DNA from: Rhizomicrobium sp.
GTDB taxonomy: Bacteria > Pseudomonadota > Alphaproteobacteria > Micropepsales > Micropepsaceae
DNA length: 64,000 nt
NCBI GenBank assembly: GCA_037200385.1
Contig: JBBCGL010000001.1
Location: 3,363,418-3,427,417, forward strand
Direction of reading: 5' to 3'
Shown here one piece after another: positions 1-64,000 of this stretch. A program made the translations under genes and the position numbers. The notes under the pieces were generated by a model that did not search any database, was not told where the DNA came from, and saw only the letters and a list, made by a program, of their open reading frames with translations. Every line of letters starts with the position of its first letter. Positions within the stretch are counted from its first letter, which is position 1.

Positions 1-560
1 TTCTTCGGCCGCGCCAGAACCCGGCGGACCATCGGCTCGAACGCCTCCAGCGGCATGGTGTCATAGGCCGGGTCGAACGCGTTCTGGTCGTGGCGGGCGC
101 AGAACATCGCGGTGCGCTCGAAATGCGGATGGCCGCGGAACTGGTCGCGCATGTCGCGGTCCAGCCCCAGATGATGGAAGAAGTAATAGCCCTGGAAGAT
201 GCCGTGATGCGCCATCATCCAGAAATTGGCCTCCGACACATAGGGCCGCATGATGGTGGCACCGAGCTCGGCATGGCTGGCCGAGGCCAGGATGTCGCCG
301 ATGTCGTGCATCAGGGCGCAGACGACATATTCCTCGTCCATCCCATCGCGCTGCGCCAGCGTCGCCGCCTGCAGCGAATGCTCGAGCCGGTCCACCGGAA
401 AGCCGCCGCAATCGCCCGCGAGCATCCGAAGATGCGCCAGCACGCGATCGGGAAGCGCCTTGTTGAACGACGACGCCGCTGCCGCGATCTTCATCCAGTC
501 GTCCTTGGTACCCTCGGTCATCGCCTTGAACTGGGCGCGGTCGGCTGGATGTTCGGTCAC
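1..560 (-). CDS. HD-domain oxygenase/phosphohydrolase-like protein (3' end outside window)
   Basis: The C-terminus runs off the left edge, leaving 186 codons. Reading from a GTG at 560, the protein carries an HD signature: an early His in RLEHSLQAA, then LMHDIGD, then a paired His in MMAHHGIFQGYYFFHH. This arrangement is that of the mixed-valent di-iron HD enzymes related to PhnZ and myo-inositol oxygenase, which oxidise a C-H bond next to a hydroxyl group. Related proteins are often annotated only as HD-domain proteins, so no substrate is claimed. It follows the alpha/beta hydrolase gene on the same strand after 111 bases. The family call is firm, the substrate is unknown, and the GTG start is a choice because no in-frame ATG lies nearby. 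Confidence 0.75.
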   Translation of the reverse strand, partial: MTEHPADRAQFKAMTEGTKDDWMKIAAAASSFNKALPDRVLAHLRMLAGDCGGFPVDRLEHSLQAATLAQRDGMDEEYVVCALMHDIGDILASASHAELGATIMRPYVSEANFWMMAHHGIFQGYYFFHHLGLDRDMRDQFRGHPHFERTAMFCARHDQNAFDPAYDTMPLEAFEPMVRRVLARPK

Positions 561-671
561 GGCGGAAATCCCTGCTTGGCTGCGCGGAGTTTCCGTCCGG
601 AAAATCCCAGCGTCAACCGCCGCCACATCCAATTCGGCGCGTCGCACAACGCATGGCTGCGTTCCGCATCC

Positions 672-1355
672 TCAATTGCGCGCCGGCGCTTTGAGCGTCC
701 CCGCGAGCCGTTCGAGCGCTTCCGCCACCGGCTCGGGAGCGGTCAGCATCGCAAGATGGTGCAGCGCAAGCCGCTCGACCGGCCAGCCCGCCGCCGCGAT
801 CGCATCGGCATCCTGCGCATAGGCGCCGCTCAATTGAAGATAGGCGGCGGGCGTCATCAGGGCCAAGTCGGGCGCGGCTTCCTCGAAATAGGCGAGCGGC
901 AGGTCCTTCTGCTCGGCGATGAAGGCGGCGCCCATTGCACGATCGGGCAGCAGCGCTTCCATCGCGCCCTTGGGCCACCAGGCATGCCAGGGCGGCAGTC
1001 TTCCCTCCTTGGCAAGGCCGCGCAGCCGCGCACCGAGCTCTTCGGGAACGCCGGCGAACCAGCTGTCGCCGGGATGCGGCAACAGGGCGTCGACCAACAC
1101 AACGCCGTCCAGCGCCGCCAGCGCCGCAATGGCCGGTACCAGCGCGCCGGCGCCGCTATGCGCCACCAGGACGCTCCCCTCCGCGACCGCCGCGGCGGCG
1201 CCGCTGGCCAGCACGGGATAGAACGGCGGCTCTCCCTGCATCAGCGGCGTGAGGTCGGGCATCGCCACCGCATGGCCACGCGCCCGCAGCACGGGCGCCA
1301 GCATCGCCCAGGTCGACGGCCCGACAAGCGGGCTGTGCAGCAGGACGAACTTCAC
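672..1355 (-). CDS. alpha/beta hydrolase family protein
   Basis: A 227-residue cytosolic protein that opens like a small alpha/beta hydrolase, with the first beta strand and oxyanion region at residues 2-15. The nucleophile elbow is VAHSGAGA, with Ser67 as the likely catalytic serine. A late acidic and histidine pair (LHHLAML, near residue 205) fits the usual triad order. The substrate cannot be told from sequence. It starts with GTG only 5 bases after the rho stop codon, so it is probably transcribed with rho. No signal peptide or membrane segment is seen. Esterase, lipase-like and C-C hydrolase activities all remain possible. Confidence 0.75.
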   Translation of the reverse strand: MKFVLLHSPLVGPSTWAMLAPVLRARGHAVAMPDLTPLMQGEPPFYPVLASGAAAAVAEGSVLVAHSGAGALVPAIAALAALDGVVLVDALLPHPGDSWFAGVPEELGARLRGLAKEGRLPPWHAWWPKGAMEALLPDRAMGAAFIAEQKDLPLAYFEEAAPDLALMTPAAYLQLSGAYAQDADAIAAAGWPVERLALHHLAMLTAPEPVAEALERLAGTLKAPARN

Positions 1356-1360
1356 CCGGC

Positions 1361-2644
<1,284 letters not shown>

Positions 2645-2822
2645 GGGGAGTCACACCTGAAATACATGGGAAGGCTGGTCCGACTGGCTGAGCGGTAAGG
2701 AAGAAAAGCGCCACGAAGCCAGTTTGTGTCGGAGTTTTCCGGCCCGCGCCCGGCTTTTCGCCGGTTCCGGCGCCGCGCTTCTCTTTAAGCGGGGACCAGT
2801 GCGTGCCAAGGGGAACGGCAGT

Positions 2823-2850
2823 CTTATACCCCGATTTGGGGTCGTTGCAA
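2823..2850 (-). promoter_or_regulatory. candidate sigma-70 promoter for rho
   Basis: Read on the minus strand, a TTGCAA hexamer at 2850-2845 is followed after 16 bases by TATAAG at 2828-2823. This lies in the otherwise empty 223-base gap between hemJ and rho. The spacer contains a CCCC/GGGG dyad. It would give rho its own promoter and a leader of roughly 175 bases. The match is partial, so confidence is low. Confidence 0.35.
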
Positions 2851-2860
2851 ACGCCTGTCA

Positions 2861-2884
2861 AGCCCACTCAGTCGAAAGTGGGCT
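2861..2884 (-). terminator. hairpin overlapping the hemJ stop codon
   Basis: Two perfect 8-base arms, AGCCCACT and AGTGGGCT, are separated by 8 bases, and the hemJ stop codon lies in this structure. No T-run follows on the minus strand, so it is either a weak terminator or an mRNA-end structure between hemJ and rho. Confidence 0.35.
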
Positions 2885-3326
2885 GCAGGATCACCAGCAG
2901 CACGATCGCGACGACCAACACGAAGGGAATTTCATTAACGATCCGCCAGAAACGGGTGGAATGGCGGTTCGCGTCCCGCGCGAACCGCTTCACGCTCGCC
3001 GCGAAGAAGCCGTGCAACCCGCTCATGACCAGGACGAGGACGAATTTGATCTGGAACCAGGTCTCCTCATAGGTCTGCATGAGGATCGCCATGGTGAGGC
3101 CGAAGACCCACACTGCGATCATCGCGGGATTGACGATCCGGCGCAGCAGCAACTGCTCGTGACGCTTGAGCATCTCCGACTCCGGCGAGCCCGCCGCCAC
3201 TTCGCTGTGATAGACGAAAAGCCGCGGCAGATAGAGCATGCCCGCCATCCAGGCGATCACCGCGATCACATGGAACGCCTTGATCCAGTTCAGCTGGTTC
3301 GACAGGAACATCTGCAGCGATGACAT
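2868..3326 (-). CDS. hemJ: protoporphyrinogen IX oxidase HemJ
   Basis: A 152-residue integral membrane protein of the HemJ (UPF0093) family, which oxidises protoporphyrinogen IX to protoporphyrin IX in the penultimate step of haem synthesis. About four membrane segments can be seen (roughly 12-32, 65-84, 92-112, 130-149). The family's conserved histidine in helix 1 (His19), a His at the end of the LYLPRLFVYH motif (His40) and a Lys in QIKFVL (Lys94) are all present. Its ATG directly follows the ferrochelatase stop (TGAATG), so the two final haem enzymes are translationally coupled. No hemE is found beside them, although it often joins this cluster in alphaproteobacteria. Confidence 0.93.
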   Translation of the reverse strand: MSSLQMFLSNQLNWIKAFHVIAVIAWMAGMLYLPRLFVYHSEVAAGSPESEMLKRHEQLLLRRIVNPAMIAVWVFGLTMAILMQTYEETWFQIKFVLVLVMSGLHGFFAASVKRFARDANRHSTRFWRIVNEIPFVLVVAIVLLVILQPTFD

Positions 3327-4361
3327 TCAACTTCCCCCTTGGGCACAGCCCGCCAAACCTGCCGGGCAGAACCGGTCTCTGCCGTTCCCGCCGACAATAG
3401 ACGGCGCCTCTCGCGCCCGCACAACCAGATCCGCCAGTGCAGCGATGAAATCCGGCTGGGTCCCGGCGGCCGGTACGCGCAGATAGTCCGGCACGCCGGC
3501 CTGCTTCGCCAGATGCGCATACTCGATGTCGAGCTCGACCAAGGTCTCGGAATGCTCCGACACGAACGCGATCGGCGCGACGATCACGCCCATGCCCTCG
3601 ATGCCTGCCCGGCGGATTTCGGCATCGGTCGCGGGCCCGATCCATTCCAGCGGCCCGACCCGGCTCTGGTAGCACACGCTCCAATCCAAGCCTTCGATCC
3701 CCAAGGCCTCGACGATGGCCGCCGCGCTGCGCTCGACCTGCCATTGATAGGGATCGCCTTTCGCGATCGTCCGCTTCGGCAAGCCATGTGCGGAGAGCAG
3801 CAGCCGATACCGCACCCCCGGTCTCGCGCACGCGAAGGCTTGCCGGATGAGCTTCGCCGTCGCCTGCGCAAACCCTTTCGCCTCCGGATAGCAGCAAACC
3901 CGCACCGTCGGCTTGTCGAGCTCCGCCCGCTTCGCTGCCCGTCGCCAATCGGCAAAGGACGAGGCCGTCGTCGTCGTCGAAAATTGCGGATACAGCGGCA
4001 ACAGGACGATCTTGTCGGGATCCCAAGCCTTCACGGCGGCGGCAGCCTCGTCGCTGAACGGATGCCAGCAGCGCATGGCGATGAAACTCCGCGCGTCCAC
4101 GCCCTGCGTCGCCAACACTTTATCCAAAGCCCTGGCCTGCGCCTGTGTCTCTTTCAGGATCGGCGACGCCCCACCGATCTGCTCGTAGATCTTGCGCGCG
4201 ACAGGCGCTCGTCGGCGCGCGATAAACCATGCCAGGGGTTTGCGGACGATGCCGGGCACCGTCAGGATCGCAGGATCGCCGAACAGGTTGCGCAGGAACG
4301 GCTCGACCGCCGCCGGCGAATCCGGGCCTCCCAGGTTGAACAGCACGACGGCAAGCTTCAC
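3327..4361 (-). CDS. hemH: ferrochelatase
   Basis: Inserts ferrous iron into protoporphyrin IX to make protohaem. The 344-residue protein starts with the family N-terminus VVLFNLGGPD and carries the catalytic histidine in LLLSAHGLPKRT (His192), with a conserved Glu in FVSEHSETLVELD (Glu272). The C-terminal tail contains only two cysteines, so it lacks the usual four-ligand iron-sulphur motif known from some ferrochelatases. It is the first gene of the hemH-hemJ pair. The start faces ppsR across a 270-base, comparatively AT-rich gap (4362-4631) that must hold promoters for both directions; the stretch around 4380-4410 is the most AT-rich part. Confidence 0.96.
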   Translation of the reverse strand: MKLAVVLFNLGGPDSPAAVEPFLRNLFGDPAILTVPGIVRKPLAWFIARRRAPVARKIYEQIGGASPILKETQAQARALDKVLATQGVDARSFIAMRCWHPFSDEAAAAVKAWDPDKIVLLPLYPQFSTTTTASSFADWRRAAKRAELDKPTVRVCCYPEAKGFAQATAKLIRQAFACARPGVRYRLLLSAHGLPKRTIAKGDPYQWQVERSAAAIVEALGIEGLDWSVCYQSRVGPLEWIGPATDAEIRRAGIEGMGVIVAPIAFVSEHSETLVELDIEYAHLAKQAGVPDYLRVPAAGTQPDFIAALADLVVRAREAPSIVGGNGRDRFCPAGLAGCAQGGS

Positions 4362-4631
4362 GGTCTCTCCAACGACTTCAATAAGACTCTTAAGATATAG
4401 ATTCTGAAGTTGATGTTAGGCCTGTGATGTGTGGACGAAGCGGTGGACTGCCGGTGCTGTAAGCCGCAAAGGCTTTGGACTCAAGCGCCTAGCAGCCGTG
4501 CCCGGCGCGAACATCGTGCTGCGCTCTGTCGATCAAGACGGTATGATCTTCGGACCGCACACCGGCATGGGGACAAGACCGGTCTTTTGGTCTCTATCAA
4601 CAGCGCAGGTGGATGAAAAAGGCATGGTTCT

Positions 4632-5453
4632 GTGAGCAAGACGTTTCATGTTCATCTGGTCTCCGACGCCACCGGCGAGACGCTCAATTCCATCGCCAAG
4701 GCAGCATTGGCGCAGTTCGAGGATATCGAGGTCGAGGAACATTCCTACGTCCTGGTCCGCAGTTCGCGCCAGCTCGACCGCGTGCTCGAGCACATCACCG
4801 CCTGGCCGGGCCTTGTGTTCTTCACTCTGGTCAACCAGGAACTGCGCCGCGAGCTGATCGCGCATTGCACCCGGGCGAGCGTGCCCTGCCTCGACGTGAT
4901 GGAAGGCCCGATCACCAAGATGCGCGAATTCCTCGGCCAGGCCGAGACGCATCGCCCCGGCGCGCAGCATGACGTCGATCAGCGCTACCTCAAGCGCATC
5001 GAGGCGCTCAACTTCACCATCCAGCACGACGACGGCCAGGCGCTCGACAGCATCGACGGCGCGGAAGTCGTCCTGGTCGGCGCCAGCCGCACCTCCAAGA
5101 CACCGACCTGCGTCTATCTTGCGATTCGCGGTGTGCGTGCCGCCAATGTGCCGCTGGTGCCGGGCATTCCGCTGCCGCCGCAATTGCTGCGTATCCGCGG
5201 GCCGCTGGTCGTCGGCCTGTGGGCGTCGCCGGACCGCCTGGTGCAGGTGCGGCGCAACCGGCTCACCACCATGGGCGAGGCCCGCGACACCGACTATGTC
5301 GAGCTCGAAGCCGTGCGGGCCGAGATCAGCAACACGCGACGGCTGTTCGAGACCCAGGACTGGCCGTCGATCGACGTCTCGCGGCGCTCGGTGGAAGAAA
5401 CCGCAGCGTCCGTGATCAACTTGCTGGCCGAACGCCGGGAGCGGCGCAAGTGA
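4632..5453 (+). CDS. ppsR: pyruvate, phosphate dikinase regulatory protein (PpsR/RP family)
   Basis: Bifunctional ADP-dependent serine/threonine kinase and Pi-dependent phosphorylase (DUF299) that switches pyruvate phosphate dikinase or PEP synthase off and on. The family opening HLVSDATGET is intact, and the P-loop-like GASRTSKT lies at residues 150-157. Translation starts at GTG 4632; an ATG seven codons upstream of the motif is not available. At 273 residues it is full length. It begins the run ppsR-maf-aroE-coaE-dnaQ, a common alphaproteobacterial order. The target dikinase is not in this window. Confidence 0.93.
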   Translation: MSKTFHVHLVSDATGETLNSIAKAALAQFEDIEVEEHSYVLVRSSRQLDRVLEHITAWPGLVFFTLVNQELRRELIAHCTRASVPCLDVMEGPITKMREFLGQAETHRPGAQHDVDQRYLKRIEALNFTIQHDDGQALDSIDGAEVVLVGASRTSKTPTCVYLAIRGVRAANVPLVPGIPLPPQLLRIRGPLVVGLWASPDRLVQVRRNRLTTMGEARDTDYVELEAVRAEISNTRRLFETQDWPSIDVSRRSVEETAASVINLLAERRERRK

Positions 5454-6043
5454 AATTCATCCTTGCCTCCGGTAGCCGATCGCGCCGCCAGATCCTCTCC
5501 GCCGCCGCGGTGCCCTTCACGGCGGTTGCCGCCGACATCGACGAGGACAGGCTCAAGGACAAGCTCGTCGCCGAGGGCACTCCGCTATCCGATATCGCCT
5601 TGCATCTCGCGGAAGCGAAGGCATGCCACGTCGCCGCCGCGCATCCCGCCGCGCTGGTCCTCGGCGCCGACCAGACGCTGTTGTTCGGTGACGAGCTTGT
5701 GAGCAAATGCGCCGACCTCGCCGCCGCGCGCCGTCTTCTCGCGCGACTGCGCGGTCATCCGCATCTGCTGGTCGGCGGGATGGTCCTGGCGCGCGGCGGA
5801 ACGGTCCTCTGGCGCCATGTCGCGATCTCGCGGCTGGTCATGCGCGATTTCAGCGACGCCTTCCTCGACGACTACCTGGCCGCGGAAGGTCCGGATCTGC
5901 TGTCCACGGTCGGTTGCTACAAGCTGGAGGGCCTGGGCGCCCAGCTTTTCGAAGCCGTCGAAGGCGACTATTTTTCCATTCTCGGCCTGCCGCTCCAGCC
6001 GCTCCTGGCCGAGCTGCGAACACAGGGTGTGCTGAAGACATGA
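5450..6043 (+). CDS. maf: Maf-family nucleotide pyrophosphatase
   Basis: Maf proteins hydrolyse non-canonical or excess nucleoside triphosphates to monophosphates plus pyrophosphate. The N-terminal substrate loop LASGSRSRRQ and the central GADQTL, whose Asp is catalytic, identify the family. The protein has 197 residues, a normal length. It starts at GTG 5450, overlapping the ppsR stop by four bases (GTGA), which implies translational coupling. Which Maf subtype it belongs to (dTTP/UTP or m7GTP-like) cannot be decided by eye. Confidence 0.9.
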   Translation: MKFILASGSRSRRQILSAAAVPFTAVAADIDEDRLKDKLVAEGTPLSDIALHLAEAKACHVAAAHPAALVLGADQTLLFGDELVSKCADLAAARRLLARLRGHPHLLVGGMVLARGGTVLWRHVAISRLVMRDFSDAFLDDYLAAEGPDLLSTVGCYKLEGLGAQLFEAVEGDYFSILGLPLQPLLAELRTQGVLKT

Positions 6044-6903
6044 GGCTGACCGGCGCCGCCAGGGTTGCAGGCATCATCGGCTGGCCGGTGGCGCAGACTT
6101 TCTCGCCACGTCTGCACGGTTTCTGGCTGGAGCAGACCGGCGTCGACGGCGCGCTGGTGCCGCTGGCGGTGCGGCCGGAGGATTTCTCGACCGTCGTAAG
6201 CGGGCTGATCAAGGCGGGCTTCCGGGGGAGCAGCATCACCATCCCGCACAAGGAAGCGGCTTTCGCGCTGGCGCATGACTGCGACCTCGCGGCGCGCGCC
6301 GCCGGCGCCGTGAATCTTCTGATCTTCCATGAAGACGGCCGGATCGCGGGCCGCAACACCGATGCCACGGGCCTCGCGGAATCGTTGCGTGGAGATCTCG
6401 GACCCGATTGCGTGCGCGGCAAGACGGCGGTGCTGCTGGGCGCCGGCGGCGCCGCGCGCGCGGCCTGCGTCGCGTTGCATGACCTGGGTGCGGCCCAGAT
6501 CCGCATCCTCAACCGCAGCCGCGGCCGTGCCGAACAGCTCGCCGCCGCGCTGGCACCGCATGTCACGCCCAGGCTTGTGGTGTTCGACCAAGCCGATTGG
6601 GCCAAGGCTGCGGCGGACGCCGCGCTGGTCGTCCACACCACCAGCGCGGGGATGAAGGGCGCCCCGTCGCTCGATCTCGATCTAGCCGCCCTGCCGAAAG
6701 ACGCCGCGGTCTGCGACATCGTCTACAACCCGCTCGAGACGCCGCTGCTGCACCGTGCCCGCGAGGCTGGTCTGCGCACGGTGGACGGATTGGGGATGCT
6801 GATGCATCAGGGCGTACCGGCCTTCGAAGCGTTCTTCGGCGTCGCGCCGCCCGTGACGCCGGAGCTGCGCCGCCATCTCGAGGAGGCGCTGCGTGCCCGC
6901 TAA
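6040..6903 (+). CDS. aroE: shikimate dehydrogenase (NADP+)
   Basis: Reduces 3-dehydroshikimate to shikimate in aromatic amino acid synthesis. The N-terminal substrate domain has [14 protein letters not shown], where the usual first serine of the S-x-S shikimate contact is Thr. The catalytic lysine is in [10 protein letters not shown] and the conserved Asp in GRNTDATGL. The Rossmann loop is LGAGGAARA. The C-terminal [10 protein letters not shown] is typical. With 287 residues it is normal in size. The ATG overlaps the maf stop (ATGA), continuing the tightly packed operon. Confidence 0.95.
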
Positions 6904-7516
6904 GCGTCCGCTCCATGTCGGACTGACCGGCTCCATCGGCATGGGCAAGTCGGAGACGGCAAAGATGTTCGCGCGGCTGGGCGTGCCGGTCTACGACGCC
7001 GACGCCGCCGTGCACGCGCTCTACGCCCCAGGCGGTGCGGCGGTGGACGCGGTGGGCGCGGCCTTCCCCGGCACGGTGCGCGACGGCGCGGTCGACCGCG
7101 CGGAGTTGTCCAAACATGTCACCGGCGATCCCGAAGCGACCAAGCGGCTGACCGCGATCGTCTACCCCCTGATGGCCGGCGCGCGGGCGAAGTTCCTCGC
7201 CGACGCCGAGGCGGCCGGCGCCGACATCGTGCTCTTCGACATCCCGCTCCTGTTCGAGACCGGGGGCGACGGCGCGATGGATGCGGTTGTCGTCGTCAGC
7301 GCGCCATCCCATATCCAGCGCGCGCGGGTCCTGGCCCGCCCCGGCATGACGGCGGAGAAGTTCGACTATCTGCACGCCCGCCAGATGCCGGATGCAGAAA
7401 AGCGTGCAAAAGCTCATTTTGTGGTTGTGACAGACCAGGGGCTGGCGCATGCCTTCGACCAGGTGACGATGATCGTGGCGGCCCTCAAGGACCGTCGCGC
7501 CAATGGAATGATCTGA
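6893..7516 (+). CDS. coaE: dephospho-CoA kinase
   Basis: Phosphorylates dephospho-CoA at the 3' ribose hydroxyl, the last step of coenzyme A synthesis. The P-loop [11 protein letters not shown] occupies residues 10-20, followed by the family VYDADAAVH acidic motif and the LFDIPLLFE core. Length is 207 residues. Start is GTG at 6893, overlapping the end of aroE by 11 bases. dnaQ follows after five bases. Confidence 0.95.
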
Positions 7517-7521
7517 ACGGC

Positions 7522-8217
7522 ATGCGCGAAATCGTCCTGGATACCGAAACCACGGGCTTCGAGCCGGCGGAGGGCCACCGGATCGTCGAGATCGGCTGCG
7601 TCGAGCTGTTCGACCACCTGCCGACCGGGCGGAGCTATCGCTGCTATCTCAATCCGGAGCGGCTGGTGCCGCCCGAGACCACCCGCGTCCACGGCCTGAC
7701 CGACGAATTCCTCGCCGACAAGCCGAAATTCGCCGAGGTGGTGGAGGAGCTGCTGGAATTCCTCGGCGACTCCGCCCTCGTCATCCACAATGCGAGCTTC
7801 GACCTCAAATTCGTCAACTCCGAATTGCACCGGGTCGGCAAGCCGCTCATCCCCCATGCCCGCGCCATCGACACGATCGAGATCGCCAAGGCCAAGATCC
7901 CCGGCGCCCGCTATTCGCTCGACGAATTGTGCAGGCGCTTCGCCATCGACCTCAGCGCCCGCACCAAGCATGGCGCGCTGCTCGATGCCGAGCTGACGGC
8001 ACAGGTCTATCTTGAGCTGGTGGGCGGACGGCAGCGCAAGCTCTCGCTCGATCCGGTGGCGGCCGCGACGGCCGGCGGCACGGAGCTGCGCGCGGCGCGG
8101 CAGCGCCCGGAGCCGCTCGCATCGCGCCTCAGCACAGACGAGGCCGCGGCGCATGCGGCGTTCGTCGCGAAGGAATTGGGCAAGGACCCTGTCTGGGGCA
8201 CGGCCGCGGCGGCGTAA
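7522..8217 (+). CDS. dnaQ: DNA polymerase III epsilon subunit (proofreading 3'-5' exonuclease)
   Basis: Proofreading subunit of the replicative polymerase. All three exonuclease motifs of the DEDDh type are present: DTETTG (7-12), HNASFD (89-94) and HGALLDAE with His150 and Asp155. The 231-residue length and the C-terminal tail, which in this family contacts the polymerase alpha subunit, are normal. It closes the coaE operon; the next gene, secB, is convergent with only two bases between them. Confidence 0.95.
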   Translation: MREIVLDTETTGFEPAEGHRIVEIGCVELFDHLPTGRSYRCYLNPERLVPPETTRVHGLTDEFLADKPKFAEVVEELLEFLGDSALVIHNASFDLKFVNSELHRVGKPLIPHARAIDTIEIAKAKIPGARYSLDELCRRFAIDLSARTKHGALLDAELTAQVYLELVGGRQRKLSLDPVAAATAGGTELRAARQRPEPLASRLSTDEAAAHAAFVAKELGKDPVWGTAAAA

Positions 8218-8219
8218 GC

Positions 8220-8708
8220 CTACGCGGTCCCCGTCGCCCCCGACGCGCGCATTTGCTGCACCTGCTCGGCGCGCGAGCGGTAGAGGCCGGCGAAATCGAT
8301 CGGCTCGATCATCAGCGGCGGCATGCCGCCGTCGCGCACGGCGTCGGAGATGATGCGGCGCGCGTAAGGGAACAGCAGATGCGGCCCCTCGATCAGCAGC
8401 ACCTGCTGGATCACGTCCTCGGGCACGTTCACGATCTGAAGCAGGCCCGCATAGGCGAGCTCGAGCAGGAAGAGCGACTTGTCCTCGGCGCTCTTGGCGG
8501 TGACGCGCAGCTTGAGCTCGACCTCGAAGGTCTGCTCGTCGAGGCGCTTGGCCTGCAGGTCGACGCCGAGGTCGATCTGCGGCCGGATCGTCATCGCGGC
8601 GGGCGCGCCGGGATTCTCGAAGGAGAGATCCTTCACATATTGCGCGATGATCTGGATGCGCGGCGCGGCGGCCGTTCCGTTGTCGCTGGGGGCACCCGTT
8701 GCACTCAT
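8220..8708 (-). CDS. secB: protein-export chaperone SecB
   Basis: Tetrameric chaperone that holds precursor proteins unfolded for SecA. The 162-residue protein shows the SecB core: IIAQYVKDLSFENPGAP, then a beta-rich FEVELKLRVTA segment and the LLFPYARRIISDAVRDGG helix. The ATG at 8708 is preceded by AGGGAA at suitable spacing, so longer in-frame extensions were discarded. It faces timA across 180 bases, which must contain promoters for both. Confidence 0.96.
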   Translation of the reverse strand: MSATGAPSDNGTAAAPRIQIIAQYVKDLSFENPGAPAAMTIRPQIDLGVDLQAKRLDEQTFEVELKLRVTAKSAEDKSLFLLELAYAGLLQIVNVPEDVIQQVLLIEGPHLLFPYARRIISDAVRDGGMPPLMIEPIDFAGLYRSRAEQVQQMRASGATGTA

Positions 8709-8888
8709 CTCGCGTTCCCTGAATTCTTTCGATGGCGCGGCGCGGGTACCACGGATCGCGCGGCCGTGACAAGGCAAGGCCGGGTTTCCCTTTCGCAGCC
8801 CGGTTAATCGCGGCGCTGGACCCACCGCCGGGGCGGGTCTAGGCTGCGTGTCACGCGGATGGCGGGGCCGCCATCAGGTTCAACGACG

Positions 8889-9551
8889 ATGCCGGACACG
8901 CAATATCTCGAGATTCTCCTGTTGGCCGTGGTTGCGGGCGTCGTCCTGTTCCGGCTTTACATGGTGCTGGGCCGCCGCACCGGGCATGAGCAGCCGCGCG
9001 ACAATGGTTACTGGGCGCGCCAGCCCTCGCCCGACGCGCCCCAGGACAACATCCTGCCGCTGCCCGTCCGCCCCGACCAGGCGCCGCCGGCCGATCCCGT
9101 GGCGCGGGGGGTGTTCGACATCAAGCTCGCCGATCGCGGCTTCGAGGCCGACCATTTCGTTTCGGGCGCCCGCTCCGCCTATGAGATGATCGTCACCGCC
9201 TTCGCCCGCGGCGAGCGGACGCAGCTCAAGCCGCTCCTGTCGCCGGAAGTCTTTGCCGCCTTCGACCAGGTCATCACCGGGCGCGAGCAGCGCAAGGAAA
9301 AGGTCGAGTTCACCTTTGTCGGTTTCAAGGACGTGAAGATCGTCCACGCCGCCTTGCTGAACCGGATGGCGGAGATCACGGTCGCGATCGGCGCCCAGTT
9401 CATCTCGGCGACCACGACCGCCGACGGCACGGTGATCGAAGGCGACGCCAAATCGGTCCGCGACGTCACCGACGTCTGGACCTTCAGCCGCGACGTGCGG
9501 GCGCGCGATCCCAACTGGCTGCTTGTGGCGACCTCCGGCGGCATGCCGTAA
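8889..9551 (+). CDS. timA: Tim44/TimA-family inner-membrane protein
   Basis: Alphaproteobacterial relative of the mitochondrial import factor Tim44. An N-terminal membrane anchor (about residues 8-25) is followed by a proline-rich linker and the C-terminal Tim44-like domain (about 70-215), with the typical SARSAYEMIVTAFARG helix and VWTFSRDV strand. At 220 residues it is family length. The ATG at 8889 was chosen because it places the anchor at the very N-terminus. The secB-timA-mltA neighbourhood is conserved in alphaproteobacteria. The bacterial function is not well defined. Confidence 0.88.
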   Translation: MPDTQYLEILLLAVVAGVVLFRLYMVLGRRTGHEQPRDNGYWARQPSPDAPQDNILPLPVRPDQAPPADPVARGVFDIKLADRGFEADHFVSGARSAYEMIVTAFARGERTQLKPLLSPEVFAAFDQVITGREQRKEKVEFTFVGFKDVKIVHAALLNRMAEITVAIGAQFISATTTADGTVIEGDAKSVRDVTDVWTFSRDVRARDPNWLLVATSGGMP

Positions 9552-9562
9552 GACTGCGGGGG

Positions 9563-10699
9563 ATGAAGCCCCGCCTCGTCCTCGCGCTCTTTCTATTCCT
9601 GCTCGGCGCCGGTGGTTTCGGCGTCTGGTATTGCCTGCACCGTGCGCCGCCGGCGCCGGAGGCCTTCGCCCCGGTCGCGTTCGCCGATCTGCCCGGCTGG
9701 CGGCAGAGCGATCCGGCGGCCGCACTGGCCGCCTTTCGCCGCTCCTGTATGAAGATCCTCGCGCTGCCGCCCCGCAGCGCCATGGGCTATGCCGGGACGG
9801 CCGCCGACTGGCGCGCGAGCTGCCTCAAGGCCGCGGCGGCGCGCGATCCTCGCCGCTTCTTCGAAGGCAGCTTCGTGCCCTATCCCATCGGCGATGCCGA
9901 AGGACTCGTGACGGGTTACTACGAGCCGCTGCTGAACGGCAGCGCGACGCGCCACGGCGTCTATCAAACGCCCGTCTACGGCCCGCCCGCCGATCTCGTC
10001 ACCGTCGATCTCGGCCTGTTCCGTCCCGAATGGAAGGGAGAGCACATCGCCGGCCGCGTCACCGGCAACCGCTTCGTGCCCTACGGCACCAGAGCCCAGA
10101 TCGATGCGCAGCCGCCCGCCACGGCACGGGTGCTGTTCTGGTGCGACGATCCCGTTGCGCTGTTCTTCCTGCACATCCAGGGCTCGGGCCGCGTCGCGCT
10201 CGACGACGGCACCGTGCTGCGGGTGACGTATGCCGCGCAGAACGGCCATCCCTACACCGCGATCGGCCGCACCCTGATCCGGCGCGGCGCCCTGGCCCGC
10301 GATCACGTCTCGCTGCAGACCATCCGCGCCTGGCTGAAGAGCCATCCCGGCGAGGCGCGGGGCGTGATGGAAAGCGACGCATCCTTCGTCTTCTTCGAGG
10401 AAAGCCCCATCGGCGATCCGACGCTGGGACCGGCTGGCAGCGAGGGCGTGCTGCTGACGCCCGGCGGCAGCGTCGCGGTCGATGCCAAGGTCCATCCGCT
10501 CGGCATGCCGCTGTTCGTCGCCGGCGGCGGCGTCGCCGGCCTGTTCGTGGCGCAGGATACGGGCGGCGCGATCCGCAGCGCGCGCCGCGCCGATATCTTC
10601 TTCGGCTTCGGCGCCGAAGCCGAAGCCGCCGCGGGCACGCTCAAGGCGCATGCGCGTTTCTATGTGCTGCTGCCCAGATCGGTCGTGCCGGGTCCATGA
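9563..10699 (+). CDS. mltA: membrane-bound lytic murein transglycosylase A
   Basis: Cleaves the MurNAc-GlcNAc bond of peptidoglycan to give 1,6-anhydromuropeptides. A hydrophobic N-terminus (5-25) targets it to the envelope; no lipobox cysteine is placed as in the E. coli enzyme. The MltA domain (about 110-270, with VTGYYEPLLNGS and LFFLHIQGSGR) is followed by the 3D domain with its conserved aspartates in VAQDTGGAIRS and RADIFFGFG. Length is 378 residues. Its products are what the AmpG-type permease at 30.4-32.1 kb would import. Confidence 0.92.
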   Translation: MKPRLVLALFLFLLGAGGFGVWYCLHRAPPAPEAFAPVAFADLPGWRQSDPAAALAAFRRSCMKILALPPRSAMGYAGTAADWRASCLKAAAARDPRRFFEGSFVPYPIGDAEGLVTGYYEPLLNGSATRHGVYQTPVYGPPADLVTVDLGLFRPEWKGEHIAGRVTGNRFVPYGTRAQIDAQPPATARVLFWCDDPVALFFLHIQGSGRVALDDGTVLRVTYAAQNGHPYTAIGRTLIRRGALARDHVSLQTIRAWLKSHPGEARGVMESDASFVFFEESPIGDPTLGPAGSEGVLLTPGGSVAVDAKVHPLGMPLFVAGGGVAGLFVAQDTGGAIRSARRADIFFGFGAEAEAAAGTLKAHARFYVLLPRSVVPGP

Positions 10700-11193
10700 G
10701 CCGCCGCAAGATCACGCCGGAGGAACGCGAGCTCTTCCAGCAGAGCTTCGCCGACACGCGACCGCTGCATCCCGCTACGCTGAAGCCGTCCGTGCCGCCC
10801 AAACGGGCCATGCGCATCGTGGAGGGCGGCACCGGTGTCGACGGCCGCACCGATGCGCGGATGCGCCGCGGCCTGCTCGATCCCGACGCCAAGCTCGATC
10901 TTCACGGCCTCACCGAACAGGCGGCGCACCGCGCGCTCCTCCTGTTCCTGCGCAGCGCCCAGGCGCGCGGCCACAGGCTGGTTCTGGTGGTGACGGGCAA
11001 GGGCAAGCCCCTCGCGCCCGACGCGCCCTTCGACCTCGAACTGCATGCGCGCTCGCGCGGCGTGCTCAAATCCTCGGTGCCGCGCTGGCTGAACGAGCGC
11101 GATTTCGCCGGCCTGATCGCGAACACGGCGACCGCGCATAAAAAGCATGGCGGCACGGGCGCGATGTATGTCTATCTGCGCAAGCCACGATGA
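10696..11193 (+). CDS. Smr-domain protein
   Basis: A 165-residue protein with a C-terminal Smr domain (about 75-165), marked by LDLHGLTEQAA and VVTGKGKP. Smr domains related to the MutS2 tail act as nucleases on DNA or RNA. The N-terminal 70 residues are basic and probably disordered. The ATG overlaps the mltA stop by four bases. This mltA-smr pairing is common in alphaproteobacteria, but no shared function is established. Confidence 0.88.
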   Translation: MSRRKITPEERELFQQSFADTRPLHPATLKPSVPPKRAMRIVEGGTGVDGRTDARMRRGLLDPDAKLDLHGLTEQAAHRALLLFLRSAQARGHRLVLVVTGKGKPLAPDAPFDLELHARSRGVLKSSVPRWLNERDFAGLIANTATAHKKHGGTGAMYVYLRKPR

Positions 11194-11609
11194 AACAGCA
11201 TTCCGCCACGCTGACCGTCGCGACACACGGCCCCGGTCTCGTCGACATCACGCGCGAGGCGGCACGCGTCGTGGCCCAGGCCGGCATCGCGCAGGGCCTG
11301 CTGACGCTGTTCATCCGCCACACCTCGGCGTCCCTGCTGGTCCAGGAGAATGCCGATCCCGACGTGCTGAGCGATCTCGAGGCCTTCCTGCGCCGCACGG
11401 TCTCGCGCGACCCCGCGCTCTATCGTCATACGACCGAGGGGCCGGACGACATGCCGGCGCATATCCGCAGTGCGCTGACCCAGACGTCGCTGTCGATCCC
11501 GGTGCAGCGCGGCCGGATGGTGCTGGGGACCTGGCAGGCGGTCTACGTCTTCGAGCACCGCGACCGCGGCCATGATCGCGAGGTCGCGGCGCATGTCGTC
11601 GGCGAATAG
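11190..11609 (+). CDS. YjbQ/UPF0047 family protein
   Basis: A 139-residue protein of the YjbQ family, recognised from FIRHTSASLLVQENADP and HTTEGPDDMPAHIRS. The conserved histidines resemble a metal site, and some members have weak thiamine-phosphate synthase activity in vitro; the physiological role is unknown. ATG overlaps the smr stop by four bases, ending the operon. The downstream kinase gene is convergent and its stop codon abuts this one with no spacer. Confidence 0.88.
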   Translation: MKQHSATLTVATHGPGLVDITREAARVVAQAGIAQGLLTLFIRHTSASLLVQENADPDVLSDLEAFLRRTVSRDPALYRHTTEGPDDMPAHIRSALTQTSLSIPVQRGRMVLGTWQAVYVFEHRDRGHDREVAAHVVGE

Positions 11610-12599
11610 CTAAATCAGTCCCGCCTCGGCCGCGAGCTGGCGCAAGGAGACTTCGGGGCGCGCGCCGTAATGCGAGATGACCTCCGCCGCCGCCAGGCCC
11701 GCGAGCCGGCCGCTGTCGGCCAGGCCCTTGCCGTGGGTCAGACCATAGAGAAAGCCCGCCGCGAACTGGTCGCCCGCGCCCGTCGTGTCCAGCACGCGCT
11801 TCACCGGCCAGGCATCGATGACATGCACCTCCGCGCCGCGCGCGATCACGCAGCCCTTTTCGGAGCGCGTCAGCGCCGCGATGCCCTTCCAGCCGCGGAT
11901 CTTCTGCAGCACGTCGTCGAAGGCATCGACCTCGAACAGCGCCTTGGCCTCGTCCTCATTGGCGAAGATGATGTCGAAGCTGTCCAGCCGGCGGCGGAAT
12001 TCGTCGCCATAGCGCCCGATCAGGAACGGGTCCGACATCGCGAACGCGACCTGGTTGCCGTGCCGGTGCGCGATATCCATCGCCTTGATGCAGGCTTCGC
12101 GCGCCTTGGGCGGGTCCCACAGATAGCCTTCGATATAGGTGATCGCCGAAGACGCGATCTCGTCTTCATTGACGTCGTCGACCGAGAATTCCTGCGCCGC
12201 ACCCAGATAGGTGCTCATCGAGCGCTGCTCGTCCGGCGTCACCGCCACGATGCACAGCGCGGTCGCCGGCCCGTCGGCCGCGGGCGCGATGGTGTAGTGC
12301 ACGCCGGTGTCCTTCATGCTGGCGCGGAACGCCTCGCCCAGCCGGTCCTGCTTGACCTTGCCCTGGTAGACGCCGTTGCCGCCCAGCGAGGCGAAGCCCG
12401 CCATGGTGTTGGCGCCCGAGCCGCCGGCGATCTCGCGCGTGTTGCGCAGCGCCGCATGCAGTGTCGCGGCACGGTGCTCGTCGACCAGCGTCATCACGCC
12501 CTTGGCGATGGAATGGTCGAGCAGGAACTTTTCCGCGACGGGCGCCAGCACGTCGACGATCGCATTGCCCAGGCCTGCCACGTCAAACCGGTGCGCCAT
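11610..12599 (-). CDS. PfkB-family carbohydrate/adenosine kinase
   Basis: Ribokinase-superfamily kinase of 329 residues. The N-terminal GLGNAIVDVLA, the middle GGSGANTMAGFASLGG and the C-terminal DTTGAGDQFAAGFLYG, whose Asp is the catalytic base, are all intact. Alphaproteobacterial proteins of this type are usually called adenosine kinase, but substrate cannot be proved from sequence and ribokinase-like sugars remain possible. It is monocistronic, facing the EI24 gene across 47 bases. Confidence 0.88.
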   Translation of the reverse strand: MAHRFDVAGLGNAIVDVLAPVAEKFLLDHSIAKGVMTLVDEHRAATLHAALRNTREIAGGSGANTMAGFASLGGNGVYQGKVKQDRLGEAFRASMKDTGVHYTIAPAADGPATALCIVAVTPDEQRSMSTYLGAAQEFSVDDVNEDEIASSAITYIEGYLWDPPKAREACIKAMDIAHRHGNQVAFAMSDPFLIGRYGDEFRRRLDSFDIIFANEDEAKALFEVDAFDDVLQKIRGWKGIAALTRSEKGCVIARGAEVHVIDAWPVKRVLDTTGAGDQFAAGFLYGLTHGKGLADSGRLAGLAAAEVISHYGARPEVSLRQLAAEAGLI

Positions 12600-12646
12600 C
12601 GTTCAAATCCCCGCTATAACGGCGCCTGAGTTAGAGGACGGAGCCG

Positions 12647-13321
12647 ATGTTCGCAAGCTTGCGCCGCGCGCTGGGCATGCTGTTCGACCGCGACTTCCGT
12701 GGCCTGGTGCTCTGGACGCTGGTGCTGACGGCGGCGCTGTTCGTCGCGCTGCTCGCGGGCGTGGAATACGGCCTCGCCCGCCTGCCGGAGCTCGGCTCGC
12801 CCTGGGTCAACCGCTTCCTCGAGCTCATCGCGCCGGTGGCGCTGCTGCTCAGCGTCTTCGTGCTCGGCGCGCCGGTCGCCGCCACCATCGGCGCGGCCTT
12901 CATGGAGCGCATCGCGGCCCGCGTCGATGCGCATTTCTATCCCGGCGATTCGAAGGTCCGCCGCGCCCCGGCGCTGCGCAGCGTGGGCGAGAGCGTGCGG
13001 CTGATCGGCCTGGCGATCCTGATCAATCTCGCCTTGCTGCCGGTCGATGTCGGCATCCCCGGCCTGCCCGAAGCGGCGACTGTGCTGGTCAATGGCTGGC
13101 TGCTGGGGCGCGAGTTCTTCGATCTCGCCGCGCTCCGCCACCAGACGCCCGAACAGGTGACGGCGCTGCGCCATCGCCATGGCGGGAAGATCTATCTCGC
13201 GGGCCTGTTCATCGCGCTTTTCACGGCCATTCCGGGCATCGACCTGATCGCGCCTTTTTTTGGCACCGCTTTGATGGCACATCTCTCCCGGCGCCTCGCC
13301 CATCTGGAGAGTTCCCCATGA
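12647..13321 (+). CDS. EI24-domain (CysZ-like) membrane protein
   Basis: A 224-residue membrane protein with about four long hydrophobic segments (roughly 20-42, 62-88, 122-145, 180-205) and the EI24/CysZ pattern, including GWLLGREFFDLAALRH and the C-terminal IPGIDLIAPFFGTALMAHL. CysZ of E. coli mediates sulphate uptake, but many alphaproteobacterial EI24 proteins have no cysteine-pathway neighbours and none is seen here. The stop codon overlaps the ATG of the next, lipoprotein gene. Confidence 0.8.
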   Translation: MFASLRRALGMLFDRDFRGLVLWTLVLTAALFVALLAGVEYGLARLPELGSPWVNRFLELIAPVALLLSVFVLGAPVAATIGAAFMERIAARVDAHFYPGDSKVRRAPALRSVGESVRLIGLAILINLALLPVDVGIPGLPEAATVLVNGWLLGREFFDLAALRHQTPEQVTALRHRHGGKIYLAGLFIALFTAIPGIDLIAPFFGTALMAHLSRRLAHLESSP

Positions 13322-13695
13322 AAAGGATGGTCCCCGTCCTGTCGCTCTGCATCCTGCTTGCCGCCTGCGCCTCGCCGGGCGGCGGCGGCGCGACGACCGG
13401 CCGGGTGCCGCTGCCCTCCGCCCCGCCCGCCGGCGAGCCCGCGGGCACGACCGGGCTCAGCGAAGCCGGCCTGCGCGCGCTCTATGGCCAGCCGGCCTTC
13501 GTGCGCCATGACGGGACGGCGCAGATCTGGCGCTTCGACGCCGCGGCCTGCAAGGCGTTCTTTTTCCTCTATTCGAAGGACAGCGTCACGGCGGTGTGGC
13601 ATGTCGAGACCATGCCGCGCGGCCAGAGCATCGCGGCGGACGAGAGCTGCCTCACCGCGCTGCGCGCCCGGAGCGCCTCGCGGCCGGTCTCGTAG
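13318..13695 (+). CDS. small lipoprotein
   Basis: A 125-residue predicted lipoprotein. The signal peptide ends in the lipobox LLAAC with Cys19, followed by a Gly/Pro-rich linker and a short C-terminal domain (about 45-115) containing LRALYGQPAFVRHDG and two further cysteines. This small SmpA/BamE-like layout is common, but the function is not recognised. ATG overlaps the preceding stop (ATGA). Its last 44 bases overlap the 3' end of nth on the other strand. Confidence 0.7.
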   Translation: MKRMVPVLSLCILLAACASPGGGGATTGRVPLPSAPPAGEPAGTTGLSEAGLRALYGQPAFVRHDGTAQIWRFDAAACKAFFFLYSKDSVTAVWHVETMPRGQSIAADESCLTALRARSASRPVS

Positions 13696-14374
13696 CGGTC
13701 CTCGGCCGGGGCGTCCGAAGGATATCGCCTTCCTTCGTCTTGTCCTTGAAGCGGCACAGGTCGCGCACGACACAAGTCGGGCACAGCGGCTTGCGCGCGA
13801 TGCAGGTGTAGCGCCCGTGCAGGATCAGCCAGTGATGCGCGTGCAGCTTGTATCTGTCGGGCACCTTCTTCTCGAGGCCGAGCTCGACCTCCAGGACGTT
13901 CTTGCCCGGCGCCAGATTGGTGCGGTTGCAGACGCGGAAGATATGGGTGTCGACCGCGATGGTCTTCTGCCCGAACGCGACGTTGAGCACGACATTGGCG
14001 GTCTTGCGCCCCGCGCCGGGCAGGGCCTCGAGCTCTTCGCGGGTCCGCGGGACCTCGCCGCCATGACGCTCGAGCAGGAGCCTGGACAGCGCGATGACGT
14101 TCTTCGCCTTGGTGCGATACAGGCCGATGGTCCTGATGTAATCGGTGAGTTTCGCCTCGCCCAGCGCCACCATCTTCGCGGGCGTGTCGGCGATCTTGAA
14201 CAGCGGCTCGGTCGCCTTGTTGACGCCTTTGTCGGTGGCTTGCGCCGACAACACCACCGCGACCAGCAGGGTGTAGGGATTGATCGATCTGAGTTCGGTC
14301 TTCGGCTCGGGGATTGCCGTCTTCAGCCGCGCGAAGAAGTCGTCGATCTCGGCTTTGCTGAAGGGGCGGGGCAT
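13652..14374 (-). CDS. nth: endonuclease III
   Basis: DNA glycosylase/AP lyase that removes oxidised pyrimidines. The helix-hairpin-helix LPGAGRKTANVV holds catalytic Lys124, and the catalytic Asp is in AVDTH (Asp142). Four cysteines at 191, 198, 201 and 207 give the C-x6-C-x2-C-x5-C iron-sulphur motif. The ATG at 14374 yields 240 residues; an ATG at 14425 would overlap the start of the divergent DUF2244 gene and was not chosen. The basic C-terminal tail is the part that overlaps the lipoprotein gene. Confidence 0.96.
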   Translation of the reverse strand: MPRPFSKAEIDDFFARLKTAIPEPKTELRSINPYTLLVAVVLSAQATDKGVNKATEPLFKIADTPAKMVALGEAKLTDYIRTIGLYRTKAKNVIALSRLLLERHGGEVPRTREELEALPGAGRKTANVVLNVAFGQKTIAVDTHIFRVCNRTNLAPGKNVLEVELGLEKKVPDRYKLHAHHWLILHGRYTCIARKPLCPTCVVRDLCRFKDKTKEGDILRTPRPRTATRPAARRSGRAAR

Positions 14375-14423
14375 GACTTCAGTGTTGCGGGAACATGGCG
14401 CCCGCGCAAGTATTGCAACCGTC

Positions 14424-14903
14424 ATGGACGCCGACGCGAACGTCTTGCTGGATCAGGTCCTGCGGCCAAGCCCGCCGCTCAAGCCGCGCACGCTGCTGAT
14501 CGTTCTGGGGATCGTCGCGGCCGTCAATCTCGCCTTCGTCATCGGCTTCCTGCTCGAAGGCGCCTGGCCGGTGGCGCCTTTCATGGGCCTCGACGTCGCG
14601 CTGCTCGGCTGGGCGTTCCGCGCCAGCACCGTCGCCGCCCGCAAGGAGGAGCGTGTGACGCTCACGCCGGCGCAGCTTTGCGTCGCGCGCGCCTTCCCGA
14701 AGGCGCCGCCGCGCGCCTGGACCTTCAATCCCTATTGGGTGCGGGTCGAGATGGACGATCCGCCCGAGCATGGCAGCCAGCTCACGCTGTGGAGCCACGG
14801 CAAGTTCCTGCGCATCGGCCAGTTCCTGGCGCCGGAGGAGCGGGCGCGGTTCGCCAAGGTGCTCCAATCCGCGCTAAAGAACGCCCGTGAAACAACCGCT
14901 TGA
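14424..14903 (+). CDS. DUF2244 membrane protein
   Basis: A 159-residue protein with two membrane segments close to the N-terminus (about 24-43 and 47-66) and a soluble C-terminal part with WTFNPYWVRVEM and the LTLWSHGKFLRIGQFL motif characteristic of DUF2244. The function of the family is unknown. It starts 49 bases from the nth start on the other strand. The following alkyltransferase gene begins just past its end. Confidence 0.8.
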   Translation: MDADANVLLDQVLRPSPPLKPRTLLIVLGIVAAVNLAFVIGFLLEGAWPVAPFMGLDVALLGWAFRASTVAARKEERVTLTPAQLCVARAFPKAPPRAWTFNPYWVRVEMDDPPEHGSQLTLWSHGKFLRIGQFLAPEERARFAKVLQSALKNARETTA

Positions 14904-14955
14904 GACGCGCAAGAAACGGGTCGAAAAGGGTGCCGTCGAGGCGCATATCGGGCCC

Positions 14956-15837
14956 ATGAGCAACGTGATCTCCTTCGACGAAACCGACGCCAATTGGCGC
15001 CGCATGGGCCGCGCCATCCGCTTCCTGAGCGCCAACTATCTCAGCCAGCCGACACTGGAGGACGCCGCCGATGCGGTCGGCCTTTCGCCGTTCCATTTCC
15101 AGCGCCTGTTCAGCCGCTATGTCGGCGTCAGCCCCAAGCATTTCGTCGGCCATCTCACCCTCGGCCATGCCAAGGGCGACCTGGCGCAGGGCCGCAGCCT
15201 GCTCGACACCGCGCTCGACGCCGGTCTGTCGGGCCCGTCGCGGCTGCATGACCTGTGTCTCAAGCTCGAGGCGATGACGCCCGGCGAGTACGCCAAGGGC
15301 GGTGCCGGTATCGCGATCGACTATGGCTTCCACGCCTGCCCGTTCGGCATGGCGCTGGTGATGGCGACAGCCAAGGGCGTCTGCGGCCTCGCTTTCGGCG
15401 ACGAGGGCGAAGAGGCCACGATGCTCGCCGACATGCAGGCGCGCTGGCCGAACGCGACCTACGCGAAAGCGCCTGAGCGCACCGCGAGCCATGTCGATGC
15501 GATCTTCCTGCCGCGCCATCCGGGCGCGGATCTGCGCCTGCATCTGCTCGGCACGCCCTGGCAGATCAAGGTCTGGGAAGCCCTGCTGGCGATTCCGGAC
15601 GGCAAGGTCTCGACCTATCGCGCGGTCGCCGCCGCGGTCGGCAACGACAAGGCGTCGCGCGCGGTCGGCGCCGCGGTCGGGCGCAATCCGATCTCCTGGA
15701 TCATTCCCTGCCACCGCGTGCTGGGCAGTTCGGGCGCCCTCACCGGCTATCATTGGGGGATGGCGCGCAAGCGGGCCATGCTCGCGGTGGAGGCGGCGCG
15801 TTATTCCGAGAGGCCCAGGACGTCCGCCATCGCATAA
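14956..15837 (+). CDS. AraC-type HTH / methylated-DNA-protein-cysteine methyltransferase
   Basis: Two-domain DNA repair protein. Residues about 15-115 form an AraC-type helix-turn-helix ([20 protein letters not shown]). Residues about 150-285 are an Ogt/AGT domain with the alkyl-accepting cysteine in [11 protein letters not shown] (Cys252 in this numbering), which takes alkyl groups from O6-alkylguanine. The zinc domain of full Ada is absent, so methylphosphotriester sensing is not expected. The ATG at 14956 gives 293 residues; a GTG at 14887, overlapping the DUF2244 gene, is a possible longer start. The 3' end overlaps dapB by 37 bases, tail to tail. Confidence 0.9.
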
Positions 15838-16610
15838 AGCCCGGGCTTGCGGCCCTGGCCCCATTGCGCCGCCGCGAGCGCGCCATGGGCGAAGATCGCG
15901 CGATCCTCCGCGACATGGCCGAGCACGATGCGCTCCTGCGGCCCGGCCAGGATCACCTGATGCTCGCCGATCACCGTGCCGCCGCGCAGGCTCGCAAAGC
16001 CGATCGCGCCGTCCTCGCGCTTGCCGGTTACGCCGTCGCGGCCGCGGATCGCCTTGTCACCGAGTGCGATATTGCGGCCCGCCGCCGCCGCTTCGCCCAG
16101 CATCAGCGCCGTGCCGCTCGGCGCATCGACCTTCTGGCGATGATGCATCTCGACGATCTCGACGTCATAGTCGGGCAGGGCACGGGCCGCCTCGCGCACC
16201 AGCTTGGCCAAAAGGTTCACGCCGAGACTCATATTGCCCGATTTGACGATCACCGCATGACGCGCCGCGGCGCGGATCTTCGCGTCGTCCTCTCCCGAAA
16301 GCCCCGTCGTGCCGAGCACGTCGACGATCCGCGCTTGGGCCGCCAGCGCGGCAAGTTCGACCGACAGCGCGGGCGTGGTGAAGTCGATCAGCGCCTGGGC
16401 GCCGGCCAGCAGCGGCAGCGGATCGTCGGTCAGCATCACGCCGCAGGCGCCGATCCCCGCCATGAGGCCGGCATCGTCCCCGAGATCGGGATGGCCCGGG
16501 CGCACCAGCGCGCCGCTCAGCACGCAGCCCGGCGTCGCGGCGACGGCACGCACCAGCATCCCTCCCATGCGCCCGCCGGCGCCTGCCACCACGATGCGGA
16601 GATTGCTCAT
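15801..16610 (-). CDS. dapB: 4-hydroxy-tetrahydrodipicolinate reductase
   Basis: NAD(P)H-dependent step of lysine and diaminopimelate synthesis. The nucleotide loop GAGGRMGGM lies at residues 10-18. The catalytic region [15 protein letters not shown] has the His pair at 156-157 and Lys160. At 269 residues the length is normal. The ATG at 16610 is preceded by AGGA; a longer in-frame start would run into the upstream gene. It lies four bases after the membrane protein gene on the same strand, so the two are probably cotranscribed. Confidence 0.95.
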
Positions 16611-16614
16611 CGGT

Positions 16615-17688
16615 TCATCCTGTGATGTGTCCGGCATGCTCGACGACATAAGCGGCGACCGCCTGGCCGAACCACGGCACGGTCAGGATCAGCACCGAGG
16701 CGCCGACCCGCACCGCCGTCGTCTGGTCGAACGGCCATTCCGGCGCCGCCGCGATGCGCGCCTCATAGGCCAGCAGGCCCTGCAGCTTCACCGCGCAATC
16801 GGCGTCGCCGGCGCAGCGAACCTGCACCGCGTCGATCTCGCCGCGCAGGCGCTCGAGCTCGGCGGCCTTCACGCGCAGGATCTTGCGGTGGACCTGCTCC
16901 ATCGTCGCGACGAACACCCAGAGGCCCATCGCGGCGCAGGCGAGCAGCAGCGTGACGGTGAAGATCGTCAGCCCGCCCTCGATGAACAGCAGGAAGATCA
17001 CCGCGCTCACGGTGAACCAGACCAGCGAGGGGCGCGCCGCGGAGCGCCCGATCACCGACAGCCGGTCGATCCGCAGCAGGTCGATGAGCAGCTCCTGGTC
17101 GATGATGCGGCGCATGTTGCGCGCGCCGCTGCGCGTCAGCGCGACGCCGCGCGTGAAGGTCATGATCAGGCCGGTGGTCGCGACGGCGAACCATATCAGC
17201 AGGGCGGGATAGGCCAGCAGGTTTTGCGAACCGCCCGTCGCATAAAGCAGGACGCTCGCGACGAGTCCCACGGCGAGGCCGATGAGGTTGGCGCGGCGCA
17301 GCGGGGCGCGGGTCGGCGTCAGCTCGGTCATCGTCGCGGCGCTCGGCCAGCCGCCGCGCAGCACCGCGGCATAGCGCGCGATGTCCTCGCGGTCCTTCAC
17401 CCGGCTGTAGCGCTGCATCCCCAGTGCGGTGGTGAGCATCAGCGAGAACCAGAAGGCCAGCCAGATCAGGATGCCGGCATGAAGCCGGCCGTCGCTCACG
17501 ACAAGGAACGGGCGGCCCGAGATCACCCAGGCGATCGCGAAGCTGCCCGCGAAGGCGGCGAACAGGATGATCGTGGTCGGCAAGGTGCCGAAGGGCGAAA
17601 GCACGAAGAGGCGCTGTTCGAGATAGGCATGCCGGTCCGAAGCGCCCAGGGCGCGCGCGATATCGTCGGGGACGGCGTTGTCGCTCAT
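16615..17688 (-). CDS. hypothetical membrane protein
   Basis: Not recognised. A 357-residue protein from the ATG at 17688, with about six hydrophobic segments (roughly 35-58, 70-92, 135-155, 160-180, 220-265 as a pair, and 328-350). A cytosolic helical stretch lies between segments ([26 protein letters not shown]), with a cysteine pair just after it (RCAGDADC). It sits between grpE and dapB on the same strand and is spaced four bases from dapB. No transporter or enzyme motif was identified. Confidence 0.6.
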
Positions 17689-17762
17689 GGCCGTGAGGAT
17701 GGGGCTTGGGGCGCGGGGTTGTCGAGAGCGCTTCCAGGCATCCAACGGCGGAGGGTGATGCC

Positions 17763-18338
17763 CTACGCCGTCGTATCGACTCCGCCGCCCGCCGGCGCGG
17801 CGCCGTTGCCGCTTTCCTTGCGCGCCACGGTCACCATGGCGGGACGTAGCAGGCGGTCGGCGATGGTGTAGCCGGACTGGACCACGTTCACGATCGCGCC
17901 GGCCGGCCGGCCCTCGCCCGGCACTTCGGCGACGGCCTGGTGCAGGTTGGGATCGAACTTGGCGTCGGAGGTGTCGATCGGCTTCACGCCATGCTTGGCC
18001 AGGGTGCTCATGAGCTGGCGTTCGGTCGCCTCGACCCCCTCGATGACGGAGCGGATCTGCGGGTCGGCGGCGTCGCGCACCGCCTGCGGCAGGTGGCTCA
18101 GGGCGCGGGCGAAATTGTCGGCGATGTCCAGCATGTCGCGCGCGAACCGCGTCACGGCATAGTCGCTGGCGTTGCGCCGCTCCTGCTCGCCGCGGCGCCG
18201 GACATTCTCGGTCTCGGCCAGCGCCCGCAGCAACCGGTCCTTCAGGTCGACATTCTCGGCGTTCAGCGCCTGGATGACGTCGGCGGGATGCGGCTGCTCG
18301 GGATCGAATTGCGGGATTTCGTCGTCTGCTTCGCTCAT
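17763..18338 (-). CDS. grpE: nucleotide exchange factor GrpE
   Basis: Releases ADP from DnaK. The long N-terminal coiled coil (about 20-60, with LRALAETENVRRR) and the C-terminal beta domain (KFDPNLHQAVAEVP, then IVNVVQSGYTIADRLLRPAMVTVA) are intact. Length is 191 residues. It follows hrcA after 18 bases on the same strand, forming the usual hrcA-grpE heat-shock pair. Its partners dnaK and dnaJ are about 28 kb away in this window. Confidence 0.96.
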   Translation of the reverse strand: MSEADDEIPQFDPEQPHPADVIQALNAENVDLKDRLLRALAETENVRRRGEQERRNASDYAVTRFARDMLDIADNFARALSHLPQAVRDAADPQIRSVIEGVEATERQLMSTLAKHGVKPIDTSDAKFDPNLHQAVAEVPGEGRPAGAIVNVVQSGYTIADRLLRPAMVTVARKESGNGAAPAGGGVDTTA

Positions 18339-18356
18339 GGAATCTCTCTTAACGCA

Positions 18357-19421
18357 TCAGCCCAGCAATCGGCCAACGACTTTCGCCGTATGGTCGACCA
18401 TGGGGATGATGCGGCCGTAGTTGAGCCTTGTGGGTCCCAGGACGCCGATCACGCCGACGATCTTGCCGGCCGCGTTGGCATAGGGCGCCGCCACGATGGA
18501 CGAACCGCTGAGGCTGAACAGCCGGTTCTCCGCCCCGATGAAGATGCGCACGCCGTCGCCCTGCTTGGCCAGCTCTAGGAGCTGGATCAGGTCGTTCTTG
18601 CGCTCGATCTCCTCGAACAGGGTGCGCACGCGCTCGATATCGGCCTGGGCCTCGACGCTGTCGAGCAGGTGCGAGGTGCCGCGCACGATCAGGGTGTGGC
18701 GGGCATCGCCGGCCGAGCCGGTCAGGGTTGCGAGGCCGTCGGCCACGATCTTGGCGGTCAGCGTGTCGAGCTCGACGCGCTCGCCGTCCAGCTCCGCCTT
18801 GACCTCGGCGCGCGCCGAATCCAGCGTGCGGCCGCGCAGCCGCGCGTTCAGGTAGTTCGACGCTTCCGTCAGCGCCGAGGCGGGAAGCCCGATCGGCGTA
18901 TCGATCAGCCGGTTCTCGACCTGGCCGTCCTCGCTCACCATCACCACCAGCGCCTTGCCCGAGGCGATCTGGGTGAACTCGATATGCTTGAGCAGCGTGT
19001 CCTGCTTGGACGACACGACCAGGCCGGCGCAATTGGAAAGACCCGACAGCAGCGAGGTCGCCTGGGTCAGGACCTCTTCCAGGCCGCGGCCCGAACCGCT
19101 CATCCGCGCCTCGATGGCGACCCGCTCGTCCGGCGCCAGCTCGCCCACTTCCAGGAGGCCATCGACGAACAACCGAAGCCCCTTTTCCGTCGGGGCCCGC
19201 CCGGCCGAGGTGTGCGGCGCATAGAGCAGCCCCATGGCTTCGAGGTCGGCCATGACATTGCGGATCGAGGCCGGCGACAGGGTCAGCGGCAGGCGCTGGG
19301 AGAGGGTGCGCGAGCCCACCGGCTCGCCGCCCGAGAGATAGGCCTCCACCAGATGGCGGAACACCTCCCGCGGCCTTTCGCCGAGGATTGCGTTCACTGC
19401 GCGGGCAGACGTCTGATCCAC
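18357..19421 (-). CDS. hrcA: heat-inducible transcription repressor HrcA
   Basis: Represses chaperone genes through CIRCE operators. The N-terminal winged helix (about 10-80, VGSRTLSQRLPLTLSPASIRN, SAGRAPTEKGLR) and the C-terminal GAF-like domain ending in GVIGVLGPTRLNYGRIIP are complete, 354 residues in total. No CIRCE element was spotted in this window, so its targets (typically groESL) probably lie elsewhere. It is divergent from rph across 114 bases. Confidence 0.95.
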   Translation of the reverse strand: MDQTSARAVNAILGERPREVFRHLVEAYLSGGEPVGSRTLSQRLPLTLSPASIRNVMADLEAMGLLYAPHTSAGRAPTEKGLRLFVDGLLEVGELAPDERVAIEARMSGSGRGLEEVLTQATSLLSGLSNCAGLVVSSKQDTLLKHIEFTQIASGKALVVMVSEDGQVENRLIDTPIGLPASALTEASNYLNARLRGRTLDSARAEVKAELDGERVELDTLTAKIVADGLATLTGSAGDARHTLIVRGTSHLLDSVEAQADIERVRTLFEEIERKNDLIQLLELAKQGDGVRIFIGAENRLFSLSGSSIVAAPYANAAGKIVGVIGVLGPTRLNYGRIIPMVDHTAKVVGRLLG

Positions 19422-19535
19422 TCAACCAAGCCTTTGAATTGTCTACAGTTTCTCGCCGGCCGACGGCACGATTTGCGCCCGCTGCGGCAAAGCCGCTAGG
19501 TAACGGCCGACGCCCAAAACTTCAAGGCACTCAAC

Positions 19536-20252
19536 ATGCGCCCTTCGGCCCGCGCAAGCGATCAAATGCGTAACGTGACCCTCGAACCGGGGGTGGCCAA
19601 GCATGCCGAAGGGTCCTGCCTGGTCTGTTTCGGCGACACCCAGGTCCGCTGCACCGCCAGCCTGGAGGAGACCGCGCCCGGCTTCCTGCGCGGCACCGGC
19701 AAGGGCTGGGTGACGGCCGAGTATGGCATGCTGCCGCGCTCGACCCATGACCGGATGCGGCGCGAGGCCGCGCAGGGCAAGCAGTCCGGCCGCACCCAGG
19801 AGATCCAGCGCCTGATCGGCCGCTCGCTGCGCGCCGTGGTCGACCTCACCGCCATCGGTGAGCGCCAGATCGTGATCGACTGCGACGTCATCCAGGCCGA
19901 TGGCGGCACCCGCACGGCCTCGATCACCGGCGGCTTCGTGGCGCTGCACCAGTGCATCGCCTTCATGAAAAAGACGGGGATGGTGACCAAGCCGGCGATC
20001 AAGGACCATGTCGCGGCGGTCTCCTGCGGCATCTGGAAGCGCGAGCCGGTGCTCGACCTCGACTATGCCGAGGACTCCACGGCCGAGACCGACGCGAATT
20101 TCGTCCTCACCGGCAAGGGCGGCCTGGTCGAGATCCAGGGCACCGCGGAAGGCGAGCCCTTCAGCGACGAGGAGTTCGCGCAGCTCCTGAAGCTGGCGCG
20201 CAAGGGCATCGGCGAGCTGGTCGCGCTGCAAAAGAAAGCGCTCGGCCTGTGA
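19536..20252 (+). CDS. rph: ribonuclease PH
   Basis: Phosphorolytic 3'-5' exoribonuclease that trims tRNA 3' ends. Diagnostic segments are [14 protein letters not shown], the phosphate-site [17 protein letters not shown] and the [13 protein letters not shown]-like [20 protein letters not shown]. The 238-residue length is standard. It overlaps rdgB by four bases. The arrangement hrcA-grpE facing rph-rdgB-hemW is conserved in alphaproteobacteria. Confidence 0.96.
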
Positions 20253-20869
20253 AGCTGGCGGCGGGCGATACGCTGGTGGTCGCCAGCCACAATCCCGGCA
20301 AGGTCCGCGAGATCGTGGACCTGCTGCGGCCTTATCGCCTGCACGTCATCGGCGCCGGCGACCTCGAGATCGAGGAGCCGGAAGAGACCGAAGACAGCTT
20401 CGCCGGCAATGCCGCGCTGAAGGCGCGGTTCGTCGCGGAACGCTCCGGCCACATGTCCCTGTCCGACGATTCGGGCCTGAGCGTCGCGGCGCTGGGCGGC
20501 GCGCCCGGCATCTATTCGGCGCGCTGGGCCGGTCCGGGCAAGGATTTCGCCTTCGCCATGGCGCGCGTCGAACGCGAATTGCGCGCGGCCAAGGCGACAG
20601 ACCTCTCCGCGAAATTCGTCTGCGCCCTCGCCTTGGCGCTGCCCTATGAGACGCCGCGGATCTTCGAAGGCGAGGTCCACGGCCGTCTCGCCTTCCCGCC
20701 GCGCGGCACAAGAGGCTTCGGCTACGACCCGATCTTCATCGCGGATGGAATGAGCGAGACCTTCGGCGAGATCGACCCGGCGTTGAAGCTCGCGATGAAC
20801 CACCGCCAGCGCGCCTTCGACAAGCTGGTCGCGAGCGATGTCTTCGCCGGTGGACCGAAAGGTGGATAA
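20249..20869 (+). CDS. rdgB: XTP/dITP diphosphatase (HAM1/RdgB family)
   Basis: House-cleaning enzyme that hydrolyses dITP, XTP and similar triphosphates. The N-terminal [13 protein letters not shown], the [22 protein letters not shown] core and the C-terminal GFGYDPIF are all typical. It starts at GTG 20249, overlapping the rph stop, and has 206 residues. Confidence 0.94.
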
Positions 20870-20886
20870 GAGCCCCACCACACAAC

Positions 20887-20916
20887 TGTCATGGCCCGCG
20901 AATGCGGGCCATGACA
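20887..20916. repeat. 30-bp perfect palindromic repeat (dispersed alphaproteobacterial type)
   Basis: Two perfect 13-base arms (TGTCATGGCCCGC and its complement) flank the tetraloop GAAT, in the gap between rdgB and hemW. There is no T-run. From memory, intergenic palindromes of the form ATGGCCCGC/GCGGGCCAT are abundant in several alphaproteobacterial genomes, and that makes a dispersed repeat more likely than a dedicated terminator. Confidence 0.7.
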
Positions 20917-20950
20917 CCGTTGATGGGTGCGACACGCAGCGCATACGCCC

Positions 20951-22093
20951 ATGAGCGGCTTCGGCATCTACGTCCACTGGCCGTTCTGCGCGGCCAAGTG
21001 CCCGTATTGCGATTTCAACAGTCACGTCCGTCGGCAGATCGACGAGTCCGGCTGGATCGACGCCATCGTGCGCGAACTCGAATGGACGGCGGCGGCGCAA
21101 GGGCCGGACCGCCCCATCGTCGAGACCGTCTTCTTCGGCGGCGGCACGCCGTCCCTGATGCAGGGTGCGAGCGTCGGCCGCGCCCTCGACACCATCGCGA
21201 AGCTGTGGCGCACCGCCAACGATGTCGAGGTCACGCTCGAATCCAATCCCGCCAGCGCCGACGCCACGCGGTTCGCCGATTACCGCGCCGCCGGCGTGAA
21301 CCGGTTGTCGCTCGGCGTCCAGGCGCTCGACGACGCGGACCTGAAGGCGCTGGGCCGGCTGCACGACGTCGCGGAGGCGAAGGCGGCGCTGGCGCTGGCC
21401 ATGCGCAATTTCGACCGCGTCTCGCTCGACCTGATCTATGCGCGTTCCGCTCAGACCGTCGCGCAATGGCGCCGCGAGTTGACCGAGGCGCTGGCCTTCG
21501 GCACCGACCATCTTTCGCTGTATCAACTGACCATCGAACCGGCGACGCCGTTCGCGGCGCTCCACAAGAGCGGCGCGCTGACGATCCCCGACGAGGACCG
21601 TGCCGCCGAGCTCTTCGAACTGACGCAGGAGATGACGGACGCGGCCGGCCGTCCGGCTTACGAGATCTCCAACCATGCCCGTCCCGGCAGCGAGGCGCGG
21701 CACAATCTTCTCTATTGGCGCTATGGGTCCTATGCCGGCGTCGGCCCGGGTGCGCATGGCCGCCTCGACATCGGCGGCCGGCGTATCGCGACCCGGACCG
21801 AGCGCCTGCCGGAACGCTGGCGCGACGCCGTCGCGCGCACCGGCCACGGCCTGGTCGAGCAGAGCGACGTCGCGCCGCGCGACGCGGCGCACGAGCACCT
21901 GCTGATGAATCTGCGCCTGAGCGAAGGGATCGACCTCGCGGCCTATCGCGCCCGCTGGGGCACCGCGCCGGACGCGACGCGGATCGCATCGTTGGCGGAA
22001 GACGGCCTCGTGACGCTGAAAGGCGAGCGGCTCACCGCGACCCCGCGCGGGCGGCTGTTGCTGAACGGCGTGATCGCCGCCTTGGTGGAGTGA
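20951..22093 (+). CDS. hemW: radical SAM haem chaperone HemW
   Basis: HemW-type radical SAM protein, formerly called coproporphyrinogen III oxidase-like. The cluster motif CAAKCPYC supplies Cys13, Cys17 and Cys20, followed by FFGGGTPS for SAM binding. HemW keeps the C-x3-C-x2-C cluster but lacks the extended cysteine pattern and N-terminal region of HemN, and this protein starts directly with IYVHWPFC, which supports HemW. The ATG at 20951 gives 380 residues. It follows rdgB after the palindrome. Confidence 0.92.
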   Translation: MSGFGIYVHWPFCAAKCPYCDFNSHVRRQIDESGWIDAIVRELEWTAAAQGPDRPIVETVFFGGGTPSLMQGASVGRALDTIAKLWRTANDVEVTLESNPASADATRFADYRAAGVNRLSLGVQALDDADLKALGRLHDVAEAKAALALAMRNFDRVSLDLIYARSAQTVAQWRRELTEALAFGTDHLSLYQLTIEPATPFAALHKSGALTIPDEDRAAELFELTQEMTDAAGRPAYEISNHARPGSEARHNLLYWRYGSYAGVGPGAHGRLDIGGRRIATRTERLPERWRDAVARTGHGLVEQSDVAPRDAAHEHLLMNLRLSEGIDLAAYRARWGTAPDATRIASLAEDGLVTLKGERLTATPRGRLLLNGVIAALVE

Positions 22094-22103
22094 TCGTCGG
22101 CGC

Positions 22104-22133
22104 TTTCTTCCCCGTGGTTAAGGGGGAGGAAAG
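22104..22133. repeat. solo palindromic arm related to the 133-bp element at 62.6 kb
   Basis: A stem of CTTCCCC / GGGGGAGG type with a central GTGGTTA, flanked by TTT and AAAG. It strongly resembles one terminal arm of the repeat at 62648-62780. It sits in the short convergent gap between hemW and the LpoA-like gene and could work as a bidirectional terminator. Confidence 0.6.
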
Positions 22134-22148
22134 TGGGCGGCGCTCTTC

Positions 22149-23390
22149 CTAACTCCCCGGCTTCACGAAGGATTTCGGCGCCGGGTCGACCAGGCGGAAG
22201 CCGTCCGGCGTCACCGCGATGATCGCCAGGCCGCGCTCCGCCGTGCCGTCCGCGGCGAAGCGGAAGATGCCGTCGGCGCCGTCGAAGCCGTTGGGATCGG
22301 CCAGCGCCGATCTGGTGAACCGCTTGTAGGGCTCGCCCTTGGCCAGCGCCGCGACCAGCGAGACCGCGTCATAGGACAGCGCCGCGAGCGGCGGCGGCGT
22401 GGCGCCGAAGGCCTCGCGGTATTTCGCGTTGAACGCGATCTCGTTCCTCGGATCGGGCCCGGCGAACCAGGCGCCGTTCAGCCCCGGCTCGGCAAGATTG
22501 GCGGTGTCGTTCCATTGTCCGGTGCCGAGCAGCTTGGTCTTCTCCGGATCGAGTCCGCTCAGCGCCGGCGCCGCGGCGCGCAGCACCGGGCCGCCCTGTG
22601 GCAGGAACAGCGCGTCGGCGTCGGCCTTGGCGATGGTGCCGGCGGGCCCGACGATCCCGTCGACCGTCGCGGGGAAGCGCTTCACCTCGCCCAGTTCGCC
22701 CTTGTCGGCGGGAAGCGCGCCCTTGAGCGCGTCGAGGGTCACGTCGCCGAAGGCGGTGCTCGGGATCAGCGCGGCGAATTTGTGATGCCCGTGCCCCAGC
22801 GCATAGTCGACCACCCGGGTGGTGTCGCCTTCCGGCAGGAAGCCCAGCAGATAGACGCCGTCGCCCGCGACGTTCTTGTCGGTCGAGAAGGCGAGCATCA
22901 GCACGCCGCGGTCGCGCGCCGCGGGCGCGATCGCCTTGACCGACGGTGCATAGAGCGGTCCGACCAGGATCTCGGCGCCCTGGTTCAGCAGGCGCTCGGC
23001 GCCGGCCGCGGCATCGGCCGGCGAAGAGCCCTCATCGGCCGTCATCAGGATGATGTCCCGGTTGCCCGATTCGTAGAGCGCCATCTGCGCCGATTTCAGC
23101 ATCGCGGCGGCGAGCGCCTTCACCGCCGGCGTGCCGCTGGTGAAGGGCAGGATGATGCCGACCCGGACCGGCGTATGATCCGCCGGGATGTTGGACAAGG
23201 TGAAGAAGCCGGGCTTGTTCTCGGTCAGCGCATTGCCGGGCTTGGTGCCGGTGTCGACCACGGGCGCAGGCTTGGGCGCCTCGAGCGGCTTGGTCTGGCA
23301 GGCGCTGAGCGCTATCGCAGCGGCGCCGGCGATGGCAAGAAGGCGCGCGGCGCGCGGCGCGGCAGCGGCATAACCGGACAAGACAGGCAT
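22149..23390 (-). CDS. LpoA-like penicillin-binding protein activator lipoprotein
   Basis: A 413-residue predicted lipoprotein (IALSAC, Cys31) whose mature part is a periplasmic type I binding-protein fold: VRVGIILPFTSG at the start, then the GAERLLNQGAEILVGPLYAPSV segment, then a C-terminal lobe with LAALSYDAVSLVAAL. This is the C-terminal domain type of LpoA, which activates PBP1A in Gammaproteobacteria. The LpoA-rsmI-yraN gene order supports that assignment over an amino-acid uptake protein. ATG 23390 has a strong GGAGGT Shine-Dalgarno. The TPR domain of E. coli LpoA is missing, as usual in alphaproteobacteria. Confidence 0.82.
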   Translation of the reverse strand: MPVLSGYAAAAPRAARLLAIAGAAAIALSACQTKPLEAPKPAPVVDTGTKPGNALTENKPGFFTLSNIPADHTPVRVGIILPFTSGTPAVKALAAAMLKSAQMALYESGNRDIILMTADEGSSPADAAAGAERLLNQGAEILVGPLYAPSVKAIAPAARDRGVLMLAFSTDKNVAGDGVYLLGFLPEGDTTRVVDYALGHGHHKFAALIPSTAFGDVTLDALKGALPADKGELGEVKRFPATVDGIVGPAGTIAKADADALFLPQGGPVLRAAAPALSGLDPEKTKLLGTGQWNDTANLAEPGLNGAWFAGPDPRNEIAFNAKYREAFGATPPPLAALSYDAVSLVAALAKGEPYKRFTRSALADPNGFDGADGIFRFAADGTAERGLAIIAVTPDGFRLVDPAPKSFVKPGS

Positions 23391-24289
23391 TGAGACCTCC
23401 ACGGCAAACCGACCCTAAGGCTTTGGGCCCGCTCCGTAAATCGGGCGGGGACGGGGAACTTGCGCCTGGCCTTTACGTCACCGCGACGCCCATCGGCAAT
23501 GCCCGCGACATCACCTTGCGGGCGCTGGACGTACTGGCCGGCTGTGACGCCATTGCGGCGGAGGACACGCGGGTGACCGCCAAGCTCCTTTCCATCCACG
23601 GGATTTCCAAGCCGCTCACCGCCTATAACGACCACAATGGCGCCCGGGAGCGGCCGGCGCTGATCGCCCGGCTGCGGCATGGGGCGCGGATCGCACTGGT
23701 CAGCGATGCCGGGACGCCGCTGGTTTCCGATCCCGGCTACAAGCTGGTGCGCGAGGCGCTGGCCGAAGGCATTCCCGTCCATGCCATTCCCGGCGCCTCG
23801 GCGACGCTGACCGCGCTGGCCCTGGCCGGCCTGCCCAGCGACCGCTTCCTGTTCGCGGGGTTCCTGCCGTCCAAGGCCGGGGAGCGCGGCAGCATGCTGG
23901 CCGAGCTGAAGGGCATCCGCGCCACGCTGATCTTCTTCGAATCGGCGCAGCGCCTCGCCGATTCGCTGCCGCAGATGGCACAGGTCCTGGGCGATCGCGC
24001 CGTGGCGGTGACCCGCGAGCTGACCAAGCTGCACGAGGAGGTGCGCCGCGGCACGCTCGCCATCCTCGCCGAACAATATGCCGGCGAGGCGCCGCCCAAG
24101 GGCGAGGTCACCATCCTGGTCGGGCCGCCGCCCGAGGCGCAGACCGATTTCGCGCGGCTCGACGCGCTGCTCGACCATGCCCTGCCCTTCATGCCGGTGA
24201 AGGCGGCGTCGGAGATGATCGCGCTGGCCCTCGGCATCGCCCGCAAAGAGGTTTATGAACGCGCTCTAGCGAAGAAGAACGATGCCTGA
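23390..24289 (+). CDS. rsmI: 16S rRNA (cytidine(1402)-2'-O)-methyltransferase
   Basis: SAM-dependent tetrapyrrole-methylase-fold enzyme that 2'-O-methylates C1402 of 16S rRNA. Motifs LYVTATPIGNARDITLRAL, AAEDTRVTAKLL, LVSDAGTPLVSDPG and IPGASATLTAL are all present. The frame has no ATG near the start; TTG at 23390 would overlap the start codon of the divergent lipoprotein gene, while TTG at 23423 has a TAAGG just upstream and is an equally good candidate. Full frame is 299 residues. Confidence 0.93.
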   Translation: MRPPRQTDPKALGPLRKSGGDGELAPGLYVTATPIGNARDITLRALDVLAGCDAIAAEDTRVTAKLLSIHGISKPLTAYNDHNGARERPALIARLRHGARIALVSDAGTPLVSDPGYKLVREALAEGIPVHAIPGASATLTALALAGLPSDRFLFAGFLPSKAGERGSMLAELKGIRATLIFFESAQRLADSLPQMAQVLGDRAVAVTRELTKLHEEVRRGTLAILAEQYAGEAPPKGEVTILVGPPPEAQTDFARLDALLDHALPFMPVKAASEMIALALGIARKEVYERALAKKNDA

Positions 24290-24656
24290 CCGGTTCACAG
24301 CCAAGCGGCAAAGCGCGGAGAAGCAGGGACGCAGCGGCGAGGCGCTGGCTGCGTTGCTGCTGCGCCTCAAGGGCTATCGCATCCTCGGCCGCCGCGTCCG
24401 CACCCGTGCCGGCGAGATCGACCTGGTGGCGCGCTCGCCGCGCGGCGTGCTCTGTTTCGTGGAGGTGAAGGCGCGGCCCGATGCGCGCGCGGCGGTGGAT
24501 TCGGTGGCGCCGCGCCAGCGCGCCCGGATCGCGCGGGCCGCATCGCTGTTCGTCGCGGGCCGGCCCGCGCTCGCCCGCGCGGCGCTGCGCTTCGACATCG
24601 TCACGGTCTCGCCGCGCACCCTGCCCCGCCACATCCGCGATGCGTGGCGGCCTTGA
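24282..24656 (+). CDS. yraN: YraN/UPF0102 family nuclease-fold protein
   Basis: A 124-residue protein with the PD-(D/E)XK-like core of UPF0102: GRSGEALAALLL, then RAGEIDLVARS and FVEVKARPDA. The Asp, Glu and Lys positions of the nuclease core are kept, but the physiological role is unknown. It overlaps rsmI by eight bases and the next gene by thirteen, so the three are cotranscribed. Confidence 0.88.
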   Translation: MPDRFTAKRQSAEKQGRSGEALAALLLRLKGYRILGRRVRTRAGEIDLVARSPRGVLCFVEVKARPDARAAVDSVAPRQRARIARAASLFVAGRPALARAALRFDIVTVSPRTLPRHIRDAWRP

Positions 24657-25453
24657 GCGAGAGTCCCGCCGCCTATCTCGAAGGCATCGGCCGCGCCGGC
24701 GACGGCCCGCACGACATCGCGCGCGCCGCGCTGATGCTGGCGGCGCTCGATCATCCGGGCCAGCCGCTCGAGCCCAGCCTCGCGCATCTGCATGAGATCG
24801 CAGAGACCATGGCGGCGCAGCGCCCGATGATCCTGCGCATCGCCGATGGCGCGCAGGCGCTCTCGGCCACGCTGGCGGGCCGTTTCGGCTATGACGGCGA
24901 CCGCGGCACCTATAACGATCCGGCGAATGCCGACCTGATGGCGGTGATCGCCCGCCGCCGCGGCCTGCCCGTGGCGCTCGGCATCCTCTACATGCATGCG
25001 GCGCGCGCCGCGGGCTTGCGGGCCAGCGGCCTCAACACGGCCGGCCATTTCCTGGTGCGCATCGTGCACCGCCATGACGACCTGACCATCGATCCGTTCC
25101 ATGGCGGCATGGTGCTGGAGCCCGGCCACATCCCGGCCGCACTCGACGATGCACAGCTCGCACAGCCGGTCGGCGATACCGACGTCCTGCTCCGGCTGCA
25201 GAACAATCTGAAGCTGCGCGCGCTGGAGGACGGCGAGGAGGAGCGGGCCCTCGAACTGACCGGCCGCATGGTGCTGTTCGCGCCGCATCGCGCCGAATTG
25301 TGGTTCGATCTCGGCCGGCTGAACGAGGCGGTGGGCGTGCTCGGCGCCTCGCGCAAGGCCTATGAGACCTGCCTGGCGCTCAGCCCGCCGGGCCAGGCGC
25401 TGCACAACGAAGCCGCGCTGTCGCTGGCACAGCTCAAGCGCCGCCTGAACTAG
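24644..25453 (+). CDS. SirB1-family transglutaminase-like protein with TPR tail
   Basis: A 269-residue protein of the SirB1 type. The N-terminal region carries [36 protein letters not shown] and GHFLVRI, a transglutaminase-like fold whose usual catalytic cysteine is not evident. C-terminal helices (about 190-265) look like one or two TPR repeats ([18 protein letters not shown]). The start is GTG 24644 within yraN, or TTG 24653 overlapping the yraN stop. Function is unsettled. Confidence 0.82.
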
Positions 25454-25461
25454 GAGACCGC

Positions 25462-26409
25462 ATGCTCACCGTCGCGATCCAGATGGACCCGATCGAGAAG
25501 ATCGATATCGGCGGCGATTCGACCTTTGCGCTGGCGCTGGAGGCGCAGGCGCGTGGCCATGCGCTGCTCTATTACGGCCCGCGCGACCTGTCGTTCCGCG
25601 AAGGCAAGGTCACCGCGCGCGTTCGGTCCTTGAGCGTGCGCGCCGTGAAAGGCGATCACTTCACCCTGGGCGAGAAGCAGGTCTACGACCTCTCGCAGGC
25701 CGATGTCGTGCTGATGCGGCAGGATCCGCCCTTCGACATGGCCTACATCACCGCGACGCATGTCCTGGAGAACATCCATCCCAAGACCCTGGTGGTGAAC
25801 GATCCCGGCCATGTCCGCAACGCGCCGGAGAAGATCTTCGTCACCCAGTTCGAAGGCCTGATGCCGCCGACGCTGATCACCTCCGACCGCGCGGAGATCG
25901 ACAGCTTCCGTGCCCATCACAAGGACATCATCGTCAAGCCGCTCTACGGCAATGGCGGCGCCGGCGTCTTCCGCGTCAAGCCGGACGACGAGAATCTCGG
26001 CAGCCTGCTGGAGATGTTCACCGCCTTCTACCGCGAGCCGATCATCGTGCAGCGCTACCTGCCCGAGGTGCGCCAGGGCGACAAGCGCATCATCCTGGTC
26101 GACGGCGAGCCGGTGGGCGCGATCAATCGCGTGCCTGCGGCGGGCGAGGCGCGCTCCAACATGCATGTCGGCGGCCGGCCCGAGGCGACCGCGCTGACGG
26201 CGCGCGAGAAGCACATCTGCGCCACGATCGGCCCGGAGCTGAAGCGGCGCGGCCTGATCTTCACCGGCATCGACGTGATCGGCGACTACCTGACCGAGAT
26301 CAACGTCACGAGCCCCACCGGCATCCACGAAGTGAAGCGCTTCGGCGGCGCCGACATCGCGGGGCTGGTGTGGGATGCGATCGAGAGACGGAAGGCTTTG
26401 GAAAAATAA
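25462..26409 (+). CDS. gshB: glutathione synthetase
   Basis: ATP-grasp ligase that joins gamma-glutamylcysteine and glycine. The prokaryotic GshB opening [25 protein letters not shown] is unmistakable, followed by [12 protein letters not shown]-grasp [15 protein letters not shown], and the C-terminal metal-binding [14 protein letters not shown]. Length 315 is normal. It ends the lpoA-side gene cluster; the next 385 bases are non-coding. Confidence 0.97.
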
Positions 26410-26794
26410 TTTCCGGCTAACAAAATATCGTCCGCCGCGATGCACGCGAAGCCTTATCCACGCTCCACTATGGATTTCGCCAGGCGATCTGCGTGTGTTG
26501 CCGCCATGTTCGCGGGGATAAGCGTGCGGCGAAAAAATTTCGCGCGGCCCTTGAACCGAGTCGGTCCGGCTCCCATTTGAACTACATCCCCGCAGGTATG
26601 CCCGCATTCGATTGAGTGGTTGTATTGAAAAATACGGCTCGGTAAGGTTGCGCCGCCCGAGGGGGGAGATTCGGGCATAGCTCCGGCCGTCAGAGACGGG
26701 ACTTCTGCCGACAGGCAGAAGCCGCCGCTGTATTGCCACCAGCCTTCATCCGCAAAGCACTCTCCCTCGGCGCAGTTTGCGGCAGGAAGACGTG
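26410..26794 (+). other. 385-bp non-coding region with several possible RNA stems
   Basis: No gene is seen. The DNA looks less GC-rich than its flanks. Three complementary pairs are visible. TATGCCCG (26597-26604) pairs with CGGGCATA (26672-26679). A perfect 8-bp tetraloop hairpin has CTTCTGCC at 26702-26709 and GGCAGAAG at 26714-26721. CCGCAAA (26750-26756) pairs with TTTGCGG (26776-26782), just before the Shine-Dalgarno of the next gene. A structured leader or small RNA is possible. Confidence 0.5.
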
Positions 26795-28735
26795 ATGCCA
26801 CGGAAGAAAAGCACTTCACACATCTCCACGGAGAATGCGGGCGTTCAGTTCGTGGCGTCGCCGGTCACTGTCGGCGATCTCATCGTTCGCTGCTTTCCGG
26901 AGGGCACGCAAATCGAGGTGCTGACGGACGAGTCCGGACTTCGCATCGAAAAAGTGGTGGGACCCGCGGGACCGTCTTGGAAGGAAGCGCCGCGGTTTCC
27001 CCCCGATCTGTTTGCGATCTGCGGCCTGCTGCTCAATCTCAGCGGCGCGGTGCACCACACCGGTTCGCCGAACAAGTTGGCGGGCGCCCACCCGGCGCAT
27101 CGCTCGATCGTCCTGTCGGAAGAGACGCGCAGCGTCCTGCCCAAGGTTGCGGCGGACTGGCGCAACATGAAGGTCGGAGGGCGCGACGAGTTTCCTCCGT
27201 TCATTGCCGAGAAATGGAGAGAGCTTCTTTCGGCGTGGCCGCAGCCCGTTTTCAAGGTCTTCAAGCCCGGCGAGAAGACGCCGGACTGGTGGACCATCAC
27301 CCTGGAGCTATTCGTCATCGCCGACGAGGCGGCGCTCAGCTTGGGTTTTCAGGGATCGGAAAACTCGCGCAGCAAGCTGTGGGCTTTCTATCAAGCGTAT
27401 CTCGCGTCGAATGAAAAGGAGTCCGTCGAGGAAGAGCGTGCCGAGGAAGAAGCCGAAAACGACGATCAGCACGTGACCGAGTCGGACACCGATCCCGCGA
27501 CGGGCCGCTATACGCTCTCGACCATCTCACCTGACATCGCCTGTGTCCTTCCCAAATCGCGGACGGCACAAGTCGGGTGCACGCTGAGATCGTTGTCGCA
27601 TCATCTGGCGCTCGTTCCGCCTCGCGGCCTTGCGCGCGCCTATTGGATCGCGCCGCCCGCCGAGATCTTCAAGCTGCGGGACGATACCGAGCCCCTGAAC
27701 CTGCTGCTGGTGCCGTGGCCCTACGATCTTCCCGCGTCCAGTTTCAAGCCCGAGACGTCCTTCAACGACGATCCGAACCATCGCTGGGGCTGGTTCGGCG
27801 TGCGGCAGAACTGGGGCCCGGACCTTCCCGAGAATCCACGCAAGCTTGCCAAGCATATCGAGCTGCTCGCCGAGGTGGGGGCGAAGAAGGCGGGTCCGAT
27901 ACACGGCATCGTGTTGCCCGAGATGGCGATCACCTACGACACGTTCAAGGCGATCCGGAAGCTGATCGAAGAGGCGACCGATCCCAACGACGCATTCTAC
28001 GACATCGAGCTCCTCGTCGCCGGCGTGCGAACGAACTCGCTGGGAAAGGCGGGCAACTATGCCGCGGCATGCATCTTCTCGCGGCCGACGCGGAAGAAGG
28101 ATTCGCTCGACCTGACGCGTCTCTCGATCCTTCATCTCCAGCCCAAGCATCATCGCTGGCGGATCGACGCGCGGCAGGTCGCCACCTACGGCATCGGCTC
28201 AAGCCTCACCGCCGGCGTCACCTGGTGGGAAAATGTCCCGCTGCTCAGCCGCCGGATCAGCACCTTCGTTTTCCGCCGCGGCTCGACCTTCATTCCGTTG
28301 ATCTGCGAGGACCTCGCTCGCCTCGAGCCCGTCCACGATCTGGTGCGTTCGATCGGGCCGACCATCGTCTTTGCGCTTCTGATGGACGGTCCCCAGGTGC
28401 CGGCGCGCTGGCCGGGACGCTATGCGATGGGCCTGGCCGACGATCCGGGATGCTCCGTATTGACCTTGTCGTCGCTCGGCATCGTCAACCGTGCCGTCGA
28501 TAGGCCTCCGCCGGGCGTCGAACCGCGGCGCAGCATCGGCCTGTGGCGCGACGAGACCGGCGACACGCGCGAGATCGTGGTCGCGCCCGGGACCTGCGCC
28601 GTGGTGCTGTCGCTTTCCGGTCAACGCGTGAACGAGTTCACGGTCGACGGTCGCAGCGATGGCTTCACGGCAAGGCGGTGGGTGTATTCGGACCACATCG
28701 CCATCGATCATGCTTGCGAATTCCAGCCGAAATGA
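26795..28735 (+). CDS. uncharacterised protein with C-terminal nitrilase (C-N hydrolase) domain
   Basis: A 646-residue protein from an ATG preceded by AGGA; TTG or GTG starts 18 or 3 bases upstream are possible. Residues about 1-205 form an unrecognised domain with WWTITLELFVIADEAALSLGF near its end. An acidic linker (about 208-235, rich in Glu and Asp) follows. The C-terminal part (about 260-600) shows the nitrilase triad: Glu376 in GIVLPEMAI, Lys451 in HLQPKHHRW, and Cys504 in IPLICEDLA. Strand segments such as LNLLLVPWPYDLPAS and IVFALLMDG also fit. No signal peptide, membrane segment or reverse-transcriptase motif (no YxDD) is visible. It stands alone between non-coding stretches. Related nitrilase domains are known fused to defence reverse transcriptases (UG1/DRT1), so a role in conflict is an inference. 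A metabolic amidase is less likely because of the long N-terminal domain. Confidence 0.72.
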   Translation: MPRKKSTSHISTENAGVQFVASPVTVGDLIVRCFPEGTQIEVLTDESGLRIEKVVGPAGPSWKEAPRFPPDLFAICGLLLNLSGAVHHTGSPNKLAGAHPAHRSIVLSEETRSVLPKVAADWRNMKVGGRDEFPPFIAEKWRELLSAWPQPVFKVFKPGEKTPDWWTITLELFVIADEAALSLGFQGSENSRSKLWAFYQAYLASNEKESVEEERAEEEAENDDQHVTESDTDPATGRYTLSTISPDIACVLPKSRTAQVGCTLRSLSHHLALVPPRGLARAYWIAPPAEIFKLRDDTEPLNLLLVPWPYDLPASSFKPETSFNDDPNHRWGWFGVRQNWGPDLPENPRKLAKHIELLAEVGAKKAGPIHGIVLPEMAITYDTFKAIRKLIEEATDPNDAFYDIELLVAGVRTNSLGKAGNYAAACIFSRPTRKKDSLDLTRLSILHLQPKHHRWRIDARQVATYGIGSSLTAGVTWWENVPLLSRRISTFVFRRGSTFIPLICEDLARLEPVHDLVRSIGPTIVFALLMDGPQVPARWPGRYAMGLADDPGCSVLTLSSLGIVNRAVDRPPPGVEPRRSIGLWRDETGDTREIVVAPGTCAVVLSLSGQRVNEFTVDGRSDGFTARRWVYSDHIAIDHACEFQPK

Positions 28736-29126
28736 TGGGCCGGCGAGCGGCGCAAAAGCGTGACGTGCCGGTCATCTTTCCGCGGCCGCAACCCACCCGG
28801 GACGAAGCGCGTTTGGCAAGGGCGCACGGCAACGTGACGGCCTGCGGGTTGCAGAATCGCGTTTTGCGCCTATCTCTGTTAAGTGGTTGCCCTGGAATGG
28901 AAAACGTCATTTACGCGCAATTAGACTTCTTGGCGCATAGTCCCTTCCTCCCGCTCCCGGGAGGTGCTAAGCGTTGCCGCCAACGGGCCGGATTGACCGG
29001 TTCTGCGGTTCACTTTAGCCTCACCTGCCATGACGGTTCCGTAGCGACATCGGCCATCGGCTGCGGTCGCTCCTCGGAGGGGGAAACACCGCAGGCGGGC
29101 TCGGCGGTGTGCGAGCGAGGAATGCA
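28736..29126 (+). other. 391-bp region without a convincing gene
   Basis: Short frames here look like shadows. A perfect 7-bp hairpin (CCTCCCG / CGGGAGG, loop CTCC) lies at 28947-28964 without a T-run. No tRNA cloverleaf or tmRNA signature was found. The last bases contain the Shine-Dalgarno GAGG of the small frame that follows. Confidence 0.4.
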
Positions 29127-29324
29127 ATGCTTCGGATGAATCGCGATTTTTCAATCGCACTATCTGACTATCGCGACCGTCTCATGGAAGAGATCATCAA
29201 CGACGTCGCTGCGCCGTCTCAGCAGCATACCGCTCCCAAGCGCCCGGCGCGAAGGAACACCGGCAACACGACCCAAGACACGACGCGACCGCCGGCGCCT
29301 GCCGCGCGCCAGGATCGCCGATAA
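29127..29324 (+). CDS. possible 65-residue small protein
   Basis: Begins at an ATG six bases after CGAGG. The N-terminal half is a plausible amphipathic helix (NRDFSIALSDYRDRLMEEI); the C-terminal half is polar, basic and Pro/Thr-rich, probably disordered. It resembles no family I know. Support is the ribosome binding site and the non-random N-terminal helix, so confidence is modest. It is on the same strand as the nitrilase-domain gene, about 390 bases downstream. Confidence 0.4.
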   Translation: MLRMNRDFSIALSDYRDRLMEEIINDVAAPSQQHTAPKRPARRNTGNTTQDTTRPPAPAARQDRR

Positions 29325-29426
29325 TCGGTGCATTGCTGTCGCGCAAGAGCGCGGCATTCCTTCCGCGAAAATTCAGATCGCCACCGCCATGAGGCGAGCG
29401 TTCGGCATCTTCTTCAAGCCAGACTT

Positions 29427-30266
29427 CTACTCCGCCAGCCCGAACCGGCTGCGATAGCGCGGGTCTATCCCCGAGAGCGGGAAATAGATGAAGACGTCGA
29501 TGGTCGAGAACTGCTTGTCGATCACCGCGCCGTCGCCGATGCAGGCGCCGGCGCGCAGATAGCCCTTCAGCAGCGCCGGGGCCGCGCGCAGCCCTTCCTT
29601 GGGATCGATCTGGTCCTTCGGGATACGATCCATCGGCACATAGAGCTCGGGCCGCGCCCGTACCTCGAAGCCCGCCGGGATTGGATAGAAGTGATGCATG
29701 TAGGACAGCGGCAGCGCGATGGCGTCCGGATCGGTGCCGGGGATCGAGGCGCAGCCGAACATCACGTCGATGGAGAAGCGCGCGACATAGGCGAGCAGGC
29801 CCTTCCACAAGAGCTGCATCGTCGTAGTGCGGTTGCGATAGGCCTTGAGCACGCAGGAGCGGCCGAGCTCCAGGAAGCGCGAGCCGGGCGGATGGCCTTT
29901 CAGCATGCGCGAGATGTCGAACTCGCCCGCAGTGTAGAAGCCGCCGGCGCGCACCGCATCGACGTCGCGGGTCAGGCGGTAGGTGCCGACGACCAGCGGC
30001 TGGCCGTCCTCGCCCACCGCGCTGCGGTCGACGACCAGGAGGTGGTCGCAGACCTCGTCATACTTGTCGAAGTCGCGCCGCTCCTCGCGCATCTGCGGCG
30101 ACGGCACCGCGGCCATCTCTTCATAGAAGACGTGATAGCGCAGCTTCTGCGCCTGTTCGACCTCGCCCTCGGTCTCGGCCAGGCGCACTTCCAGCGCGCC
30201 CGCGGTCGCAAGGACGGGCCATTGCGCAAGTCTGCGCTCGAAAGAGCCAGGCTCGTGAATGTTCAC
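29427..30266 (-). CDS. OlsB-like GNAT N-acyltransferase
   Basis: Member of the acetyltransferase family that includes OlsB, which adds a 3-hydroxy fatty acid from acyl-ACP to ornithine in ornithine-lipid synthesis. Typical blocks are LRYHVFYEEM, DEVCDHLLVVDR, GTYRLTR, GEFDISRML, FLELGRSCVLKAYRN, and LPLSYMHHFYPIP. A C-terminal segment (DPKEGLRAAPALLKGYLRAGACIG) precedes the end. There is no ATG near the start; GTG at 30266 gives 279 residues, and the frame stays open further upstream. It follows the AmpG-type gene on the same strand. Other N-acyl amino acid synthases are possible. Confidence 0.8.
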   Translation of the reverse strand: MNIHEPGSFERRLAQWPVLATAGALEVRLAETEGEVEQAQKLRYHVFYEEMAAVPSPQMREERRDFDKYDEVCDHLLVVDRSAVGEDGQPLVVGTYRLTRDVDAVRAGGFYTAGEFDISRMLKGHPPGSRFLELGRSCVLKAYRNRTTTMQLLWKGLLAYVARFSIDVMFGCASIPGTDPDAIALPLSYMHHFYPIPAGFEVRARPELYVPMDRIPKDQIDPKEGLRAAPALLKGYLRAGACIGDGAVIDKQFSTIDVFIYFPLSGIDPRYRSRFGLAE

Positions 30267-30373
30267 CAAGCGAAAAATCCTATCGGGAAGGCGCCGACTG
30301 TTCTGCAGCCAGCTGGCCCGCTCCTCCAGCCATTTTACCGCAAGCGCCCCCGCACAGGCAAACCGTCTGCGCC

Positions 30374-32080
30374 TCAGGCGGCCGGTTCCGCCGGCCTGGC
30401 CGGCTGGTAACGCAGCACCAGGACGGACAGGATCATGGAAACCACGCCCACCAGTCCCGAATATAAAAAGAATACGACATAGCCCGAGCCCAGCGCCGCC
30501 GGCGCGACATGCGACTTGACCATGGCGCCCGCGAAGGCCGCGGGCGGGGTGTGCGCGAACAGCCCCTGCAGGAAGGCGAGCGGACCGCCATGTTCCGAGG
30601 CCGCCGCGGCGCTCTCGACGATCCGCCCCGACAGCGAGGCGATCAGCTTGCCGGGCAGGGAATAGAGCGAGGAGAACAGCGCATATTGCGTCGCGGTGAA
30701 GCCGACGCTGGTCAGGCTCGACATATAGGCGACGAGACAGGTCCCGGCATAGCCCGAGACCACATTGTCGATGCCGATGGCGATGAACAGCGCCGTCATG
30801 TCCGGCCCCTGCGTCGCCAGCCAGGCGAAGATCGTGTTGGTGATCGGCAGCGCGAAGGCGCCCACCACCAGGGCGCGCATGATCCCGAACCGCGCGATGG
30901 ACCAGCCGCCCGCGAACACCCCCAGCATCGACATCGCCACCCCGAACACCTTGCGGGCCTCGGCGATCTGCGTCTTGGAGAAGCCGAGATCGAGATAGAA
31001 CGGCGTCATGATGTTGAGGACGAAATCGGACAGCCGATAGAGGCAGATCAGCGCCAGGATCAGCCACGCGACCTTGCCGAAGCGCGCGAAGAAATCGGCC
31101 AGCGGATCGCCGAGCGCATGGCTGATATAGGTGCCGGGCCGCGTCCTCACATGCGGCAGCGGATAGGCTGCCAGGCCGATCACCGCGAAGCCGCAGAGCA
31201 CGCCGACAAGTTGCAGCCAGATGCCGTTCGGCTTGGCCGTCCAGGCCGCCTGCAGTGCAGCACCGGCATCGCCGAAGCCGGCAAGCCCGAGCAGCTTCTG
31301 CAGGATGCCCGCATCGGCGATCAGGCCCGAGCCCAGGAACAACGCGCCCGCGGCGATCAGCGCGAAGCGCGCTGCCCATTCGAGGCCTTCGAGCAGCGGC
31401 GAACCCTTGCCGCCATCGGTCGGCAGCGGTTTGATGACATGCGCCTGCTCGCGCGGCGCGGCGAGCACCGCCAGCATGCCGATCAGCATCAGCCCCGCCA
31501 TCAGGCCATAGGAGAGATTCCAGCCCAGCCGGTCGGCGAGGATCAGCGGCACGGCACCGGCCACGATGATCGCGATGCGATAGCCCCATTGATAGGCCGC
31601 CGCCATCGCGCCCTGGCGCGAAACGTCGGCCGCCTCGATGCGCCAGGCGTCGATCACGATATCCTGGGTGGCCGAGGAGAAGCCGGTGAACACGGCGAAC
31701 ACCGCGACCAGCGCGAGGTTGCCTTTCGGGTCGGAGGTCGACACCGCCAGCAGCCCCAGCGTGATCGCGACCTGCGCCACCAGCATCCAGGAGCGGCGAT
31801 GGCCGAGCCAGCCGGTCAGGCCGGGCACGGCCAGCCGGTCGATCAGCGGCGCCCAGAGGAACTTGAAGGAATAGGAGATCGTCGCCAGGCTGAAGAAGGA
31901 GATGACTTCGAGCGACAGCCCCGAATCGCGCAGCCAGGCCGACAGCGTGTCGAACACCAGCAGGTTGGGCAGCCCCGCCGCGAAGCCCAGCGCCAGCATG
32001 ACCACGGTGCGGCGTTCCGCGAAAACCGCAAGGGCCGAGAAAAGACCGCGCGCGCGAGGCGGCGCGTCATCACCGCTCAT
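30374..32080 (-). CDS. AmpG-type MFS permease
   Basis: A 568-residue major facilitator protein resembling AmpG, which imports GlcNAc-1,6-anhydro-MurNAc peptides during cell-wall recycling. The AmpG-like N-terminus LGFAAGLPNLLVFDTLSAWLRDSG, SYSFKFLWAPLIDR, GHRRSWML and ATQDIVIDAWRIE are all present, with 12-14 hydrophobic segments. It is longer than E. coli AmpG because of a mid-protein insertion (about 215-300). The ATG overlaps the upstream kinase stop codon (ATGA). Anhydromuropeptides would come from MltA-type enzymes such as the one at 9.6 kb. Confidence 0.85.
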   Translation of the reverse strand: MSGDDAPPRARGLFSALAVFAERRTVVMLALGFAAGLPNLLVFDTLSAWLRDSGLSLEVISFFSLATISYSFKFLWAPLIDRLAVPGLTGWLGHRRSWMLVAQVAITLGLLAVSTSDPKGNLALVAVFAVFTGFSSATQDIVIDAWRIEAADVSRQGAMAAAYQWGYRIAIIVAGAVPLILADRLGWNLSYGLMAGLMLIGMLAVLAAPREQAHVIKPLPTDGGKGSPLLEGLEWAARFALIAAGALFLGSGLIADAGILQKLLGLAGFGDAGAALQAAWTAKPNGIWLQLVGVLCGFAVIGLAAYPLPHVRTRPGTYISHALGDPLADFFARFGKVAWLILALICLYRLSDFVLNIMTPFYLDLGFSKTQIAEARKVFGVAMSMLGVFAGGWSIARFGIMRALVVGAFALPITNTIFAWLATQGPDMTALFIAIGIDNVVSGYAGTCLVAYMSSLTSVGFTATQYALFSSLYSLPGKLIASLSGRIVESAAAASEHGGPLAFLQGLFAHTPPAAFAGAMVKSHVAPAALGSGYVVFFLYSGLVGVVSMILSVLVLRYQPARPAEPAA

Positions 32081-34266
32081 GCAGCGGCATTTTTGAGAGG
32101 CACGGCCGGGAAGAAGATCGCGAACATGTCGTCCAGCTGGGCGGGGTCGATGGGCTTGGTCAGGAAACCATCCATCCCGGCGTCTTTGCAAGCCCGCTTG
32201 CCGGTCTCCAGCGCGTCGGCCGTCAGCGCGACGATCGGCGTGCGCCGTGCCCCGGTCGCGGTTTCATGGGCGCGGATCGCCCGCGTCGCCTCGATGCCGT
32301 CCATCCCCGGCATATGGATGTCGGTGAGCAGGATGTCGAAACTGTCGCTTTGGATCGCCTTGACCGCGGCTTCGCCGGAGGTGACCTCCACGACGCTGTG
32401 CCCGCGCCGGCGCAGCAATTCGCGCGTCAGCAGCAGGTTGATCGGGTTGTCCTCCGCAAGCAGGATCTTGATCTGCCGCCCGCCGGCGAGTTCGGCCGGA
32501 GCGGCGCGGGCATGGCCCTGCATATGCAGCGCCGGCGCCTCGCGGCGGTCCTGCAGATCGCGCAGCCGCGCCACCAGCGTCGCCTGCCGCACCGGCTTGA
32601 CGAGATAGCCGGCGAAGCCCTGGTCGCGCATCGCGTCGAGCTGCGCGCGCGCGGCGGGCGTCAGCAGCACCAGCGCCCGGACGCCGCGGCCCGGCGCGCC
32701 GGGCGGATTCGGCTCGGAATCGGTTCCCGCGTCGACCAGCATGACGTCGGCCGGCTGTCCGGAATCGTTTTCCGCGACGACGCTCGCGCCGGCGGCGCGC
32801 AGCTGTGCGGCAAGCCCTTCGCGCAGGATCGCGTTGCGCGTGACGATCGCGACGTTGAGGGTCGCCAGCGGCATCGCCGCGGCGTCCGGGGCGGGTTTCA
32901 CGACGACGGCGGGCAACGCGAACCAGAACCGGCTGCCGCCGCCGGCCGCGTCCTCGATGCCGATCTCGCCGCCCATCGCCTCGACCAGCTTCTTGGAAAT
33001 CGCAAGGCCGAGTCCCGAGCCGCCGAATTTGCGCGCATGGCTGGAATCGGCCTGGACGAATTCGCGGAATATCTCGTCGCGCTTTTCCTTCGGCACCCCG
33101 ACGCCGGTGTCGCGCACGTCGAAGCGCACGAAGCGCCGCTCATGGGCCTCCACGACCCGCGCGGTGAGCTCGACGCCGCCGCGCTCGGTGAATTTGACCG
33201 CATTGCCGACGAGGTTGGTCAGGACCTGGCGCAGCCGGACGCCGTCGCTGCGGATGATCTGCGGCACTGCCGCGTCGACATGGGCGATGAGCTCGATCGC
33301 CTTGTCGTGCGCGCGGGGACCGGACAGCTCGACCACGCCTTCGATCAGCGGACGCAATTCGACCTCGTCCTCCTCGGGCGCGAAGGTGCCCGACTCGATC
33401 TTGGAGAAGTCCAGGATGTCGCCGATCAGCGTCAGCAGCGCCTCGCCCGATTGCGTGATGGCGTCGACATAGGTGCGCTGCTCGGGCCGCAGCTCGGTCT
33501 CGCGCAGCAGCCGCGCCATGCCCAGCACGCCGTTCATCGGGGTGCGGATCTCGTGGCTCATCGTGGCGAGGAAGCCGGACTTGGCGCGGCTCGCCGCTTG
33601 CGCCTTGTCGCGTTCCACCATGATCGCGTCTTCCAGCGCCTTGCGCTCGGTGATGTCGCGCCCGACGCTCTGCACTTCGACCAGGCGGCCATAGGAATCG
33701 CGCACCGCATAGTCTTCCCAGGCGATCCAGCGCCAGCCATAGGCGGTGCGCAGATTCTGGTCGTAGCGGTCGCTGCTGCGCGCGGCACCGGGCCGCGCGA
33801 AGCTGCCGAAGGCGGGGGCACGGCTGTCGGGATGCAGTTCCGGTGCGAAGGGCTGCCCGATGGCGCGCTGCGGATGCAGTCCGAACAGCTTGAAGAAGGC
33901 CTCGTTGCCATAGGTGAGCCGGCTGTCCGGGGCGCGGCGCAGGATCGCGTCGCCTTGCGCGTCCACGAGCCCCTTGTAGCGCGCCTCGCTCTGGTTCAGG
34001 CGCGCATTGAACGCCGCCGCCGCGGCCAGCGACTGCTCCAGCCGCGCGCCCGCCGATTTCAGCTGGACGGCCTGGCGGTCGAGCACTTCGGTGCGCCGCC
34101 GCGCATCGACGAATTCGTGCAGCAGGAAGCCCAGCACGAGCGCAAACAGCACGGCGAACAGGCTCGGCGCCATCAGGGTGAAACGGCCGTGCAGCATGAC
34201 GTCGCCGAACGCGACGATGAGCAGCGCGAAGGCGATCAATCCCAATATCGTGCGAAGTGCGCGCAA
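32077..34266 (-). CDS. hybrid sensor histidine kinase
   Basis: A 729-residue membrane kinase. Two membrane helices near the N-terminus (about 5-24 and 29-49) lead into a coiled coil (55-95) and a PAS domain (about 96-208, ending VGRDITERK). The dimerisation domain has phospho-accepting His238 in [11 protein letters not shown]. The ATPase has the N box [11 protein letters not shown] and G boxes DTGVGVP and [10 protein letters not shown] first receiver-like domain (about 468-575) lacks the usual acidic pair. The C-terminal receiver has Asp648 in [12 protein letters not shown]. It is translationally coupled to the AmpG-type gene. No output regulator is adjacent. Confidence 0.92.
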
Positions 34267-34424
34267 GCCCTGTCGATCCGGTGAAGCCCTGTCCCGAGCC
34301 TAGGCTTGGACTGCCTTCGAAAACCTTTAAAGCCGCCGGTTCCGGCAGGGTTCAGAAAGGGTTAATATCGCCGGGCCGGGCTATAGAGCGCCGGCGTCCA
34401 GGGGTATTTTCCAAGGAGGATTTC

Positions 34425-34799
34425 ATGCGTTTCTCGATGCTGGCGGCTGCCGGCCTGTTCGCGCTCGCCATGACGGCCGCTTATGCCGACGATCCGATGG
34501 CGGCCACCTACGGCAACACCATTACGACCAAGAACAGCAAGACCGGCGCAGTCGGCACGCTGCTTTTCAACGCCGACGGCACTTATAGCGCCAACGGCAC
34601 CGGCCCGGACGGCAAGCCCGCGACCTATCCCGGCAAATGGACCACCAAGGACAACGGCGCCACGCTTTGCCTGCAGCCGGGTCTTCCCAACGCGCCCGAA
34701 AGCTGCTCGCCGCTCGCGGTGCATGCCCTGGGCGAGCATTGGAGCGTCACCAATTCGTCCGGCGACAGCTTCGATGTCGTGATGTCGGCGGGTCGCTGA
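34425..34799 (+). CDS. small secreted protein
   Basis: A 124-residue protein preceded by a strong AAGGAGGA Shine-Dalgarno. It has a signal peptide (MRFSMLAAAGLFALAMTAAYA, cleaved near residue 20), so it is periplasmic or secreted. The mature part is beta-rich with GTLLFNADGTYSANG and a two-cysteine loop LCLQPGLPNAPESC, reminiscent of small lipocalin-like or copper-resistance-type folds, but I do not recognise a named family. It is divergent from the hybrid kinase and followed by the pst operon. Confidence 0.72.
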   Translation: MRFSMLAAAGLFALAMTAAYADDPMAATYGNTITTKNSKTGAVGTLLFNADGTYSANGTGPDGKPATYPGKWTTKDNGATLCLQPGLPNAPESCSPLAVHALGEHWSVTNSSGDSFDVVMSAGR

Positions 34800-34903
34800 A
34801 CCGTATAGACCAATTTGCCGCGCGGGTGCCGCCATCGGCGGCCCCGCGCTTTTTTCCATGATTTCCAATGGCTTGCCCAAGGTTGACGGTTTGAAGCCGT
34901 TCG

Positions 34904-34932
34904 CCGTCACAAAACCTTTGCAAAACTGTGAT
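34904..34932 (+). promoter_or_regulatory. candidate PhoB (PHO) box
   Basis: Three 7-mers, CCGTCAC, CCTTTGC and CTGTGAT, are spaced exactly 11 bases apart, each pair separated by AAAA. This matches the direct-repeat layout of PHO boxes (CTGTCAT-like units with an AT-rich spacer). It lies 98 bases upstream of the pstC start, so phosphate-starvation control of pstCAB is likely. Confidence 0.6.
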
Positions 34933-35030
34933 GGTCCTTGCGCGCAACCCCGGTGGGATGGGTTTCCAGTGATCTCTCTGCGGTGGCCGTTTGGCCGCCA
35001 AACCCTCTCGTCCAGGAACGGCGCCCACGC

Positions 35031-36023
35031 ATGGCCGATATTTCCGTTGCCGAACAGATGAACAGCATCCCGCAGAGGGCCGATGCCGTCCGCAAAGGCG
35101 GCGCCCGCGATGTCCGCTTCTATTATCTGACGCTTGCCGCGGCGCTTCTCGTCCTGGCGATTTTCGGCGGCGTGATGACCGCGCTGATCGTCGGCTCGCT
35201 CCCGGCGATCAAGGCCTATGGCCTGCCCTTCGTCTGGACCGAGACGTGGAATCCGGTGACGGAGAAATTCGGCGCTCTCGCCCCGATCTACGGCACGCTG
35301 GTGACGTCGATTCTGGCGATGGTCGTCGCGGTGCCTGTCGGTATCGGCATTGCGATCTTCCTGACCGAGATCTGCCCGCGCTCCCTGCGCCGCGTGATCG
35401 GCATCGCCATCGAGCTGCTCGCCGGCGTTCCCTCCATCATCTACGGCATCTGGGGCCTGTTCGTCTTTGCGCCCTGGTTTCAGGAACATGTGCAGACCCC
35501 GATCGTCGACGCGGTCGCCAACATCCCCTACCTGCAGGACTATCTGGGCGGCCCGCCTTACGGCATCGGCCTGTTCACCTCGGCGCTGATCCTGTCGATC
35601 ATGGTGCTGCCCTTCATCTCCGCCGTCACCCGCGACGTGTTCGAGACCGTGCCGTCGATGCTGAAGGAGGCCGCCTACGGCCTGGGCTGCACCACCTGGG
35701 AAGTGATGTGGCGCGTCGTGCTGCCCTTCGCGCGCGCCGGCGTCGTCGGCGGCGCGATGCTGGCGCTGGGCCGCGCGCTGGGCGAGACCATGGCGGTCAC
35801 CTTCGTGATCGGCAATGCGCATCACATCCACAAATCGCTGTTTGCCCCGGCGACCACGATCTCCGCGACCATCGCCAACGAGTTCACCGAGGCGGTCGGC
35901 GACCTCTATCTCTCCTCGCTGATCGAGCTCGGCCTCATCCTGTTCTTCATCACCTTCGTGGTGCTCGCCGCCGCCCAGCTCATGCTGCGCGCGCTGGAAC
36001 GCCGCGCCGGGAGCGCGTCATGA
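35031..36023 (+). CDS. pstC: phosphate ABC transporter permease PstC
   Basis: Inner-membrane half of the high-affinity phosphate importer. Six membrane segments are visible, and the binding-protein-dependent permease signature [20 protein letters not shown] is intact (the EAA loop that contacts PstB). PstC-specific features are [19 protein letters not shown] and the [12 protein letters not shown] region. The ATG at 35031 gives 330 residues. It overlaps pstA by four bases. No pstS precedes it here, although pstS commonly does. Confidence 0.95.
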
Positions 36024-36862
36024 TCAATCGCTCGCTCTATCGCCGCCGCAAGCTCTGGAACGGCTTCTTCCTCATCATGTCGACGCTCGCCGCCGGCTTC
36101 GGCCTGGTGTGGCTCGGCTTCATCCTCGGCGCGCTGTTCTACAACGGCTTCTCCAGCCTCTCGCCCAGCGTCTTCACCGAGATGACGCCGGCGCCGGGCG
36201 ACAAGGGCGGCCTCGCCAACGCCATCCTCGGCAGCGTGCTGATGAGTTCGATCGCCGTCGCGGCCGGTACGCCGCTCGGTCTGCTCGCGGGCACCTATCT
36301 GGCCGAATATGGCCGCTATGGCCGGCTCGCCTTCTTCGTGCGCTTCGTCAACGACATCCTGCTCAGTGCGCCCTCCATCGTCACCGGCCTTTTCATCTAT
36401 GAGATCATCGTCCTGAAGATGGGCCATTTCTCGGCTTGGGCCGGCGCCGCCTCGCTGGCGGTGATCGTGATCCCCGTGGTGGTGCGCACCACCGAGAACA
36501 TGCTGCTGCTCGTCCCCAACGGCCTGCGCGAAGCGGCCGCGGCGCTCGGCGCGCCGCGCAGCAGCGTCATCCGGGCGGTGACCTGGCGCGCGGCGCGTGC
36601 CGGCATCGTCACCGGCGTCCTGCTCGCCGTCGCGCGCATCTCGGGCGAGACCGCGCCGCTGCTGTTCACGGCGCTCAGCAACCAGTTCTGGTCGACCGAT
36701 CTCAACGGGCCGATGGCCAGCCTGCCGGCGATCATCTTCAACTACGCCATGGGCCCCTATGAGGACCTGCACCGCCTGGCCTGGGCCGGCGCGCTCCTCA
36801 TCACCGCGACCGTGCTGACGCTCAGCATCATCGCGCGTCTCCTTCAACCGAAACGGAGTTAG
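36020..36862 (+). CDS. pstA: phosphate ABC transporter permease PstA
   Basis: Second permease subunit, 280 residues with six membrane segments. The EAA loop is [24 protein letters not shown]-like ([20 protein letters not shown]), and the central [18 protein letters not shown] and [13 protein letters not shown] are characteristic of PstA. ATG overlaps the pstC stop. pstB starts two bases after its stop codon. Confidence 0.95.
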
Positions 36863-36864
36863 TC

Positions 36865-37641
36865 ATGGACGCGAGCATCGCGCCGAAGGAAGTCAAGGTC
36901 GATATCAAGGACCTCAGCTTTTACTACGGCGGCACCAAGGCGCTGAAGAGCGTCACGCTGCCGCTCTATGACCGCCAGGTGACCGCCTTCATCGGCCCGT
37001 CGGGCTGCGGCAAGTCCACCCTGCTGCGCATCCTCAACCGGATCTACGAGCTCTATCCCAACCAGCGCGCCGAAGGCGAAGTCGTGCTCGACGGCGAGAA
37101 CATCCTGTCGACCCGCATCGACACCAATCTCCTGCGCAGCCGCGTCGGCATGGTGTTCCAGAAGCCGACACCCTTCCCGATGACGATCTACGACAACGTC
37201 GCGTTCGGCATCAAACTCTATGAGCGCATGCCGCGCTCCGAGCTCGACGGCCGCATCGAGGACGCGCTGCAGCGCGCCGCGCTGTGGGGCGAGGTCAAGG
37301 ACAAGCTCAAGGAATCCGGCCTGTCGCTCTCGGGCGGCCAGCAGCAGCGCCTGTGCATCGCGCGCACCGTGGCGACGCGTCCCGAAGTGATCCTGCTCGA
37401 CGAGCCCTGCTCGGCGCTCGATCCCATCTCGACCGCCAAGATCGAAGAGCTGATCGACGAGCTCTCGGCCGACTACACGATCGTGATCGTGACCCACAAC
37501 ATGCAGCAGGCCAGCCGCGCCAGCGACTACACGGCGTTCATGTATCTGGGCGAACTGGTCGAATTCGGTCCGACCGAAAAGGTCTTCACCGCGCCCGACA
37601 AGAAGCATACCGAGCAATACATCACCGGCCGCTTCGGCTAG
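36865..37641 (+). CDS. pstB: phosphate ABC transporter ATP-binding protein PstB
   Basis: ATPase of the phosphate importer, 258 residues. Walker A is GPSGCGKST, the Q-loop region is [21 protein letters not shown], the signature is LSGGQQQR and Walker B is [13 protein letters not shown]. It ends the pstCAB operon; phoU, phoB and phoR, usual partners, are not present in the next genes, which run on the other strand. Confidence 0.97.
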
Positions 37642-37675
37642 GGATTTGTCCGGCAATTCGAGCTGAATCGCGACG

Positions 37676-37906
37676 CTAGACCGCGCGCAGATCCGCCGTC
37701 AGCGTCTTCTCGCCGGCGCAGACCGCGGCGAGGGCGGCGCCGGTGATCCGGTTGCCGTTGCCGTCGTCGATGGTGACGAAATCCTTGCCGTCCGCGATCA
37801 GCTGGCGGGCAAAGGCGATGGCGCCGGCAAGGTCGAAGGGCTTCGTCCCGTCGCCCAGGTCGAGCGCCGGGGCGTCGCCGTCTTCATGCGTCACGATGTA
37901 GTTCAT
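37676..37906 (-). CDS. small hypothetical protein
   Basis: Not recognised. A 76-residue acidic protein with a helical middle (AGAIAFARQLIADGKDFVTI) and a DDGNGNRITG turn. It starts nine bases after the stop of the large upstream gene on the same strand, so the two form a probable two-gene unit. No signal or membrane segment is present. Confidence 0.6.
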   Translation of the reverse strand: MNYIVTHEDGDAPALDLGDGTKPFDLAGAIAFARQLIADGKDFVTIDDGNGNRITGAALAAVCAGEKTLTADLRAV

Positions 37907-37915
37907 GGCCGTGCC

Positions 37916-39643
37916 TCATGCCGCGATGTTGCGCAAACCCGTCTCGGTCGTGATCCCCGCCTTGCCCAGTGTCCGCATCAGGTCGGCCATCATCGCATCG
38001 GCGTCGCGCGCGGCGCCGTCCGCCGCCGATTGCGCGATGTAGCCGGTGAGGAAGCCGGGCCGCCCGAGATGGTCCAGCACGCGTTCGCGCGCCCGCCGCG
38101 ACAGCCGGCCCTCGGTCAGCATGCCGCCGGTCATCAGGCGCAGGAAGGTCGTCGCCTTTTCGACCGGGCTGCCCGGCTTGGCTTCGATGGTCTCGAAGAT
38201 CTTCGCCCGCATCTCGATGTCGCTCGCGAGCTTGTCGAGCAGCTCGGCCATCTCCTGCCGGCGGTTCTCGGGGAAGCCGGAGCGGCGCACCCGTGCCTGG
38301 AGCTGCGCGATGCGCTGCAGCCGCGCCATCGCCGGCGTCTTGGCGCCGGAGAAATGCGCCTCGAAGCTGCTGGCGGTCAGCAGCGGCATCACGAAGGTCG
38401 CAAGCTGCCGCTTGTTCTCCGCCCCGATGATGTTCTCCTCGACGAAGAGAAGGCGCTCGAGCTTTTCGTCCGGCGCCGCCGCGCCCGCCATGTATTCGCC
38501 CAGCGTCTCATGGGTGACCAGCCGCTTGGAGCGCAGCGTGAAGGCCGCGATCAGGTCTTCGTGGCTCAGATAGCGGCCGATCCCCAGCACCACGCGGTTG
38601 GCGATCTGGCGCAGCGTCTTGAACTCCTCGTCCAGCGCGGCCGGGCAGAGCCGCTTGGCGCTCTTGAATTCGGCAAGGATGCGGTTGGCGATGGCGGTAC
38701 GCGCTTCGGGAAGGTCGTCGGCCGCGAAACGCTGGGTCAGGGCCAGAAGCCCGGCGCGCGCGCCCGCCGCTTCCTGGCCGAGGAACAGCTGCACCAGGCT
38801 GGCCAGCGCCTGCCCGAGAGTCTCGCTGGCGCCGATCAATTCGTGCAGCGCCGCCGAGCCGGTCAGCACCTCGGCCAGCAGCGAATCGATGGCGCTGAGC
38901 AGCAGCGCGCGGCCCGGCCCTTCCGCCGGCGCGTCCTGCATCAGCGCCAGCAGGCGGAACACCTTCTCGTCCCAGCCCTTGGCATCGCGCAGATGCCGCG
39001 CGAGCGCGCCGTTCAGCACGTAAAGCCCGTCGGGCTGCGCCGCCAGCTTGCCGGCCAGCGCCTTGAAGCCGCCCGCCGGCACATCGGGAAAGAGCTTGTT
39101 GCGCTCGTCGCGATAGACCCGTGCGAACGCCTTGGCGATGAGCTCGTTCAGGCTCTTCATGATGGGCGCGACCGGCGCGGCGGTCGAGGCGGCCTGCGCC
39201 ACGGCGATCTTCTGGATCGCATGCTGCAGCAGCGTGCCGGTGGCCTCGAGCTTCTCCAGCATGTCGGCGCGGTGGCTGAGCTCGGTGATCGTGATCCGGT
39301 TGCGCGCGAGATATTCGGGGATCAGCCGCGTCATCGTCGTGCGCGCGTGATAGGAATACAGGTCGTCCGGCTTGAAGCAGGGCAGGGCGTGCGGCACGTC
39401 CTCCTGCGCCGGCGCGGTCTTCACCTGGTTATGGCCGGCCTCGAAGATCTTGAGCGTGAGGTAGTCGCCGGTGTCCTCGTTGTAGGTCTCCTTGACGACC
39501 TTGACGCCGGTGGCCTTCTCTTCGGCCATCAGGGTCTGCGCGAATTCCAGCGCGCTCTCGCGCTCGGTGCGCACGTCGAGCATCGTCCAGCCGCCGCGGG
39601 CGCCCTGGCGTGAAAAGATCTCGTAATGGATCGACTGGGCCAT
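37916..39643 (-). CDS. hypothetical 575-residue protein
   Basis: Not recognised. The N-terminal 70 residues (IHYEIFSRQGARGGWTMLDV, then KVVKETYNEDTGDY) look like a small beta domain; the rest is almost entirely helical, without a signal peptide, membrane span or nucleotide motif. Leu- and Ala-rich helical pairs resemble large alpha-solenoid or regulatory scaffolds. The ATG at 39643 lies 49 bases from a CtrA-type box, hinting at cell-cycle control. It is followed directly by the 76-residue gene. Confidence 0.7.
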   Translation of the reverse strand: MAQSIHYEIFSRQGARGGWTMLDVRTERESALEFAQTLMAEEKATGVKVVKETYNEDTGDYLTLKIFEAGHNQVKTAPAQEDVPHALPCFKPDDLYSYHARTTMTRLIPEYLARNRITITELSHRADMLEKLEATGTLLQHAIQKIAVAQAASTAAPVAPIMKSLNELIAKAFARVYRDERNKLFPDVPAGGFKALAGKLAAQPDGLYVLNGALARHLRDAKGWDEKVFRLLALMQDAPAEGPGRALLLSAIDSLLAEVLTGSAALHELIGASETLGQALASLVQLFLGQEAAGARAGLLALTQRFAADDLPEARTAIANRILAEFKSAKRLCPAALDEEFKTLRQIANRVVLGIGRYLSHEDLIAAFTLRSKRLVTHETLGEYMAGAAAPDEKLERLLFVEENIIGAENKRQLATFVMPLLTASSFEAHFSGAKTPAMARLQRIAQLQARVRRSGFPENRRQEMAELLDKLASDIEMRAKIFETIEAKPGSPVEKATTFLRLMTGGMLTEGRLSRRARERVLDHLGRPGFLTGYIAQSAADGAARDADAMMADLMRTLGKAGITTETGLRNIAA

Positions 39644-39691
39644 GCCGCTCCGCATCCGGACGTCAGAAGGCGGACTTTGGGGTTTTTCCTG

Positions 39692-39706
39692 TTAAATCGC
39701 GGTTAA
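39692..39706 (-). promoter_or_regulatory. CtrA-type binding box
   Basis: Read on the minus strand it is TTAACC-GCGAT-TTAA followed by C, matching TTAA-N7-TTAA exactly. It overlaps the stop codon of the adenylyltransferase gene and lies 49 bases before the start of the 575-residue protein gene, a usual promoter distance. Confidence 0.55.
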
Positions 39707-40500
39707 GCCTGCGCGAGCGCGCGAATGGCCGGCGCCTGGCCGCAAAGGGGGCAGGCGGGGTCGGGCTTGAAGGTCACGGTGCGGAAGCGCGTGGTCAAAG
39801 CCTCGTAAACCAGCAGGCGGCCCGCCATGCTTTCGCCCGCGCCGGTGATCTCCTTGATCACCTCCAAGGCCTGCAGCGTCCCCATGACGCCTGCCGCGGC
39901 ACCCAGCACGCCGCTCTCCGAGCAGGACGGAACGGTGCCCGGCGGCGGCGCTTCGGGGAACAGGCAGCGATAGCAGGGGCAACCCGCCTCATGCGCCTTA
40001 TAGGTCGAGAGCTGGCCCGAGAATTCGGTCACCGCGGCGGAGACCAGCGTCTTCTTCGCGAAATAGCAGGCGTCGTTGACCAGAAAGCGCGTCGCGAAAT
40101 TGTCCGAGCCGTCGGCCACGATGTCGTAACCCCCGATCAGCGCCGGCGCATTGTCGGCCGCGAGACGCACATCGTGGCGCACGACCGCCACATGTGGATT
40201 GATCGCCAGGGCCGCGTCGCGTGCCGATTCCGTCTTGGCGCGCCCGATGTCTTGGTTGCGATGCGCGATCTGGCGCTGCAGGTTCGACAGGCTCACCGTG
40301 TCGAAATCCACCACTCCGATGGTCCCGACCCCGGCCGCCGCGAGATAGAGGATCACCGGGCTGCCCAGCCCCCCGGCCCCGACCACCAGGACGCGGGCCT
40401 GTTTGAGCTTCGCCTGGCCGGTCCCGCCGATCTCGCGCAGCACCAGATGGCGGGCGTAACGGTCGATCTCGTCGTCCGAAAGTGTCATGGATCGCGTCAT
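39703..40500 (-). CDS. ThiF/MoeB/HesA-family adenylyltransferase
   Basis: E1-like enzyme that adenylates the C-terminus of a ubiquitin-like sulphur carrier (MoaD or ThiS). The ATP loop VVGAGGLGSPVILYLAAAGVG, the Asp in GVVDFDTVSLSNLQRQ, and two zinc CxxC pairs (CPCYRC and CPLC) are all intact. It has 265 residues and no rhodanese domain, so either a MoeB or ThiF assignment is possible; the context does not decide. ATG 40500 was chosen; ATG 40488 is nearly as good. Between it and pckA (40501-40718) is a divergent promoter region with a small ACTGA/TCAGT dyad at 40580-40591. Confidence 0.88.
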   Translation of the reverse strand: MTRSMTLSDDEIDRYARHLVLREIGGTGQAKLKQARVLVVGAGGLGSPVILYLAAAGVGTIGVVDFDTVSLSNLQRQIAHRNQDIGRAKTESARDAALAINPHVAVVRHDVRLAADNAPALIGGYDIVADGSDNFATRFLVNDACYFAKKTLVSAAVTEFSGQLSTYKAHEAGCPCYRCLFPEAPPPGTVPSCSESGVLGAAAGVMGTLQALEVIKEITGAGESMAGRLLVYEALTTRFRTVTFKPDPACPLCGQAPAIRALAQA

Positions 40501-40718
40501 AGCCCATCCCGACTGTCGCAAATACCCAGGGACGCGGCGGAGTGACGCCCGGAATTGTCACCGGTGTCATTTCTAAGTCACTGAAATCAGTAATATTTCT
40601 TGAGGGCCCCGATGGGACCATTGGCGTTGCTGGCGGGGATGGCAGCCTCTATTTTCCCTTGCATAAGAGAGCCGCGTCCGACGCAGGCCACTCACGGGTC
40701 TTTTTCTGAGGTTCACAC

Positions 40719-42329
40719 ATGTCGAAGAATGGGCCGAGCGCTCACGGCCTTGAGCATCAAGGCTTTCGCAATCTCACGGCGGTCAACTGGAATCTCACCC
40801 CCGCCCAGCTCTACGAAATCGCCATCGCGCGCGGCGAAGGCCATCTGGCGAAGGACGGCCCGCTGGTCGTCCTGACCGGCGAGCACACCGGCCGCTCGGC
40901 GTCCGACAAGTTCGTCGTCCGCGACGACAACACCGAGAGCCAGATCTGGTGGGACAACAACAAGCCGATGTCCCCGGCGCATTTCGATGCGCTCCATGCC
41001 GACATGATGGCCTTCGCCGAAGGCCGCGAGCTGTTCGCCAAAGACCTGTTCGGCGGCGCCGATCTCAGCCACCGCCTGCCCGTCCGCATCGTCACCGAAT
41101 ATGCCTGGCACTCGCTGTTCGTACATCAGCTGCTGATCCGCCCGACCGCGGAGCAGCTGGAGGATTTCACGCCCGAGTTCACCATCATCGACCTGCCGAG
41201 TTTCGAGGCGACGCCGGCCAAGCATGGCTGCGCCAGCAAGACGGTCATCGCGGTCAACTTCACCAAGAAGCTGATCCTGATCGGCGGCACGTCCTATGCG
41301 GGCGAGATGAAGAAGTCCGTCTTCACCATCATGAACTACCTGCTGCCGGCCAAGCGCGTGATGTCGATGCATTGCTCGGCCAATGTCGGCAAGGACGGCA
41401 AGAGCGCGATCTTCTTCGGCCTTTCGGGCACCGGCAAGACGACCTTGTCGGCCGACGCAACCCGCACGCTGGTGGGCGACGACGAGCATGGCTGGTCCGA
41501 GCATGGCGTCTTCAACATCGAAGGCGGCTGCTACGCCAAGGTGATCAAGCTCAGCCGCGAGGCCGAGCCGGAAATCTACTCGACGACCGAACGCTTCGGC
41601 ACCGTGCTCGAGAACGTCGTGATGGATCCCGACACGCGCGTCCTCGATCTCGACAGCGCGCACTATGCGGAGAACACCCGCGCCGCCTATCCGATCGACT
41701 TCATCCCGAACGCGTCCGAGACAGGCCGCGCCGGCCATCCGAAGAACGTCATCATGCTGACGGCCGACGCCTTCGGCGTGCTGCCGCCGATCGCCAAGCT
41801 CACCCCGAGCCAGGCGATGTACCACTTCCTCTCGGGCTTCACGGCGAAGGTCGCGGGTACCGAGAAGGGCCTGGGCAAGGAGCCGCAGCCGACCTTCTCG
41901 ACCTGCTTCGGCGCGCCCTTCATGCCGCGCCATCCGAGCGAATACGGCAACCTGCTGCGCGACCTGATCGGCCTGCACCAGGCCGATTGCTGGCTGGTCA
42001 ACACCGGCTGGACCGGCGGCGCGTTCGGAACGGGCTCGCGCATGCCGATCAAGGCCACGCGCGCGCTGCTCGCCGCCGCGCTCGACGGCAGCCTCGCCAA
42101 TGCCGAGATGCGGGTCGATCCGCATTTCCGCTTCCGGGTGCCGGTCGCGGTGCCGGGGGTGGACAGCAAGATCCTCAACCCGCGCGACACCTGGGCCGAC
42201 AAGGCCGGCTATGACGCGCAGGCGCGCAAGCTGGTCACCATGTTCCGCGAGAACTTCAAGAAATTCGAGGCGCATGTCGGAAGCGACGTCCTCGACGCCG
42301 CCCCGCTGCTTGCGGAAGCGGCGGAGTAG
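40719..42329 (+). CDS. pckA: phosphoenolpyruvate carboxykinase (ATP)
   Basis: Converts oxaloacetate and ATP to PEP, CO2 and ADP in gluconeogenesis. The kinase loop [15 protein letters not shown], the metal and substrate site [20 protein letters not shown] and the RHPSEYG region are typical of the ATP-dependent enzyme. The 536-residue length is standard. A GAGG Shine-Dalgarno precedes the ATG. It is monocistronic with a strong terminator downstream. Together with maeB and ppsR, this window encodes three players of the PEP-pyruvate-malate node. Confidence 0.97.
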
Positions 42330-42350
42330 GCGTTCCCGCATCGAATTCGA

Positions 42351-42380
42351 AAGGGCCGCGATATCGTCGCGGCCCTTTTT
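42351..42380 (+). terminator. Rho-independent terminator after pckA
   Basis: Perfect 11-bp stem AAGGGCCGCGA / TCGCGGCCCTT with the loop TATCG, followed by a T-run on the plus strand. Because the arms also end in A/T, it can act for the convergent methyltransferase gene that ends at 42384. Confidence 0.85.
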
Positions 42381-42383
42381 CTT

Positions 42384-43004
42384 TCATGCGGTCCGCCGCC
42401 GATAGACCCACACATAACCCGGCGGGACGTTGCGCCAGACGAAAGCGGCGCGCGTCACCGTCATCTGCGGCGACGGCGGCAGGGCGGGCGCGGCGCGATA
42501 GGAGACCTGGATGAACGGCGCGCCCGGCGGCATGCGGGCAAGCGCATCGTCGATCACCGCCCGGCGGGCCGCGACGGGAAAGCTGATCAGGGGCAGGCCG
42601 GACATCACCGCGGCATACTCCCGCCGGGGCGGGCCCAGCGTGGCTGTGAGATCGAAGGCGTCGCCGCGCACGACGCGCAATCCGGGAAAGCGCGCCGTCA
42701 GCATCTGCGCGAAACGCGGATCGAATTCCACGGCCGTGATGCGGCCGGGCGCGATGCCGCGCGCGACGATGGCCTGCGTCACCGCGCCGGTGCCGGGACC
42801 GAGCTCGAGAACGGGCGCCCCCGCCGACGGATCGATCTGCGCCGCCAGTGCCGCGGCAAGTGCCGGGCTCGACGGCAGAATGGCCGACACGCCCTTGGGG
42901 CTGGCGAGCAGGCCGCGCAGAAAGGCGAGCTTCTCCCGCAAGCCGCCCGAAGGCGGCGAACGCGGAAGGGGATCGCGAAGAAGGGTTTCCGGAGAGGACG
43001 GCAT
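42384..43004 (-). CDS. PmtA-like SAM-dependent methyltransferase (copy 1)
   Basis: A 206-residue class I methyltransferase of the type annotated as phospholipid N-methyltransferase or KsgA-like. SAM motif I is VLELGPGTGAVT, followed by ITAVEFDPRF and RVVRGDAFD. The post-core LPLISFP replaces the N-P-P-Y motif of rRNA dimethylases, so lipid methylation is more likely. It is a clear paralogue of the next gene upstream, 40 bases away on the same strand, from VLELGPGTG to the shared C-terminal VWVYRRR. Confidence 0.8.
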   Translation of the reverse strand: MPSSPETLLRDPLPRSPPSGGLREKLAFLRGLLASPKGVSAILPSSPALAAALAAQIDPSAGAPVLELGPGTGAVTQAIVARGIAPGRITAVEFDPRFAQMLTARFPGLRVVRGDAFDLTATLGPPRREYAAVMSGLPLISFPVAARRAVIDDALARMPPGAPFIQVSYRAAPALPPSPQMTVTRAAFVWRNVPPGYVWVYRRRTA

Positions 43005-43044
43005 GCCTCTGGCAATGCCTGCCGCGGCGAAGCGTTCCGTGCCG

Positions 43045-43599
43045 CTAGCGGCGGCGATAGACCCAGACCCGCGCCGGCGGCAGATTCATCGCGACCAGGG
43101 CCGCGCGCCTGACCGTGACGCCCAGTGGCGCCGCGATGGGCGGCTGCAGGCGATAGGAGAACTGCACGAAGGGCGCGCCGGGTTCGAGTCGGTCGAGCAC
43201 ATCGGCCAGAAGCGCCAGGCGCATCGCTGCCGGGAAGTTGACCAGCGGCATGCTGGAAAGCACCGCGGCGAATGTGGTGTCCGCCTGGCGGCCCAGTGTC
43301 GCATGCATCGCGAAGGCGTCGCCGTTGACGACATGCACACGCGGAAACCGCGCCCGCACCATCGCCGCGAAGTCGCGGTCGTATTCGATGGCCGTGATGC
43401 GCTCCGGCGCGATGCCGCGCGCGATCATCGCCGCGGTCACGACGCCGGTGCCCGGCCCAAGTTCGAGGACCGGGCCGCTCGCGCCGTCCGGAATCTGCGC
43501 CGCCATCGCACGCGACAGCGCGCGCCCCGACGGCGCCACCGCGCCGGTACTGCGGGGGTTGGCGATCAGCCGGCCGATGAAACGGAACGCATCAAGCAT
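43045..43599 (-). CDS. PmtA-like SAM-dependent methyltransferase (copy 2)
   Basis: A 184-residue paralogue of the neighbouring gene, with VLELGPGTGVVT, ITAIEYDRDF and VHVVNGDAFA, and the same MPLVNFP and VWVYRRR segments. The N-terminus (FRFIGRLIANPRSTGAVAPSGRALSRAMA) is typical of phospholipid N-methyltransferases that make phosphatidylethanolamine derivatives. Two tandem copies suggest either successive methylations or different lipid acceptors; this is inference. Confidence 0.82.
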   Translation of the reverse strand: MLDAFRFIGRLIANPRSTGAVAPSGRALSRAMAAQIPDGASGPVLELGPGTGVVTAAMIARGIAPERITAIEYDRDFAAMVRARFPRVHVVNGDAFAMHATLGRQADTTFAAVLSSMPLVNFPAAMRLALLADVLDRLEPGAPFVQFSYRLQPPIAAPLGVTVRRAALVAMNLPPARVWVYRRR

Positions 43600-43703
43600 G
43601 GATTTCCGGCAGTGGGACCGGCGGCACTATAAGACGGCCGCGCGACCCACGTATACGCTGTCACCGGACCGTGGCACGCTTGCCGCGACGAGGGAGGCGT
43701 GCA

Positions 43704-44819
43704 ATGCGGCTCAATGCCGTTTCCATCGAGGGCTATCGCTCCGTCCGCCGTCTTTATCTGACGATCGGCGAGTTGTCGGTCTTCATCGGCGGCAATGGCG
43801 TCGGCAAGACCAATCTTTACCACGCGCTGGGCCTTCTGCAGGCTGCGGCCCAAGGCGGGATCACCCGCGCCATCGCGCAGGAGGGCGGCGTCGACTCCGT
43901 CCTCTGGGCGGGACGGCGCACAAAGGGCAAGCCCGTCCGGCTCATCCTGCGCGCGCATTTCGATTCGATCGCGTACGGGATCGAGATCGGCCTGCCGGGC
44001 TTCACCGAAGCCGCGTTCGCGCTTGAGCCGCGCATCAAGGAAGAGCGTCTCGTCCTGCGCCAGGGCCGGCGCGACGTCGTGATGATGGAGCGCAAGAATG
44101 CCGTCGTCATGCTGCGCAACGCCGACGGCGCGCGCGAAACCCTGCCGGATGCCGTCCTGCCGTCGGAAAGCGCCCTCGCCGCGTTCCGCGATGCGGCGCG
44201 CTATCCCGAACTGGAGATCGTCCGCCGCGAACTGCTCGATTGGCGGCTCTACCATGACTTCCGCACCGATGCCGCCGCGCCGGTGCGCCAGCCTTGCTAC
44301 GCGATCACCACGCCGACCCTCTCGGCCGACGGCAGCGATCTTGCGGCCGTTCTCGCCACGCTCTCCGTCGTCCGCGAAGATGTGGTGGAGCTGCGCCGGG
44401 CGATAGACGACGCCTTTCCGGGCGCGACGCTCACTGCCCGCGACCGCGGAAGCTGGTGCGATCTCGGCATGGCGTTCGCCGACATGCCGCAGCGGACGTT
44501 CCGGGCGCGCGAGCTCTCCGACGGGACGCTGAAATATCTTTGCCTGTTGGGTGCGCTGATGGGTTACCGCCTGCCCACGCTGATCGCGCTCAACGAGCCG
44601 GAAGCAAGCCTGCACCCCGCCCTGCTCACCCCGCTGGCCCGGATGATCGCGCGCGCGGCGGAGCGGACGCGGGTCTGGATCGTCACCCATTCGCAGGTGC
44701 TTGCGGACGCGCTGGAGGCCGAAGCGGGCGCAAAGCCCCGCCGTGTCGTCAAGCTCGACGGGGAAACCAGGATCGAAGGCTTGAAACTGTCGGGCGAATT
44801 CGCCGAGGACGAGGACTAG
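43704..44819 (+). CDS. AAA-family ATPase (RecF/OLD-like)
   Basis: A 371-residue ATPase with an ABC-type head. Walker A is IGGNGVGKTN (about 27-36), the signature-like ELSDGTLKYLCLL precedes Walker B LIALNEPEASLHP, and the His switch is in WIVTHSQV. There is no TOPRIM or coiled-coil domain, so it is the short form called predicted ATPase (COG4637-like). The start ATG has GGGAGG upstream. Roles in DNA repair or defence are possible, but no partner gene adjoins; the dnaJ gene is convergent. Confidence 0.82.
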   Translation: MRLNAVSIEGYRSVRRLYLTIGELSVFIGGNGVGKTNLYHALGLLQAAAQGGITRAIAQEGGVDSVLWAGRRTKGKPVRLILRAHFDSIAYGIEIGLPGFTEAAFALEPRIKEERLVLRQGRRDVVMMERKNAVVMLRNADGARETLPDAVLPSESALAAFRDAARYPELEIVRRELLDWRLYHDFRTDAAAPVRQPCYAITTPTLSADGSDLAAVLATLSVVREDVVELRRAIDDAFPGATLTARDRGSWCDLGMAFADMPQRTFRARELSDGTLKYLCLLGALMGYRLPTLIALNEPEASLHPALLTPLARMIARAAERTRVWIVTHSQVLADALEAEAGAKPRRVVKLDGETRIEGLKLSGEFAEDED

Positions 44820-44826
44820 GTCCGTT

Positions 44827-45957
44827 TCAGTTCTTCGTCTCGCCGGCGAAGAAGCTCTTCGCCTTGGCGAGCCAGCTTTCGCTTTCGGGGTGGGTCCCGG
44901 CGTCGCTCAGCTTCTCGAATTCCTTGAGCAGCTCTTTCTGCTTCTTCGTCAGCTTTGCCGGGGTCTCGACCGCGACCTCGACGTAAAGATCGCCGTGCAT
45001 CCCGCCGCCGCGCAGCACCGGCATGCCCTTGCCGCGCAGGCGGAACTGGCGGCCGGTCTGTGCGCCTTCCGGCAGGGTCACCTTGGCGCGCCCGCCGTCC
45101 AGCGTCGGCACGTCGATCGCGCCGCCCAGCGCCGCGGTCACGAAGGACACCGGGGCGCGGCAATAGAGGTCGTGACCCTCGCGCTGGAACATCTCATGCG
45201 CCCTGACCGAGACGAAGATGTAGAGGTCGCCGGCCGGGCCGCCGTTCATCCCCGCCTGGCCCTCGCCTGAGAGGCGGATGCGCGTGCCTTCCTCGACGCC
45301 GGGCGGAATGTCGACCGACAGCGTGCGCTCCTTCTGCACATGGCCGCTGCCCTTGCAGGCCTTGCAGGGATTCTTGATCACCCGCCCATTGCCGCGGCAG
45401 GTCGGGCAGGTGCGCTCGATGGTGAAGAAGCCCTGCTGCGCCCGCACCTTGCCGATGCCCGAACAGGTCGGGCATTGCTCGGCTTTGCTGCCCGCTTCCG
45501 CACCGGTGCCGCCGCAGCCTTCGCAGGCCACCGCGCTCGGCACCTTGATCTCGGCATTGCGGCCGGTGAAAGCCTCGGCCAGCGAGATCTCAAGATTGTA
45601 GCGCAGGTCGCCGCCGCGATTCTGCCGCCGCCCGCGCCGTCCGCCCATGAACTCGCCGAACAGGTCGTCGAACACATCGGTGAAGGAGGAGGCGAAGTCG
45701 AAGCCGCTCGGGCCGCGCCCGCCCATGCCGTTCTCGAACGCCGCATGACCGAAGCGGTCATAAGCCGCGCGCTTCTGATCATCCTTCAGGATGTCATAAG
45801 CCTCGTTGATTTCCTTGAACTTGACCTCGGCGGTGGAGTCGCCGGGATTGCGGTCGGGGTGAAGCTCCATCGCCAGCTTGCGATAGCTGGCCTTGAGCTC
45901 CGTGACGGCGGCGCCCTTCTGGCAGCCCAGGACTTCGTAGTAGCAACGCTTGCTCAT
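44827..45957 (-). CDS. dnaJ: chaperone DnaJ
   Basis: Hsp40 co-chaperone that stimulates DnaK ATPase. The J domain has HPD at 33-35. A Gly/Phe-rich segment follows ([20 protein letters not shown]). Four zinc-binding repeats [24 protein letters not shown] and CKACKGSG are intact, and the C-terminal substrate domains are complete, 376 residues in total. It lies 77 bases downstream of dnaK, with a hairpin between. Confidence 0.97.
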
Positions 45958-45980
45958 GCCCGACCCAGCACACTCGCCCC

Positions 45981-46016
45981 GTTAAAACAGAAGCCCGGCG
46001 CTGCGACACGCCGGGC
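45981..46016 (-). terminator. hairpin between dnaK and dnaJ
   Basis: On the minus strand an 8-bp perfect stem GCCCGGCG / CGCCGGGC with an 8-base loop is followed by TTCTGTTTTAA. It is probably a partial terminator or mRNA-stabilising structure that lowers dnaJ relative to dnaK. Confidence 0.55.
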
Positions 46017-46034
46017 CCCGTTGGTATCAGACGC

Positions 46035-47960
<1,926 letters not shown>

Positions 47961-48082
47961 GTGTTCCTTCCTTTGTGGCGGACGGTTTTCCTGGCCTTCC
48001 TAAGAAGCGCCCTCCGGGCCGTCCCCTGAACTGGAAAACCACGGCGAAAGCCTGGAAAAAGGCCCTTACCGTGTCAGGGGCT

Positions 48083-48111
48083 ATATAGGGACGGCGCTCC
48101 GGTACGGCAAG
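48083..48111 (-). promoter_or_regulatory. RpoH (sigma-32) heat-shock promoter of dnaK
   Basis: On the minus strand, CTTG (48111-48108) is followed after exactly 17 bases by CCCTATAT (48090-48083). This fits the alphaproteobacterial RpoH consensus of CTTG, a 17-18 base spacer and CYTATnT. It gives a leader of roughly 115 bases. Confidence 0.75.
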
Positions 48112-48235
48112 AGACGGAACAAGCTGATTCGCCATCGGTTGCCTGCGAGCCGGAAATTCCAAGGCCTTCAAAGGGCTTCTAATCCTTGAGGTTTTCGGCA
48201 TAACGACAGGCGAAATCTGGGGTGTGCGACCGGTC

Positions 48236-49270
48236 ATGGCAAGGGTGTTCAGTCTGCTGACGGTCGTTCTGGCGCTTGCCGCCTGGCCGCCGACGTCCGC
48301 TGCGCCGGCGCTGCATGCCATGCCGCCCCAGGCCGCCATCGCGCCGCTGGACCGCCCGCCGCCCGGCGCGGAGGTCGTGACCGTCGGCGTCTATCCGACC
48401 GTGGTCGACGACCTCAACATCGCGGCCAGCACCTATGACGTGGTCGCCTATGTCTGGCTGCGCTGGAAGGGGCCGCTCGACCCGACCGACGGGCTCGAAT
48501 TCGCCAATGCCAGCGAGCGGCAGAATTTCGTCCAGCACAAGCTGTTCGCGGCGCCGCGCCGCCTGGCCGACGGCAGCGCCTACCAGCTCCTGCAGATCCA
48601 TGGCCGCTTCTTCCAGCCCTTCAGCCTGGTCGATTTTCCTTTCGACCGGCAGACCCTGACCATCGCCGTCGAGGACGAGATCAATGCCCGCCACCGCATC
48701 GTCTATGTCCCCGACCTGAAGGATTCCGGCTTCGGCGCGGCGCTGCAGGTCCCGGGCTGGCGCATGCTGGGCTGGAGCTCCGAAGCGACGGTGCAGGACT
48801 ATGCGACGCATTTCGGCGCGCCGGAGATCGCGGGCGGGACGCAGCATGCGGGGCTGCGCTTCGCCATCGCGATCGAGCGCCGCGCGAGTTTCTTCCTCTG
48901 GAAGCTGTTCCTGCCGCTGCTGATCGTGCTGTGCGCCAACTGGCTGGCCTTCCTGGTCAAGCCCGACCTGGTCGACGTCCGTACCGCGCTGACCGCGACC
49001 TCGCTGCTCACCCTGGTCTTCCTGCAGAAATCCTATTCCGACGAGTTGCCGGAGATCGGCACGCTGGTGCTGATGGACAAGATCTACGCCGTTGCCTACC
49101 TGCTGGTGGTCGCGACCCTGGCGCAAGTCGTGGCGATGGCGCTGTGGCAGAGGAAGGAAACGATCACCGAGGCGCGCGTGATGCGCACCGACCGGCGGAG
49201 CCTCGCCGTCCATGTGGCGTTCTTCGCCGCCGCGGTCTCGGTGCTGCTGCTGTCGGTGGGGCGAGGCTAG
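48236..49270 (+). CDS. pentameric ligand-gated ion channel homologue (GLIC-like)
   Basis: A 344-residue protein with a signal peptide (about 1-22), an extracytoplasmic beta domain of the Cys-loop-receptor type (about 45-215, with VTVGVYPTVVDDLNIAAS and QIHGRFFQPFSLVDFPFD) and four C-terminal membrane helices (about 222-244, 256-274, 283-305, 320-340). The pairs of cysteines that make the eukaryotic Cys-loop are absent, as in bacterial channels. M2 (LTATSLLTLVFLQKSYS) would line the pore. Ligand and ion are unknown. Start at ATG 48236; GTG 48224 is an alternative. Confidence 0.82.
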   Translation: MARVFSLLTVVLALAAWPPTSAAPALHAMPPQAAIAPLDRPPPGAEVVTVGVYPTVVDDLNIAASTYDVVAYVWLRWKGPLDPTDGLEFANASERQNFVQHKLFAAPRRLADGSAYQLLQIHGRFFQPFSLVDFPFDRQTLTIAVEDEINARHRIVYVPDLKDSGFGAALQVPGWRMLGWSSEATVQDYATHFGAPEIAGGTQHAGLRFAIAIERRASFFLWKLFLPLLIVLCANWLAFLVKPDLVDVRTALTATSLLTLVFLQKSYSDELPEIGTLVLMDKIYAVAYLLVVATLAQVVAMALWQRKETITEARVMRTDRRSLAVHVAFFAAAVSVLLLSVGRG

Positions 49271-49271
49271 C

Positions 49272-49760
49272 TCAGTTCAGCTCCCAGATCGCGGCATTGA
49301 GCATCGCGGCGAAGCTCACCCAGGCGATATAAGGCACCATCAGCCATGTCGCGATGCGGTCGTAGCGGGCGAAGGACGCGGCGGTCCAGAACAGCAGGAT
49401 CAGCAGCACGCAGATCTCGATCAGGGCGGCGCCGGTCGCATGCGCGCGAAAGAAGAGGAACGACCACGCGAGGTTGAATGCAAGCTGGACATAGAACAGC
49501 GCCAGCGGCCGCGACCGGCCGCCGGCGACGCGCCACACACGCCATGCCGCCACGGCCATCATCAGATAGAGCAGCGTCCAGACCGGCCCGAACACCCAGT
49601 TCGGCGGATTGAAGCTCGGCTTGGTCAGCGTCGCATACCAGCCCGTCACTTCGGGCGCCGTGACGATGCCCGCGACCGCACCGACGCCTAGCGTCGATAA
49701 CGCGAAGAGCGCCAGGACGCCATACCGACGCCGGTCCGGCGCATGATCGATGAAGGTCAT
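49272..49760 (-). CDS. tspO: TspO/MBR family tryptophan-rich sensory protein
   Basis: A 162-residue five-helix membrane protein that binds porphyrins. Family hallmarks are WYATLTKPSFNPPNWVFGPVWT (in two parts), WRVWR, and FNLAWSFLFF. ATG 49760 was preferred because it gives a normal TspO length; ATG 49784 would add eight residues. It lies downstream of ribA on the same strand and convergent with the channel gene, one base between stops. Confidence 0.93.
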   Translation of the reverse strand: MTFIDHAPDRRRYGVLALFALSTLGVGAVAGIVTAPEVTGWYATLTKPSFNPPNWVFGPVWTLLYLMMAVAAWRVWRVAGGRSRPLALFYVQLAFNLAWSFLFFRAHATGAALIEICVLLILLFWTAASFARYDRIATWLMVPYIAWVSFAAMLNAAIWELN

Positions 49761-49867
49761 GCCGTATTCTCCGCGTCCCTTCATGTTGAACGCGGCTCGT
49801 GCGAGAGAGTGGCAGCGCCGGCGCGATATATCGCCGAGCCGCGCCATGTCCGCCGCCAGCGGCACAC

Positions 49868-50965
49868 TCAGAGCAGATGACCTGCCTTCTCGGCCTTCGT
49901 CCGCAGATAGGCGCGGTTGTGCTCATTCTCCGGGAAGGCATGCTTCACGCGGGTGGTCACCGCGACACCGGCCGCCTTCAGCGCCGCGACCTTGTCGGGA
50001 TTGTTGGTCAGCAGCCGCACCGAGCGGTAGCCGAGCAGCTTGAGCATCTGCGCTGCGAGCCCATATTGCCGCTCATCCGCCGCGAAGCCGAGCCGCTCAT
50101 TGGCCTCGACCGTGTCGAACCCCTGATCCTGCAGGCGGTAGGCACGCAGCTTGTTGATCAGCCCGATGCCGCGGCCTTCCTGCGCCAGATAGAGCAGCAC
50201 GCCACCGCCTGCCTTGGAGATCGCGTCGATGGCGCCGCGCAGCTGCGAGCCGCAATCGCATTTCAACGAGCCCAGCAGATCGCCGGTGAAGCACTCCGAA
50301 TGCAAGCGCGTCAGCACGGGCTTGTCGGTCGGCGGCGCGCCGATCACGATCGCATAGTGCTCCGGCCCGCCATCCTCGGGGCGGAACGAGATCAGTTCGG
50401 TCTTCTCCGCGCCTTCCAGCGGCACACGGGCGCGCGCGACGATCTTCAGGGTGCGCACAATCTCGTCGTCATAGGCGAAGATGTCGGCGGCGCCGAGCGT
50501 CACGACGTCCTTCGGCGCATTGCGGGGACCGACGATCAGCGCCGCGGGCAGGAGGCCGGCGAGCTTGGCCAGCTTCACCGACGCGGCGGCGGCCCGCGGC
50601 AGGGCATCGCGGATGGCCTCGAACGGCCCCTTCAACGGATAGCTCAGGTCTTCGGTCGGATCGGCGATGGCGCGCAACCTTGCGAGGTCCATTTCCGGCG
50701 GCACGCCCAGCGCGACCACGTCCGGTGTGTAGAGGCGGATCTTCAACGTCCGGGCACGGGCATGGGAGAGCACCAGGCGCGGCCGCCCAGCCTGCAGCGC
50801 CTTCAGCGTTTTCGGGGCCAGGGTCTCGACGGCATGGGCGAGGACGGCGCCGCCTTCGCCCTTTATCGCGACGGGGCGGCCGCGCCGGAAGGCATCGACC
50901 GCGACGATCACGCGGTCGACGGGCGAGGAGGGCGGGGTTTTGGACGGGCGTGACGAAGGCTTCAT
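49868..50965 (-). CDS. ribA: GTP cyclohydrolase II with N-terminal extension
   Basis: First step of riboflavin synthesis: GTP to 2,5-diamino-6-ribosylamino-4-pyrimidinone 5'-phosphate. The zinc motif uses Cys225, Cys236 and Cys238 (CFTGDLLGSLKCDC), followed by LAQEGRGIGLINKLRAYRLQD and the C-terminal LLTNNPDKV. The N-terminal 170 residues resemble 3,4-dihydroxy-2-butanone 4-phosphate synthase but lack its catalytic acidic motif, so this is the long, monofunctional RibA type seen in alphaproteobacteria. Length 365. Confidence 0.9.
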   Translation of the reverse strand: MKPSSRPSKTPPSSPVDRVIVAVDAFRRGRPVAIKGEGGAVLAHAVETLAPKTLKALQAGRPRLVLSHARARTLKIRLYTPDVVALGVPPEMDLARLRAIADPTEDLSYPLKGPFEAIRDALPRAAAASVKLAKLAGLLPAALIVGPRNAPKDVVTLGAADIFAYDDEIVRTLKIVARARVPLEGAEKTELISFRPEDGGPEHYAIVIGAPPTDKPVLTRLHSECFTGDLLGSLKCDCGSQLRGAIDAISKAGGGVLLYLAQEGRGIGLINKLRAYRLQDQGFDTVEANERLGFAADERQYGLAAQMLKLLGYRSVRLLTNNPDKVAALKAAGVAVTTRVKHAFPENEHNRAYLRTKAEKAGHLL

Positions 50966-51036
50966 CTGCTTTCCACATACACCCGGTCCGCAAAACCGGG
51001 TAGAGTCCTGCCGCCCCGCTTACCTTTCGGACGGAC

Positions 51037-51720
51037 ATGCCCAGCGCCAAGCGCGTTCTTCTGGTCGACGACGATGCGATGCTGCGAAGCTCGCTCGCCG
51101 AACAGCTCGCCAGTGAAGGCCCCTACACCATCGTCGAGGCGTCCAACTGCGCGGAGGCACGCGACCGCGCGGCAGAGGGATTGTACGAGTTCATGATCCT
51201 CGATGTCAGCATGCCGGACGGCGACGGCCGCGCCTTATGCCGCAGCTTCCGCGACGGCGGGGTCACCGCGCCGATCATCCTGCTGACGGCCGCCGACAGC
51301 GATGCCGACGCCATCGAAGGCCTGGAATCCGGCGCCAACGATTATGTCACCAAGCCCTTCCGCTTCGCGGTGCTGATGGCGCGGGTGCATGCGCATCTGC
51401 GCAGCCATGGCCAGAGCGAGGAGGCGGTCTACCGCATCGGCCCCTATACCTTCCGGCCCAGCGCCAAGGTCCTGCTCGACCCGGCGGAGAAGAAGATCCG
51501 GCTGACGGAAAAGGAGACCAATATCCTCAAATTCCTCTACCGCTCGGGGGAGACGGTGCCGCGCGAGACGCTGCTGCATGAGGTCTGGGGCTACAATCCG
51601 GCGGTGACCACCCACACGCTCGAAACCCACATTTACCGTCTGCGCCAGAAGATCGAGGCCAATCCCGGGCAGGCGCGCATCCTGGTGACCGAAAGCGGCG
51701 GCTATCGCCTGATGCCGTGA
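51037..51720 (+). CDS. OmpR-family response regulator
   Basis: A 227-residue two-domain regulator. The receiver (5-118) has the acidic pair Asp11-Asp12, phospho-acceptor Asp56 in MILDVSMPDGDG, Thr84 and Lys106 in VTKPF. The winged helix (about 125-225) has LTEKETNILKFLY and THTLETHIYRLRQKIE. No kinase gene adjoins it, so it is an orphan here; the hybrid kinase at 32-34 kb is a possible but unproved partner. Confidence 0.92.
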   Translation: MPSAKRVLLVDDDAMLRSSLAEQLASEGPYTIVEASNCAEARDRAAEGLYEFMILDVSMPDGDGRALCRSFRDGGVTAPIILLTAADSDADAIEGLESGANDYVTKPFRFAVLMARVHAHLRSHGQSEEAVYRIGPYTFRPSAKVLLDPAEKKIRLTEKETNILKFLYRSGETVPRETLLHEVWGYNPAVTTHTLETHIYRLRQKIEANPGQARILVTESGGYRLMP

Positions 51721-51801
51721 AAACGGACACTTAGGACTAGTTTGTTCCCCTTCCGTCCACGCAGGGCGGCCTCGCAAAAATAACGTTCATGCGCCACTAA
51801 T

Positions 51802-51822
51802 GGGGACACCCTATGTGTCCCC
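51802..51822 (+). terminator. perfect hairpin between the regulator and the secreted protein gene
   Basis: Eight-base arms GGGGACAC and GTGTCCCC with the loop CCTAT, then TTGAG. No long T-run follows, so termination of the regulator transcript or a 5' leader structure for the next gene are both possible. It ends 36 bases before the next ATG. Confidence 0.5.
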
Positions 51823-51858
51823 TTGAGACGACAACAACGCCCCTGGAGGGCGAGTGCC

Positions 51859-52908
51859 ATGCGGAACAAGACAAGCTCGATGCTGATCGGTGCGGCGGTG
51901 GCCGCGCTCCTGGTCCTCCCGGCCGCGGCGGGCGATCCGGGCTGGGTCACCTGGCCCACCAAGAGCTTTCCCACGACCGCGCTGCGGGTCGAGGACATCA
52001 TCGGCAATGTCCGGGTCAATGTGCAGAACGGGCCGATGAAGGTCGACGTCTCGGGCCCCAAAAATTTGATCAGCGGCGTCTCGGTGCGCGCCGACGGCAA
52101 TGTGCTGCGCATCTCGGGCAACGAGACCGACAGCTACAATGTGTGGGACTGGCGCAGCTGGTTCGACTTTTCGCACATCCATGACGACCACTCGGGCAAG
52201 CTCTACATCAAGGTGACCGTGCCCAAGGGCGGTGATGTCCGGGTCGAGGACATGATCGGCGACACGACGGTCGGCGACACCTATGGCGTCATCCGGCTGG
52301 AGACCACCGCGGGCAACGCCACGGTCGGGCGGGTGCGCGAGGCGCATGTCATGATGGCCGGCTCGGGCAAGACGTCGATCGCGGATGTCGCGGGCGATCT
52401 GCGCCTGGAGATCGCGGGCTCCGGCCACGTCACCGCCAGCCATGCCGGCAGCGTGAGGGCCGAGATCTACGGCTCGGGCGATGCGCAGGTCGGCTCAATC
52501 ACCGGCGGCGTGCATATCGAGATCGCCGGTTCGGGCGACTTTACGGCGGCCAGGGTCAACGGGCCGGTGAGCATCGACATCGCGGGCTCGGGCAACGTCA
52601 AGATCGCCGACGGCGTCGCCGATCCGCTGCGGGTCGATATCGCGGGCGCGGGCGACCTGTATTTCGGCGGCGTCGCGGTCAATCCGTCGATCAGCGCGCT
52701 GGGCTCGGGCAACGTCCACATCAAGGCCTATCGCGGCAAGCTGTCGAATGACGGCATGGCGAGCGTCATGATCGGCGACCGCATTCCGCCGGTGCCGCCG
52801 ATGCCGCCCGTCCCCGGCATTCCCCCGGTCCCGCCCGTGCCGGGTCACGCCGCCCAACCGCCCGCACCGCCGGCGCATCACAGCGACGATGACGACGACG
52901 ACAATTGA
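51859..52908 (+). CDS. secreted repetitive beta-solenoid protein (GIN/DUF2807-like)
   Basis: A 349-residue secreted protein with a signal peptide cleaved after about residue 24. Residues about 160-290 contain seven strands with G-S/A-G turns at 168, 187, 205, 224, 243, 263 and 282, a period near 19 residues, as in the putative adhesin head GIN domain. The tail is Pro-rich (about 310-335) and ends in a run of Asp. GGAGGG precedes the ATG, partly inside a small CGCCC/GGGCG stem. It is likely an envelope-associated protein; binding partner unknown. Confidence 0.78.
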   Translation: MRNKTSSMLIGAAVAALLVLPAAAGDPGWVTWPTKSFPTTALRVEDIIGNVRVNVQNGPMKVDVSGPKNLISGVSVRADGNVLRISGNETDSYNVWDWRSWFDFSHIHDDHSGKLYIKVTVPKGGDVRVEDMIGDTTVGDTYGVIRLETTAGNATVGRVREAHVMMAGSGKTSIADVAGDLRLEIAGSGHVTASHAGSVRAEIYGSGDAQVGSITGGVHIEIAGSGDFTAARVNGPVSIDIAGSGNVKIADGVADPLRVDIAGAGDLYFGGVAVNPSISALGSGNVHIKAYRGKLSNDGMASVMIGDRIPPVPPMPPVPGIPPVPPVPGHAAQPPAPPAHHSDDDDDDN

Positions 52909-52917
52909 AGCCATTCG

Positions 52918-55656
52918 CTAACGGGCAAGCAGCTTCTTGAGGGCATAGAGCTGCTCCAACGCTTCGCGCGGCGTGAGCGTGTCCGGCTCGATGGCGCGCA
53001 TCGCATCCTCCACGCCGCTCGTCTCTTTTCGGGCTTCGGCGCTTGAGGCCGAGAAGAGCGGCAGGTCGTCGATCCGGGCGAGCGGCTTGTGGCCCTCACG
53101 GCCGTCCTCCAGCGCCTTGAGCACCTCCTCGGCGCGGCCGACCACCGCCGGCGGCAGCCCCGCGAGCTTGGCGACATGGATGCCGTAGGAGCGGTCCGCG
53201 GCGCCCCGCGCCACCTCATGCAGGAAGACGATGCTGTCGTTCCATTCGCGGACCCGCATCGTCACGCAGGCGAGCGACGACAGGCGTTCGGCCAGTGCCG
53301 TCATCTCGTGATAATGCGTCGCGAACAGCGCACGGCTCCTGTTCTTCTCGTGCAGGTGCTCGGCGCTGGCCCAGGCGATGGCGAGGCCGTCGAAGGTCGC
53401 GGTGCCGCGCCCGATCTCGTCGAGGATGACGAGGCTGCGCTCCGTCGCCTGGTTGAGGATGGCGGCGGTCTCCACCATCTCGACCATGAAGGTCGAGCGG
53501 CCCGCGGCGAGATCGTCGCCCGCCCCGACGCGGCTGAACAGCCGGTCCACCACGCCGATATGTGCGCTGTCGGCCGGGACGAAGGCGCCCGCCTGGGCGA
53601 GGATCGCGATCAGCGCGTTCTGCCGCAGGAAGGTCGACTTGCCCGCCATGTTCGGACCGGTGACCAGCCATAGCCGTCCGATGCCGCCCGGCGACAGGTC
53701 GCAATCATTGGGCACGAAGGGATGCGCGTGATCGCCGGCCAGCGCGGCCTCGACCACGGGATGGCGGCCGCGGACGATCTTGAACGCGGCGCTGCCGTCG
53801 ATCGTCGGCCGGACATGGCGGCCGGCGACGGCAAGCTCGCCCAGCGCGGTGTCCACGTCGATCACCGCCAGCGCGCTCGCCACCGTGCCGAGCGCGGCGG
53901 CGCCGTCCACCGCCAGCGTCACCAGGCGGTCGAACAGCTCGCGCTCCAGCGCCAGCGCCTGGTCGGCGGCCTGGCTGATGCGCGTCGCAAGGGTTGCGAG
54001 CTCGTCGGTGGTGAAGCGCACCGCGCTGCCGATGGTCTGGCGATGGCGGAACAGGGCGCGGTTGTCGCCGGCCTGCAGCTTGTCGGCATGCTGCGGCGTC
54101 ACCTCGATGAAATAGCCGAGCACGCCATTGTGCTTGATGCGCAACTGGCCGACGCCCGACTGGTCGCGATAGCGCGCCTCCAGGCCCGCGACCACGCGGC
54201 GGGATTCGTCGCGCAGCTTGCGCACCTCGTCCAGCGGCGCATGCACGCCGCCCGCGATGAAACCGCCGTCGCGGGCGAGGAAGGGCGGCTCGGGCACCAG
54301 CAGAAGGTCGAGCTGGTCGGTCAGGCGCGAGGCGTCGGCGACCCCCTCGGCGAGGTCGCGGCAGGCCTGGCGCAATTCGCCGGGCGCGGGCTTCAGCGGG
54401 TCGTCGAGCTTGAGCCGGGCGCGCAGGGCGCGGGCGCAGCGTATGCCGTCGCGCAGGTTGGCGAGGTCGCGCGGGCCGCCGCGGCCGACCGAGAGGCGCG
54501 CCAGGGCGCGCGCGATGTCGGGCGCGCGGCGCAGATCGTCGCGCAGCACCCGGCGCAGCTCCGCGTCCTCGGCGAAGAACGCGACCGCATCGTGACGCGC
54601 CGCGATCGCCGCCACATCGGTGAGCGGGGCGGCGAGCCGGGTGCCCAGCTCGCGCGCGCCGGCGGCGGTGACGGTACGGTCGACGACGGCAAGGAGGCTG
54701 CCCCTGCGCTCGCCCGCCAGGGTCTGCGTCAGTTCGAGATTGCGCCGTGTCGCCGCGTCCAGCCCCATGAAGGCGCGCGGCGCGATGCGCGACAGCGTGC
54801 GCAGGGCCGGCAGGTTGCCCCTCTGCGTCAGATCCAGATAAGCGATCAACGCGCCCGCCGCCGACAGCTCGGCGCGGCCGAACGCGCCGAACCCGTCGAG
54901 GCTCTGTACCTTGTAGTGCGCCTTCAGGGCGCGTTCGCCCGTGCCGGAGTCGAATTTGAGCGACGGCAGCGGCGATAGCGCCGGACCGAACGCCTTGAGG
55001 ACGGGCGCGAGGGTCTCGTCGGCCAGCAGCGCGTCGGGCACCAGCAGCTCGCGCGGCGCCACGCGCGCCAGTTCGGTGGCGATCTCGCCCGGCTCGACCG
55101 CCGCGACGCTGAACGTGCCGGCCGAGATGTCGGCCGCCGCGATGGCGAAGGCGCCGCCCGCCCGGCCCAGCGCCGCCAGCGTGTTCGCCGACCGCGCCTC
55201 CAGCAGCGAATCCTCCGTCAAGGTGCCCGGCGTCACCAGCCGGATGACCTCGCGCTTGACCACCGATTTGGCGCCGCGCTTCTTCGCCTCGGCCGGATCC
55301 TCGATCTGCTCGCAGACCGCGACGCGGAAGCCCTTGCGGATCAGCTTCTCGAGATAGGCTTCCGCGGCGTGAACGGGCACGCCGCACATCGGGATGTCGT
55401 CGCCCTGGTGCTTGCCGCGCTTGGTCAGCGCGATGTCGAGCGCTTCCGACGCCCGTACCGCGTCTTCGAAGAACAGCTCGTAGAAGTCGCCCATGCGGTA
55501 GAACAGCAGATAATCGGCCTGGGCGGCCTTGATCGCCAGATATTGCGCCATCATGGGTGTCGCGCCCTCAGGCGCGCCATGTGGCGAAGATGCGCCCTCA
55601 GGCGCGCCATGTGGCGAAGATGCACCGTCCTGCGTGTCGGGGGACTGCTCGTTCAT
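52918..55656 (-). CDS. mutS: DNA mismatch repair protein MutS
   Basis: Recognises mismatches and recruits MutL. The mismatch-reading Phe-x-Glu is in [10 protein letters not shown]. The ATPase has [14 protein letters not shown] (Walker A), STFMVEM, and [16 protein letters not shown] (Walker B). ATG 55656 gives 912 residues; ATG 55680 would add eight. A tandem duplication of a ten-residue unit sits between the start and the conserved MMAQYLAIK segment. It is convergent with the secreted protein gene. Confidence 0.96.
55562..55621. repeat. two exact 30-bp tandem units within the 5' end of mutS
   Basis: The 30-base unit at 55562-55591 is repeated exactly at 55592-55621. On the mutS strand it encodes the ten-residue unit [10 protein letters not shown] twice. 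The unit length is a multiple of three, so the frame is kept whatever the copy number. Confidence 0.9.
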
Positions 55657-55757
55657 GGCACTGACATTATCATGCCGCATCGCTCACCCAGTATCAGGCA
55701 TTGAAATGCCTGCCCCCAAAGGGGGATATTCTGTGGATTGGTTTCAACGGTAACAAC

Positions 55758-58010
55758 ATGTCAAACAGCAAACGCCCCTCTTTCACCAAGGAGGAGGCTC
55801 TCGCCTTCCACTCCCAGGGCAAGCCCGGCAAGCTCGAGATCACGCCGACCAAGCCGATGGCGACGCAGCGCGACCTGTCGCTCGCCTATTCGCCCGGCGT
55901 CGCGGTGCCGGTGCTGGCGATCGCCGAGAATCCGGACCTCGCTTATGAATACACTTCCAAAGGCAATCTGGTGGCGGTGATCTCCAACGGCACCGCGATC
56001 CTCGGGCTCGGCGATCTCGGCGCGCTCGCCTCCAAGCCGGTGATGGAGGGCAAGGCGGTGCTGTTCAAGCGCTTCGCCGACGTCGATTCCATCGACCTGG
56101 AGGTCGACACCTCGGACGTCGACGCCTTCATCGCCGCGGTGCGCTATCTCGGCCCCTCTTTCGGCGGCATCAACCTGGAGGACATCAAGGCGCCGGACTG
56201 CTTCGTCATCGAGGAGCGGCTGCGCGAGATGATGGACATCCCGGTGTTCCATGACGACCAGCACGGCACCGCGATCATCTCCACCGCCGGCATCATCAAT
56301 GCGATGCACCTCACGGGCCGCAAGATCGACGATCTCAAAGTGGTGGTGAACGGCGCCGGCGCGGCGGGCATCGCCTGCCTGGAGCTGCTCAAGTCGATGG
56401 GCCTGCCCAACGCCAACGCGATCCTCTGCGACTCCAAGGGCGTCGTCTACCGCGGCCGCACCAACGGCATGAACCAGTGGAAGAGCGCCCATGCCATCGA
56501 CACCGATGCGCGCACCCTCGCAGACGCGATGAAGGGCGCCGACGTGTTCCTCGGCCTTTCGGTCAAGGGCGCGGTGACGCAGGAGATGGTGATGACGATG
56601 CGCAAGGCGCCGATCATCTTCGCCATGGCCAATCCCGATCCCGAGATCACGCCCGAAGACGTCAAGGCGGTGCGCTCCGACGCCATCGTCGCGACCGGGC
56701 GCAGCGACTATCCCAACCAGGTCAACAATGTGTTGGGCTTTCCCTACATCTTCCGCGGCGCGCTGGACGTGCGCGCCAGGACCATCAACGAGGCAATGAA
56801 GATCGCCGCCGCCGAGGCGCTGGCCGAGCTGGCCCGCGAGGACGTGCCGGACGAGGTCGCCGCCGCCTATCGCGGGGCACGCCCGGAATACGGTCCCGAA
56901 TACATCATCCCGGTGCCGTTCGATCCGCGGCTGATCAGCCGCGTCTCGCGCGCCGTGGCCGAGGCTGCGATCAAGTCCGGCGTGGCGCGCCGCGAGATCA
57001 AGGATCTCGACGCCTATTCCTTCCAGCTCTCGGCGCGGCTCGATCCTTCGGCGGCGCTGTTCCAGCGCATCACCGCCAGCGTGCGGGCCAATCCCAAGCG
57101 CGTCGTGTTCGCGGAAGGCGAGGAGGAATCCGTCATCCGCGCCGCCGCGGCATTCCAGAATTCCGGCCTCGGCAAGGCGATCCTCGTGGGCCGCGAAGAG
57201 GTCATCAAGAGCGGCATTCGCCGCGCCGGCATCGAGGAGCATACGCTGGAGATCCGCGTGCCGCATTCGGCGCAGGAGGCGCAGCCCTATATCGAATTCC
57301 TCTACAAGCGGCTGCAGCGCAACGGCACGCTCTATCGCGACGCGGTGCGCATGGTGACCAACGACCGCAACGTCTATGCCTCCTCGATGCTCGCCATGGG
57401 CGATGCGGATGCGATGGTGACGGGCGCGACGCGCAACTATGCGGCGGCGCTCAACGACGTGCGCCTGGTGCTCGATCCGCCCAAGGGCGAGCGGCCGATC
57501 GGCGTGATGCTGATCTTCGCGCGCGGCCGGCTGGTGTTCGTCGCCGACACCTCGGTGCACGAAATGCCGACCAGCGAGCAGCTCGCCGACATCGCGGTGC
57601 AGACCGCCGGCGTGGCGCGGCGCTTCGGCTTCACGCCGCGGGTCGCGATGCTGGCCTCTTCGACCTTCGGCTTCCCGCGCTCCGAGCGGTCGGAGCGCAT
57701 CGTCGAGGCGGTGCACATCCTCGACAACCGCGGCGTCGATTTCGAATATGACGGCGAGATCGCGGTCGACGTCGCGCTGGACCGGGAGAAGATGCTGCTC
57801 TACCCGTTCTGCCGCCTGACCGACACGGCGAACGTCCTGATCATGCCGGCGATCCATTCGGCGGCGATCTCGACGCGCCTGCTGTCGCAGCTCGGCGGCG
57901 TCACGATGATGGGACCGCTGCTGGTGGGCCTGGAGAAATCGGTCCAGATCGCCCCGCTCGGCGCCAAGATGAGCGAGATCTACAACGCCGCGGTGGTCGC
58001 GGCGCTTTAA
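55758..58010 (+). CDS. maeB: NADP-dependent malic enzyme (MaeB type)
   Basis: Oxidative decarboxylation of malate to pyruvate. The N-terminal malic domain ([23 protein letters not shown]), the nucleotide fold ([16 protein letters not shown]) and a C-terminal phosphotransacetylase-like domain (about 430-750, [15 protein letters not shown] and [18 protein letters not shown]) make up the 750-residue three-domain form; the last domain is regulatory and usually lacks transferase activity. The ATG at 55758 avoids the longer frame that begins at 55701. Its stop overlaps that of vapC by four bases. Confidence 0.95.
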
Positions 58011-58408
58011 GGGGCGACGAGGCGCACCGACGGAAAATAGGTCCTGTAGCGGGCGTGATCCCGGGTCAGAAGATCGTAGCCCCGGATCGCGGCATGCGCC
58101 CCGATGAAGAAATCGGGAAGCGGCGAGCGTTTCTCGCCGCGATTCTTGCGATAGGTCCGATAGGCCTTGCCGGCGAGGAACGCGGCCTCGTAAGGAATCT
58201 CCTCGCGCGCGAATATGCCGGGAATGGCGATATGCGCGTCTTCGAACCGGGGAAATCCGACGGACACTTCTGCGAAGATGATCGGATTGATCACCAACAG
58301 CCCGCGATTTGCGGCGTCCCGCAGGGCCTTGTCGGATTGCGCCGCCCATACGGACTGCACCGCAAGGACATCGATCAGAATACTGCTGTCGACCAGGATG
58401 GAAGGCAC
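58007..58408 (-). CDS. vapC: VapC-like PIN-domain toxin
   Basis: A 133-residue PIN ribonuclease. The first acidic residue is Asp7 in [10 protein letters not shown], the second is in FAEVSVGF, and the C-terminal pair lies in [20 protein letters not shown], so the active site appears complete. The upstream AbrB-type gene is one base away, giving the normal antitoxin-toxin order. Confidence 0.88.
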
Positions 58409-58409
58409 G

Positions 58410-58649
58410 TCAGCCGCGCGTGAGCTTCATGATCTGCTCCGTCGTCATGCCGGTGATCCGGGGGCCTTTCTTCATCTGCTCGATGAGTTTTTCCCCCCGG
58501 CTTTTCGCCTTGCCGCGGTCCTTCGCCGGCACGATTTCGAAATTGCCCTTGGTATTGCGGACAAAATCGACTTCGGTGTTCGGCATGAACCCGCCTTCTT
58601 CGCGGACCCGCGCCGGGATCGTGACTTGGCCTTTGCTGGTGATGCGCAT
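58410..58649 (-). CDS. vapB: AbrB-family antitoxin (VapB type)
   Basis: A 79-residue protein with an N-terminal swapped-hairpin AbrB domain (MRITSKGQVTIPARVREE) and a basic C-terminal helix (KSRGEKLIEQMKKGP) that would contact the PIN toxin. It precedes vapC by one base. The pair lies between maeB and an M20 peptidase and likely regulates itself. Confidence 0.86.
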   Translation of the reverse strand: MRITSKGQVTIPARVREEGGFMPNTEVDFVRNTKGNFEIVPAKDRGKAKSRGEKLIEQMKKGPRITGMTTEQIMKLTRG

Positions 58650-58714
58650 GGCGATTTCCTTTTCTTACCTGCCAAAGTAATACTATCGCGGCAAACGGAC
58701 AAACGCGGCACCTC

Positions 58715-60133
58715 ATGACCAGCGCAAAAATTCCGGCCTTCCTCGAACATATCTGGGAAGACGACATTCTCCCCACGCTGACCGACTACATCCGCATCCC
58801 CAACAAGTCGCCGCATTTCGATCCCGACTGGGAGGTGCACGGCCACATGGAGCGTGCCGTCGCCCTGTTCGAAGCCTGGGCCCACAAGAAGCTCGGCAAG
58901 ATCGCGGGCGCCGCGCTGGAGGTGGTGCGCCTCAAGGGCCGCACGCCGCTGATCTTCATGGAGATCCCGGGCGAGGCGAAAGGCACGGTGCTGCTCTACG
59001 GCCATCTCGACAAGCAGCCGGAGATGAAGGGCTGGACCGAAGGCACCGGGCCGTGGACCCCCGTCACCAAGGACGACAAGCTCTATGGCCGCGGCGGCGC
59101 CGATGACGGCTATGCGATGTTCGCCTCGCTGGCGGCGATCCTGTCCCTGCGCGAAGAGGGCAAGGCGCATGCGCGCTGCGTGATCTGCATCGAGGCCTGC
59201 GAGGAATCCGGCTCCTACGACCTGCCTTTCTATATCGATCATCTCGCAGACCGCATCGGCACGCCCGACCTCGTCGTCTGCCTCGACTCGGGCTGCGGCA
59301 ATTACGACCAGCTCTGGCTCACGACGTCGCTGCGCGGCATCGCGATGGGCAATCTCACCGTGCGGGTCCTGACCGAGGGCGTGCATTCGGGCGATGCCAG
59401 CGGCATCGTGCCCTCCTCCTTCCGCATCGCGCGCGGCCTGCTGTCGCGCATCGAGGACGAGGCGACGGGCATCATCAAGCTCGACGAGCTCTATGTGCAG
59501 GTGCCGCCGGACCGCCTCGAACAGGCGCGCGCCTCGGCGCAGATCCTGGGCGACGCGGTCTACACCAAGATGCCGCTGGCCGGCGGCACCAAGCCGATGG
59601 CGAGCGACCTGACGGAGCTGATCCTCAACCGCACCTGGCGGCCGCAGCTCGCGGTCACCGCGATGGACGGCTATCCGCTGCCCGAGAACGGCGGCAATGT
59701 GCTGCTGCCCTACACTACCGCGAAACTCAGCGTCCGCCTGCCGCCGACCTGCGACGCCGAGGCGGCGATCAACGCGCTCAAGAGCACACTCGAAGCCGAC
59801 GCGCCCTATGGCGCCGAGGTGCGGTTCGACGCCGATGCCGGCCAGACGGGCTGGAACGCGCCGGCGCTGGCGCCCTGGCTGGCGGCGTCGCTCAAACGCG
59901 CCAGCGAAAGCCATTTCGGCAAGCCGGTGGCGTTCATGGGGGAAGGCGGCTCGATCCCGTTCATGGCGATGCTGGGCGAGAAATTTCCCGGCACGCAGTT
60001 CGTGGTGACCGGCGTCCTGGGGCCGCACTCCAACGCGCACGGCCCCAACGAATTCCTCCACATCCCGACCGCCAAGAGGGTCAGCGCCTGCATCGCCGCG
60101 GTGCTCGCCGACCACGCGGCGCGGGCGGGCTGA
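58715..60133 (+). CDS. M20-family metallopeptidase
   Basis: A 472-residue dipeptidase-like zinc peptidase. Metal ligands appear in LLYGHLDKQPE and YGRGGADDGYA, with the catalytic EACEESGS, LVVCLDSG, and the late His in GPHSNAHGPNEFLH. A dimerisation insert lies in the middle (about 215-360). The context (a toxin pair upstream, an unrecognised protein downstream) does not fix the substrate; carnosinase-like or other dipeptidase activity is possible. Confidence 0.92.
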   Translation: MTSAKIPAFLEHIWEDDILPTLTDYIRIPNKSPHFDPDWEVHGHMERAVALFEAWAHKKLGKIAGAALEVVRLKGRTPLIFMEIPGEAKGTVLLYGHLDKQPEMKGWTEGTGPWTPVTKDDKLYGRGGADDGYAMFASLAAILSLREEGKAHARCVICIEACEESGSYDLPFYIDHLADRIGTPDLVVCLDSGCGNYDQLWLTTSLRGIAMGNLTVRVLTEGVHSGDASGIVPSSFRIARGLLSRIEDEATGIIKLDELYVQVPPDRLEQARASAQILGDAVYTKMPLAGGTKPMASDLTELILNRTWRPQLAVTAMDGYPLPENGGNVLLPYTTAKLSVRLPPTCDAEAAINALKSTLEADAPYGAEVRFDADAGQTGWNAPALAPWLAASLKRASESHFGKPVAFMGEGGSIPFMAMLGEKFPGTQFVVTGVLGPHSNAHGPNEFLHIPTAKRVSACIAAVLADHAARAG

Positions 60134-60235
60134 CGCCGCGCCGATTCCGTCTTCCGTTTGCGGAGCCGGCGGCCTCTGCCCGGCAATATCTGCCGCCGCG
60201 GGTGTCGGGACACCGGCATCCGGCGGCTTTGCCGC

Positions 60236-60250
60236 TGGCAAGGCTCTTGC
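60236..60250 (+). promoter_or_regulatory. sigma-54-like sequence
   Basis: TGGCA and TTGC are placed so that GG and GC are separated by exactly 10 bases, as in -24/-12 promoters. A start would fall about at the ATG of the following gene (60263), implying a leaderless transcript. It rests on a short motif and is weak. Confidence 0.3.
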
Positions 60251-60262
60251 TCTTTCCCGGGC

Positions 60263-60904
60263 ATGGCCTTCGTCAATTTCTCCGCCCATGCGGTCAATCC
60301 CACCGCCGCCGGCCCTGCCGCCGCGGCGGCGAGCGCGGCCGCGTCGACGGACCCGGACGATCACGGCTTTTCGTTCGCCGACGCGCTCGACATCGTCAAT
60401 CCGTTGCAGCACATCCCGGTCGTCAGCACGCTCTACCGCAAGATCACCGGCGATCAGATCAAGACCTTCCCCAAGCTCGCGGGGGACACGCTCTATGGCG
60501 GCGCGATGGGCTTTGCCGGTTCGCTGGCCGACTCGATCTTCACGAAGATCACCGGCAAGAGCTTCGGCGACACCGCGCTCGCCTATGCGCAGCACCTGCT
60601 CGATTCCTCAGCGCCGGCCACCGGCGTCGCTGAAGCCGCGCCCGCCGCCAAGGCCCAGCCGATCGACACCACCGCCACGCCGGTCGCATCGACGGCACCG
60701 GCGCTGTCCGCACCCGCCGAGGTCCAGCCGGCGGCGCTCGACACGCTCATGGTGCCGGGACAAGACACGCTCATCCAGGCGCTGGCCGGCAAGGATTCGG
60801 CTCTCAGCGTCGCCCTGCGCGCCACGGAAGCCTATCGCCGCTCCCTCAATGTCGTGCCGCAGCCGGTGCCTCCGCCCGCGCTTCGCGCTAGCCTGGCGGA
60901 ATGA
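60263..60904 (+). CDS. hypothetical protein with conserved N-terminal segment
   Basis: Not recognised. A 213-residue protein; residues about 35-110 form a distinctive block (FSFADALDIVNPLQHIPVV, STLYRKITGDQI, LYGGAMGFAGSLADSIF) that I associate with uncharacterised alphaproteobacterial proteins. The rest is Ala/Pro-rich and probably disordered. There is no signal peptide. Its stop overlaps the ATG of the transpeptidase gene by four bases, so it may be linked to envelope work. Confidence 0.62.
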   Translation: MAFVNFSAHAVNPTAAGPAAAAASAAASTDPDDHGFSFADALDIVNPLQHIPVVSTLYRKITGDQIKTFPKLAGDTLYGGAMGFAGSLADSIFTKITGKSFGDTALAYAQHLLDSSAPATGVAEAAPAAKAQPIDTTATPVASTAPALSAPAEVQPAALDTLMVPGQDTLIQALAGKDSALSVALRATEAYRRSLNVVPQPVPPPALRASLAE

Positions 60905-61407
60905 ATCTCGGCGTTACGCCAAGCGGCCGCGAAGCCGTCCTCGAGTGTGCCGGCCGGCGCTACCGCGCCGCCGTCGGGCGCGGCGGCATCGGCGCCAAAT
61001 CGCGCGAGGGCGATGGCATCACGCCGCTCGGCCGCTTCGCGGTCCGCCGCATCCTCTATCGCGCCGATCGTCTCGTCGCGCCGCATACCGGCCTGCCGCT
61101 CGCCGCGTTGACGCCGCAAGACGGCTGGTGCGATGCGCCGGACGATCCGGCCTACAACACGCAGATCCGGCGCCCCTTTGCCCCCAGCCACGAAGCGCTA
61201 TGGCGCGACGATCCGCTCTACGACCTGGTCGCCGTGCTCGGCTTCAATGATGCCCCGGTCGTGGCCGGGGCGGGCAGCGCGATCTTCCTGCATGTCGCGC
61301 GCGCCGACTACGGCGCGACCGAGGGCTGCATCGCGCTGGTGCGGGACGATCTGCTCGCGGTGCTGGCGCGGCTCGCGCCCGGCGACACGCTGAGCGTCAG
61401 CCCTTAG
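60901..61407 (+). CDS. L,D-transpeptidase (YkuD-like)
   Basis: A 168-residue catalytic YkuD-type domain. The active-site segment is FLHVARADYGATEGCIAL with His131, Gly142 and Cys143. Upstream is the fold's GDGITPLGRFAVRR. No signal peptide is seen, so export or an intracellular role is open; short forms without a signal are common in alphaproteobacteria. It would form 3-3 peptidoglycan crosslinks or attach lipoproteins. It overlaps yggS by 11 bases at the 3' end, tail to tail. Confidence 0.86.
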   Translation: MNLGVTPSGREAVLECAGRRYRAAVGRGGIGAKSREGDGITPLGRFAVRRILYRADRLVAPHTGLPLAALTPQDGWCDAPDDPAYNTQIRRPFAPSHEALWRDDPLYDLVAVLGFNDAPVVAGAGSAIFLHVARADYGATEGCIALVRDDLLAVLARLAPGDTLSVSP

Positions 61408-62071
61408 GGCGTTCGCCGAAGATCGCGCTGCCGACCCGCACATGGGTGGCCCCGAAGCGGATCGCGGTCTCGAAATCGCCCGACATCCCCATGCTGAGCA
61501 GGGGCAGGCCGTTCTCGGCGGCGATCTTGTGCAGCAGCGCGAAATGCGGCGCCGGCGCTTCGGCAGCCGGCGGAATGCACATCAGGCCCTCGAGCGGCAG
61601 TCCCAGCTTGCGCGCCAGCGCTATCAGCCCATCGGCCTCGCGCGGCGGCACGCCGGCCTTTTGCGGCTCCTCGCCGGTGTTGACCTGGATGAAGAGGAAC
61701 GGCGCCCGTGCGCTGCGGTCGAGCTCGCTGCGCAGCACCTCGACCAGTCGGGGCCGGTCGAGCGTGTGGATCGCATCGAACAGCGCCACCGCCTCGCGCG
61801 CCTTGTTGCTTTGCAAGGGACCGATCAGGTGCAGCTCGATATCGCCATAGGCCTCGCGCAGCGCCGGCCATTTGCCTTGCGCTTCCTGCACGCGGTTCTC
61901 GCCGAACACGCGCTGGCCCGCGACCAGTGCCGGCGCGATGTCCTCCGGCCCATGCGTCTTGCTCACCGCGATCAGGGTGGTGGACGGCGCGGGCCGGATC
62001 GCCGCCTTTCGCGCCGCGTCGATGCGCGCGACAATGGCCGACAGGTTCTCGTTGATTTGCTCGGGGGTCAT
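61397..62071 (-). CDS. yggS: YggS-family pyridoxal phosphate homeostasis protein
   Basis: A 224-residue PLP-binding TIM-barrel protein. The PLP lysine is in LIAVSKTH (Lys38), and FGENRVQEA, LHLIGPLQSNK, VNTGEEPQKAG, SMGMSGDFE and FGATHVRVGSAIFG are all typical. The start at 62071 is preceded by nothing non-coding: the divergent ThiE-like frame opens at the very next base unless it uses the ATG at 62096. Confidence 0.94.
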   Translation of the reverse strand: MTPEQINENLSAIVARIDAARKAAIRPAPSTTLIAVSKTHGPEDIAPALVAGQRVFGENRVQEAQGKWPALREAYGDIELHLIGPLQSNKAREAVALFDAIHTLDRPRLVEVLRSELDRSARAPFLFIQVNTGEEPQKAGVPPREADGLIALARKLGLPLEGLMCIPPAAEAPAPHFALLHKIAAENGLPLLSMGMSGDFETAIRFGATHVRVGSAIFGERPKG

Positions 62072-62095
62072 GTGGCCGACACTCTCACGCGACGC

Positions 62096-62764
62096 ATGCT
62101 GGCAAGGCAAGCGGCCCGGCTCAATGTCGCGTGCGGCATGGCGGGCCTGCTGCCGCCGCTCGCGCTGCTGACGGATGACGAGCGCCTGCCCGATCCTCTG
62201 GCCGCCGCCCGCGCGCTGCCGAAGGGCTCCCTCATTGTCGTCCGCGCCCGCGATCCCGCCCGCCGCGCCGCGTTGCTCGACGCGATGCCGCGCGATCTCG
62301 TCCGCCTCGTCGCGGACGATCCGCGCCTGGCGGCGCAGGCCGATGGCCTGCATCTGCCGCAGGCTCGTGCCGGCGAGGCTGGCCATTGGCGCGCCCGCCA
62401 TCCGCGCTGGCTGATCACCGCCGCGGCGCATGGCACGGTCGCGCATGATCCATATCTCGACGCGGTCTTCCTCTCACCGGTCTTTCCGACGCGCTCGCAT
62501 CCCGGCCGCGCCGCCCTCGGCGCCGTCCGCGCCAACGCGATGGCGCGCGCCTGCGGCCTGCCGGTCTATGCGCTTGGCGGCATCGAGGCGCAGAATGCGC
62601 AGCGGCTGCACGGCTTTGCCGGCATCGCGGCGATCGGCGCGCTGGCGTTTTCCTCCCCCGTGGTTACGGGGGAGGGGGACCATCGCGCAGCGATGATGGA
62701 GGGGGGAGCCATCGGGTCCGCCTCCTCCGTCTCGCCGCTACGCGGCGAGCCACCTCCCCCGTAA
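62096..62764 (+). CDS. ThiE/TenI-like thiamine phosphate synthase family protein with repeat-encoded tail
   Basis: A TIM-barrel protein of the ThiE/TenI type: PPLALLTDDERLPDPL, a GLHLPQ strand, LDAVFLSPVFPTRSHPG for phosphate binding and ALGGIEAQNAQRL. The Lys/Arg set of true ThiE is not fully clear, so TenI-like activity is also possible. The natural domain ends near residue 184 (AIGALAF); the next 38 residues are encoded by a palindromic repeat, including the stop codon. GTG at 62072 is an alternative start. Confidence 0.8.
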   Translation: MLARQAARLNVACGMAGLLPPLALLTDDERLPDPLAAARALPKGSLIVVRARDPARRAALLDAMPRDLVRLVADDPRLAAQADGLHLPQARAGEAGHWRARHPRWLITAAAHGTVAHDPYLDAVFLSPVFPTRSHPGRAALGAVRANAMARACGLPVYALGGIEAQNAQRLHGFAGIAAIGALAFSSPVVTGEGDHRAAMMEGGAIGSASSVSPLRGEPPPP

Positions 62765-62780
62765 CAACGGGGGAGGAAAA
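62648..62780. repeat. 133-bp palindromic element with 28-bp terminal inverted repeats
   Basis: The two ends (62648-62675 and 62753-62780) are inverted copies of each other with one mismatch in 28, and each is itself a hairpin (CCTCCCCCG-type arms). Internal hairpins are CATCGC/GCGATG at 62681-62695 and CTCGCCGC/GCGGCGAG at 62731-62749. A related solo arm lies at 22104-22133. It is a small MITE-like or REP-like element of unknown mobiliser. Confidence 0.85.
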
Positions 62781-62786
62781 GATCGT

Positions 62787-63983
62787 TCAGATATTCACCA
62801 CCGCGTGCAGGAACACCGCGTCCATCTCCACCCGCGGCGCGCCGTTGTAGAACGTACCGATGTCGCGCGTGTAGTGCAGCTTCTGCCAGCCGCCGCTGAG
62901 CTGCAGATTGGCGTTCACCGCATAGGCCGCATCGATCTCATAGGCATGCACGCCCAGATCGGCGAGGCCGAGCGCGCCGTCGGCATTGCCGGTGCCGAAC
63001 TCGCCGCCCAGCGACCAGGCGCCGCGCGACAGCACCGTGCTCAGATGCAGGCTCCGCGTCGCGCCGGACGCCAGCGCGTTGTTGATGTCGAAGGCATAGG
63101 TGTTGGCCTGGCGGAAGGCGCCGCCGACCGCGAGCTTGGTGTCGTCGTCGATGTCCCAGTCGGCTTCGCCGCCCGCGCCCCAGTCGGTCAGCCCGGCATG
63201 GCCCACCGTCTTGCGATCGCCATGCCCGACCGTGATGCCCGCATAGGCCTGCAGGGTGATCGGCCCGAAGGAATCCGAATAGTTCAGCGCCCCTTCCCAC
63301 AGGCTCTTCTGCCGGTTCGGCCCCGCCGGCCCATTGTTGAGGAACGGCAGGACGTCCTTGCCCTCCGACGGCGTAAAGGACGCCGCCAGCTGCACCCCGA
63401 ACAGGCGCGGCGTATAATAGGAGACCTTGGCGTAGTTGAGCGACGACTCGACCGCGCTGTTGAGCGCGAACACGTTGATGAAGGCCGCACCGGTCGACGG
63501 ATCGCGGAAGAAGGTCGCGTTCGGATTGTCGATCGTGACCTCGCCGTTCACGACGGGGCCGGTGACCGCGAGCGCGTAAGCCGCGCCGTCCGTCATGCCG
63601 ACATCGATCCGCCCCAGCCCGGTCTGCGCCGTGCCGTAGAGCTTGGCGAGCAGGTCGCCGCCGTAATTGTCGCTCGAGAGATCGTCGTGATAGAGCTCGA
63701 ACGTCCCTTTGACCGCGAGCGACAGGCCGCTGTCATAGTCGCGCTGCAGGCTGGCCTTCAGCGCGGCAGCGCCGGTGGCGCTGACCTTGCCGAACGGCCC
63801 TGACGGCTGGTCGGCGTCGAACGCGCTGCCATAGGCCTGCCCGCCGACCGAATAGGCCAGGTCGCCGGCAAAACCGGTCAGCGGCGCCACGCTCCAATCG
63901 TCCCAGGCGGCGGCGGCCGGGCTGCACAGCACGGCGCCCAGCGCGGTCCCAAGGGCCAGCCTGCGGCCCAGCGAATTCCTCAT
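62787..63983 (-). CDS. outer-membrane porin
   Basis: A 398-residue protein with a signal peptide ending near SPAAAAW (about residue 26) and many amphipathic beta strands ending in the C-terminal aromatic-rich strand FLHAVVNI, which resembles Porin_4-type Gram-negative porins. Segments such as YYTPRLFGVQLAASFTPSEG and LNYSDSFGPITLQAYAGITV are typical beta-barrel strands. ATG 63983 gives the shorter, normal start. The 3' end adjoins the palindromic element. Substrate selectivity is unknown. Confidence 0.85.
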   Translation of the reverse strand: MRNSLGRRLALGTALGAVLCSPAAAAWDDWSVAPLTGFAGDLAYSVGGQAYGSAFDADQPSGPFGKVSATGAAALKASLQRDYDSGLSLAVKGTFELYHDDLSSDNYGGDLLAKLYGTAQTGLGRIDVGMTDGAAYALAVTGPVVNGEVTIDNPNATFFRDPSTGAAFINVFALNSAVESSLNYAKVSYYTPRLFGVQLAASFTPSEGKDVLPFLNNGPAGPNRQKSLWEGALNYSDSFGPITLQAYAGITVGHGDRKTVGHAGLTDWGAGGEADWDIDDDTKLAVGGAFRQANTYAFDINNALASGATRSLHLSTVLSRGAWSLGGEFGTGNADGALGLADLGVHAYEIDAAYAVNANLQLSGGWQKLHYTRDIGTFYNGAPRVEMDAVFLHAVVNI

Positions 63984-64000
63984 GCGCAAACGATCCCTCA

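Follow-up and report, generated by a model that had tools for sequence, protein, structure and literature searches.

One gene of the window, by which we mean the whole 64,000-nucleotide stretch of Rhizomicrobium sp. DNA analysed here, raises the question of whether its nitrilase-type product takes part in conflict with phages or serves metabolism. The gene is real, conserved and mobile, and it is without a name in the libraries searched. From the comparisons given below, it is probably a conflict gene.

Gene product, active site and predicted fold

The reading frame runs from an ATG at 26795 to a stop ending at 28735 and translates to 646 aa, while an alternative start, the TTG at 26777, lies upstream and would lengthen the protein by 6 aa. 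The domains, the triad codons and the flanking genes are placed in Table 1.

Table 1. Features of the nitrilase-type gene and of its insertion site, in window coordinates
Feature	Position	Strand	Remarks and basis
Nitrilase-type gene	26795..28735	+	646 aa: N-terminal helical domain, acidic linker, nitrilase-type domain
N-terminal domain, ~residues 22-218	26858..27448	+	Mostly helical; model, alignment
Acidic low-confidence linker, ~residues 219-245	27449..27529	+	Sequence, AlphaFold2
Predicted nitrilase-superfamily domain, ~residues 246-640	27530..28714	+	AlphaFold2, Foldseek, profile comparison
Glu376 codon (triad)	27920..27922	+	Alignment
Lys451 codon (triad)	28145..28147	+	Alignment
Cys504 codon (triad; nucleophile by analogy)	28304..28306	+	Alignment
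Left flank, glutathione-synthetase-like	25462..26409	+	Name by reading; kept in genus
Right flank, ornithine-lipid-acyltransferase-like	29427..30290	-	Name by reading; 5' end approximate
Stretch absent from close relative G066 (L150)	26595..29431	.	Flank comparison

A sequence-only reading of this DNA had described a complete triad of Glu376, Lys451 and Cys504, and both the residues and their numbering hold. Glu376 lies in a PE, Lys451 in KHHRW and Cys504 in CEDLAR, and all three are invariant in 12/12, 54/54 and 97/97 aligned rows, the 97-row alignment taking in the window protein and some near-duplicate rows. The Glu-Lys-Cys triad characteristic of the nitrilase superfamily is hence present in every row. 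The patterns used to find relatives combined the Cys motif with LLMDGPQ on genome contigs and KHHRW with LLMDGP on viral contigs; the Cys, and for three viral loci the Lys, were therefore partly selected for, whereas the Glu was not. In nitrilases the Cys attacks an amide-like carbon and the Glu and Lys assist. Within the N-terminal domain, D177 is kept in 97/97 rows and F73 in the 94/94 rows that cover it.

Searched alone at E up to 10, the window protein matches no model of Pfam, PADLOC or NCBIfam, and PHROGs gives no match at E up to 0.1; for this reason genes of this family go unnamed. Rfam likewise gave no match over 26000-30400 at E up to 0.1.

The full-length AlphaFold2 model, built with 54 sequences, is predicted as a monomer with a pLDDT of 87.4 and a pTM of 0.90; pLDDT falls below 50 at residues 1-19 and at residues 220-236, the latter within the acidic linker that the sequence-only reading had also pointed out. 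Against the PDB, Foldseek returned 51 matches at E <=0.001, and all 50 listed are nitrilase-superfamily structures (E 1e-5 to 9e-4, TM by target up to 0.55) with formamidase 5g3o at the top (E 1e-5, TM by target 0.52). Formamidase, NAD-synthetase, beta-ureidopropionase and Nit2 head the solved folds; vanin-1, which we take to be a nitrilase-superfamily member, is among the matches as well. Given the large rmsd (about 6-16 A), the claim is limited to fold class, and at this level the model and the structure search agree in supporting the nitrilase fold that had been proposed for the C-terminal domain. The window protein resembles the nitrilase-superfamily amidases (formamidase 5g3o, Nit2, beta-ureidopropionase, the glutaminase domain of NAD-synthetase) in fold and in the Glu-Lys-Cys triad; it differs from them by its extra N-terminal domain and its own motifs KHHRW, CEDLAR and DGPQ, by an identity of 9-16 percent among the Foldseek rows listed, and by being missed by the Pfam and NCBIfam models.

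The N-terminal part modelled alone (residues 22-250) reached a pLDDT of 82.3, and Foldseek found for it no solved fold at E <=0.001 and none with a probability >0.03. The domain also matched no known sequence domain in Pfam or NCBIfam, amidotransferase and substrate domains included, a match to which had been named beforehand as a reason to abandon the defence proposal; the earlier failure to place this domain is thus borne out. Searching the PDB sequences by means of the family profile yielded 5 matches, all at chance level.

The gene is accessory and horizontally mobile

In the close relative G066 (L150), 43 bases replace 2,837 bases of the window, and in this inserted stretch of ~2.8 kb the nitrilase-type gene is the sole convincing gene. 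The left-flank gene is present in 64/68 genomes of the genus, the gene's own included, and we examined the 29 best left-flank loci out of the 63 other genomes that have it. The right-flank gene lies <=1.5 kb away in 23/29 of these (gaps of 19-1360 bases) and none of the 23 has the nitrilase-type gene between the flanks, while the other 6/29 show no right-flank match within the stretch examined. A second copy in the same genus, L057 (G056), lies on a different contig from the left-flank gene of its genome and falls into a different supported clade from the window gene. The insert has a G+C content of 0.629, below the mean of 0.674 (sd 0.021). By reading, no integrase was found inside the insert, and no repeat pair among the repeats listed links the two insertion borders. 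Downstream of the nitrilase-type gene, the inserted stretch also holds a small candidate open frame (29127-29324, + strand). The view of the sequence-only reading that the gene is a stand-alone accessory insertion therefore agrees with the empty site in close relatives and with the lack of a convincing partner open reading frame (ORF) at the window locus.

Relatives were sought in several collections. A scan of genome contigs with the window protein alone confirmed zero relatives, whereas the 12-row alignment gave 175, the best 80 of which were used; the pattern scan of viral contigs gave 3. By tblastn, 12 plasmid records, some of them near-duplicates, contain relatives with an identity of 27-38 percent. 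Four of these records were typed as conjugative, 1 as mobilizable and 7 as non-mobilizable, and the plasmid-borne copies include ones from Deinococcus and Vibrio. Complete and plausibly started frames were picked by eye from 53/83 relative loci and form, with the window protein, the 54-member set used below. The gene occurs in 2/96 genomes of its own taxonomic family, its own genome included, and in 6/387 genomes of the class, 4 of them with a full-length copy. In a tree of 64 rows, 48 have a named class (39 Alphaproteobacteria, 6 Betaproteobacteria, and one each of Myxococcia, Blastocatellia and Gammaproteobacteria) and 16 have none. The tree mixes hosts, as shown by a Qipengyuania copy that pairs with an Agrobacterium plasmid copy (support 98). 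Two incomplete or split copies were seen: an N-terminal piece beside a transposase-like gene where a contig ends (L103:29-490, G281) and a Jannaschia copy in two open pieces (L047:9725-11737).

The 3/3 loci from the viral collection lie near phage genes, namely an integrase and tail genes (L096, the only one of the three with an integrase), a portal and a terminase (L097), and an endolysin and a tail-fibre-type gene (L095); these contigs may be prophages. By reading, the copy of Caulobacter sp. RHG1 (L042) is preceded by an integrase-like gene, itself preceded by a guaA-like gene. Counted against a conflict role, a tblastn search of 50,697 phage records gave no match and the pattern scan of viral contigs gave the 3 loci just described. 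The gene is both mobile and patchy in distribution, as anti-phage defence systems are, and a conflict role is favoured because copies are carried on plasmids and in phage contigs. Our best explanation, held with as much doubt as confidence, is that the gene encodes a conflict protein that stands alone and has spread by horizontal transfer, and that this protein most likely makes up an anti-phage system by itself.

Neighbouring genes, metabolism and possible partners

Neighbour genes of the family loci were called with a home-made script, shadow frames included, and random draws were taken from a near set (133/319) and a far set (148/222). The PADLOC models matched numbered 132 for the 133 near proteins and 27 for the 148 far ones, these counts being of models and not of proteins. 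BrxL, GajB, CD-NTase and JAB are among the 25 models listed for the near set, and the far set also holds defence models (REase_I, mads). Since PADLOC counts models, 25 of them are listed and defence models occur in the far set, no enrichment is claimed. Carriage on plasmids and phage contigs favours a conflict role, and the neighbour survey gave no defence-gene enrichment; the earlier proposal of defence proper stays an inference.

Some single loci do have suggestive surroundings. A CBASS-type phospholipase adjoins the nitrilase gene at L030, the region of L010 contains TIR, E2, cyclase and SIR2 genes, and L006 has DGQHR, radical SAM and PIN-like genes nearby. At two Bradyrhizobium loci a nucleoside 2-deoxyribosyltransferase gene (PF05014; L016:5244-5735 and L019:11810-12307) follows the nitrilase gene by 12-15 bases, which could point to a role linked to nucleotides. 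The P-loop proteins encoded upstream at L057 and at L006 are not alike.

The protein could also be an accessory metabolic amidase or nitrilase, that is a plasmid-spread niche enzyme for a special nitrogen compound, whose N-terminal domain would bind substrate or set the oligomer. Metabolic neighbours are indeed common (PhnJ, PGK, HSP90, histidyl-tRNA synthetase) and one genus keeps a fixed neighbourhood, as expected of a resident gene (L088, L099-L101), both of which count against a conflict role; one plasmid copy lies near nif genes, and the amidases that are the best solved folds and the profile tie with ordinary nitrilases given below point the same way. On the other side, no transporter, regulator or pathway gene stands in a fixed place beside the gene across genera, copies occur in phage contigs, NCBIfam nitrilase models match 0/54 members, and Pfam CN_hydrolase matches 1/54 (E 0.032) and leaves the window protein unmatched. 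The sequence-only reading had named embedding in a metabolic operon as a finding that would speak against it, and no such operon is shared across the loci, with the exception of the one genus just mentioned. We consider the metabolic explanation unlikely.

A further reading, which appears improbable, makes the protein one half, the effector, of a two-gene system: in some clades a small gene directly 3' would control the nitrilase, and the window branch would have lost this gene or moved its job into the N-terminal domain. Small ORFs that start -50 to +67 bases from the nitrilase stop form four BLAST clusters (L008, L082, L093; L074, L075, L091, L095; L004, L096, L097; L076, L077, L080). However, these ORFs were called mechanically, the clusters may be unrelated to one another, and many loci, the window included, have no convincing partner. 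As separate observations, the small genes directly 3' of the nitrilase in L008, L074, L075, L082, L091, L093 and L095 have a similar N-terminal start, as by eye do those of L067 and L092, and may encode a regulator or partner; a 133-aa-type gene lies upstream in L009, L043 and L055. In the search for a conserved operon partner, these small genes were the only neighbours that recur across genera.

Relation to reverse transcriptase-linked nitrilases

Nitrilase domains are known from phage defence in company with a reverse transcriptase (RT). PMC13275509 (2026) reports that the RT-nitrilase DRT1 defends against phage, and that the DNA made by its RT both activates and restrains it, the nitrilase being the effector; in the same paper nitrilases are said to be uncommon in anti-phage defence and the substrate of the DRT1 nitrilase is left open. 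According to PMC9122126, the systems validated against phage include a UG5 RT-nitrilase together with a transmembrane protein. Among the matches listed from the PMC literature on nitrilase and defence, no title concerned an RT-free nitrilase defence gene.

In agreement with the sequence-only reading, no RT was found. The window protein has no Pfam match to an RT domain, none of the 22 Pfam families listed for the 54 members is an RT, and small profiles built from 6 DRT RTs and from 2 other RTs matched none of the 97 loci at E up to 0.1 (1.7 Mb in total, with as much as 10 kb of flank and a few of the loci overlapping); distant RT types could escape such profiles. The host genome has four CN_hydrolase matches and two RVT_1 matches, of which the nearer lies at a distance of ~345 kb.

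In PADLOC, the RT_UG5-nitrilase model matched 18 of the 54 members (best E 1.3e-7), RTasNitrilase 5 and Drt1a 4, and no model other than these three was matched at E up to 1; PHROGs gave two chance-level families, each matched by one member. On the family nitrilase profile, eight RT-nitrilase-model sequences score 7.6-18.2 bits and 31 ordinary nitrilases at most 9.7 bits, 6/8 of the former outscoring all of the latter. In the reverse search at E <0.01 a DRT-nitrilase profile finds 6/54 members and an ordinary one 0/54, although the median family scores are 5.0 and 5.7 bits respectively. An apparent greater nearness to the DRT nitrilases in hhalign (1.6e-7 vs 0.0052 with 4 ordinary nitrilases) was rejected, as with 31 ordinary nitrilases the two are tied (E 1.6e-7 and 1.8e-7); DRT and ordinary nitrilases match each other at E 1.9e-11. 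Kinship of the family to the DRT nitrilases is no more than suggestive, and because of this tie DRT descent is not claimed. That the gene descends from an RT-nitrilase that shed its RT and retained the effector is very improbable: the PADLOC matches and both profile searches favour it, but the scores are low and overlapping, the profile comparison is tied and the N-terminal part has no RT-like match.

Compared with DRT1 (UG1 RT-nitrilase; PDB 9YFD), the window protein likewise joins, within a single gene, a larger N-terminal part to a nitrilase domain at the C-terminus, and the Drt1a model matches 4/54 members; in contrast, DRT1 has an RT domain and 1229 aa. DRT1 is reported to form a filament with a swapped C-terminal lid. 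The UG5 RT-nitrilase, whose model matches the most members (18/54), aligns in the triad region and differs by its RT and its N-terminal domain. One UG5 RT-nitrilase copy with internal stops was noticed at L105 (G704). RTasNitrilase, an RT with a separate nitrilase, differs in that 0/97 family loci have an RT nearby with the RT profiles used. The model name is moreover no proof of RT linkage, since a strong RTasNitrilase-model match (L108:1450-2331), between flippase-like and glycosyltransferase-like genes by reading, has no RT within the stretch examined around it.

Returning to the one-gene anti-phage reading, we infer a defence role, a trigger, a substrate and a task for the N-terminal domain by analogy with DRT1. 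The effector would be the C-terminal nitrilase-type domain, in which Cys504 with Glu376 and Lys451 would hydrolyse an amide-like bond, either in a metabolite of the cell or in a component of the phage, and thereby bring growth or the production of phage to a halt. Tethered by its flexible acidic linker, the N-terminal helical domain would restrain the enzyme and respond to infection, thus occupying the controlling place that the RT holds in DRT1. More tentatively, the family may be a new type of anti-phage system that needs one gene and no RT, its N-terminal domain, which matches no solved fold, sensing infection and directly unleashing the nitrilase; nitrilase immunity would then be a category in its own right, with DRT1 and UG5 as its RT-controlled versions. 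An RT-free protein of ~600 aa with an intact triad would allow a nitrilase effector and its substrate to be studied without DNA synthesis interfering.

When sequences from outside the family are scored against its nitrilase profile, the best (61 bits) belongs to a second stand-alone nitrilase family, the L102 type of Azospirillum and Rhizobium plasmids. This type is like the present family in standing alone and differs by another N-terminal part and a length of ~490-510 aa; 2/10 Azospirillum records are annotated as nitrilase-related carbon-nitrogen hydrolase. On two Rhizobium plasmids the L102-type nitrilase lies behind a TPR-type gene (L179:3648-6891, L180:2391-7216), the two gene pairs being 54 and 60 percent alike, and SIR2 and deoxyribosyltransferase genes are nearby at L180. 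The TPR-type gene and the L102-type nitrilase possibly form a separate two-gene system.
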